The notes beneath the pieces are model-generated. The model saw only the letters and a program-made list of their open reading frames with translations, was not told the DNA's origin and searched no databases. The position numbers and the translations under genes were made by a program. Positions 1-32,938 of a DNA stretch of 32,938 nt are shown piece by piece. Position 1 is the stretch's first letter. The number at the start of each line of letters is the position of its first letter. This stretch comes from Pirellulales bacterium (lineage in GTDB: Bacteria > Planctomycetota > Planctomycetia > Pirellulales > JADZDJ01), in contig DASRSD010000121.1 of the NCBI GenBank assembly GCA_035656635.1, positions 1 to 32,938 on the forward strand. The letters are read 5' to 3'.

Positions 1-73
1 CCGCGCCAGCCTGCATAAGTCCAGCCCGAAGTTCCGATGTAGCACCCAATATCCGCCGCACTCGTCACCATGT

Positions 74-1657
74 TTACAACTGCCGCATAAAGGCCACCAG
101 ATCGGTCTTCTCTTGTTTGTTGAGCTGCAACTGGAGCACCAGGTTAAAAAACTCGACGGTGTCTTCCAAGGTCAGGCAGCGACCATCATGCAGGTACGGT
201 GGGCTGTCTTTAATTCCGCGTAGTGTGAACGTTTTGATCTCGCCATCCGGCGCGTCGTTGGTGAACCGCTCGAGGTGCAGATCCTGCATCAAATTGTTTA
301 AATAGAACGGTGCTGGGTGACAGACTCCACACTTGGCTTTACCAAAAAATAGCTGTTCGCCACGCAGTTCACTTGGGGTGGCTTTGGAAGCAATCAAGTG
401 CCCCAGCTCGTCCAGTTTTGGCGCCGGAGGAAAATCGAACATATTTTGCATTTGCGTCATGTGGCTCACCTGAATGCGATCGAGAATATTCATTCCTTTT
501 TTAATCGCATGGATTTCGTCGCCGTTAAAGTACGCGGTGCGTTGCTCGAACTCTGTAAAATCTTCCACCGATCGCAAGCTGCGCTTGGAGCCATGAATTT
601 GCTGTTGTGCCACGCCGCGCAAGCTAACGGTGTCGAGTCGAAATCTTCGATTTTCAGGTCGAGTGTCGGGGTTCAGGTGAAATTGTCCGGTCGTATGCCC
701 GTTCACGTGACAATCCAGGCATGTCACACCCAGGCTGGGTTGCAGCGACTTGCGGTCGTCTGTCGGGTTGAACTCCTCTTGCGGAAACGGCGTTAGCAGC
801 AAACGCAATCCATCCAACTGAACGGGTGTCAGGATGTCTTTGAAGAGCCGGTAATAGTTGTTGATCGAAACGACTTCTCCGCGAGAGACATCGCCCAATT
901 CCGGCCGACTTCGCAAAAAGATCGCCGGCGGAAACTCCGGCAGGAATACCTCCGGTAAGTCGAAATCAATGTCGTAGCGCTGCAACCGAGGAAACATTTG
1001 GATTTGAACTTGCGGAAATACCTGGCCGCCGGGTGTTTGCTTGGGATGCGGCAGCGCCAGATAGGGAAACAAATTTTGGCGACGGATTTCCGCCGGATCC
1101 ATTTTGGCAAGCTCGTCGAACGTCAGGTTGTTTGGCAACCGGGCTGTCGGCCCAACAGCTAGCGGCTTGCCACGACTCATTTTTGCCGCTGCATCGAAAT
1201 GCGGCGTTAAATCATAGTGTTGTTCCAAATAACGTTGCTGCTCCTGCATCACCTTGGGCTTGGCCTCGATATCTGCGTGCATAATGGCATCGAGAGTTTC
1301 CAGAGGCTTCATGGCGTTCAAGGGATCGCGATAGAAATCGAACCCGCGAATCTGCCCCTCGTCAGGCTGATGTTTGAACTGCAGCGATGAATTCTGTGCT
1401 TCCGCAGCCGAAAACTCTTTCGATTGATCATGATCAGAAAGCTGTTGCTCAGGACGTTCTTGCCGCACTGCCTGCGGGGTTTGAGCATTTTGAATTGCGT
1501 CGTGATTGCGAGCCGGAGTTGATGGATTTTGTCCTGCCGCTGCCGGCGGTTGGGGCGCTGCAGGGGTACGGCCTGGTTGCGGTTGTGTTTGCCCGTAGGC
1601 GACACCAATTGGAAACAACAAAGTGGCCGTTATCAAACCAAGTAACCGGGTGGACAT
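74..1657 (-). CDS. Di-haem cytochrome c peroxidase-like secreted protein
   Basis: The predicted protein has 527 residues. It carries two c-type haem motifs, CLDCH near residue 313 and CGVCH near residue 443, plus a C-terminal FTLRGIKDSPPYLHDG block typical of the MauG/CcpA-like di-haem peroxidase family. Such proteins act in the periplasm, reducing peroxide or oxidising protein substrates with electrons from small cytochromes. I chose the ATG at 1657 because a good SD (GAGAGGAG) lies just upstream and the protein then opens with a signal peptide (MSTRLLGLITATLLFPIGVAYG). An upstream extension to 1771 lacks this. The region after the signal is rich in Pro, Ala and Gln and resembles a linker. 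The roughly 300 residues before the first haem motif are longer than in classical CcpA, so the exact substrate is unknown. It is transcribed divergently from the small gene at 1982. Confidence 0.85.
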   Translation of the reverse strand: MSTRLLGLITATLLFPIGVAYGQTQPQPGRTPAAPQPPAAAGQNPSTPARNHDAIQNAQTPQAVRQERPEQQLSDHDQSKEFSAAEAQNSSLQFKHQPDEGQIRGFDFYRDPLNAMKPLETLDAIMHADIEAKPKVMQEQQRYLEQHYDLTPHFDAAAKMSRGKPLAVGPTARLPNNLTFDELAKMDPAEIRRQNLFPYLALPHPKQTPGGQVFPQVQIQMFPRLQRYDIDFDLPEVFLPEFPPAIFLRSRPELGDVSRGEVVSINNYYRLFKDILTPVQLDGLRLLLTPFPQEEFNPTDDRKSLQPSLGVTCLDCHVNGHTTGQFHLNPDTRPENRRFRLDTVSLRGVAQQQIHGSKRSLRSVEDFTEFEQRTAYFNGDEIHAIKKGMNILDRIQVSHMTQMQNMFDFPPAPKLDELGHLIASKATPSELRGEQLFFGKAKCGVCHPAPFYLNNLMQDLHLERFTNDAPDGEIKTFTLRGIKDSPPYLHDGRCLTLEDTVEFFNLVLQLQLNKQEKTDLVAFMRQL

Positions 1658-1981
1658 TGCTGGTTCTCCTCTCATAAATGTGGGCCACCTTTCCTGCACA
1701 GTCCGTGCCGAATATTCGCGCCTGCTGACTGGCGTCGCTTGGAAGGGGGCTTTCCCTTCAATTAGGGGCATTCATCCAGCGGGGCTATTCGACATCCCGC
1801 TCATTTCAGCCGCTATTTGAGCCGGGGATGGCCAATTTGGAGCAATTGTGAACGTTCGGCGTTCAATGGGAAAGTTTGGCGGCTTTCACTTCTGTTCGGG
1901 TAGGTGCTTGTCTTTGCTGCCCAGTAGAGGGCATGGAAATTGCATTCCACTTCCGACTAGCGATCGACGGAGAGAAATGCC
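1658..1981. other. Divergent intergenic region
   Basis: This gap separates the minus-strand peroxidase gene from the plus-strand small gene, so it should hold both promoters. I see no convincing coding frame. A short inverted repeat TGAACG-ttcgg-CGTTCA lies at 1849-1865 and could be an operator or a chance palindrome. Confidence 0.4.
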
Positions 1982-2212
1982 ATGAGGATCGAGAACTTAA
2001 AAGTTGGTGATACGGTCGGCCTCCAATATGAAAGCGGCAAACGTATCAGTGCAGCCCAAATCATGTATGTGGGCTCAACATGCTATCAACTCTCGAACGG
2101 ATTGCTCTATCGGCGAATTGGTGGTCGTTGCGTTCAAGGCGCCCTCGGAGGCACGCTTGTGCTGGGAATGAACGCAGAGGGCGATGATTTGGCTCTTCCC
2201 TCGCAGAATTGA
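1982..2212 (+). CDS. Small hypothetical protein (76 aa)
   Basis: I do not recognise this 76-residue protein. The ATG at 1982 is preceded by a good SD (GGAGAG, about 6 nt spacing). The sequence is well mixed and probably beta-rich (MRIENLKVGDTVGLQYESGK...), without a signal peptide or membrane segment, so it is probably cytoplasmic. It has two cysteines and no metal-binding pattern. It ends 31 bases before the convergent FAD/Rieske gene. A small orphan gene is the most likely reading; a spurious frame is possible but less likely given the SD. Confidence 0.6.
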   Translation: MRIENLKVGDTVGLQYESGKRISAAQIMYVGSTCYQLSNGLLYRRIGGRCVQGALGGTLVLGMNAEGDDLALPSQN

Positions 2213-2243
2213 GTTTGCGATATGGCGCCGTCTATTCCGGCAG

Positions 2244-3794
2244 TCAACCGGCTTGCGCCTGCTTCGCAACGCGTTTTGGCTTGCCGTTCCGGGATACTTT
2301 CACCGGCTCCAAGAAACTTTCGGCAGGACCTGCCAGTACCGAACCATCGACTTGGAAACGCGAGCCGTGGCAAGGGCAATCCCAAGTACTTTCCGCTTTG
2401 TTCCAATGGACAATGCAGCCTAGGTGGGTGCAGTGGGCCGAGACCGCGTGAATTTTTCCTTCGGCATCGCGTGCGCAGGCCACTCGCTGGCCATCGAGTT
2501 TCAAAATCTTGCCTTCGCCTGCTTTCACCTGGCTGACCGAATCGCCCTCAGCGGGCGTCAATCGATCTTTGAGAAAGTAATACGGGAAGTCAACATTTTC
2601 GGCCAAATAATCCCAAGTGCCGCCACGAATTTTCTTGCGATCGACCGCGAATAGTTGCTTCCAAGGATTTTCTTTTCCCAGGGCTGCATCGCGGGCCATT
2701 CGCGCCGCCAGGGTGCCAAAAGTCATGCCATTTCCTGCGAAGCCGGTGGCGACGAATTGCCGTTTCTCCGTTTCGCCGATGTAGGGAAGTCCATCGTTGG
2801 TTTCGATCACCTGTCCCGACCATTGCCGGTCCACATTGGCGCGAGGGATTATTCGAAGCAAAGTCTTCTTTAAATCGCGAAACCGCTCCGCCGTATTGGG
2901 CGCTTGGCCAGTCTTATGATCGTTGCCGCCGAAGATGACGTAATCGTACGTTTTTCCAGATTCCACGCGCAGATAGTAGTAAGGATCGGAAGTGTCCCAA
3001 AACGAAGCTTCCGGCAAATAATTCTTTGGCACTTTCGCGCCGAGGACATACGAGGTGTAAGGATACAGTTTGGTTTGAAACAGCGTCGCACTCACAATGC
3101 CGGTCTTCCCCGTGATCGGCACATGCGTGGCGATTACGAGGTATTTCGCTTTGACCTGAAAATCGTTGGCCACAGCGCGCAGCGGTTTTTCGCGGATTTC
3201 GCTGACCTTGCTGTTTTCAAAAATCGCCGAACCGCCGCCATCGATTCGCTTGGCCAAGGCGTAAATGTATTTCAGCGGATGGAATTTTGCCTGATTGGGA
3301 AACTGCACGCCAGGAATGTCGAAGTACGGCACTTGCTCCAGATAGCGGGCCGGAAAACCCAACTTGCTTGCCGCCTGGGCGTCTTTCTTTAACCGGCGGT
3401 CCGTTGCTTGACGGAACGGCGCAGTTAGAAAGCCGGGGACACGCTTGAAATCGCAATCGATGTGTTCCTCGTTCACAATCGACTCGATCATGTCCACGGC
3501 CAGCGCGCCTGCTTCCAAGACAAGGCTGGCTACCCGCTCACCAAAAGTGCTGACCAATTTGGAAATCCGTAGATCGAGAACATAGGTGAGATGTGCGGTC
3601 GTAAGCCCGGTGTCAACAGATCCAATTCGACGGTGTTCTAACAGGCAGACTTTCTTTCCGGCCTTCTTGAGCAGATAGGCGGTGGTGATGCCTGTGATTC
3701 CCCCGCCCACCACAACCACGTCGAAACTCGCATCTTGCTTGAGCTGGGGAAATCGTGGGCGGCGAATCGCTTGCCACAGAGGTTCTGTCTTCAT
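2244..3794 (-). CDS. FAD-dependent oxidoreductase with C-terminal Rieske domain
   Basis: The 516-residue protein has two parts. The N-terminal DAO-type part (about 1-400) has a dinucleotide-binding motif VVVVGGGITGITTAYLL near residues 26-42 and the FATGFAGNGMTFGTLAA block near its end. The C-terminal Rieske domain has its ligands in CTHLGC (Cys455, His457) and CPCHGS (Cys473, His476). This matches the known family of FAD oxidoreductases fused to a Rieske [2Fe-2S] domain, which are thought to pass electrons from an amine-type substrate through the cluster; the substrate is not evident. It starts at ATG 3794 and lies 111 bases downstream of the Ku/topoisomerase/isochorismatase genes on the same strand, so it may be a distal operon member or have its own promoter. 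A Rieske-less paralogue sits at 7137. Confidence 0.9.
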   Translation of the reverse strand: MKTEPLWQAIRRPRFPQLKQDASFDVVVVGGGITGITTAYLLKKAGKKVCLLEHRRIGSVDTGLTTAHLTYVLDLRISKLVSTFGERVASLVLEAGALAVDMIESIVNEEHIDCDFKRVPGFLTAPFRQATDRRLKKDAQAASKLGFPARYLEQVPYFDIPGVQFPNQAKFHPLKYIYALAKRIDGGGSAIFENSKVSEIREKPLRAVANDFQVKAKYLVIATHVPITGKTGIVSATLFQTKLYPYTSYVLGAKVPKNYLPEASFWDTSDPYYYLRVESGKTYDYVIFGGNDHKTGQAPNTAERFRDLKKTLLRIIPRANVDRQWSGQVIETNDGLPYIGETEKRQFVATGFAGNGMTFGTLAARMARDAALGKENPWKQLFAVDRKKIRGGTWDYLAENVDFPYYFLKDRLTPAEGDSVSQVKAGEGKILKLDGQRVACARDAEGKIHAVSAHCTHLGCIVHWNKAESTWDCPCHGSRFQVDGSVLAGPAESFLEPVKVSRNGKPKRVAKQAQAG

Positions 3795-3905
3795 AGCGCA
3801 CCAGGTGCTTGGATAGATCGATTGTCAACGTCCGACTCTAAAATGCACATGCCGTGCCGAGATCATCAAACCGCGAATTGATTCGACGTCCGGCCAACAT
3901 TCTGG

Positions 3906-4565
3906 CTAACGGGGTTTGGAGCTGGCGCCATGGCTGCCGCCGGGCTTGCGCCGTCGCGGAATCTTTTGCCCATGACAGCTCAACTTTTTCAAATCCAGTT
4001 TGCTATGCAAATGGGTATTGGCTTTGAGGATCCGTCGGATCTGCGACAGCGCTGCATCGTTCTCGGAAACTGTGTTCGCCCCCACGCAGTCACGAGGAAC
4101 AATCACGGTCAAATCACGCAGATAGGCATCGTTCGCGGTGAACAATACGCAGATGTTGGTGGCAAAGCCCGTCAAAATTACGGTCCGGACTCCTAAATCG
4201 TCTAACAAAATCTCCAGCGCGGTGCAATAAAACCCAGAGTGCTTCGGCTTAAGCACGAAATAATCGTCTGCCTCGGGTTTGAGCAATTCTGCCACGGGCC
4301 TGCCGCGAGACTCCGGCGCCAAACAGTGTTTCACTAATCGCGTGAAGTCGGATCGCCAGCGCCCGAAATTATCGTTGGCGTAAATTACGGGCATTCCGGC
4401 AGCCTTTGCTTGGGCTTTCAATTTTCGGATGCAATGAGCAGCGGGGATCGCTTGTTTCAACAATTCTGAGGCTTCGGGAAAATCAAAATCGTTGATCACG
4501 TCGATCAAGATCAACGCCGTTGCTGCTTTTTCGATCTTCTCGCCATGTAAATATTTGGCCGGCAT
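3906..4565 (-). CDS. Isochorismatase-like cysteine hydrolase
   Basis: The 219-residue protein has the hallmarks of the isochorismatase superfamily: an N-terminal LILIDVINDF with the catalytic Asp22, a Lys in VLKPKHSGF (Lys106), and the nucleophile Cys139 in GFATNICV. Family members hydrolyse amides such as nicotinamide or carbamoyl compounds, or isochorismate; the substrate cannot be told from sequence. The C-terminal 30 residues are basic (KIPRRRKPGGSHGASSKPR) and lie outside the core. The ATG is 2 nt after the stop codon of the topoisomerase gene, so the two are almost certainly co-transcribed and may be translationally coupled; I see no strong independent SD. Confidence 0.88.
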   Translation of the reverse strand: MPAKYLHGEKIEKAATALILIDVINDFDFPEASELLKQAIPAAHCIRKLKAQAKAAGMPVIYANDNFGRWRSDFTRLVKHCLAPESRGRPVAELLKPEADDYFVLKPKHSGFYCTALEILLDDLGVRTVILTGFATNICVLFTANDAYLRDLTVIVPRDCVGANTVSENDAALSQIRRILKANTHLHSKLDLKKLSCHGQKIPRRRKPGGSHGASSKPR

Positions 4566-4567
4566 AA

Positions 4568-5659
4568 TTAGGGAGTCATTGTGCGCCGACGGTTGGATTG
4601 CTCGCCGTTGGTGCTTGGAGCGCGATAGGCCTTTAACAAGCGGAGGAGGGCCACCTCGTCCTGCCGTAATCCATATTTTCCGTGGCCGTTAGGGTGCTTG
4701 TATTGGAACAGTTCTCGGAATCGATTTTTTTCTGCGGTGGAAAGCAGCATGGGGTGAATGTAGCTGTTTCGGCAGACCATCGGCGTATTGCCGAGCTGCT
4801 TGGCAACATCTTTAACTGCGGCGGCTAGTTTTGATTGAGTAATCGATTCGGATCTGCTCAGCAGTTTCGCGGCGGAAAGAGTACCGGCCCAGGTGCGAAA
4901 ATCCTTTGCGGTAAACTCCTCGCCGGTGATCTCATGCAGGTATTCATTGACCTGCCCGGAATGAATACCGCGTGGTTGACCATCCTCGTCCAGGTATTCG
5001 AAAAGATTGTGGCCGGGAAGCTCCTGGCATCGTTTCACGATTTTGGCCACCTTTTTATCGCTGATCGCGATGGCGTGCGCCTTGCCGCTTTTTCCGCGAA
5101 ATTGAAAGCGAACCATGGAACCCGACACTTGGGCATGCCGATTTTTAAAGGTCGTCAGCCCAAATGAATTGTTCGCGCGAGCATATTCATCGTTGCCGAC
5201 ACGAATAAGGCTCTCTTCCAATAACCGGACCACCGTAGCCAGCACTTTGGTGCGCGTGATTCCGGCCTGCCGTAAATCGTGTGTCACCCTGCGGCGAATT
5301 CGGGGTAGGGCGCGGCCAAATGCGGCCATCCGATCGAACTTCTTGCAGTCTCGAATGCTTCGCCACCGCGGATGGTAGAGATATTGTTTGCGGCCGCGCG
5401 CGTCACGGCCCGTGGCCTGCAAATGGCCTGTGGCAGCCGTGCAAATCCAGATATCTGACCAAGCAGGAGGAATTACCAGATGATGGATGCGCGCTAGCGT
5501 GGCGGCACTGCGTATCCGCCTTCCTTTCGAATTCTGGTAAACAAAGCCTTTGCCATTGCGAATGCGCTGAATTCCTGGGACAGAATCTGTCGTATAGACT
5601 AATGCAGCATCTCGAGCTGCACGGTGGGCCGCGATCGAAGAGTCAGACTTGGTGGGCAT
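4568..5659 (-). CDS. DNA topoisomerase IB (poxvirus-type)
   Basis: The 363-residue protein matches bacterial type IB topoisomerases, which relax supercoils through a 3'-phosphotyrosyl intermediate without ATP. Visible signatures are the N-terminal GFVYQNSKGRRI and IPPAWSDIWI, the central VGNDEYARANNSFGLTTF, KDFRTWAGTL, and CRNSYIHP with the likely catalytic Tyr300. The length is normal for the family. It lies 9 bases downstream of the Ku stop and 2 bases upstream of the isochorismatase-like start, so it is the middle gene of a three-gene operon. The link to Ku suggests, but does not prove, a role around DNA ends or repair. Confidence 0.92.
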   Translation of the reverse strand: MPTKSDSSIAAHRAARDAALVYTTDSVPGIQRIRNGKGFVYQNSKGRRIRSAATLARIHHLVIPPAWSDIWICTAATGHLQATGRDARGRKQYLYHPRWRSIRDCKKFDRMAAFGRALPRIRRRVTHDLRQAGITRTKVLATVVRLLEESLIRVGNDEYARANNSFGLTTFKNRHAQVSGSMVRFQFRGKSGKAHAIAISDKKVAKIVKRCQELPGHNLFEYLDEDGQPRGIHSGQVNEYLHEITGEEFTAKDFRTWAGTLSAAKLLSRSESITQSKLAAAVKDVAKQLGNTPMVCRNSYIHPMLLSTAEKNRFRELFQYKHPNGHGKYGLRQDEVALLRLLKAYRAPSTNGEQSNRRRTMTP

Positions 5660-5668
5660 AGCGATGGG

Positions 5669-6556
5669 TCAAGCTCTTTTTTTCGCTCTAGATTTTCTAT
5701 GGTTATTTCGGGCAACTTTATGATTTCGAGTTCGCGCGCCGGCGTGCTCCACACTTCGCTTGAGGGCGTCCATCAAGTTAATGACTTCCGGCTCTTCTTC
5801 CTCGGGCGCTGAGATTTGGACACCTTTCTTTTTGGCTTCGATGGCCTGCTTCACTTTTTGGCGATAGCGATCCTTGTAATCACTGAAGTCGAATTTACCT
5901 TCATGCCAACTGGTGATTAGTTGTTCGGCCAATCGTAACTTACGAGAGTTGGCTTCGGGTCTGGCAAAGTCGCTCTTGATTTCGGCCGGCTTGCGGATCT
6001 CCGCATCGTAATTGAGCATCGACATGGTAAGCACACCATCGAGTGGCCGAACCAATGCCAATTGTTCTCGGCCAGAGAACACCACTTGTCCGATGCCGCA
6101 CTTATGCTGGCGCTCCATCGCGGCTTCCAACAGCGCGTAGGGCTCGTTCGAGCTAGTACCCGAGGGAATGAGATAATACATTCGTCCGTCAAAGTAGATC
6201 GGGTCAATCTCATCGGCGCTGATAAACGCATCCAGAGTCAATGCGCGCTCGCTCTGGGTTCGTAATTCGTCCAGTTCTTCCTTGTCGAATTCCACATATT
6301 TTCCCTTGGTGTATTCGTAGCCTTCGACGATCTCATCGTTGGGGACTTCGCCATGTTTCGGGCATACTTTGGCGTAATGAATGCGCTGATGATCAGGCTC
6401 GTGGAGGAGATGAAAGTGGACCTCCGCCTTTTCTTTGATCTCTGCATTCACGGCTTGCACTTCGAAGGACACCAACCCGAAGCGTAATTGGCCGCGCCAA
6501 CTGGCCCGATGCTTGGACCGGGTTGTGGACTTTCGTTTCCGTCGCTTGGTAGCCAT
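5669..6556 (-). CDS. ku: Bacterial Ku protein (non-homologous end joining)
   Basis: The 295-residue protein is a bacterial Ku homologue, a homodimeric ring that binds double-strand ends and recruits LigD for end joining. The WRGQLRFGLVSFEVQAVNA start of the beta-barrel and the typical KGYEYTKGKYVEFDKEELDEL-like stretch are visible. The N terminus (MATKRRKRKSTTRSKHRAS) and C terminus are strongly basic; lysine-rich tails are known in bacterial Ku and help DNA binding. The ATG at 6556 has an AAAGGA SD. It is the first gene of the operon with topoisomerase IB and the isochorismatase-like hydrolase. No ligD is present in the window. Confidence 0.93.
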   Translation of the reverse strand: MATKRRKRKSTTRSKHRASWRGQLRFGLVSFEVQAVNAEIKEKAEVHFHLLHEPDHQRIHYAKVCPKHGEVPNDEIVEGYEYTKGKYVEFDKEELDELRTQSERALTLDAFISADEIDPIYFDGRMYYLIPSGTSSNEPYALLEAAMERQHKCGIGQVVFSGREQLALVRPLDGVLTMSMLNYDAEIRKPAEIKSDFARPEANSRKLRLAEQLITSWHEGKFDFSDYKDRYRQKVKQAIEAKKKGVQISAPEEEEPEVINLMDALKRSVEHAGARTRNHKVARNNHRKSRAKKRA

Positions 6557-7136
6557 GGAATAGTTCCTTTAAGCGTCTGACACTGTCGGGGTTCAATTAT
6601 TCGTTCCCTCGCGCGGTCCATAATGCAATTGCTGGCGCGTCGGTTAGGGCCCAAAGTTATCATCGCAAAATTAGGACCGACAAGGCCGTTCGATTACTCA
6701 GATGAGACAACGCCCGGCTTAAGGTGGACGACCAGCAACAAAATGGATTTGTGGAAGGTAGAACGAGAAAGCGAGAATTGAGAAATATCGCTTGGCCTGT
6801 CTGCAAAGTGTTTGATTTTGGAATGCTCGATCCCAGGTTTGAACGACGGGGGCCATCACTCCGCGTCGATGATCGTTAACCGCTCAGGTTGGAAGTTGCC
6901 AAGACAGTTGGCCGCCGGCCTGTCTTCTAGTATCCCATCCGGCGGAGGTCCAGCAAACGGACCGGCAAAGGTTACTTTCCCGAAACACAGTAGGCCGTGT
7001 ACCCGAGTGAGGCAGCGCTTGCTGCACTCCTAGCCAGCTACTACCATTTAGCAGCACATCGAGTCTGGTTCTGCAACGAGGTCGCAATTTTGGTAGCGTT
7101 CGTCAACGACGCATTTCCATTTCCAGGCGCCGTCAC
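6557..7136. other. Intergenic region between Ku and FAD oxidoreductase genes
   Basis: About 580 bases lie between divergent genes and should hold the promoters of both. I find no frame with a convincing start and composition. An imperfect hairpin (gagtgaggcagc-gctt-gctgcactc, about 7005-7029) is the only local structure I noticed, and no RNA gene is recognisable. Confidence 0.4.
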
Positions 7137-8336
7137 GTGAAGCTTCGATCGGGAAAACCGTATTGGTACGAAATTTCTACCGATCGATTGAATCTACCTG
7201 CATTGTCCGGCGACATCGCCTGTCAGGTTGCTGTGTTGGGAGCTGGCATAACTGGCGCGCTCGTGGCCGATCATTTGTTGAAAAGCGGCCTGCACGTGAT
7301 TTTGTTGGATCGGCACGAGGTTGGCCAAGGAAGTACCGCGGCCAGCACCGGCCTATTGCAGTACGAAGTCGATACGCCTCTCGTCAGTTTAATTAAGCGG
7401 GTCGGCGAACAGCACGCCGTGCACGCCTACCGTCGCGGCCTTGCGGCAATCGACGAAATCGAAAGCCTCGTGCATGAACTCGATGATGATTGCGGTTTCT
7501 CGCGCCGCAAAAGTCTTTATTTTGCCAGTACGTGCTGGCATCAGCGGCGTCTGCGGCGTGAATACGAATGCCAGCGGCAACATGGATTCGATGTGGAATA
7601 TTTAAACCGGCAACAGCTTGCCGATATTTCATCCATTCCTGCGGCCGCTGCGCTGCGGTCGGGTGGAGACGCACAGATCGATCCATTTCGCTTCACCCAG
7701 CAGTTGGTGCAGGCCGGTCTTCGACGGAATCTACAAGCATTCTCCAATACTGACGTGCAAAGCATTGAAGAACTTCATGACCGCGTCTTGCTGCAGGCTG
7801 GAACGGGTACAATTTCGGCCGACTTCATTGTGTATGCAACAGGCTATGAATCGGAGAGGCACTTGAAGTCACCGACAGCAAATCTCAACAGTACCTACGC
7901 GGTGACTAGCCAAGCAGGTTTGTCCATCCAGGGTTGGCCGGAAGATTGTTTGATATGGGAAACAGCTCGGCCATATTTCTATGCCCGTCGCACCGAGGAC
8001 GGCCGTGCCATGATCGGCGGCGAAGACACCGAATTCTCAAATGATCATGATCGGGACGGATTGGTAGATCGGAAAATCGGCAAGTTAGTCGCCAGATTTC
8101 ATGCGCTCTTTCCCAACACTGAATTCAGTCCCGAGTATGCCTGGGCCGGCACCTTTGCGGAAACGAAAGATGGCTTGGCGTATATTGGGCAGCCGACCAC
8201 TCGACCCAGAGCGTACTTTGCGCTTGGCTACGGCGGCAATGGAATCACATTCAGCATGATCGCCGCGAAACTGATTAACGACTTAATTCTTGGACGGCCT
8301 AATCGCGACGCCGAAGTATTTAAGTTTGGACGTTAA
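7137..8336 (+). CDS. FAD-dependent oxidoreductase (DAO family), no Rieske domain
   Basis: The 399-residue protein has a Rossmann motif VAVLGAGITGALVADHLL near residues 32-49 and the conserved C-terminal block YFALGYGGNGITFSMIAAKL, as in DAO/glycine-oxidase-like flavoproteins that oxidise amines or amino acids. The start is GTG (7137); no in-frame ATG lies upstream and only a weak AGGCG SD is visible. It shares the general layout of the FAD part of the 2244-3794 protein, but ends where that protein continues into its Rieske domain. The substrate is unknown. It is divergent from the Ku operon. Confidence 0.85.
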   Translation: MKLRSGKPYWYEISTDRLNLPALSGDIACQVAVLGAGITGALVADHLLKSGLHVILLDRHEVGQGSTAASTGLLQYEVDTPLVSLIKRVGEQHAVHAYRRGLAAIDEIESLVHELDDDCGFSRRKSLYFASTCWHQRRLRREYECQRQHGFDVEYLNRQQLADISSIPAAAALRSGGDAQIDPFRFTQQLVQAGLRRNLQAFSNTDVQSIEELHDRVLLQAGTGTISADFIVYATGYESERHLKSPTANLNSTYAVTSQAGLSIQGWPEDCLIWETARPYFYARRTEDGRAMIGGEDTEFSNDHDRDGLVDRKIGKLVARFHALFPNTEFSPEYAWAGTFAETKDGLAYIGQPTTRPRAYFALGYGGNGITFSMIAAKLINDLILGRPNRDAEVFKFGR

Positions 8337-8351
8337 TCGACTTTGGCGACT

Positions 8352-8531
8352 TTACTTGGCGGCCCGCCGCTTGTGAATTTCTTCAAGCTCCGCGCCAAGT
8401 CGAACTCGCAATGGATTCTCCGGACTTAATTTACCGAGCAGCGCCTTCGCCTCGGCTAATACGGCGCTGGAAATTTCTCGTCCCGAGAAGAGTTTTCGCC
8501 ACAGGGTGGTAACGTCGCGTTCGCTCAACAT
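8352..8531 (-). CDS. Small hypothetical protein (59 aa) downstream of the helicase
   Basis: This short gene encodes a 59-residue, highly charged and probably all-helical protein (MLSERDVTTLWRKLFSGREI...), rich in Leu, Ala, Glu and Arg. The ATG at 8531 is preceded by a GAGGT SD about 8 nt upstream. It follows the DEAD-box helicase stop by 46 bases on the same strand and is probably co-transcribed with it. No family is recognised. Balanced codon content and a clean start favour a real gene. It is convergent with the FAD oxidoreductase gene that ends at 8336. Confidence 0.55.
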   Translation of the reverse strand: MLSERDVTTLWRKLFSGREISSAVLAEAKALLGKLSPENPLRVRLGAELEEIHKRRAAK

Positions 8532-8577
8532 TTCTGGGACCTCATCGTCGTCGAAGAATTATTTTCGCATGGCCGGG

Positions 8578-9870
8578 TTAATTTGCCGCGGCGAAGTTGG
8601 CGGCAAACCTTTTTCCTTTTCGCTTGGCAAAGTGGGATTGACCGTTACGACCCCGCGAGCGCTGATTTGCTTTTGCAGGGCGGTTGCCACGAGACCGATG
8701 CCCGCCAAAACGCCGCTCGTTTGACGCCGGATTCGAGGGGGCATGGTACGGATGGTCGACTTCCACCGGCAGCGATCGCCGCACAAGCTTCTCGATCGCC
8801 CGTAACGCGCCGCGTTCGCTAAAGTCGCAGAAGGAAAGCGCGACGCCATCGGCCCCCGCTCGACCCGTACGACCGATGCGGTGCACATACGCCTCCGGCT
8901 CGATCGGCAAGTCGTAGTTGATCACGTGGCTGATGCCGTCGACGTCGATGCCGCGCGACGCCAAATCGGTGGCCACCAACACTCGCAGCGTGCCGCGGCG
9001 GAATTGCAGCAGGGCGCGCTCGCGCGCCGATTGCGATTTGTTGCCGTGGATGCAATCGGCCGCCACGCCCGCGTGGTTCAATTGTTGCGCCACCTTATCG
9101 GCGCCGTGCTTGGTGCGTGTGAAAATCAGCACGCGCTGGTAATTGCCCGCCACAAGCAATTTGTTGAGCAATGCGCGTTTATTCGGCCGATCGACGAACA
9201 GCACCCGCTGTTCGATGCGGTCGACCGTAGTGGCCGGCGGCGTAATGGTCACGCGCACCGGATCGCTGAGCAGGCTCCGCGCCAATCCTGCAATCGTCTC
9301 CGGCATTGTGGCCGAAAAGAACAGCGACTGTCGCTGCGGCGGCAACTTGGCGATGATTCTTTTCAAGTCGGGCAAAAAGCCCATATCCAGCATGCGGTCA
9401 GCTTCGTCGAGCACGAAGATTTGGAGCTGATCCAGCCGCACGTGCCCTTGTTGCAGCAAGTCCAGCAAACGGCCGGGCGTAGCAATGAGCACATGCACGC
9501 CGTGCGCCAGGGCCCGCACCTGCGGCTGCTGGCCAACGCCGCCGAACACGACGGTGTGGCGGAAGCGTAAATGCCGGCCATACGTGGCAAAGCTTTGTCC
9601 AATTTGCGAGGCCAGTTCGCGCGTCGGCGACAGTACCAGCACCCGCGGCGCCCGCGGTTGAGCGGGTCGCCGAACGGCATCAACCTGGTGCAAGATCGGC
9701 AATGCAAAGGCCGCTGTCTTGCCCGTGCCGGTTTGGGCACAGCCGAGTAAATCTCGCCCGGCAATGATCTGCGGAATCGACTGCAGCTGGATGGGAGTAG
9801 GAGTTTGATAACCTTCGGAAACAACCGCCCGCACAATGGGCTCAGCGAGCCCCAATTCACAAAAACTCAA
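8578..9870 (-). CDS. DEAD-box ATP-dependent RNA helicase (RhlE-like)
   Basis: The 430-residue protein shows the full set of DEAD-box motifs: Q motif near 21-30, motif I AQTGTGKT (45-52), PTRELA (82-87), TPGR (131-134), DEAD (155-158), SAT (186-188) and HRIGRTGR in the second RecA domain. A basic Arg/Lys/Gly/Asn-rich tail follows the core and probably binds RNA. Such helicases unwind short RNA duplexes in ribosome assembly, mRNA decay or cold adaptation. The start codon is TTG at 9870: the frame gives the family-typical MSFCELGL, an AAAGGA SD is well placed, and an in-frame TAA lies just upstream. An RRM protein and several small genes lie upstream on the same strand. Confidence 0.93.
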   Translation of the reverse strand: MSFCELGLAEPIVRAVVSEGYQTPTPIQLQSIPQIIAGRDLLGCAQTGTGKTAAFALPILHQVDAVRRPAQPRAPRVLVLSPTRELASQIGQSFATYGRHLRFRHTVVFGGVGQQPQVRALAHGVHVLIATPGRLLDLLQQGHVRLDQLQIFVLDEADRMLDMGFLPDLKRIIAKLPPQRQSLFFSATMPETIAGLARSLLSDPVRVTITPPATTVDRIEQRVLFVDRPNKRALLNKLLVAGNYQRVLIFTRTKHGADKVAQQLNHAGVAADCIHGNKSQSARERALLQFRRGTLRVLVATDLASRGIDVDGISHVINYDLPIEPEAYVHRIGRTGRAGADGVALSFCDFSERGALRAIEKLVRRSLPVEVDHPYHAPSNPASNERRFGGHRSRGNRPAKANQRSRGRNGQSHFAKRKGKRFAANFAAAN

Positions 9871-10027
9871 TGGATGGGTCCTTTACAGAATTCTCAGGAC
9901 CGAATGGGCGAAGCGCGGGTTGCGCTGCAATTTTAGAAAGGCCATTGGACCTGGCAAGAATCCAATTGGCCTAAATGCCCAGAGGATCAAGTAGTTACAG
10001 TATATCACATTCAAGGGAAAAAGCTAT

Positions 10028-10178
10028 GGGGCGTGGGTAGTGATGCATTTTGCAGTGAACTGCATCGGGTGGCCGGGGTCGAGTGCCACCGAGCCCCCGG
10101 AATGCTGCCCGCTGGGGGCTCCCTTCGGTCGACCCCAGCCACCCTGCGGAAGCAAAGTGCATCACGACCGGGGCGTGG
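10028..10178. repeat. MITE-like nested palindromic element
   Basis: Three nested inverted repeats share one centre: gtgatgcattttgc (10040-10053) with gcaaagtgcatcac (10152-10165), gggtggccggggtcga (10067-10082) with tcgaccccagccaccc (10129-10144), and gagccccc with gggggctc inside. The 9-bp direct repeat ggggcgtgg occurs outside both ends (10028-10036 and 10170-10178), which could be a target-site duplication. There is no coding capacity. A non-autonomous mobile element or a REP-like structured repeat are both possible. Confidence 0.55.
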
Positions 10179-10202
10179 TCGTCTCCTAATTTGGCCACTC
10201 AT

Positions 10203-10277
10203 CGATGTAGCGACGGCCGTCCTTAGCCGTTTTTGTTCAAGAAACAGCAGGCGTCGGGGGACAGACGCCACTACATT
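10203..10277. repeat. Dispersed palindromic repeat, copy 1
   Basis: The segment begins with cgatgtagcgacggcc and ends with an imperfect inverted copy (gacagacgccactacat); a ggcgtc/gacgcc hairpin sits near its right end. The left end, with its upstream gtggtcg...tttggc context, recurs at 21529-21572. It directly abuts the element at 10028-10178. Confidence 0.5.
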
Positions 10278-10366
10278 TTTCAAATTAGACGACTACACAC
10301 CGGAGTACTTGTGTCACAACCGTCGTCTTTATTCAAAGGTGTGCAAGCATGGTGTGAGCATCGGCT

Positions 10367-10579
10367 CTAAGTGTGCCACTCGTAGTCACCTTCGTGGCCA
10401 GCCGCCAAACCGAACGCAAGGCGATCCGCAATTTTGCGAACAATATCCTTCGGCACGCAGTTCTTCGGACTGCACTGATAGCGTCGCGTTTCCAATGCCG
10501 GCGTCTCCGGCTTGGTGATGCCTCGAAAACGGACTCTTCCAACTTCCACACCGTTTCGAATCACTTCAACTTGATGCAT
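10367..10579 (-). CDS. Small hypothetical protein (70 aa)
   Basis: The gene encodes 70 residues beginning MHQVEVIRNGVEVGRVRFRG, with a beta-hairpin-like N terminus and two cysteines in RRYQCSPKNCVPKD. The ATG at 10579 follows a GGAGAAA SD with about 9 nt spacing. No family is recognised and no signal peptide is present. It is the last of four small minus-strand genes between 10367 and 11529, though the 113-base gap before it may hold its own promoter. Confidence 0.6.
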   Translation of the reverse strand: MHQVEVIRNGVEVGRVRFRGITKPETPALETRRYQCSPKNCVPKDIVRKIADRLAFGLAAGHEGDYEWHT

Positions 10580-10692
10580 GGCAAGTTTCTCCGATGAGTG
10601 GAGCGACCGACTAAATGATTCGAGATCCTTTAGCCACGTCGCAAACAGTGGTCACCGCCTAACCTGGCGTTAGACAGGCTTAAAGTACCACC

Positions 10693-10920
10693 TTATTTGA
10701 TAATGCTTAATCTCGTGTAATTCGCGCGGACGTATTCGTCAGCATCCTCCAGAGATTCAAAGATCGCCGCTTCCATGATATTGGCTGACCAAACCGTGCC
10801 GGTCCACACTTGGTACGGCTCATTCAGCCGCCGAGGGGGACGTGTGCTGATCACGCCGGGTTCCGTGTGATCGGAACTAATGACGAATTGTTCTCCCTGC
10901 TTGCGCGTTAAAATACCCAT
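10693..10920 (-). CDS. Small hypothetical protein (75 aa)
   Basis: I take the ATG at 10920, giving a 75-residue protein (MGILTRKQGEQFVISSDHTE...) with a probable helical C terminus containing SLEDADEYVRANY. A longer frame to 11067 exists, but its extra part overlaps the preceding gene in another frame. The start follows the upstream small gene by 23 bases, so the two look like an operon. The visible SD is weak. No known domain is recognised. Confidence 0.55.
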   Translation of the reverse strand: MGILTRKQGEQFVISSDHTEPGVISTRPPRRLNEPYQVWTGTVWSANIMEAAIFESLEDADEYVRANYTRLSIIK

Positions 10921-10943
10921 GGTTCGCTCAGCATTCTTCCTTG

Positions 10944-11249
10944 CTACGATTCGAGCGTAATTGGCGAGCGCACTTCGTACCTGGTCTTTCCATTCACTTT
11001 TTGTGATAGCTCCTTCACCAGGCAATCTCTGCGACATTGGGCAATGGTCAATCCATACGGGATCCAAGCTCCCGCGGCAAATTCAAAGGTATTCCGATCC
11101 GCGTCTTCCATCAGCACGAATGCTTTTCCATATTGGGTGGGCGGCTTCGGCTGAATTGGCAATGCTACCTCGCGTCGCACCTCATCGCGTTTACGGACCG
11201 TCGCCGATCTATTTGGCTTCCGCTGGAACCGATTGTTCGGACGCTTCAC
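10944..11249 (-). CDS. Small basic hypothetical protein (101 aa)
   Basis: The 101-residue protein has a very basic N-terminal 30 residues (KRPNNRFQRKPNRSATVRKRDEVRRE), followed by a mixed domain with AFVLMEDADRNTFEFAAGAWIPYG. The start is a GTG at 11249 preceded by an AGAGGT SD. The basic arm could bind nucleic acid, which is inference only. It is followed after 23 bases by another small gene on the same strand, and precedes the DEAD-box helicase in the same direction. No family is recognised. Confidence 0.5.
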   Translation of the reverse strand: MKRPNNRFQRKPNRSATVRKRDEVRREVALPIQPKPPTQYGKAFVLMEDADRNTFEFAAGAWIPYGLTIAQCRRDCLVKELSQKVNGKTRYEVRSPITLES

Positions 11250-11274
11250 TTAAACCTCTTTTCACTAGGTGGCA

Positions 11275-11529
11275 TCAACCTCGGATCGATAACGGCTTTT
11301 CATTCTGCGCATCTGCGCACATCCGCCAGAACTGCTCGTACGAACCGGCCTTGCGGAGGATTGTTATCAGAAAGTCTCGCGTCCCTTCGGCGGTCCGCTG
11401 CCCATGCTGAACGGAAATCGTCCGCTCGTTGGCGGTCACTTGCAAATCGTCAAAGACAGCTTCTCGTCCAAACTTTTCGACGAGGGCCGTTTTCACCGCA
11501 ACGGCAGCGTAATCAATGTCGCGCAACAT
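11275..11529 (-). CDS. Small hypothetical protein (84 aa)
   Basis: The ATG at 11529 is preceded by a strong AAAGGAG SD, so I prefer this 84-residue form (MLRDIDYAAVAVKTALVEKF...) to the longer frame reaching 11595. The sequence looks like a compact alpha/beta protein without signal peptide or membrane segment. It lies 90 bases downstream of the RRM gene and 25 bases upstream of the next small gene, consistent with one transcription unit. No domain is recognised. Confidence 0.65.
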   Translation of the reverse strand: MLRDIDYAAVAVKTALVEKFGREAVFDDLQVTANERTISVQHGQRTAEGTRDFLITILRKAGSYEQFWRMCADAQNEKPLSIRG

Positions 11530-11619
11530 TGGCGACTCCTTTGCAAATTGCCAAGCCAAACACACCCTCGGTCGGCGTTTGGCATCCTTGACCAACCCAA
11601 GCCAGGCAGCGGCCGATAG

Positions 11620-11937
11620 TTAACGTCGAAAGCCGCCGCTGCGCCCGCCGCCGCCGCGATTTCCACCATATCCGCCGCCGGGTCGCGCTTCGCGCGGCTT
11701 GGCCTCATTGACTTTCAATGCCCGGCCTCCTTGCTCCGTATCGTTCAACGCGCGAATTGCCTCTTGGGCGGCGTTGTCGTCGGCCATTTCCACAAATCCA
11801 AAGCCCTTGCTTCGGCCGGTATCGCGATCTTGAATGACCTCGGCGCTTTTCACTTCGCCAAATGACGCAAACATCGCTTCTAAACTCGCATTGTCGACGT
11901 CGAAGCTCAAATTACCCACATAAAGTTTCTTACCCAC
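11620..11937 (-). CDS. Glycine-rich RRM RNA-binding protein
   Basis: The 105-residue protein is a single RNA-recognition motif with RNP2 LYVGNL (residues 5-10) and RNP1 KGFGFVEM (44-51), followed by a Gly/Arg-rich tail (about 87-105). Such bacterial RRM proteins bind single-stranded RNA and are often cold-induced. I chose the GTG at 11937, giving MGKKLYVGNL, because a TAGGAG SD sits 7-8 nt upstream and the family normally starts this way; a frame opening at 11970 would add an unusual 11-residue extension. Its position upstream of small genes and a DEAD-box helicase on the same strand suggests a shared role in RNA remodelling. Confidence 0.9.
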   Translation of the reverse strand: MGKKLYVGNLSFDVDNASLEAMFASFGEVKSAEVIQDRDTGRSKGFGFVEMADDNAAQEAIRALNDTEQGGRALKVNEAKPREARPGGGYGGNRGGGGRSGGFRR

Positions 11938-12035
11938 GATAAAACTCCTACTACGGAGGGTTGCGGCCAATTATTCTTTCCAGGCCGCTCGAAAGGGACC
12001 AGCATGTTGGTCCGCCAGGTGGGAATGCGAGAGAG

Positions 12036-12074
12036 GCGGCAGCAGAGGGTTCCTGGGTGGAACCAATAAGCCGC
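12036..12074. repeat. Hairpin in the leader region of the RRM gene
   Basis: A perfect GGTTCC-tgggt-GGAACC hairpin (12048-12064) lies inside a second pair gcggc/gccgc (12036-12040 and 12070-12074), about 100 bases upstream of the RRM start. It may be a 5'-UTR structure. There is no T-tract typical of a terminator. Confidence 0.3.
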
Positions 12075-12226
12075 TGATTCATGTCGTCAGACCGACCACA
12101 TATAAGTATAGCTTGTTCGCCGGAGAAAAACAGCTCAATTCCTGGCTATTTTACTCCCGGGATCTCGTTCAACGCGCGCCGAAGACGAAGATTGCAGCCT
12201 AAATTGACCCATTCGGGTAATCATTT

Positions 12227-13840
12227 TCAGAGCGTGTTATATGCTCGTAATCTACCGGCGGTCAGCTCCCGTGTGAACTTGTAAAAGTGCCAATGCGTCA
12301 CACAACGATTCATGAACTGCGCGAAACCAATAATTCCTGGGCGATGCTTCAGGTTGCGGACGAAAAAATACTTCAGGTAAACGCCCCCCACCGAGATCAA
12401 TGAGCCGTCCCGCAACAGCGCCCAAAACAATGACCAAAGCAGCGTGATTCCGAACCATAAGGTGGGTAGCTTTTTACCTTCGCCAGCCTTTCGGCAAATT
12501 TCGGCTCGCCGCTGAAGAAACTCCTGGGACTCGCAGACTTTGAAGTAGCGATCGAAGAACGCCGCGGGGGTATATAGCCGCTCGACCAATTTCCAGTAGC
12601 CGCTTCGCAATTCGTCTCGACTCATCAATTTTGGAACGATGTTGCAGCTGGGATCTTCCTCAACTAAACGCCCTTCTCGCTGCAGCCGCTGGTACAGGGG
12701 TGTTTTGGGAATGGCCTGGAGCATGCCAACCATGGCCAACGTAATTCCGTTTTCTTGGATGAAGCGGTACTGATCATCAAAAATGTTCAAATCGTCGCTG
12801 TCGAAGCCAACAATGAATCCAGCGTTGATATCGAGCCCCGCTTTTTGAATTCGACCAAGCTTGGCTGACTGCGAGTCACCGCGCAGGTTTTGAAACTTTT
12901 TCGTCTCCTTTAACGACTCCATGCGCGGGGTCTCGATCCCGATGAACACGCTGCGGATGTTGGCTCGATACATTAAATCGAGCAGCTCCGCATCATCGGC
13001 CAGATCAATGCTCGCTTCGGTCGTCAGGCGGATTGGGTAACCGTGTTGCTCCATCCAAGGAATGAGCAAATGCAACAGCGCTTTGGCCTTTCGCTTGTCG
13101 CCAATGAAGTTGTCGTCCACGATGAACGCGGAATGGAATCCTGCGTGGCGCATGTCATCGAGTTCCGCCACCAGCTGAGCGGGATCCTTGACCCTTGGTC
13201 GCCGACCGAAAATGACAATAATGTCGCAAAACTCGCATTGAAAGGGACAGCCGCGCGAATATTGCAGCGCGCCCGATGCATAGCGATCGACTTTGAGCAG
13301 GTCGAAGCGCGGCGCCGGCACCGTGGTCATGTCGGTCGGCGTGGATTGCTCGTAGCGCGGGAGCGTGGTCTTACCCCGTGCGAAATCATCTAAAAATTGC
13401 GGCCACGTGGTTTCCGCTTCGCCGATGAATTTCGTATCGCACAAACCATCGAAAAACTCTTCCTGGACGGATACGAACGGTCCTCCCACGACGGTGAATA
13501 TGTTCAATTCTTGGAGCCGGATAAGAATTTCACGGGTGCGATTTTTCTGAACATTCATCCCGGTCACGCCCACGATGTCGTAGCCCCGCATGGATTCCCA
13601 ATCGATCTCCTCCACGTTTTCGTCGAGAAGATACACATTGTGTTCTCCGCAGAGTCCAGCGACCGCGCTCAGCGAGCCGGAGATCATCGTGCTGCGCTTG
13701 TTGCCCGGATAAAGCGGGAGCGCGAATTCGAATCCCCAATAGGACGGCTCAAAGCGCGGGTTGATCAGGCAGATGGATAGTTTTTTCAGTCGCTGATCGG
13801 AGCTAGCATTGGTTGCAGCTACCTCGATAAGTGCTTCCAT
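12227..13840 (-). CDS. B12-binding radical SAM protein (HpnP-like, DUF4070 type)
   Basis: The protein has 537 residues from the ATG at 13840, which has an AGGA-type SD; a GTG at 13882 would add 14 residues. The N-terminal half resembles a cobalamin-binding domain. The radical SAM cluster motif is CPFQCEFC, with Cys198, Cys202 and Cys205. The opening LINPRFEPSYWGFEFALPL resembles HpnP, the hopanoid 2-methylase, and the C-terminal part looks like DUF4070. Such enzymes usually methylate or rearrange unactivated carbons with SAM and methylcobalamin. Planctomycetes are known hopanoid makers, but no hopanoid gene is in this window, so the substrate is unproven. It stands alone, with a 289-base gap to the RRM gene downstream. 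Confidence 0.85.
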   Translation of the reverse strand: MEALIEVAATNASSDQRLKKLSICLINPRFEPSYWGFEFALPLYPGNKRSTMISGSLSAVAGLCGEHNVYLLDENVEEIDWESMRGYDIVGVTGMNVQKNRTREILIRLQELNIFTVVGGPFVSVQEEFFDGLCDTKFIGEAETTWPQFLDDFARGKTTLPRYEQSTPTDMTTVPAPRFDLLKVDRYASGALQYSRGCPFQCEFCDIIVIFGRRPRVKDPAQLVAELDDMRHAGFHSAFIVDDNFIGDKRKAKALLHLLIPWMEQHGYPIRLTTEASIDLADDAELLDLMYRANIRSVFIGIETPRMESLKETKKFQNLRGDSQSAKLGRIQKAGLDINAGFIVGFDSDDLNIFDDQYRFIQENGITLAMVGMLQAIPKTPLYQRLQREGRLVEEDPSCNIVPKLMSRDELRSGYWKLVERLYTPAAFFDRYFKVCESQEFLQRRAEICRKAGEGKKLPTLWFGITLLWSLFWALLRDGSLISVGGVYLKYFFVRNLKHRPGIIGFAQFMNRCVTHWHFYKFTRELTAGRLRAYNTL

Positions 13841-13913
13841 TCGAACAATTCCTAAGCTGATTGCGATTATCCCTGCAGTCACGCTAGGGCATTGGATCGA
13901 ATCGGCGGAAAAT

Positions 13914-14009
13914 ATGATAGTGGAATATGGGCTATTTATTACGTTGATCGGGATAGCATTGGTATTGAGCTTAAGCCAAATCGCTTGGCGGGAACAATTT
14001 GATAGCTAG
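13914..14009 (+). CDS. Possible 31-aa membrane peptide
   Basis: A short frame encodes 31 residues with one hydrophobic helix (GLFITLIGIALVLSLS) and charged ends. It has a GCGGA SD-like element 5-6 nt before the ATG. It could be a small membrane protein or a chance frame in the promoter region; there is no further support. Confidence 0.25.
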   Translation: MIVEYGLFITLIGIALVLSLSQIAWREQFDS

Positions 14010-14293
14010 CGCCGCCAATTCTCAAGCTGTCGTAATTCAAGCTGTCATCGTTCTAGCTGATTCAGCTCGATGTCAGCTGGCAGTCTGTTGCCGAGTAAAA
14101 TGTTGCCGCGGCCTGCTCGAATGGCGCTGTCGGCAAATCGATTTTGCTCCGCTCGGTTGTGGCCCGCGCGAGATCATCACCACAAAATAAGCGTCTGGCA
14201 GATGCAACAGGGTGAACGATTGCGTCACGCAGCCAGCGATCTTGTGTGCGGAAAAGCTAGGCTGATTTTACGGTTTATTCGGCAAGTCCACTT

Positions 14294-14305
14294 GACCGGC
14301 CGGTC
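14294..14305. promoter_or_regulatory. Candidate operator of the metal-efflux operon
   Basis: The perfect 12-bp palindrome GACCGGCCGGTC lies 40 bases upstream of the first gene of the efflux operon and overlaps a TTGACC -35-like hexamer. A repressor or metal-sensing regulator could bind here; no regulator gene is nearby. Confidence 0.35.
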
Positions 14306-14344
14306 GATGATCACAAGGATAAGGAGTGTTGATTTAAGCAAGCT

Positions 14345-14725
14345 ATGCAAGCAATTCTCGCTCACCTCCTGGCTGCTACAGTACTCATCCAATCATCGTT
14401 TGGATGTTGCCGGCTCGAATTCTCCGGGAAAGACAGGACGGCGAAAGTTGCTTGCTGTGCTGATTGCTGCCAGCGGGCCCCACAAAATCACAAATCCGAT
14501 GCGCCATTAGGCAGCAAAGCCAACTGCAAGGGCGTTTGCACCTATGTGTCCACTGGAAAACCGCAAGTGGAGGCACCACACGCTTCGTTCAGCTTAGCTT
14601 TGGCCGCGACAAATTCTTCGGAGCCGAGTTTAGCAAACTTTGTTCCACTGTGGCGGGCACTTGATGGACCGAAGGAATCGCCCCCCGCACGGTTGCATGT
14701 TCTCAATCAAATCTGGCTGATTTGA
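14345..14725 (+). CDS. Cysteine-rich secreted protein, first gene of the efflux operon
   Basis: The 126-residue protein starts with a probable signal peptide (MQAILAHLLAATVLIQSSFG) and then carries clustered cysteines: CC after the signal, CCADCC near residue 37, and further single cysteines in NCKGVC. The clusters suggest periplasmic metal binding, in line with the RND efflux genes that follow. The second half is less conserved in character and ends in NQIWLI. The SD is poor (an aaggag lies about 20 nt upstream), so the exact start is uncertain. An overlapping frame at 14070-14510 has poor composition and was rejected. No named family is recognised. Confidence 0.55.
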   Translation: MQAILAHLLAATVLIQSSFGCCRLEFSGKDRTAKVACCADCCQRAPQNHKSDAPLGSKANCKGVCTYVSTGKPQVEAPHASFSLALAATNSSEPSLANFVPLWRALDGPKESPPARLHVLNQIWLI

Positions 14726-14726
14726 T
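14706..14726 (+). terminator. Hairpin with T-rich tail after the Cys-rich gene
   Basis: The perfect inverted repeat ATCAAATC-tggct-GATTTGAT overlaps the stop codon of the Cys-rich gene and is followed by ttttcttctt. It could act as a weak intrinsic terminator that lowers read-through into the efflux genes. It is AT-rich, so stability is modest. Confidence 0.35.
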
Positions 14727-14859
14727 TTTCTTCTTATACGCCATCCACTTTGGGATGGGTTAGCTCGGCACTCTGCTGAGTGTGTCTGCGTCGTCCGGCA
14801 GTAGCAATAGGTCTTTTTTTACCGCTTCGTTGCGTTTTGAAGCCCTGGGAGCATTCGGC

Positions 14860-16536
14860 ATGTCGTTATTCACTTCTACTCGTCGCAAAATCATTCCCAA
14901 GCCGCATACCAGCGTACCTGCCGGGCCGATCAATCCGTCCGCCAAAGTGCGCTTGAATCGCAATTGGCTTCGAGGCAGCTTCTCCACTTTGTTTGTGATC
15001 GGAATGTTGGGAGCAATCGCGGCCTGGGGACATGCCACCGATTGGACCTTGCCGAAGTTTTCTGCACTGTTTTTCGGCGGCAAGAACGCACCGAATGCTT
15101 GCATCGTAGACGGCGAAGGATGGTGCCAGGAACACAATGTTCCCGAAGCAATTTGCATTGAATGCGATCAGAAGCTCGTCCCGCCACTGCCCGATTATGG
15201 CTGGTGTGCGGAACATGGCATCTCGGAATGCCCGCTGCATCATCCCGACATTGCACAACTCAAAGAAACGCCGCACATCAGCGATCAGGATTTTCAACGC
15301 GCCCATCGGGCTTTGGCGCTCCTGCCCAGAGCGGAGAACAGCAGCCGGTGCAAAAACTATCAGAAGCGAATTCAATTTGCCTCCGTGGAAGCGATGGATA
15401 AAACCGGCCTGGATATTGCCGTCGTCGATCAAGCTCCAATCATCGAAGCCCTCTGTGCCAACGGCGAAATTATTTACGACCAGACACATTTAGCGCATTT
15501 AGCGAGTCGCGTTACGGGAACCGTCTGGCGAGTTGAAAACCAAGTTGGCCAGCCAGTCCGCCAAGGGGACGTGCTGGCGCTCATTGATTCCGCCGACGTG
15601 GGAAAAGCGAAGGCCGATCTGCTGCAGGCGATCACCGGAGTGCGGCTCCGCCAAGAAAACGTAACTCGATTACAACCATTGGCTGCCGAGGGAGCCGTGC
15701 CTGGCAAGCAACTCCGCGAAGCCGAGGCCGCACTCCAGGAGGCCCAAATTCGCTTGCTTAGTGCCGAGCAAACTCTAACGAACCTGGGAATGCCCGTTGA
15801 AACCGATCAATTCGATCGGCTAAGCACGCAGCAAATCGCCAAGCAAATCCAATTTTTGGGCCTGCCGGCTACGATCACCGCCGGTCTGGAAAAAGACGCA
15901 ACCTCGAATCTCTTTCCTCTGCGGTCGCCGCTGGATGGCGTGGTTGTCGATTGCAAAGTTGTACCGGGCGAGTCGGTGGATACAACAGCAACCATCTTCG
16001 GAGTCGCCGATTTGACTCGCATGTGGCTCATGCTTGATGTCCGCCAAGAAGATGCCGGCCGCATTTCCTTCGGACAACCCGTCCTGTTTCAAGCGTCCGA
16101 TGCGAAGTCACAACCCGTCGCAGGGAATGTCGCTTGGATTAGCACGGAGGCAGACGATAAAACTCGCACCGTTAAAGTTCGGGTCGATTTACCGAATCCC
16201 GACCACAAGCTCCGATCCAACACGTTTGGCTCGGGCCGCGTTGTGTTGCGTGATGAGCCCAGTGCCATGGTGGTTCCGACGGAAGCAGTGCATACCGATG
16301 GCGATTGCAGCATCGTTTTTGTGCGCGACAAAAACTTCCTGCAAGATGGTTCACTGAAGTTCTTCCACGTCCGCGAGGTGCGGGTCGGCGTTCAAGATGG
16401 CGGAACGTCGGAAATCATTGCCGGCTTGCTGCCCGGCGAAGTGGTAGCGTGCAAAAACAGCATGGTCTTGGAAGCCCAATTGCTCAAAAGCAATCTGGGG
16501 GCTGGCTGTGCCTGTTGTGCCGCAGCCAAAAAGTAA
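14860..16536 (+). CDS. RND efflux periplasmic adaptor (CusB/HlyD family) with N-terminal Cys/His module
   Basis: The 558-residue adaptor links an RND pump to an outer-membrane channel. I chose ATG 14860 (GGGAG SD) over an upstream GTG at 14782. An N-terminal hydrophobic anchor (about 41-62) is followed by a Cys/His module at about 87-134: WCQEHNVPEAICIEC (Cys89, His92, Cys99, Cys102) and WCAEHGISECPLHH (Cys116, His119, Cys124, His127/128). The lipoyl/barrel-sandwich and helical hairpin regions then follow (RVENQVGQPVRQGDVLALID and after), then beta-barrel segments. The extreme C terminus is also Cys-rich (AGCACCAAAKK). The module suggests that the adaptor binds or receives metal before export. 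The pump gene starts 44 bases downstream. Confidence 0.9.
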   Translation: MSLFTSTRRKIIPKPHTSVPAGPINPSAKVRLNRNWLRGSFSTLFVIGMLGAIAAWGHATDWTLPKFSALFFGGKNAPNACIVDGEGWCQEHNVPEAICIECDQKLVPPLPDYGWCAEHGISECPLHHPDIAQLKETPHISDQDFQRAHRALALLPRAENSSRCKNYQKRIQFASVEAMDKTGLDIAVVDQAPIIEALCANGEIIYDQTHLAHLASRVTGTVWRVENQVGQPVRQGDVLALIDSADVGKAKADLLQAITGVRLRQENVTRLQPLAAEGAVPGKQLREAEAALQEAQIRLLSAEQTLTNLGMPVETDQFDRLSTQQIAKQIQFLGLPATITAGLEKDATSNLFPLRSPLDGVVVDCKVVPGESVDTTATIFGVADLTRMWLMLDVRQEDAGRISFGQPVLFQASDAKSQPVAGNVAWISTEADDKTRTVKVRVDLPNPDHKLRSNTFGSGRVVLRDEPSAMVVPTEAVHTDGDCSIVFVRDKNFLQDGSLKFFHVREVRVGVQDGGTSEIIAGLLPGEVVACKNSMVLEAQLLKSNLGAGCACCAAAKK

Positions 16537-16580
16537 GCCGCCGGTGGTGTCACATTATTTCGGCCCGATGGTGAGAAAAT

Positions 16581-19500
16581 ATGGATCTTCTCAATCGCAT
16601 CATTGACTTTTCCTTGCGGCATCGGTTCCTCGTGGTGCTTGGAGCCGTCGTGTTTGCCGTCGCAGGCAGCTTGTCATTGCGCTATCTAGATATCGATGCC
16701 TTTCCCGACACCACCCCGGTGCAAGTTCAAATCAACACGGTCGCCCCCGCGTTGGGGCCCGAGGAAGTGGAGCAGCGGATTACGTTTCCCATTGAGCAAG
16801 CCATCGGTGGCTTGCCTGGCCTGGAGCAAATGCGCTCGATTTCTAAATTTGGATTGTCGCAAGTGGTGGTGACGTTCAAAGATGGAACTGATATTTATTT
16901 CGGCCGCCAGCTCATCAACGAGCGGTTGGCAACCGTCGAGCTGGCCGAAGGCATCGAGCGCCCCAAGATGGGGCCAGTCGCAACCGGGCTGGGCGAAGTA
17001 TTCCATTACGTCGTTCGCACGGCGGGCAACGACGTAACCCAGGCCCGAACCATTCACGATTGGGTCGTTAAGCCCAAGATGCGAACGGTCAAAGGCGCGG
17101 CGGAAATCAATAGCTGGGGAGGCTATGAAAAGCAGTACCAAATTCGCATCAATCCCACGTTGCTCGTCAAATACGCTCTGACGTTCGACGAAGTGGTCCG
17201 GGCCGTGGAGCAAAACAATCAGAATGTCGGCGGCGGAATGGTACACGAAGGCACGCAGGCCGTCCTCGTGCAAGGCGTCGGACGAACCAGCAATCTCGAG
17301 CAACTGAAACGCATCGTCGTTACGGCCAAAGATGGCGTGCCCATTCAAGTGGGCGACGTGGCCGATGTAACCATTGGCTCGGAAATTCGCCGGGGCGCCG
17401 TCACGGCCGATGGCCAAGGCGAAGTGGTCCTGGGCTTGGGCTTCATGCTGATGGGTGAAAACACCCACGAAGTCACGTCCCACATGAAAGCGCGCCTCAA
17501 TGAAATCAAGCAAACGCTGCCGGCCAACGCCACCATCACGCCGGTTTACGACCGCACCCAGCTGGTCGATCAAGTAATCAACACGGTTAAAAGCAACTTG
17601 TTTGAAGGGGGCCTGTTGGTCATCGCCGTCCTGTTCGCCTTTCTCGGAAACTTGCGGGCAGCCGCGATTGTGGCCCTGGCAATTCCGCTTTCCATGCTGT
17701 TTGCATTCTGCGGAATGCTGCGATTTGGAATCTCCGCCAGCTTGCTCAGCTTAGGCGCCATCGATTTCGGAATGATTGTCGATAGCTCGGTAGTGATGGT
17801 GGAGAATTGCGTTCGCCATCTCGCTCACAGCGACAACCGACAACGCAAAATGGTCGACGTGGTGCGCGAGGCAGCCGTGGAAGTCCGCAAGCCCACCATG
17901 TTCGGAGAGCTCATCATTATGATTGTTTACTTGCCGATTCTGACACTGGAAGGAATCGAAGGCAAGCTGTTTCGCCCGATGGCCTTGACCGTGATCTTCG
18001 CCTTGATGGGCTCGTTAGTTTTGTCGCTCACGTTGATGCCCGTGCTGGCTAGCCTGGTGCTTCCTCGCCGCCTGGAGGAACGGGAACCGCTCTTGATGCG
18101 CGCCATCAAGGCGGTTTATGTGCCAATCTTGCACCTGGCGATGCGGTTCAAGCTCGTCGTCATCGGACTGGCCGCGGGCTTGATGCTGATTGCCTTCGGA
18201 ATCGTGGCGCCGAACCTCGGCTCCGAATTTGTTCCGCGATTATCGGAAGGCGCCTTGGCAATTAGCGTGGTGCGGCTAACCGGCACCACTGTGGAAGATT
18301 CCATCAAGTACAACACGCAAATGGAAAGGGTGGTGCTGGCGGAATTCCCCGATGAAGTCGAGCACGTTTGGAGCCGCATCGGCTGCGCGGAAATTGCGAC
18401 CGATCCCATGGGCATCGAGCTCACCGACATGTTCATCACGCTAAAGCCCCGCAGCCAGTGGCAGAAAGCGCATACCCAAGCGGACCTGACGGACCTTATC
18501 GAGAAGCAACTGCGCGATCTTCCTGGCCAGCGGCTGGAATTTCTACAGCCCATTGAAATGCGCATGAACGAAATGGTTACCGGCGTTCGCTCCGACCTGG
18601 CGGTCAAGTTATACGGCGACGATTTAGACGTGCTGGTTGCCAAAGGAAAAGAAATTGAAGCCATTCTGAACGAAATTCCCGGCAGCGCCGACGTCGCCAG
18701 CGAGCAAGTCACCGGCCAGCCCGTCTTGCAAATCAAGCTCAACCAAGCGGAATTGGCGCGCTACGGCGTGCCAGCCAAAGTGGTGACCGACATCATCGAG
18801 TCGATCGGCTCCAAGCCGGTCGGCGAAGTCATCGAAGGGCAACTGCGGTTTCCTCTGGTAATTCGCTTGCCGGAAGAAATGCGCGCTGGCGTAAGTGGAA
18901 TTGGCTCGATCACCGTTCCCACGGCCTCCGGCGAGCGGCTGCCGCTCTCGCGCTTGGCCGATATTCGCGTGCTGGAAGGGCCGTCGGAAATTGCCCGCGA
19001 ATGGGGCCAGCGGCGAATCACCGTTTCCGCCAACGTCCGCAATCGTGACATGGGCAGTTTTGTGGCGGAAGCCGAACAGAAGATGAAAGAAAAATTTACG
19101 CTGCCGCCGGGCCGGTATTTCTACGAGTTTGGCGGCCAGTTCGAGCATCTAGAGCGTGCGAAAACTCGGCTCTTCATCGTCGTGCCGGTTTCGCTGTTGT
19201 TGATTTTCGGATTGCTGTACATCACTTACCAGAATTGGATCGATGTGCTGCGCGTGTTTACCGCCGTGCCATTCGGTTGGATCGGCGGGATATTCGCCCT
19301 GTGGATTCGCGATATGCCGTTTTCCATTTCGGCGGCCATCGGCTTCATTGCGTTATCCGGCGTGGCGGTTTTAGATGCCATGATTTTGGTCAGCTACATC
19401 CGGCAACTGCGTGCCAGAGGCATTCCGCTGGAGCAGGCTGTGGAAGATGCCGCCACAACTCGGCTGCGGCCTGTGCTTATGACCACGCTGGTTGCCAGCC

Positions 19501-19712
19501 TGGGCTTTATTCCCATGGCCTTCAGCACCGGCATGGGCGCGGAAGTTCAGCGGCCGCTGGCAACCGTTGTAATCGGCGGCGTAATCAGCGCCATGCTGAT
19601 GTCCTTGCTAGTGCTGCGTGTGCTTTATCTGCTCTTCGATTCGCCCAGCCAAGGTGGCGGAAGACAAGACGATTTTGAAGAATTGCAACGCCTCTCGCAT
19701 TCCGAGGCTTAG
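16581..19712 (+). CDS. Heavy-metal efflux RND pump (CusA/CzcA family)
   Basis: The 1043-residue protein is a full-length inner-membrane proton-driven metal exporter of the HME-RND family. Visible features are the first membrane helix (about 14-31) followed by DIDAFPDTTPVQVQINT, the periplasmic porter domain, the family signature LGAIDFGMIVDSSVVMVENCVRH in the fourth membrane helix with the proton-relay acidic residues, and the duplicated second half with GFIALSGVAVLDAMILVSYI. The metal, Cu/Ag or Zn/Co/Cd, cannot be settled by eye. The Cys-rich partners favour a soft metal such as copper, by inference. A lipoprotein gene follows after 26 bases and the TolC gene after that, forming a tripartite system. 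Confidence 0.95.
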   Translation: MDLLNRIIDFSLRHRFLVVLGAVVFAVAGSLSLRYLDIDAFPDTTPVQVQINTVAPALGPEEVEQRITFPIEQAIGGLPGLEQMRSISKFGLSQVVVTFKDGTDIYFGRQLINERLATVELAEGIERPKMGPVATGLGEVFHYVVRTAGNDVTQARTIHDWVVKPKMRTVKGAAEINSWGGYEKQYQIRINPTLLVKYALTFDEVVRAVEQNNQNVGGGMVHEGTQAVLVQGVGRTSNLEQLKRIVVTAKDGVPIQVGDVADVTIGSEIRRGAVTADGQGEVVLGLGFMLMGENTHEVTSHMKARLNEIKQTLPANATITPVYDRTQLVDQVINTVKSNLFEGGLLVIAVLFAFLGNLRAAAIVALAIPLSMLFAFCGMLRFGISASLLSLGAIDFGMIVDSSVVMVENCVRHLAHSDNRQRKMVDVVREAAVEVRKPTMFGELIIMIVYLPILTLEGIEGKLFRPMALTVIFALMGSLVLSLTLMPVLASLVLPRRLEEREPLLMRAIKAVYVPILHLAMRFKLVVIGLAAGLMLIAFGIVAPNLGSEFVPRLSEGALAISVVRLTGTTVEDSIKYNTQMERVVLAEFPDEVEHVWSRIGCAEIATDPMGIELTDMFITLKPRSQWQKAHTQADLTDLIEKQLRDLPGQRLEFLQPIEMRMNEMVTGVRSDLAVKLYGDDLDVLVAKGKEIEAILNEIPGSADVASEQVTGQPVLQIKLNQAELARYGVPAKVVTDIIESIGSKPVGEVIEGQLRFPLVIRLPEEMRAGVSGIGSITVPTASGERLPLSRLADIRVLEGPSEIAREWGQRRITVSANVRNRDMGSFVAEAEQKMKEKFTLPPGRYFYEFGGQFEHLERAKTRLFIVVPVSLLLIFGLLYITYQNWIDVLRVFTAVPFGWIGGIFALWIRDMPFSISAAIGFIALSGVAVLDAMILVSYIRQLRARGIPLEQAVEDAATTRLRPVLMTTLVASLGFIPMAFSTGMGAEVQRPLATVVIGGVISAMLMSLLVLRVLYLLFDSPSQGGGRQDDFEELQRLSHSEA

Positions 19713-19738
19713 TAAAACAGTTGAAAGGAGTCAGGGTT

Positions 19739-20083
19739 ATGATGAAAAGTCTCATGCTGTTCGGTGCGTTGGTAGTGATCTGTATCACGACAACTGGCTG
19801 CGGAAAGTACTCGGCCAACGATGTTCAGAGTGACACGGAAAAAGTATCGACAGAAAGCAAATCGGACGGCTGGTGGTGCAATGAGCATGGTGTGCCGGAA
19901 GAAATCTGTGCCCAATGCAGTGAAAAACTCGCCAAGGAATACAAAGCGAAAGGGGATTGGTGTCAGAAGCATGACCGGCCCGAATCGCAATGCTTCCTTT
20001 GCCATCCTGAGCTCGAAGCCAAGTTCGCGGCAGTGTACGAAGCGAAGTACGGAAAGAAGCCCCCCAAGCCGTCCGCCGATTAA
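19739..20083 (+). CDS. Lipoprotein with two tandem WCxxHxxPExxCxxC metal-binding motifs
   Basis: The 114-residue protein has a type II signal peptide with lipobox TTGC (Cys21), so it should be a membrane-anchored lipoprotein. The mature part has two motif copies 28 residues apart: Cys47, His50, Pro53-Glu54, Cys57, Cys60, and Cys75, His78, Pro81-Glu82, Cys85, Cys88-His89. The same module occurs at the N terminus of the adaptor at 14860. Each copy could bind one soft metal ion, so a periplasmic metallochaperone feeding the pump is the natural inference. The second of two adjacent ATGs is also possible; an AAAGGAG SD precedes 19739 by about 10 nt. It sits between the pump and TolC genes. Confidence 0.8.
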   Translation: MMKSLMLFGALVVICITTTGCGKYSANDVQSDTEKVSTESKSDGWWCNEHGVPEEICAQCSEKLAKEYKAKGDWCQKHDRPESQCFLCHPELEAKFAAVYEAKYGKKPPKPSAD

Positions 20084-20127
20084 AAGTTGGATCGACAGTT
20101 CATAAGTTCGGTGCAAGGGAGTGCACG

Positions 20128-21519
20128 ATGAGAATTGTCTTAATATGGATGCTGCTAGCGTGCGTACCAGCGGTGGTATGCGCACAAGGCAATCCAGGGA
20201 CAATGGATGTTCCTGCGATTGTGAATGTTCCTGCGATTGTCCCCTTGCCGCCAGTGGTGCCGCAGGTTTCCTCGGCTGGATTGATCCCAGTGCTGCAAAG
20301 CCAATCGCCAACAGAAATCGTGCCGCCCGGCAGGCCCAGCGGCAGTCCTGCAATTTTCACGCTCGCAGACCTGGAAGGCATTGCGCTAACGAATAATCCC
20401 TCGCTGGCGACGGCCCGTGCCCGCATTCAAGCTGCCAAAGGCGAGTGGCTGCAAGTGGGCTTGCCGCCCAATCCAACCGGCGGCTATTCGGCGGCAGAGA
20501 TTGGCGACGAAGGAAAAGCGGGTCAACAAGGCGGCGTCATTGGGCAAGAAATTGTTTTAGGCCACAAGCTCAAATTGAATCGCGCCGTGGCCTCGCAAGA
20601 CATTAAGCGTGCCGAGCAAGAATGGGAAGCCCAGCGGCTTCGCGTAATCAACGACGTTCGCATTCAGTTCTACAACGTCTTAATCGCCCAGCAAAAAGTC
20701 CAACTGGCCGAAAAGTTGGTGGGCATCGGGCAGCAAGGAACCGAAGCGGCACAAAATCTTTATAAGGCGCAAGAAGTTGGCCTGGCGGACGTTTTACAAG
20801 CGCGGATTGAAGCGAGCACCGCGCGCATCATGGCGGAAAACGCCGGCAATGAGCAGTTGACCGCCTGGAGAATTCTGACCGCGGCCTTAGGAATGCCGGA
20901 TTTAACCGTCACCCCGCTGGCCGGCGACATGCGGGAAGGCATTGCGAGGATTGGTTGGCCTGGTGCACTGCAAAAGATTCTGGCTTCGAGTCCTGAGTTA
21001 GCCGCCGCTCAAGCCAATGTGGAGCGTGCCCGGTATGCAATTGATCGAGCCCGCGCCGAGCCAATTCCGAATGTCAATTTGCAAGTCACAGGGCAGCACG
21101 ACAATGCTACTTCGGACAACATCGTCGGCGTGCAGGCGGTGTTGCCCATTCCCGTCTGGAATCGGAACCAAGGCGGAATCTCCAAGGCGGAGGCGGAATT
21201 TGCCGCCGCCAAAAGTGAAGTGGCCCGAACGCAACTGGCGCTCCAGCAACGACTCGCTGTCGTTTATGGGCGTTATGCAAACGCATTTCAGCAAGTCCAG
21301 CGATACGAACAAGACATCCTGCCCGATGCCCAATCATCGCTCGACCTGGTGAATGCGGGCTACAAGCAATCGCAGTTCAGCTACCTCAATCTGTTGACGG
21401 CCCAGCGAACTTACTTTCAAACCAATCTCGCCTACCTTGATGCTCTCCGCCAATTGCGCGAAAGCGCGGTAGAAATCGACGGTCTATTATTGCGCGGCAG
21501 TTTGCAGCAGGGGGAGTAG
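20128..21519 (+). CDS. TolC-family outer-membrane efflux channel
   Basis: The 463-residue protein has a signal peptide (MRIVLIWMLLACVPAVVCAQ) and, after a Pro/Val-rich stretch with the repeated motif NVPAIV, the TolC/OEP architecture: FTLADLEGIALTNNPSLATARARI near the N terminus, long helical segments and QSQFSYLNLLTAQRTYFQTN near the C terminus. It should form the outer-membrane exit duct for the RND pump and adaptor encoded upstream. The ATG has an AAGGGAG SD. It is the last gene of the efflux operon; a GTAGGC/GCCTAC inverted repeat (21516-21540) lies at its end without a clear T-tract. Confidence 0.93.
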   Translation: MRIVLIWMLLACVPAVVCAQGNPGTMDVPAIVNVPAIVPLPPVVPQVSSAGLIPVLQSQSPTEIVPPGRPSGSPAIFTLADLEGIALTNNPSLATARARIQAAKGEWLQVGLPPNPTGGYSAAEIGDEGKAGQQGGVIGQEIVLGHKLKLNRAVASQDIKRAEQEWEAQRLRVINDVRIQFYNVLIAQQKVQLAEKLVGIGQQGTEAAQNLYKAQEVGLADVLQARIEASTARIMAENAGNEQLTAWRILTAALGMPDLTVTPLAGDMREGIARIGWPGALQKILASSPELAAAQANVERARYAIDRARAEPIPNVNLQVTGQHDNATSDNIVGVQAVLPIPVWNRNQGGISKAEAEFAAAKSEVARTQLALQQRLAVVYGRYANAFQQVQRYEQDILPDAQSSLDLVNAGYKQSQFSYLNLLTAQRTYFQTNLAYLDALRQLRESAVEIDGLLLRGSLQQGE

Positions 21520-21528
21520 GCTGAGCAA

Positions 21529-21572
21529 GTGGTCGCCTACTTTGGCATTCCGCCGATGTAGCGACGGCCATC
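21529..21572. repeat. Dispersed repeat, copy 2
   Basis: This copy shares gtggtcg, tttggc and the 16-bp word cgatgtagcgacggcc (21554-21569) with the segment at 10175-10221. It lacks the right-hand inverted half seen at 10203-10277, so it is a partial or diverged copy. Confidence 0.45.
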
Positions 21573-21743
21573 GAAAGCTCGACGGATTGCCCTTGAATTG
21601 CCCTGTAGCCTTGGCGGCCTCGCCAGCGCCGGCTGGAACGCGCCCGGCGACATGGCGTATATGCAATTCGCTTGCAATGTTTGTCGGCGCCGATTACGAT
21701 AACCAACTCCAAGCAATCAGGTTCACCCCGCGTAAATCGCTCG

Positions 21744-22505
21744 ATGCAAGCGGCAAAAACCAGCACGCTGTGGTTGATCTCAATGGCCATCCTGGGCGCG
21801 TGGTCGGCCGCACCTGCCGCCGCGACACTTTGGTCGGGCCCCGATCTCACTTACGCTCAGCCCGCACCTGATCCAACCGACCCGGCAAATCAAGATCGCC
21901 TCGCGCCAAACGTTTGGCTCACCCGAGCAGCAACGCAAGGTTTATTCAACGTAGCGAGTGAGACTTTCTACACCCACGATTCCAGCCCGGCCGATACGGA
22001 ATGGGCGTACGGCGATTTGGCAAATTATGCTTCTCTGAGTTTTAGCCCGTGGGAAATTTGGAACGGGAAAAATCCGCCTTCGATGGTCGATCAATCGGCC
22101 GTTTTGCATTTGATTTCGGAAAACATTTATCTGTCGATCGAATTCACTTCCTGGGGAGGCCCAGGTGGAGGCTTTTCTTACGTCCGCTCCACACCGCTGG
22201 TGGGCGATTTCAATCAAGACGGACACGTCGACGCCGCCGATATTCCGGCAATGGAGCTGGCGCTGGCCAATCTTCCGTCCTATGAATCGACCTACAGCGT
22301 CACCGAGACCGCCCTTCCCAGCTTCAGCGATATCAATGGCGATGGCAAATTCAATAATCCCGATTTGCAAGCGTTGCTGAACTCACTCCAATCTGGCGGC
22401 GGCTCTCTGCTGGCCGTGCCGGAGCCCTCTTGTGCGGTGTTGTTCGGACTGGCTTCCGCCATTTGCCTGTGCTGGCGATGTGGAGCGAAGGAGCGTCAAC
22501 AATAG
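21744..22505 (+). CDS. PEP-CTERM secreted protein with dockerin-like EF-hand loops
   Basis: The protein has 253 residues from the ATG at 21744, which begins a signal peptide (MQAAKTSTLWLISMAILGAW); the frame opens at 21672, but that extension has no signal character. The N-terminal half is a globular domain ending SWGGPGGGFSYVRSTP, a phrase common in PEP-CTERM proteins. Two calcium-loop-like motifs, GDFNQDGHVDAADI and DINGDGKFNNPD, form a dockerin-like unit. The C terminus has VPEPS, a hydrophobic helix and a basic CWRCGAKER tail, which is the PEP-CTERM sorting signal read by exosortase. The protein should be exported and processed at the cell surface. The SD is weak and the function of the first domain is unknown. 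Confidence 0.8.
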   Translation: MQAAKTSTLWLISMAILGAWSAAPAAATLWSGPDLTYAQPAPDPTDPANQDRLAPNVWLTRAATQGLFNVASETFYTHDSSPADTEWAYGDLANYASLSFSPWEIWNGKNPPSMVDQSAVLHLISENIYLSIEFTSWGGPGGGFSYVRSTPLVGDFNQDGHVDAADIPAMELALANLPSYESTYSVTETALPSFSDINGDGKFNNPDLQALLNSLQSGGGSLLAVPEPSCAVLFGLASAICLCWRCGAKERQQ

Positions 22506-22583
22506 CTGGTTCGCGGCATGGTGGGCTCGGAATGCGGAATTTTGCCGCCGCCTTGCGCCTGTCCCGCATCACATTTCCATCCC

Positions 22584-22748
22584 TTACTGCGTGATCTCGT
22601 TTTCCTTCGAGCGCCCTTCTCGCTTGCGTAGCTCTTTGGTCTCTTTCGCGGCGACCTTTGTTGCATTTTTTTCATCGCGCCCGCGAGATTCTTCATTGTG
22701 TTTTAGCGCTTCGAACCGATGTTTGTCCTGCTGATTCTCTGTTTTCAT
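22584..22748 (-). CDS. Small highly charged protein (54 aa)
   Basis: The ATG at 22748 has a GGGAGAG SD about 6 nt upstream and gives a 54-residue, very hydrophilic protein (MKTENQQDKHRFEALKHNEE...), rich in Lys, Glu and Arg and probably disordered or helical. It starts 11 bases after the pyrophosphatase stop and is the third gene of the DUF892 > pyrophosphatase operon. No family is recognised; a stress-protein role is suggested by context only. Confidence 0.6.
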   Translation of the reverse strand: MKTENQQDKHRFEALKHNEESRGRDEKNATKVAAKETKELRKREGRSKENEITQ

Positions 22749-22758
22749 GTTGCTCTCC

Positions 22759-23286
22759 CTATTTCGTTTTGTGGAATCGTTGCCTGGCTCTCTTGAGGAT
22801 GCGCATGGCGAGCCTCGGACCATGCACGCCGCGGATGTGATATTTTTTCCCTTTCAGGGAATGGTAGGAAACAAAAAAGTGTTCGTACTCGGTCAATAAT
22901 CGGGGATCGATGTCGCGGTGCGATCGTAGTTTCTTGTAGTTTGTTTCTGCGGCCGCCACGGCGATGATCCGATCGTTTCTAATTCTTCGCCCGTTCCTGC
23001 CTTGCTCCGCCTGGATGATGCCGATCACCCTGGCCTGGACCAGACAGCCGGGAAATGCCTGCTCGTCCATTAACAGCACCACGTCCAAAGGGTCGCCGTC
23101 GGGGGCGGCCGTTTGTGGCAGGAAACCAAAATCGAAAGGAAATGCCGTGCCCGCGGGCAACACCTTCGACAGCTTGAAACAGTCCCGGGCCTCGTCGTAC
23201 TTGAATTTATTGCGCCTGCCTTTGGGCGTTTCCACAATCACATTTAATAACTTTTTCCGATCATCAACGGGAGTGACATTTCGCAT
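22759..23286 (-). CDS. ppa: Inorganic pyrophosphatase (family I)
   Basis: The 175-residue protein matches family I soluble pyrophosphatases, which hydrolyse pyrophosphate to two phosphates in the cytoplasm and pull biosynthetic reactions forward. The signature DGDPLDVVLL with its metal-binding aspartates is present, preceded by FPFDFGFLPQT and followed by the RNDRIIAV region. The length is normal. The ATG is at 23286; an AAGGCGGA element lies rather far upstream, so the start is probable rather than certain. It follows the DUF892 gene by 29 bases and precedes a small charged protein gene, forming an apparent three-gene operon. Confidence 0.9.
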   Translation of the reverse strand: MRNVTPVDDRKKLLNVIVETPKGRRNKFKYDEARDCFKLSKVLPAGTAFPFDFGFLPQTAAPDGDPLDVVLLMDEQAFPGCLVQARVIGIIQAEQGRNGRRIRNDRIIAVAAAETNYKKLRSHRDIDPRLLTEYEHFFVSYHSLKGKKYHIRGVHGPRLAMRILKRARQRFHKTK

Positions 23287-23315
23287 TTCAATTTTGATCC
23301 GCCTTTTCTGGTTTT

Positions 23316-23819
23316 TTATTTACTACTGCCGGCCTGGGCTTCCGCGTTGACTTCGCTTTCGGCCAGCTCGGTCAATTTCTGGTCCGTTTCCTTTTCCTCG
23401 TTCAACGTTTCTTCGAGCAAGCTGACGACGTCGCTTTGCCCTAGCCGTTCCGCCAGCGCCTTCGCCGTTCCGTAGGCCGCAATTTCATAGTGTTCCACTT
23501 TCTGGGCGGCGCCGATCAAGGCCGCATCCTTCACGCTGGGCGAACCCTCTTCCGCCAACAGGTCTGAGCCTTCCTCAATCAACCCTTCCATGCCTTTGCA
23601 ATGTTCCGCCCGTGGAGACTTCGAGAGCAGGGAGAATGCTTTTTCCAGGCGGTCCACGTGCGTTTTGGTTTGTTCCAGATGTTCTTCAATTGCCGAGCGC
23701 AAGGCCTCGCTTTCCGCGCCTTTGGCCATTTTGGGCAAGGCTTTGACGAGCTGTTTTTCCGCACTGAGCAAATCTTTCAACTCGTGAATGAGCAAATTAT
23801 CGAGCGATTCAAGTTTCAT
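23316..23819 (-). CDS. Ferritin-like DUF892 (YciE/YciF) protein
   Basis: The 167-residue protein has the typical DUF892 opening MKLESLDNLLIHELKDLLSAEKQL and the helical pattern of a ferritin-like four-helix bundle with conserved Glu and His (HELKDLLSAEKQ, EEHLEQTKTHVDRLE, EHYEIAAYG, LNEEKETDQKL). Members are induced by osmotic and other stresses, and their biochemical role is unclear. I use the ATG at 23819, with an AAAGGA SD, because the frame upstream of it to 24419 is not protein-like and runs antisense through the HAD gene. It is the first gene of a stress operon with ppa. An AT-rich inverted repeat lies in its leader. Confidence 0.9.
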   Translation of the reverse strand: MKLESLDNLLIHELKDLLSAEKQLVKALPKMAKGAESEALRSAIEEHLEQTKTHVDRLEKAFSLLSKSPRAEHCKGMEGLIEEGSDLLAEEGSPSVKDAALIGAAQKVEHYEIAAYGTAKALAERLGQSDVVSLLEETLNEEKETDQKLTELAESEVNAEAQAGSSK

Positions 23820-23843
23820 GGTTTGGTCCTTTCGGTGGGAGAA

Positions 23844-23863
23844 AAAAATCGCGTCGGATTTTT
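23844..23863. repeat. Inverted repeat in the DUF892 leader
   Basis: AAAAATC-gcgtcg-GATTTTT lies 25 bases upstream of the DUF892 start, between the divergent stress genes. It could be an operator or a 5'-UTR hairpin. Confidence 0.3.
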
Positions 23864-23935
23864 CCCTAGCAAAAAATGCGCCAAGGCATGTTGTTTGCTT
23901 TTGTGTAATTTTGGGCCAAGTCATAGGAGAAATAG

Positions 23936-24121
23936 ATGGCAATATGGCATACCGGAAAACGAGAATTGATCGACACGGGCACAGACAAGCGTTACGTACG
24001 GCGCGATAAAAAAGGCCGCTTCCACGAATCAGACGATGTGGGCCGATCGTTGACCGCCGACCGTCGACACCAAGCGAAAACGAAAGTAAAACCGGGCTAC
24101 GGCGATCGCGGAGATCGCTAG
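23936..24121 (+). CDS. Small conserved-looking basic protein (61 aa)
   Basis: The 61-residue protein (MAIWHTGKRELIDTGTDKRY...) is hydrophilic and basic, with the striking blocks GTDKRYVRRDKKGRF and GRSLTADRR. I have the impression of similar small proteins in bacterial stress clusters, but no function is known to me. The ATG has a good AGGAGAAA SD. It is divergent from the DUF892 operon across a 116-base gap, so the two may share regulation, and lies 76 bases before the HAD gene. Confidence 0.7.
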   Translation: MAIWHTGKRELIDTGTDKRYVRRDKKGRFHESDDVGRSLTADRRHQAKTKVKPGYGDRGDR

Positions 24122-24197
24122 GATTTTGGCCCACACACGACCCGACTGATGCGCAGGCGACCACCGGCTTTGGTACCTGGGCATTCGTGAGGTGATT

Positions 24198-24860
24198 ATG
24201 GCGGCATTCATTTTTGATCTTGATGGGACGCTCGTCGATACGGCGTATGCCCATGTGTCGGCCTGGCAGCAAGCATTGCATGAGGCCGGCCTGGAAGTCG
24301 ACGCCTGGCGCATCCACAGGCGAATTGGCATGAGCGGCGGATTGCTCCTGCACGCCCTGTCGGATGAATTGGATTGCCAAGTTACCTCCGACCAGGCCCA
24401 AAAGATCGACCATCGACATTGCGAATTATTCCGCCAAACGAGAGCGCAGTGTCGGCCCTTGCGGGGCGCGGTCAAGCTGCTTCGATACTTGAAAGAACAA
24501 TTGATCCCGTTTGGAATTGCGACCTCCGGAACACGTCCGGGAATTGATCCGTCGCTTAAGTGCCTGGGAATTGAAGAGGGCGTGGTGGTTGTGACTGGCA
24601 AGAAAGTTTCGCATCCCAAGCCGGAACCGGACGCACTGCTAGCTTGCCAACAACAGCTCGGCGCGGAGAAAGAGGATTGCTTCGTAGTAGGCGATGCCGT
24701 TTGGGACTTGTTGGCGGCTGGTCGAGCCAGAATGTTCAGTATCGGATTGCTCAGCGGTGGCTACGGCGCCACGGAGCTATTCGAAGCCGGCGCCTATCGG
24801 GTATTCTCGGACCCGGCCCATTTGCAGGAATCATTATACCAACTGGGCATCGGCACCTGA
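24198..24860 (+). CDS. HAD-superfamily phosphatase
   Basis: The 220-residue protein has the HAD motifs: FDLDGT (nucleophile Asp7 and acid/base Asp9), TSGT as motif II, KPEPDALL around the motif III lysine, and VGDAVWDL as motif IV. The layout is like phosphoglycolate phosphatase or beta-phosphoglucomutase, with a helical cap after motif I; the substrate is unknown. A GTG at 24192 is also in frame, but GAGGTG fits as the SD of the ATG at 24198. It follows the 61-residue stress-type gene on the same strand. Confidence 0.85.
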   Translation: MAAFIFDLDGTLVDTAYAHVSAWQQALHEAGLEVDAWRIHRRIGMSGGLLLHALSDELDCQVTSDQAQKIDHRHCELFRQTRAQCRPLRGAVKLLRYLKEQLIPFGIATSGTRPGIDPSLKCLGIEEGVVVVTGKKVSHPKPEPDALLACQQQLGAEKEDCFVVGDAVWDLLAAGRARMFSIGLLSGGYGATELFEAGAYRVFSDPAHLQESLYQLGIGT

Positions 24861-25532
24861 CGGGGGACGGGATCTTCGATCGTGTGCACGGGAGTTGTGT
24901 GCATCGCTGCGCGTCTTGAATTTCTTTCCGAAAATTGGGCCACTCGTTTGGTATACTGCTGTCGCTGCGTGCCGCGTACATAATCCGACGGTGTCAGTCG
25001 GGTCATTGCGCTACGTAAGACTCATATGTTCACGACCAAATTCTTTCATAATTCCAAGCCCGTTATGCCGCCAGCCACTGCTTCATTGCCCGCATCTGTG
25101 CTGCACCCCTCGTCGGCCGCCACGGCCTACTCGGCATCGCCAGGAAATGGGCCTGCGCATTCCTTGCGTCTGGGCGGCACAGTTCGGCGGACAGTGTGCG
25201 GCCGCCCGCGATTCTGGCAAGCAATTCGCCGCCCGTGGGTTAAGAATATCGCTTTCCAATTCTTCTTTAGGGACGTAAACTCGACGAGTTTTGTTCGGCC
25301 TGCGGATTGTTTGAGCCGCTATTTGCCGCAGCATCCGGCCCCATACCATGACAAAACGCGCGAGTTTTGGCCGGAGATTTTTTTCCCGCGACAAAACGAC
25401 AATCGTGCTGCTCAGATGTGTTTGGCGGCCAGCGATAATCGCCGCCAATCAGGCGACGCCGAGAACAGGCTTGGAGAGCCAACAGGCAAACTGAATCTGG
25501 CCAATGGCGCGAATTTGCCCGAGAAGTTAAAG
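24861..25532. other. Intergenic region before tRNA-Phe
   Basis: About 670 bases hold no supported gene. Long frames run through in several phases, but their products are rich in Arg, Cys, His and Pro and lack SD-linked starts; one continues antisense through the tRNA. A compact hairpin with nested ggcg/cgcc and gcgat/atcgc arms lies at 25424-25446. I looked for tmRNA, RNase P RNA and SRP RNA signatures and saw none. Confidence 0.4.
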
Positions 25533-25605
<73 letters not shown>

Positions 25606-25841
25606 GGGTGGCCGACGGAAGCGGTCCGCGAAAGGTCCGCGCCGGTAACCCTGACACCGGAGCACGGAAACCTGTTCGCTTGCCTGGCTGGTATACCGTC
25701 GGCAATAAACAACGGATCGTAAATGCCCACGGCCAGATTGTCAAACCGGGTGGGCGGCATTCATGGCAATCTGCCACACTCCGGCTTACACTAAAGATGA
25801 TCGATTGGGCATTACCTATTGCCGCTCGGAGAAATAGCAGC

Positions 25842-28148
25842 ATGCCGCGTCGCCGAGAACGTTTGCTTTCGCTTTGCTTGATCGTACTGGCATGCGTTTT
25901 GAGCGGACCAGTGCTGCGATCTGCGGCAGAAAAGTTTGCCAGCGCAGCCGATGTGCAGCCGGCGGCAGTTTTTCGTGTGTTGCCCTCCGGGAAACTCCCC
26001 GCCGATAGCCGGCTAAGCCCATTGAAGGACTTGAACGGCTCCTTTCCGTTTACACCGCCGAATACCCGTGACGAATGGAATGATCGCGCGGACGAAGTGC
26101 GCAAGCAAACTCAAGTCGCCGCCGGCTTGTGGCCCCTGCCCGAAAAAACCCCGCTGAACGCTGTGATTTACGGGCGAGTGGACCGCGAAAATTACACCGT
26201 GGAAAAAGTTTACTTTGAAAGTTATCCAGGTTTTTTCGTTACCGGCAATTTATACCGACCAAAAGGCCGCGAAGGAAAGTTGCCGGGCGTTCTTTGCCCG
26301 TATGGCCACTTTGCCGACGGGCGCTTCAATGAAGACCCTCTAAAAAAAGTGCGGGACGAGATTTCTGAAGGCGCCGAGCGATTCGAAGTTGGTGGCCGTC
26401 ATCCGGTACAGGCCTATCCCACGCAATTGGCCCGCATGGGCTGCGTGGCGTTCCAATACGACATGGTTGGCTACGACGACAGTGTGCAAATACCGTACGA
26501 AGTCGCCCACGGCAATCACACGCCCCGTCCGCAAATGAATACGCCGCAAAATTGGGGATTTTACAGTCCCCAGGCCGATCTGCATTTGCAGAGCATTTTG
26601 GGCCTGCAAACTTACAACTCAATCCGGGCGCTCGATTTCCTCTGTGAGCTGCCCGATGTCGATCCAGAGCGGCTGGCAGTCACGGGCGCCAGCAGCGGCG
26701 GCACGCAAACGCTCCTGGTGTGTGCGATTGATCCCCGGCCTAGCGTAGCGGTGCCTGCGGTCATGGTTTCAACCGCCATGCAAGGCGGATGCACATGCGA
26801 AAATGCCGACTTGCTCCGAGTGGATACCGGCAATGTCGAAATTGCTGCGCTGTTTTCGCCCAAGCCCTTGTGCGTCATTGCCGACGGCGGCGATTGGACA
26901 AAGGAGCTGGACCAAAAAGGAGGGCCGGAACTCCAGCAACTTTACAAACTGCAAGGCGCAAAAGACAACCTGCAAATCAAATTATTCAAAGACTATGGGC
27001 ACAACTTCAATTACGTTAGCCGCGAGGCAATGTATCAATGGATGAACAAGCAACTGAAATTGGGACTGGAAGAGCCTGTGCTGGAAGCCGATTTCGTGCC
27101 GCTAACTCGCGAAGAAATAACCGTCTGGGACGACAAGCATCCCAAACCCGCCGGCGGCGAAGATTTCGAACGCAGTTTGCTGCGAACCATGACCGATGAC
27201 TCGCAACGACAATTGACCAAACTCATTCCGCATGACGAGAAATCGCTTTCCACGTTCCGCCACGTGGTCGGTGATGCCTGGGACGCGCTCATTGGCCGCA
27301 GCGTATCTAAGCCCTCGGATGTGGAATTTCAACAACAAGGCGAGACCCTTCGCCGCGAAAAGTTTCTGCAGAAAAAAGGCTTCCTGCGCTATAAGCCACA
27401 AAAGGAAGAATTGCCCACGGTGCTGCTGCAACCGCGGGGAGAAACGAATCGCACGGTGATTTGGCTCGATCCGGCTGGCAAAGCTGCATTATTTGCCGCC
27501 GACGGTTCTCCCAAACTGGCTGTTCGAAAGTTGCTCGATAGCGGTGCTCAGGTCGTCGGATTGGATCTGTTATACCAAGGAGAATTTTTAGCCGACGCTA
27601 AGCCGCTGGAGCGTACGCGGCAAGTTGTGATGAAAGATCGCAATTCAGCAGCATACACATTCGGTTATAACCGCGCTCTGTTCGCACAACGGGTTCATGA
27701 TGTGCTGACGGCCATCAGTTATTTTCGCGGCGACGATCAGCCCTGGGGCGCGATCGACGTAGTAGGTTTCAACGGCGCGGGGCACTGGGCCATCGCAGCT
27801 AAGGCGATGGCCGGCAAGGCCGTGGATCGCACGGTTGCCGAAACGGGCGGTTTTCGTTTTGCGAATGTCGCCACGGTCGATAACCCCGATTTTTTGCCCG
27901 GCGCAGCCAAGTATTTCGATTTGCCCGGTTTGCTGGCACTGTGCACATCGCACGAATTATGGTTGCGCGGTGAGACATTCCCCGACCCGGCGGTTGCCGC
28001 GTCTGCATCAACTTCGGCGCCGACCAATGATATGGATGTGGTCGCCGCCGCGTTCAAAGCCGCCGGAGCACAAGATAAAATCACGGTCTATGATGGGCCG
28101 GCTGAAAAGGCGGAAGATGCGGCCATCGAATGGCTGCTACGGAAGTGA
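25842..28148 (+). CDS. Secreted acetyl-esterase-like alpha/beta hydrolase, two-module
   Basis: The 768-residue protein starts at the ATG at 25842 (GGAG SD), with a signal peptide (RERLLSLCLIVLACVLSGPVLRSAAE). The first module resembles acetylxylan-esterase/DUF-type hydrolases: PGFFVTGNLYRPKG, VLCPYGHF, the nucleophile elbow GASSGG (Ser284) and DYGHNF with a likely catalytic His. The second half has a similar fold signature, but its elbow reads GFNGAG, with Asn644 where a nucleophile is expected, so it is probably a degenerate non-catalytic hydrolase module. The frame continues upstream to 25026, but that part overlaps tRNA-Phe antisense and is not protein-like. Planctomycetes carry many such enzymes for polysaccharide use. 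It is convergent with the protease gene at 28159. Confidence 0.8.
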   Translation: MPRRRERLLSLCLIVLACVLSGPVLRSAAEKFASAADVQPAAVFRVLPSGKLPADSRLSPLKDLNGSFPFTPPNTRDEWNDRADEVRKQTQVAAGLWPLPEKTPLNAVIYGRVDRENYTVEKVYFESYPGFFVTGNLYRPKGREGKLPGVLCPYGHFADGRFNEDPLKKVRDEISEGAERFEVGGRHPVQAYPTQLARMGCVAFQYDMVGYDDSVQIPYEVAHGNHTPRPQMNTPQNWGFYSPQADLHLQSILGLQTYNSIRALDFLCELPDVDPERLAVTGASSGGTQTLLVCAIDPRPSVAVPAVMVSTAMQGGCTCENADLLRVDTGNVEIAALFSPKPLCVIADGGDWTKELDQKGGPELQQLYKLQGAKDNLQIKLFKDYGHNFNYVSREAMYQWMNKQLKLGLEEPVLEADFVPLTREEITVWDDKHPKPAGGEDFERSLLRTMTDDSQRQLTKLIPHDEKSLSTFRHVVGDAWDALIGRSVSKPSDVEFQQQGETLRREKFLQKKGFLRYKPQKEELPTVLLQPRGETNRTVIWLDPAGKAALFAADGSPKLAVRKLLDSGAQVVGLDLLYQGEFLADAKPLERTRQVVMKDRNSAAYTFGYNRALFAQRVHDVLTAISYFRGDDQPWGAIDVVGFNGAGHWAIAAKAMAGKAVDRTVAETGGFRFANVATVDNPDFLPGAAKYFDLPGLLALCTSHELWLRGETFPDPAVAASASTSAPTNDMDVVAAAFKAAGAQDKITVYDGPAEKAEDAAIEWLLRK

Positions 28149-28166
28149 GCATTTGAACTTATGCTC
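28147..28166. repeat. Hairpin between convergent genes
   Basis: GAGCAT-ttgaactt-ATGCTC spans both stop codons of the convergent esterase and protease genes. It may stop transcription in both directions, though no T-tract follows. Confidence 0.3.
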
Positions 28167-29259
28167 CTGCGATCCAGCGCAACATATGCAATACGATAGC
28201 CGCCACGCCAAACGCAGCCAGAAATGTTTTCAATTCGTCTCCCCATATAAACCCGGTGGTTCTCATGGCCGACGAATGTACGTGTCCCGATGGTTGTGCA
28301 GCATCAGCGGGCAGCGACAATGGGCGCTCAATCGGTGCGGCTTTCCCTGATGTTATATTCCCGACGCTATTACGTTCCGCGATTCTTGGGGTCGGTGCAT
28401 TGCTCCAAGCGAGCGATCCACCTTCGTTTTGCGAGGGGCCGAGATTTCCCTCAAACCGCGCCGGTGGTGGCGCGGCGCTGTTTCCTCGCAAGGGATTGGC
28501 CACAATCGCAGGGGCATGACCTTGGTTTGAATTATTCGGCGGCAGGGTTCGCAAATCCAGCGAAGTCAGTTGCAAGAACTGATTCACACGGCCGCCATAG
28601 CTTCCATCGGTGTGGCCTCCCCCTTCGCCAAACAACACGCCAGCGAGCTCTCCTTGAGTATTGAAAATGGGGCCGCCGGAATCGCCGTGGCGCGCCGCCG
28701 CGGCCAGTTCGACAATTTCGGCCGGCTGGCCCGGCGCCGGAGACAAATACTCCGTGCAAGGCCCTGATTGCATTTTGTAATCTCCTTTGCCATATCCGGC
28801 GATGGTAAGCATTTCGCCTGGCCGTGGTGGCACAGTGGAAACCGGCACGGGCGTCACTGCGGGGGGCTTCCAAATCAATAGCGCGGCCAAATCCCATTCT
28901 TTGTCAGTACGCACAACCCGCGCCATGGAATGAAATCCGTCCGCAAACACAACTTCCACCGGTCCTACAGCATCGCGCACCACATGCCAGTTGGTAATGA
29001 TCAGCCCGTAATCTTGATTGGCATCTACCAGAGTGCCGGAGCCCAGCGACATGCTATCTGTGTCGACCGCAATCACGCGCACAACAGCCGGATGCGGCGT
29101 CTGCCGTTGCGGTGTGGAAGGCAAAAGCGAAGCCGGGCGAAAGAGTTCGATGTTGTCGGCCGAGGCAACTTCTGCGCAGGCCGGGTTCGTTGCGGCCAAA
29201 ACACAGAGTGCCGCTACGCTGCACAAACAGCCGATGGAGGCCGTACGCTTCGCGTTCAT
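28159..29259 (-). CDS. Secreted, membrane-anchored trypsin-like serine protease
   Basis: The 366-residue protein has a signal peptide (ASIGCLCSVAALCVLAATNPACA) and an S1-type catalytic triad: His92 in TNWHVV, Asp123 in EWDLAAL and Ser194 in GDSGGP. A Pro/Ala-rich stretch follows the protease domain, and the C terminus has a hydrophobic helix (FLAAFGVAAIVLHML) likely to anchor it in the membrane. No PDZ domain is seen, so it differs from DegP/HtrA. The start codon overlaps the stop of the upstream gene (ATGA), so it is the third gene of a coupled operon with a small unknown protein and a possible RHH regulator. The substrate is unknown. Confidence 0.85.
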   Translation of the reverse strand: MNAKRTASIGCLCSVAALCVLAATNPACAEVASADNIELFRPASLLPSTPQRQTPHPAVVRVIAVDTDSMSLGSGTLVDANQDYGLIITNWHVVRDAVGPVEVVFADGFHSMARVVRTDKEWDLAALLIWKPPAVTPVPVSTVPPRPGEMLTIAGYGKGDYKMQSGPCTEYLSPAPGQPAEIVELAAAARHGDSGGPIFNTQGELAGVLFGEGGGHTDGSYGGRVNQFLQLTSLDLRTLPPNNSNQGHAPAIVANPLRGNSAAPPPARFEGNLGPSQNEGGSLAWSNAPTPRIAERNSVGNITSGKAAPIERPLSLPADAAQPSGHVHSSAMRTTGFIWGDELKTFLAAFGVAAIVLHMLRWIAGA

Positions 29260-29534
29260 GCCGGTCTTTGCGGAGTATCGCCGGAGGCTTGTCCCTGGCC
29301 GATGAAATCATCGGGGTCGAAAACCGCCAAATTCACTAATGCATCGGGCGCAACGTTGCCAGCCCGCTCGAAAGGCCGTGCAATTCCCTTGGTCGAGCGG
29401 CGCTGGGATTCGCTTTGCAAAATCATCTGCAACAATCGACGGCGGAGTTGTTCTCGATCGTGCGGCAATTTTAGCGCACCTTCGGAGTGAGCCGGATTAA
29501 CAGTCGTCTTGCGATGGTGTGATGATCGTTTCAT
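29256..29534 (-). CDS. Small unknown protein (92 aa), middle gene of the protease operon
   Basis: The 92-residue protein has a basic N terminus, a helical stretch (REQLRRRLLQMILQSESQRR), and an acidic segment (VNLAVFDPDDFIGQG) before a Pro/Gln-rich end. I do not recognise it. It has no signal peptide and is probably cytoplasmic. Its ATG overlaps the stop of the upstream possible RHH gene and its TGA overlaps the protease start, both as ATGA, so the three are almost certainly translated as a unit. No SD is visible, which fits translational coupling. Confidence 0.65.
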   Translation of the reverse strand: MKRSSHHRKTTVNPAHSEGALKLPHDREQLRRRLLQMILQSESQRRSTKGIARPFERAGNVAPDALVNLAVFDPDDFIGQGQASGDTPQRPA

Positions 29535-29782
29535 GCGGCAATCGGACGACCGCCTTGTAGGTCGGCGTCTCGTGGTGGAAAATCTTGCCCGTGGTTGTAT
29601 TGTGCTTTCAGTCGTTGCAGTTCCGCTCGTAGCGCGTTATCGGCCAATTTCGCCAATGTCAACCGGGCGGGAAAACCGGCTAAATGCACAGCGGCATTGC
29701 GGGCTTCATCCAGCACTTCGGTGGAAAGGTATAACGTGGCGCGCACTTTGGAAACGGAGCTGTCTCGGGCAGGCTGATGCAT
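29531..29782 (-). CDS. Possible ribbon-helix-helix DNA-binding protein
   Basis: The 83-residue protein begins at the ATG at 29782 behind an ideal AGGAGG SD; a frame opening at 29818 was rejected. The core KVRATLYLSTEVLDEARNAA looks like the beta-strand and first helix of a CopG/ParG-type ribbon-helix-helix domain, followed by a helical LTLAKLADNALRAELQRLK. The RHH assignment is by pattern only. It is the first gene of the coupled operon with an unknown protein and a protease. Two palindromes lie upstream (29857-29869 and 29877-29905) and could be its own operators. Confidence 0.6.
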   Translation of the reverse strand: MHQPARDSSVSKVRATLYLSTEVLDEARNAAVHLAGFPARLTLAKLADNALRAELQRLKAQYNHGQDFPPRDADLQGGRPIAA

Positions 29783-29856
29783 GACGCCTCCTGGCGGAAA
29801 ATCCGGTGGGTCATCCACACGGTAACGGTAAGCGAAGAAATGTTGTGGTGGGGGTT

Positions 29857-29869
29857 AACGTCAGACGTT
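29857..29869. promoter_or_regulatory. Palindrome upstream of the RHH-protease operon (proximal)
   Basis: AACGTC-a-GACGTT is a perfect 13-bp palindrome located 75 bases upstream of the RHH start. Together with the next palindrome it suggests a regulatory site; which protein binds is not known. Confidence 0.4.
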
Positions 29870-29876
29870 TCACGAC

Positions 29877-29905
29877 ATGTCCGACCATTGTTGAGTTTCG
29901 GACAT
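29877..29905. promoter_or_regulatory. Palindrome upstream of the RHH-protease operon (distal)
   Basis: ATGTCCGA and TCGGACAT form a perfect 8-bp inverted repeat with a 13-base spacer; the flanks (acgac / cgt) partly extend it. It lies 95 bases upstream of the operon start, 7 bases beyond the first palindrome. Confidence 0.4.
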
Positions 29906-30071
29906 CGTCCCACGGAAACCCAAAAAAGAAATCATTCGCTGCTGTCATCGACAGATATAGTGGATTTACCGCAGCCGGAAAACTTTTCGCAGGCCATGCG
30001 ACGGGAAGAAAACGCCTGCTCAAAAGCGGAATTCTCACTACGCCTTGAAGCGTCAAATCTTAGCACCGCAA

Positions 30072-31088
30072 TTACGCCAGCGTTCGCCCCACGGCGGCCG
30101 CCACCTTGCGACACGAGTCCATCGCCTGGCGGAACTGCTCGGGATTCATCGATTGATTTCCATCCGAAAGCGCGTTCTCAGGATCGGAGTGCACCTCGAC
30201 AATCAGCCCATCGGCGCCCGCCGCCACACTGGCTGCACACATTTGCGGCACCAGCCACGTGTGTCCAGTGCCGTGGCTAGGGTCAACCACCACCGGCAAA
30301 TGCGTTTTGCCATGCAAATAAACCACCGTGGCCAACGGCAAGGTAAATCGGGTGTGAGTTTCGAAGGTACGAATGCCGCGCTCGCACAGCATGATTTGCT
30401 GATTACCGGCATCCAAAATGTACTCAGCCGCCAACAACAGTTCTTCAATTGTGGCGCTAGGGCCGCGCTTCAAAAGCACAGCTCGCCCCGCCTTTCCGAC
30501 AGACTCCAACAACCGATAATTTTGCATGTTGCGCGCGCCAATTTGTAATACATCCGCATATCGTGCAACTAATTCTACGTCCTCGGTCGCCACCACTTCC
30601 GTCACAATGGCCAGACCGGTAGCGTCACGCGCTGCTTGGAGCAACTTTAAACCTTCGTCTTTCAAACCCTGGAAGCTGTAAGGACTGGTGCGCGGCTTGA
30701 ATGCTCCGCCGCGCAGGGCAGTGGCGCCAGCGGCCTTTACGGCCTTGGCCGTGGCGAGAATTTGCCCTTCGCTTTCAACAGAGCAGGGGCCAGCAATTAC
30801 GCCCACCGTGCCGCCGCCAACGGTCAAACTGCCGGCGCGTACCACTGTGGGGTCAGTCCGTACTTCACGGCTAGCTATTTTATAGGGGGCCAAAATTGGC
30901 ACAACTTCGGCTACGCCGGGCCCGCTTTCCAGCGAATCTTTGTAGGTTTTGCGGTCATCGCCGACTACGGCAATTACCGTGCGCTCGGTCCCATTGATCA
31001 CATGCGGCCGTAAGCCCAACTTGTGCACGCGTTGGACCATACGCTCAATATCTTCTGCCGAAGCATCTTTTTTCATGACGACTATCAC
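30072..31088 (-). CDS. aroF: DAHP synthase (3-deoxy-7-phosphoheptulonate synthase), type I-beta with ACT-like N-terminal domain
   Basis: The 338-residue enzyme joins phosphoenolpyruvate and erythrose 4-phosphate, the first committed step of the shikimate pathway to Phe, Tyr and Trp. The N-terminal ferredoxin-like regulatory domain (MIVVMKKDASAEDIERMV...) matches the T. maritima-type enzyme. The barrel carries GPCSVESEGQ, RGGAFKPRTSPYSFQG, LLKRGPSAT, CERGIRTFE and DPSHGTGH, which supply the metal and substrate ligands. The start is GTG (31088) with an AGGAAG SD, and family alignment supports it. Upstream lies an aromatic leader peptide and an intrinsic terminator (31124-31279), so transcription attenuation is likely. 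Feedback through the N-terminal domain would add a second level of control. Confidence 0.96.
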   Translation of the reverse strand: MIVVMKKDASAEDIERMVQRVHKLGLRPHVINGTERTVIAVVGDDRKTYKDSLESGPGVAEVVPILAPYKIASREVRTDPTVVRAGSLTVGGGTVGVIAGPCSVESEGQILATAKAVKAAGATALRGGAFKPRTSPYSFQGLKDEGLKLLQAARDATGLAIVTEVVATEDVELVARYADVLQIGARNMQNYRLLESVGKAGRAVLLKRGPSATIEELLLAAEYILDAGNQQIMLCERGIRTFETHTRFTLPLATVVYLHGKTHLPVVVDPSHGTGHTWLVPQMCAASVAAGADGLIVEVHSDPENALSDGNQSMNPEQFRQAMDSCRKVAAAVGRTLA

Positions 31089-31123
31089 GAGTGTGGCTTC
31101 CTATACAGGTTGGTGAGTTGACC

Positions 31124-31164
31124 AAAAAAAAGCCCCGATCTCCGGCTTTCCGGGTCTCGGGGCT
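31124..31164 (-). terminator. Intrinsic terminator hairpin in the aroF leader (arms 3:4)
   Basis: On the minus strand AGCCCCGA (31164-31157) pairs with TCGGGGCT (31138-31131) around an inner CCGG-aaag-CCGG stem, followed by seven T (31130-31124). It ends about 35 nt before the aroF start codon, too close for a separate promoter downstream, so it must act conditionally if aroF is expressed from upstream. Confidence 0.85.
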
Positions 31165-31198
31165 GTTTCCACTTTGCTTTGTGGCTTGGTGAGAGCGG

Positions 31199-31279
31199 TT
31201 AACAACCTCCCTCGGCCCCGCAAGCGAGCGGGCTAAAGTAAAACCAAAACGCAAAAAAGCTGTTAACTGTGCAGCTCAT
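31199..31279 (-). CDS. Aromatic amino-acid leader peptide (26 aa)
   Basis: A 26-codon frame (ATG 31279, TAA 31201-31199) contains eight consecutive codons reading FFAFWFYF (31258-31235): five Phe, one Trp and one Tyr. Such runs are the mark of leader peptides whose ribosome stalls when the charged tRNA is scarce. The next gene, aroF, makes the precursor of exactly these three amino acids. No clear SD is seen, so translation may be leaderless or weak. The Phe/Trp/Tyr run lies directly before hairpin arm 1. Confidence 0.8.
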   Translation of the reverse strand: MSCTVNSFFAFWFYFSPLACGAEGGC

Positions 31280-31400
31280 ATCCACATTGTGTCATGCGAT
31301 GCCCTGGAACGCAAGCGCGAAATGAAAGTGGCAAAAATCATGGGGATGTGCAGAAAATTGAGAGAAAATCCGTGACTCACGCTTCATCGTAGCCACCGCG

Positions 31401-32938
31401 CTACTTGTTCTGGCGTGCGCTGGCTAAGGCCGCTTCCACCTGCGATTGGACGCGCTGCGGCGCTCGGACAATCAGCGCACCGCTGGGAATATCGAAGTGA
31501 AGCACTCCTCTACTGACCGCATCGTTCGCGCTGACAGCATTTGAATCGGCGTTCCAAAGTTGTGGTTCAATTTTCGCCATGATCTGTTTGATCAGCTTTT
31601 TACTGGTCGCAGTATCTGGTGCTAAATCGCGGGCCGCATAAAACTCGGTATCCATTTGCTCCCGCGCCGCCGGATGGCTTGTAATTTCAATCGTGCGGCG
31701 ATCAATTGCGCGCCATGTAAGATCAGCCGACGCTGTCAAATTGTCCAGTAACTTCTCCAGCGGTGTGTTTACAGCGACCGCCGCACATTCGCTATCCGCC
31801 GATGTTCCTTCCTGCGCGAGCGCCGCGTGATTAATCACAATCGTTGCGCCGGTTGTCCGGCTCAACCACTCCATCACTTGTGCTAGTGGCTGAGGAGTTG
31901 AAAAATTCGCGTTGACGGGCTTTTGCAGCAATTCCCGGGCTTGGGTTTCCCGTGAGGTAAGCACAAATCGCGCTGGATCGTAGTGGCTTTTAAGCGGTAG
32001 ACCGCGCGCCACCCTTAAACGTTCGCACAAATCAAGAATTTGCGCATGTGCCGGCTCGGTTTGCTCAATCAGCAATGCACCATTGCTGACAACGAGCGTG
32101 GCCTTTCCGCCGGGGCTTTGCCAAGAGCCAGGCGCTACCATTTGCTTTACCAGCGCCGCCAATTCGCTAAGTGCCTGGGGATCTGTGCCGGCCAAATCGG
32201 GAACCGCATAACGCACTTGCCGCAGTTTCTCTTGCGGCGGATAACCGACGATCAATTGTCCATCGCGAAACTGATAGCCCAACCGCAATGATTCCACAGG
32301 CGATTGCAGCAGTTCCGCCACAGAAGCATCGCTCAAATGCAACTGGACGGGCATGGCTGCTGATTGCCCCATGTCGTGTAGTGCATCCACATCCAGCGTG
32401 ATGGGAATTGTGCTCATTGCGGAAACCAGTGACAGAAAATCGGCCAATGATTGCCCCTGAATTTCAATGTCGGCGACGGAATCGGACAGCCGGGCTTTGA
32501 GATTCACGGCTCGCGGCGCGACCCGCTTCAAAGTGCGAATTTCCGGTTGTTGACTAATTGCGGAAGGGGGCGGGGCTGGCGTTTCGGCCATCGGCGCGGT
32601 TGACGAAACCAAAGCACCCGCAGCAGAGCCAACTGAGGGGACTGCCGGAGGCGTGCCCCCTGTATCCGAACCGTTGGATTCCGGTTGACTTGCCGAAGGT
32701 TTTGTTTCGACATTCTCGGCTGCAATTTCCTTTTCGGGTTGAGCGGCGACTGGAGCTGATGTATTCGGTAAGCGTGGCGAATCCGTCCTTGGATCTGTGC
32801 CTGAAGATTCCGTAGTCGCCACGGGAGCAGCAATCGAATTGTTGTTTGGCGCCTCTGACTTCGGCGAGTTTGATACTGTGTTTGCGCTGGATAGAGCGGG
32901 GGATTCTGTGGCGGACGGAGTGGAAGATTGAACTACAG
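31401..32938 (-). CDS. Secretin/STN-like repeat protein, 5' end beyond the window
   Basis: The frame is open to the right edge, so the true start lies outside; the visible part is about 512 residues. It begins with a long Ala/Ser/Pro/Thr-rich low-complexity region (roughly the first 150 visible residues). Repeated short domains follow, such as VADIEIQGQSLADFLSLVSAMSTIPITLDVDAL and PLAQVMEWLSRTTGATIVINHAAL, each followed by LTWRAIDRRTIEIT-like strands. These resemble the STN/secretin N-domain fold. No secretin barrel is visible, and it ends in VQSQVEAALASARQNK. It may be a periplasmic scaffold or adaptor rather than a pore. The stop is TAG (31401-31403), 312 bases upstream of aroF. Confidence 0.6.
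   Translation of the reverse strand, partial: VVQSSTPSATESPALSSANTVSNSPKSEAPNNNSIAAPVATTESSGTDPRTDSPRLPNTSAPVAAQPEKEIAAENVETKPSASQPESNGSDTGGTPPAVPSVGSAAGALVSSTAPMAETPAPPPSAISQQPEIRTLKRVAPRAVNLKARLSDSVADIEIQGQSLADFLSLVSAMSTIPITLDVDALHDMGQSAAMPVQLHLSDASVAELLQSPVESLRLGYQFRDGQLIVGYPPQEKLRQVRYAVPDLAGTDPQALSELAALVKQMVAPGSWQSPGGKATLVVSNGALLIEQTEPAHAQILDLCERLRVARGLPLKSHYDPARFVLTSRETQARELLQKPVNANFSTPQPLAQVMEWLSRTTGATIVINHAALAQEGTSADSECAAVAVNTPLEKLLDNLTASADLTWRAIDRRTIEITSHPAAREQMDTEFYAARDLAPDTATSKKLIKQIMAKIEPQLWNADSNAVSANDAVSRGVLHFDIPSGALIVRAPQRVQSQVEAALASARQNK

Follow-up and report, generated by a model that had tools for sequence, protein, structure and literature searches.

DAHP synthase catalyses the first step of aromatic amino-acid synthesis and is common to Phe, Trp and Tyr. 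In E. coli, the ilv and thr leaders each read several amino acids, and therefore a leader reading several amino acids is not new as such. The earlier note on this DNA, which described attenuation as usually serving one amino acid, has to be qualified in this respect. The E. coli trp, ilv and thr leaders use the same mechanism as the one proposed below, whereas their amino acids and genes differ and Shine-Dalgarno sites are used there. Similarly, Phe_leader (pheL-pheA, Gammaproteobacteria) has a Phe-rich leader, competing arms and an intrinsic terminator, but its gene is pheA instead of a DAHP synthase gene and mainly one amino acid is read. The nearest known system is aroR-aroF of C. glutamicum, an attenuated DAHP synthase with a short Phe-Tyr-Phe leader, in which Phe limitation acts while Tyr has no effect (PMC4046766, PMC11802643). 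Leader-peptide attenuation is known from Proteobacteria and Actinobacteria and, through a His leader, from Firmicutes (PMC2965389). The survey of Actinobacteria reported classical leader-peptide attenuators at trp, ilv, leuA and leuS; in contrast to what is described here, it detected no conserved RNA structures ahead of Phe or Tyr operons (PMC1262725). Where Korolev 2016 mentions planctomycete leader genes, it deals solely with translation reinitiation and with leader-gene distances of about 10 bp. Our literature search for ribosome-mediated attenuation in planctomycetes, with subscription journals mostly outside its reach, retrieved no papers, in agreement with the earlier note, which knew of no such description; an attenuated DAHP synthase itself is nevertheless known, from C. 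glutamicum. What is new in the candidate described here is the phylum and the three-amino-acid design, while the kind of attenuation itself is known.

The window, that is, the whole stretch of 32,938 nucleotides analysed here, contains upstream of aroF a short leader ORF that we interpret, with a probability of about 0.9, as part of a ribosome-mediated transcription attenuator. That all three amino acids, Phe, Trp and Tyr, are sensed by this leader also appears likely from its codons. The features of the locus, derived from the sequence, are the following:

31401-32936, minus strand: upstream gene of 511 codons, open at the window edge, on the same strand as aroF
31309..31314, minus strand: predicted -35 element TTGCGT, 17 nt from the -10 element
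31286..31291, minus strand: predicted -10 element CACAAT, 6 nt ahead of the leader ATG
31199..31279, minus strand: leader ORF, 26 codons and TAA, translated as MSCTVNSFFAFWFYFSPLACGAEGGC*
31235..31258, minus strand: putative regulatory codon run FFAFWFYF (TTT TTT GCG TTT TGG TTT TAC TTT)
31228..31232, minus strand: arm 1, CCCGC, pairing with GCGGG at 31221-31217 (local fold, -10.5 kcal/mol)
31215..31221, minus strand: arm 2, GCGGGGC, within the leader coding sequence, pairing with arm 3 and covarying in relatives
31157..31164, minus strand: arm 3, AGCCCCGA, 5' arm of the terminator, from folding
31131..31138, minus strand: arm 4, TCGGGGCT, 3' arm of the terminator (3:4 hairpin, -22.7 kcal/mol), covarying in relatives
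31124..31131, minus strand: T-tract of the intrinsic terminator, 8 T
30072..31088, minus strand: aroF, GTG start at 31088, DAHP synthase of the NCBIfam PRK08673/TIGR01361 type

The order on the minus strand is thus upstream gene, -35, -10, leader ORF, terminator and aroF. The assignment of the aroF product as DAHP synthase is based on NCBIfam profiles (486 bits for PRK08673 and 380 bits for TIGR01361), and the genome search found aroF to be the single DAHP synthase of this type in the source genome. A second match there covers 238 aa at 31% identity; it is probably a KDO8P synthase and was not counted. The NCBIfam search with the upstream gene (31401-32936) gave no matches; transcripts reading through from this gene would cross the attenuator too.

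These positions agree with those of the earlier note, the T count being the sole discrepancy. The run FFAFWFYF does lie within a 26-codon leader (31258-31235 of the ORF 31279-31199), and Phe, Trp and Tyr codons do stand together in one leader before the enzyme that the three pathways share. Arm 1 starts directly after the run, 2 bases past the last Phe codon (31237-31235). The strong 3:4 terminator (31164-31124) ends exactly 35 nt from the aroF GTG, as proposed, with a T-tract of 8 T instead of seven. Compared with C. glutamicum aroR, where Phe-Tyr-Phe is described without Trp, this leader, from another phylum, likewise places Phe and Tyr codons before a DAHP synthase gene and adds Trp; the likeness is one of description.

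The mechanism that we infer for this locus comprises leader translation, ribosome stalling, readthrough, a response to each amino acid and ribosome-polymerase coupling. Transcription would begin at the leader ATG or no more than a few bases from it, and the ribosome would load on a nearly leaderless RNA. With charged aromatic tRNAs, it would reach the TAA and cover arm 2, upon which arms 3:4 would pair and RNA polymerase would halt ahead of aroF. With any one of Phe, Trp or Tyr in short supply, the ribosome would wait in the F/W/Y run and cover arm 1, upon which arms 2:3 would pair, the terminator would be blocked and aroF would be transcribed. The switch would be a joint readout of how much charged tRNA-Phe, tRNA-Trp and tRNA-Tyr is available.

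The leader ORF is rich in codons for the end products of the aroF pathway. None of 2000 dinucleotide shuffles of the window's upstream stretch attained its 7 aromatic residues in 10 codons (maximum 6), and the fold energy of the leader region is 3.1 sd below that of shuffles. In a first set of 81 DAHP-synthase upstream regions, the window among them, runs with at least 6 of 10 aromatic residues were present in 51% of the loci, whereas the reverse strand gave 1.2% and shuffled sequences 0.35%; the leader thresholds had been chosen after the window had been seen. Within 1.73 Mb of the source genome (120 contig starts, 35% of the genome, window included), 23 short ORFs had 6 of 10 aromatic residues and three of these were followed by a hairpin and T-tract, the one in the window being the strongest.

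Adding 26 relatives from the order and dropping duplicates gave 105 distinct DAHP-synthase upstream regions of the phylum. Aromatic-rich leaders were found in 65 of them, 60 of which had an intrinsic terminator 8-60 nt past the leader stop (median 29 nt in these 60 loci), whereas a terminator followed only 17 of 235 other short-ORF stops. Therefore, the terminator stands between leader and gene at a constrained distance, as in attenuators. Genomes carrying the element include Planctomycetaceae and members of other classes of the phylum; the leader of a same-genus relative reads MSCPVRNFFDFWYYFSPPGCGAEGGL and that of a same-family relative MSTFANHFGFRFYFSPPGCGAEEGL. The F/W/Y run, whose conservation in relatives the earlier note had set as a test, keeps its codon class in 60 of the 105 loci. 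Phe is present in all 60 leaders, Tyr in 58 and Trp in 52, and 50 of the 60 contain all three.

Such an attenuator could also read in effect one amino acid, Phe, with the Trp and Tyr codons tolerated as harmless. Phe is indeed the commonest residue (247 of the 448 aromatic residues in the leaders), and C. glutamicum aroF answers to Phe and not to Tyr despite its Phe-Tyr-Phe leader. However, the presence of Tyr in 58 of 60 leaders and of the rare one-codon Trp in 52 of 60 speaks against mere tolerance. In addition, the most frequent place of Trp is three codons ahead of the run's end, and a ribosome stalled there should extend to arm 1. Reading of Phe by itself is therefore considered unlikely, and the codon content favours the sensing of all three amino acids.

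The conserved arms support mutually exclusive antiterminator and terminator pairings. The mean 2:3 duplex energy of the loci, each with its own arm 3 (-18.0 kcal/mol), was better than with arm 3 from other loci (-14.0 kcal/mol; permutation p 5e-5) or with shuffled leader tails (-11.6 kcal/mol). In a 45-locus alignment, standard pairs reached 77% at 2:3 and 87% at 3:4, against means of 70% and 75% under whole-arm swaps, and none of 1000 swaps matched the observed pairing at either helix; these swap figures are not exact probabilities, since swapping leaves the kinship between loci in place. Complementarity of the arms in relatives, also named beforehand as a test, is thus borne out by covariation. 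Concerted changes of arms 2, 3 and 4 were observed in L085 (GAGTC:GACTC) and L099 (GGTTC:GAACC), compared with the commoner GGGTC:GACCC. The rank of each locus's arm 3 within the whole set was a weak statistic, because GCCCCG is common to many loci, and was dropped in favour of the swap permutation and the alignment counts.

The antiterminator in the window itself was upheld in part: arms 2:3 covary in relatives, but the window's helix is shorter than in most of them, comprising just the core CGGGGC:GCCCCG, with the adjoining 5 positions, paired in relatives, unpaired here. This shorter helix could indicate that the source species alone carries a decayed, non-functional copy. Nevertheless, ORF, run, strong terminator, promoter and spacing are intact and common to the same-genus leader, which makes decay very improbable.

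Since arm 2 lies inside the coding sequence, the codons after the aromatic run are shaped by RNA pairing. This bears on a further reading, in which the peptide itself acts, as a small membrane protein or through a TnaC-like arrest, with the terminator serving only to stop transcription from upstream. Short aromatic-rich peptides can be membrane-active, and the upstream gene at 31401-32936 is on the same strand. In contrast, the peptide is poorly conserved outside the aromatic residue class and its C-terminal codons track complementarity to arm 3, while for a free aromatic ligand to act on the nascent chain, the peptide would not have to contain all three residues; we give this reading hardly any weight. 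Least probable of all is that the amino acids are sensed by a T-box, a riboswitch or a terminator bound by a protein, the ORF being a bystander. Nothing in favour of this reading came to light; the element is compact with a codon class as its conserved feature, and searches at Rfam gathering scores yielded a distant tRNA alone in the window and one tRNA alone in 13 related loci, with no curated T-box or amino-acid riboswitch covariance model matching the leader. Among the weak matches on the leader strand, Phe_leader (RF01859) came first, spanning the whole model with 19.3 bits, far below its gathering score of 55. The window carries a tRNA gene at 25533-25605 on the minus strand (Rfam, 74.8 bits) inside the opposite-strand ORF 25026-28148; the true start of this gene is probably further downstream than listed.

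For the attenuator, we folded the RNA as far as arm 3 at every ribosome position, with the footprint ending 12 nt past the start of the A-site codon; these are equilibrium and not kinetic foldings. In these foldings, arm 2 is available while the ribosome is in the run and is covered once it has reached the stop codon. In the window, arm 3 had 7.4-11.3 of its bases paired upstream when the A site held an aromatic codon, against 1.0 at the stop. The corresponding pairing in relatives involved about 10-19 bases with an aromatic A-site codon. At the stop codon it fell from about 11-12 to 0.1-1.5 in L003, L083 and L104, arm 3 was nearly free in L031, and it was less fully freed in L005, L084 and L085. 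The switch occurs just past the aromatic run in the relatives, whereas that of the window is less sharp and near the end of the ORF. The 1:2 hairpin is present (-10.5 kcal/mol), but ribosome-free folding does not clearly release arm 3, which still pairs upstream in the window and some relatives; termination without translation is therefore not clearly predicted.

The absence of a clear Shine-Dalgarno site and the weak promoter hexamers had been listed in the earlier note as limits. The hexamers are where they had been placed, with a near-leaderless mRNA as the predicted outcome, but the missing Shine-Dalgarno site and the near-leaderless start can hardly count as weaknesses given their conservation in relatives. 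The motif TTG-N19-22-[CT]A[TCA]A[ACT]T-N4-9-start, with TTG-N16-18-CAtAAT-N6-9-start as its typical promoter-like form, precedes 19 of the 60 leaders but 1 of the 828 remaining start triplets of these regions, and the distance from -10 to start codon is 6-7 nt in nearly all loci listed. Shine-Dalgarno 4-mers precede 6 of 60 leaders but 47 of 60 aroF starts; within the promoter-bearing subset, the counts are 0 of 19 and 14 of 19, respectively. The conserved promoter geometry, together with the rarity of Shine-Dalgarno sites at leaders, suggests a leaderless or nearly leaderless mRNA as the probable template for leader translation, with a predicted transcription start at about 31279, at the leader ATG. 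This likely promoter, conserved upstream of the leader, argues against the refutation named in the earlier note, an aroF start site that follows the terminator. The aroR transcript of C. glutamicum is reported by Neshat et al. 2014 to be leaderless, which would match the planctomycete leader.

Other amino-acid genes of the same genomes provide a comparison. Upstream of leuA, a leucine-rich leader with a terminator was found in 12 of 14 Pirellulales genomes (L183-L196), the leader of the source genome being MRGLGLFLLSELLLTGSRP* (L186:1009-1068, contig C183, G000). Its arms 2:3 are better than swaps (p 0.0017), pointing to a leucine attenuator at leuA as a second planctomycete attenuator. As the amino acid in this leader matches its own pathway, the leuA case supports attenuation as a general mechanism there. 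The upstream regions of trpE, pheA, pheS, hisG and ilvB in the same 14 genomes yielded no convincing leader with a terminator; two weak matches, L139 and L156, lay 595-818 nt away and resembled chance. A second DAHP synthase, about 50% identical, adjoins pheA in several relatives (G005:C19, G008:C1, G012:C18 and others), and the region ahead of that pheA yielded no aromatic leader; the source genome is without this pheA-adjoining paralogue.

Taken together with leuA, the comparisons incline us, with some reserve, to the view that across Planctomycetota one leader on a leaderless mRNA integrates Phe-, Trp- and Tyr-tRNAs, which would mean close coupling of ribosome and polymerase. The phylum-level prediction used in PMC13323073 does not place the PVC group in the list of runaway-transcription phyla, which fits transcription-translation coupling in planctomycetes. 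If true, close coupling would hold despite their unusual cell plan, and a phylum-wide attenuator would allow coupling to be tested directly and quantitatively in cells formerly regarded as compartmentalised. Leaderless leaders would naturally synchronise the first ribosome with the polymerase, and an any-of-three design at the shared first step would answer the control problem of one enzyme with three end products.

The element is absent in 45 of the 105 loci, partly through contig limits, threshold or a different operon context. Mapped on the DAHP-synthase tree (128 rows), its presence requires 25 changes, against 42 when shuffled. Its scattering among deep branches of this tree may point to an old element that was lost several times. 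A DAHP-synthase clade of 13 has no leader (L013, L021, L022, L040, L044, L047, L052, L054, L061, L064, L067, L071 and L100). In at least some of its members (e.g. L022, L054, L064 and L071) an upstream reading frame enters the aroF start, suggesting that operon membership replaced leader control in this clade. In the Phycisphaerales loci L076, L081 and L082, an aromatic-rich leader precedes a small ORF and then aroF, with a terminator scored in L076 only, and these may be two-gene operons under leader control.
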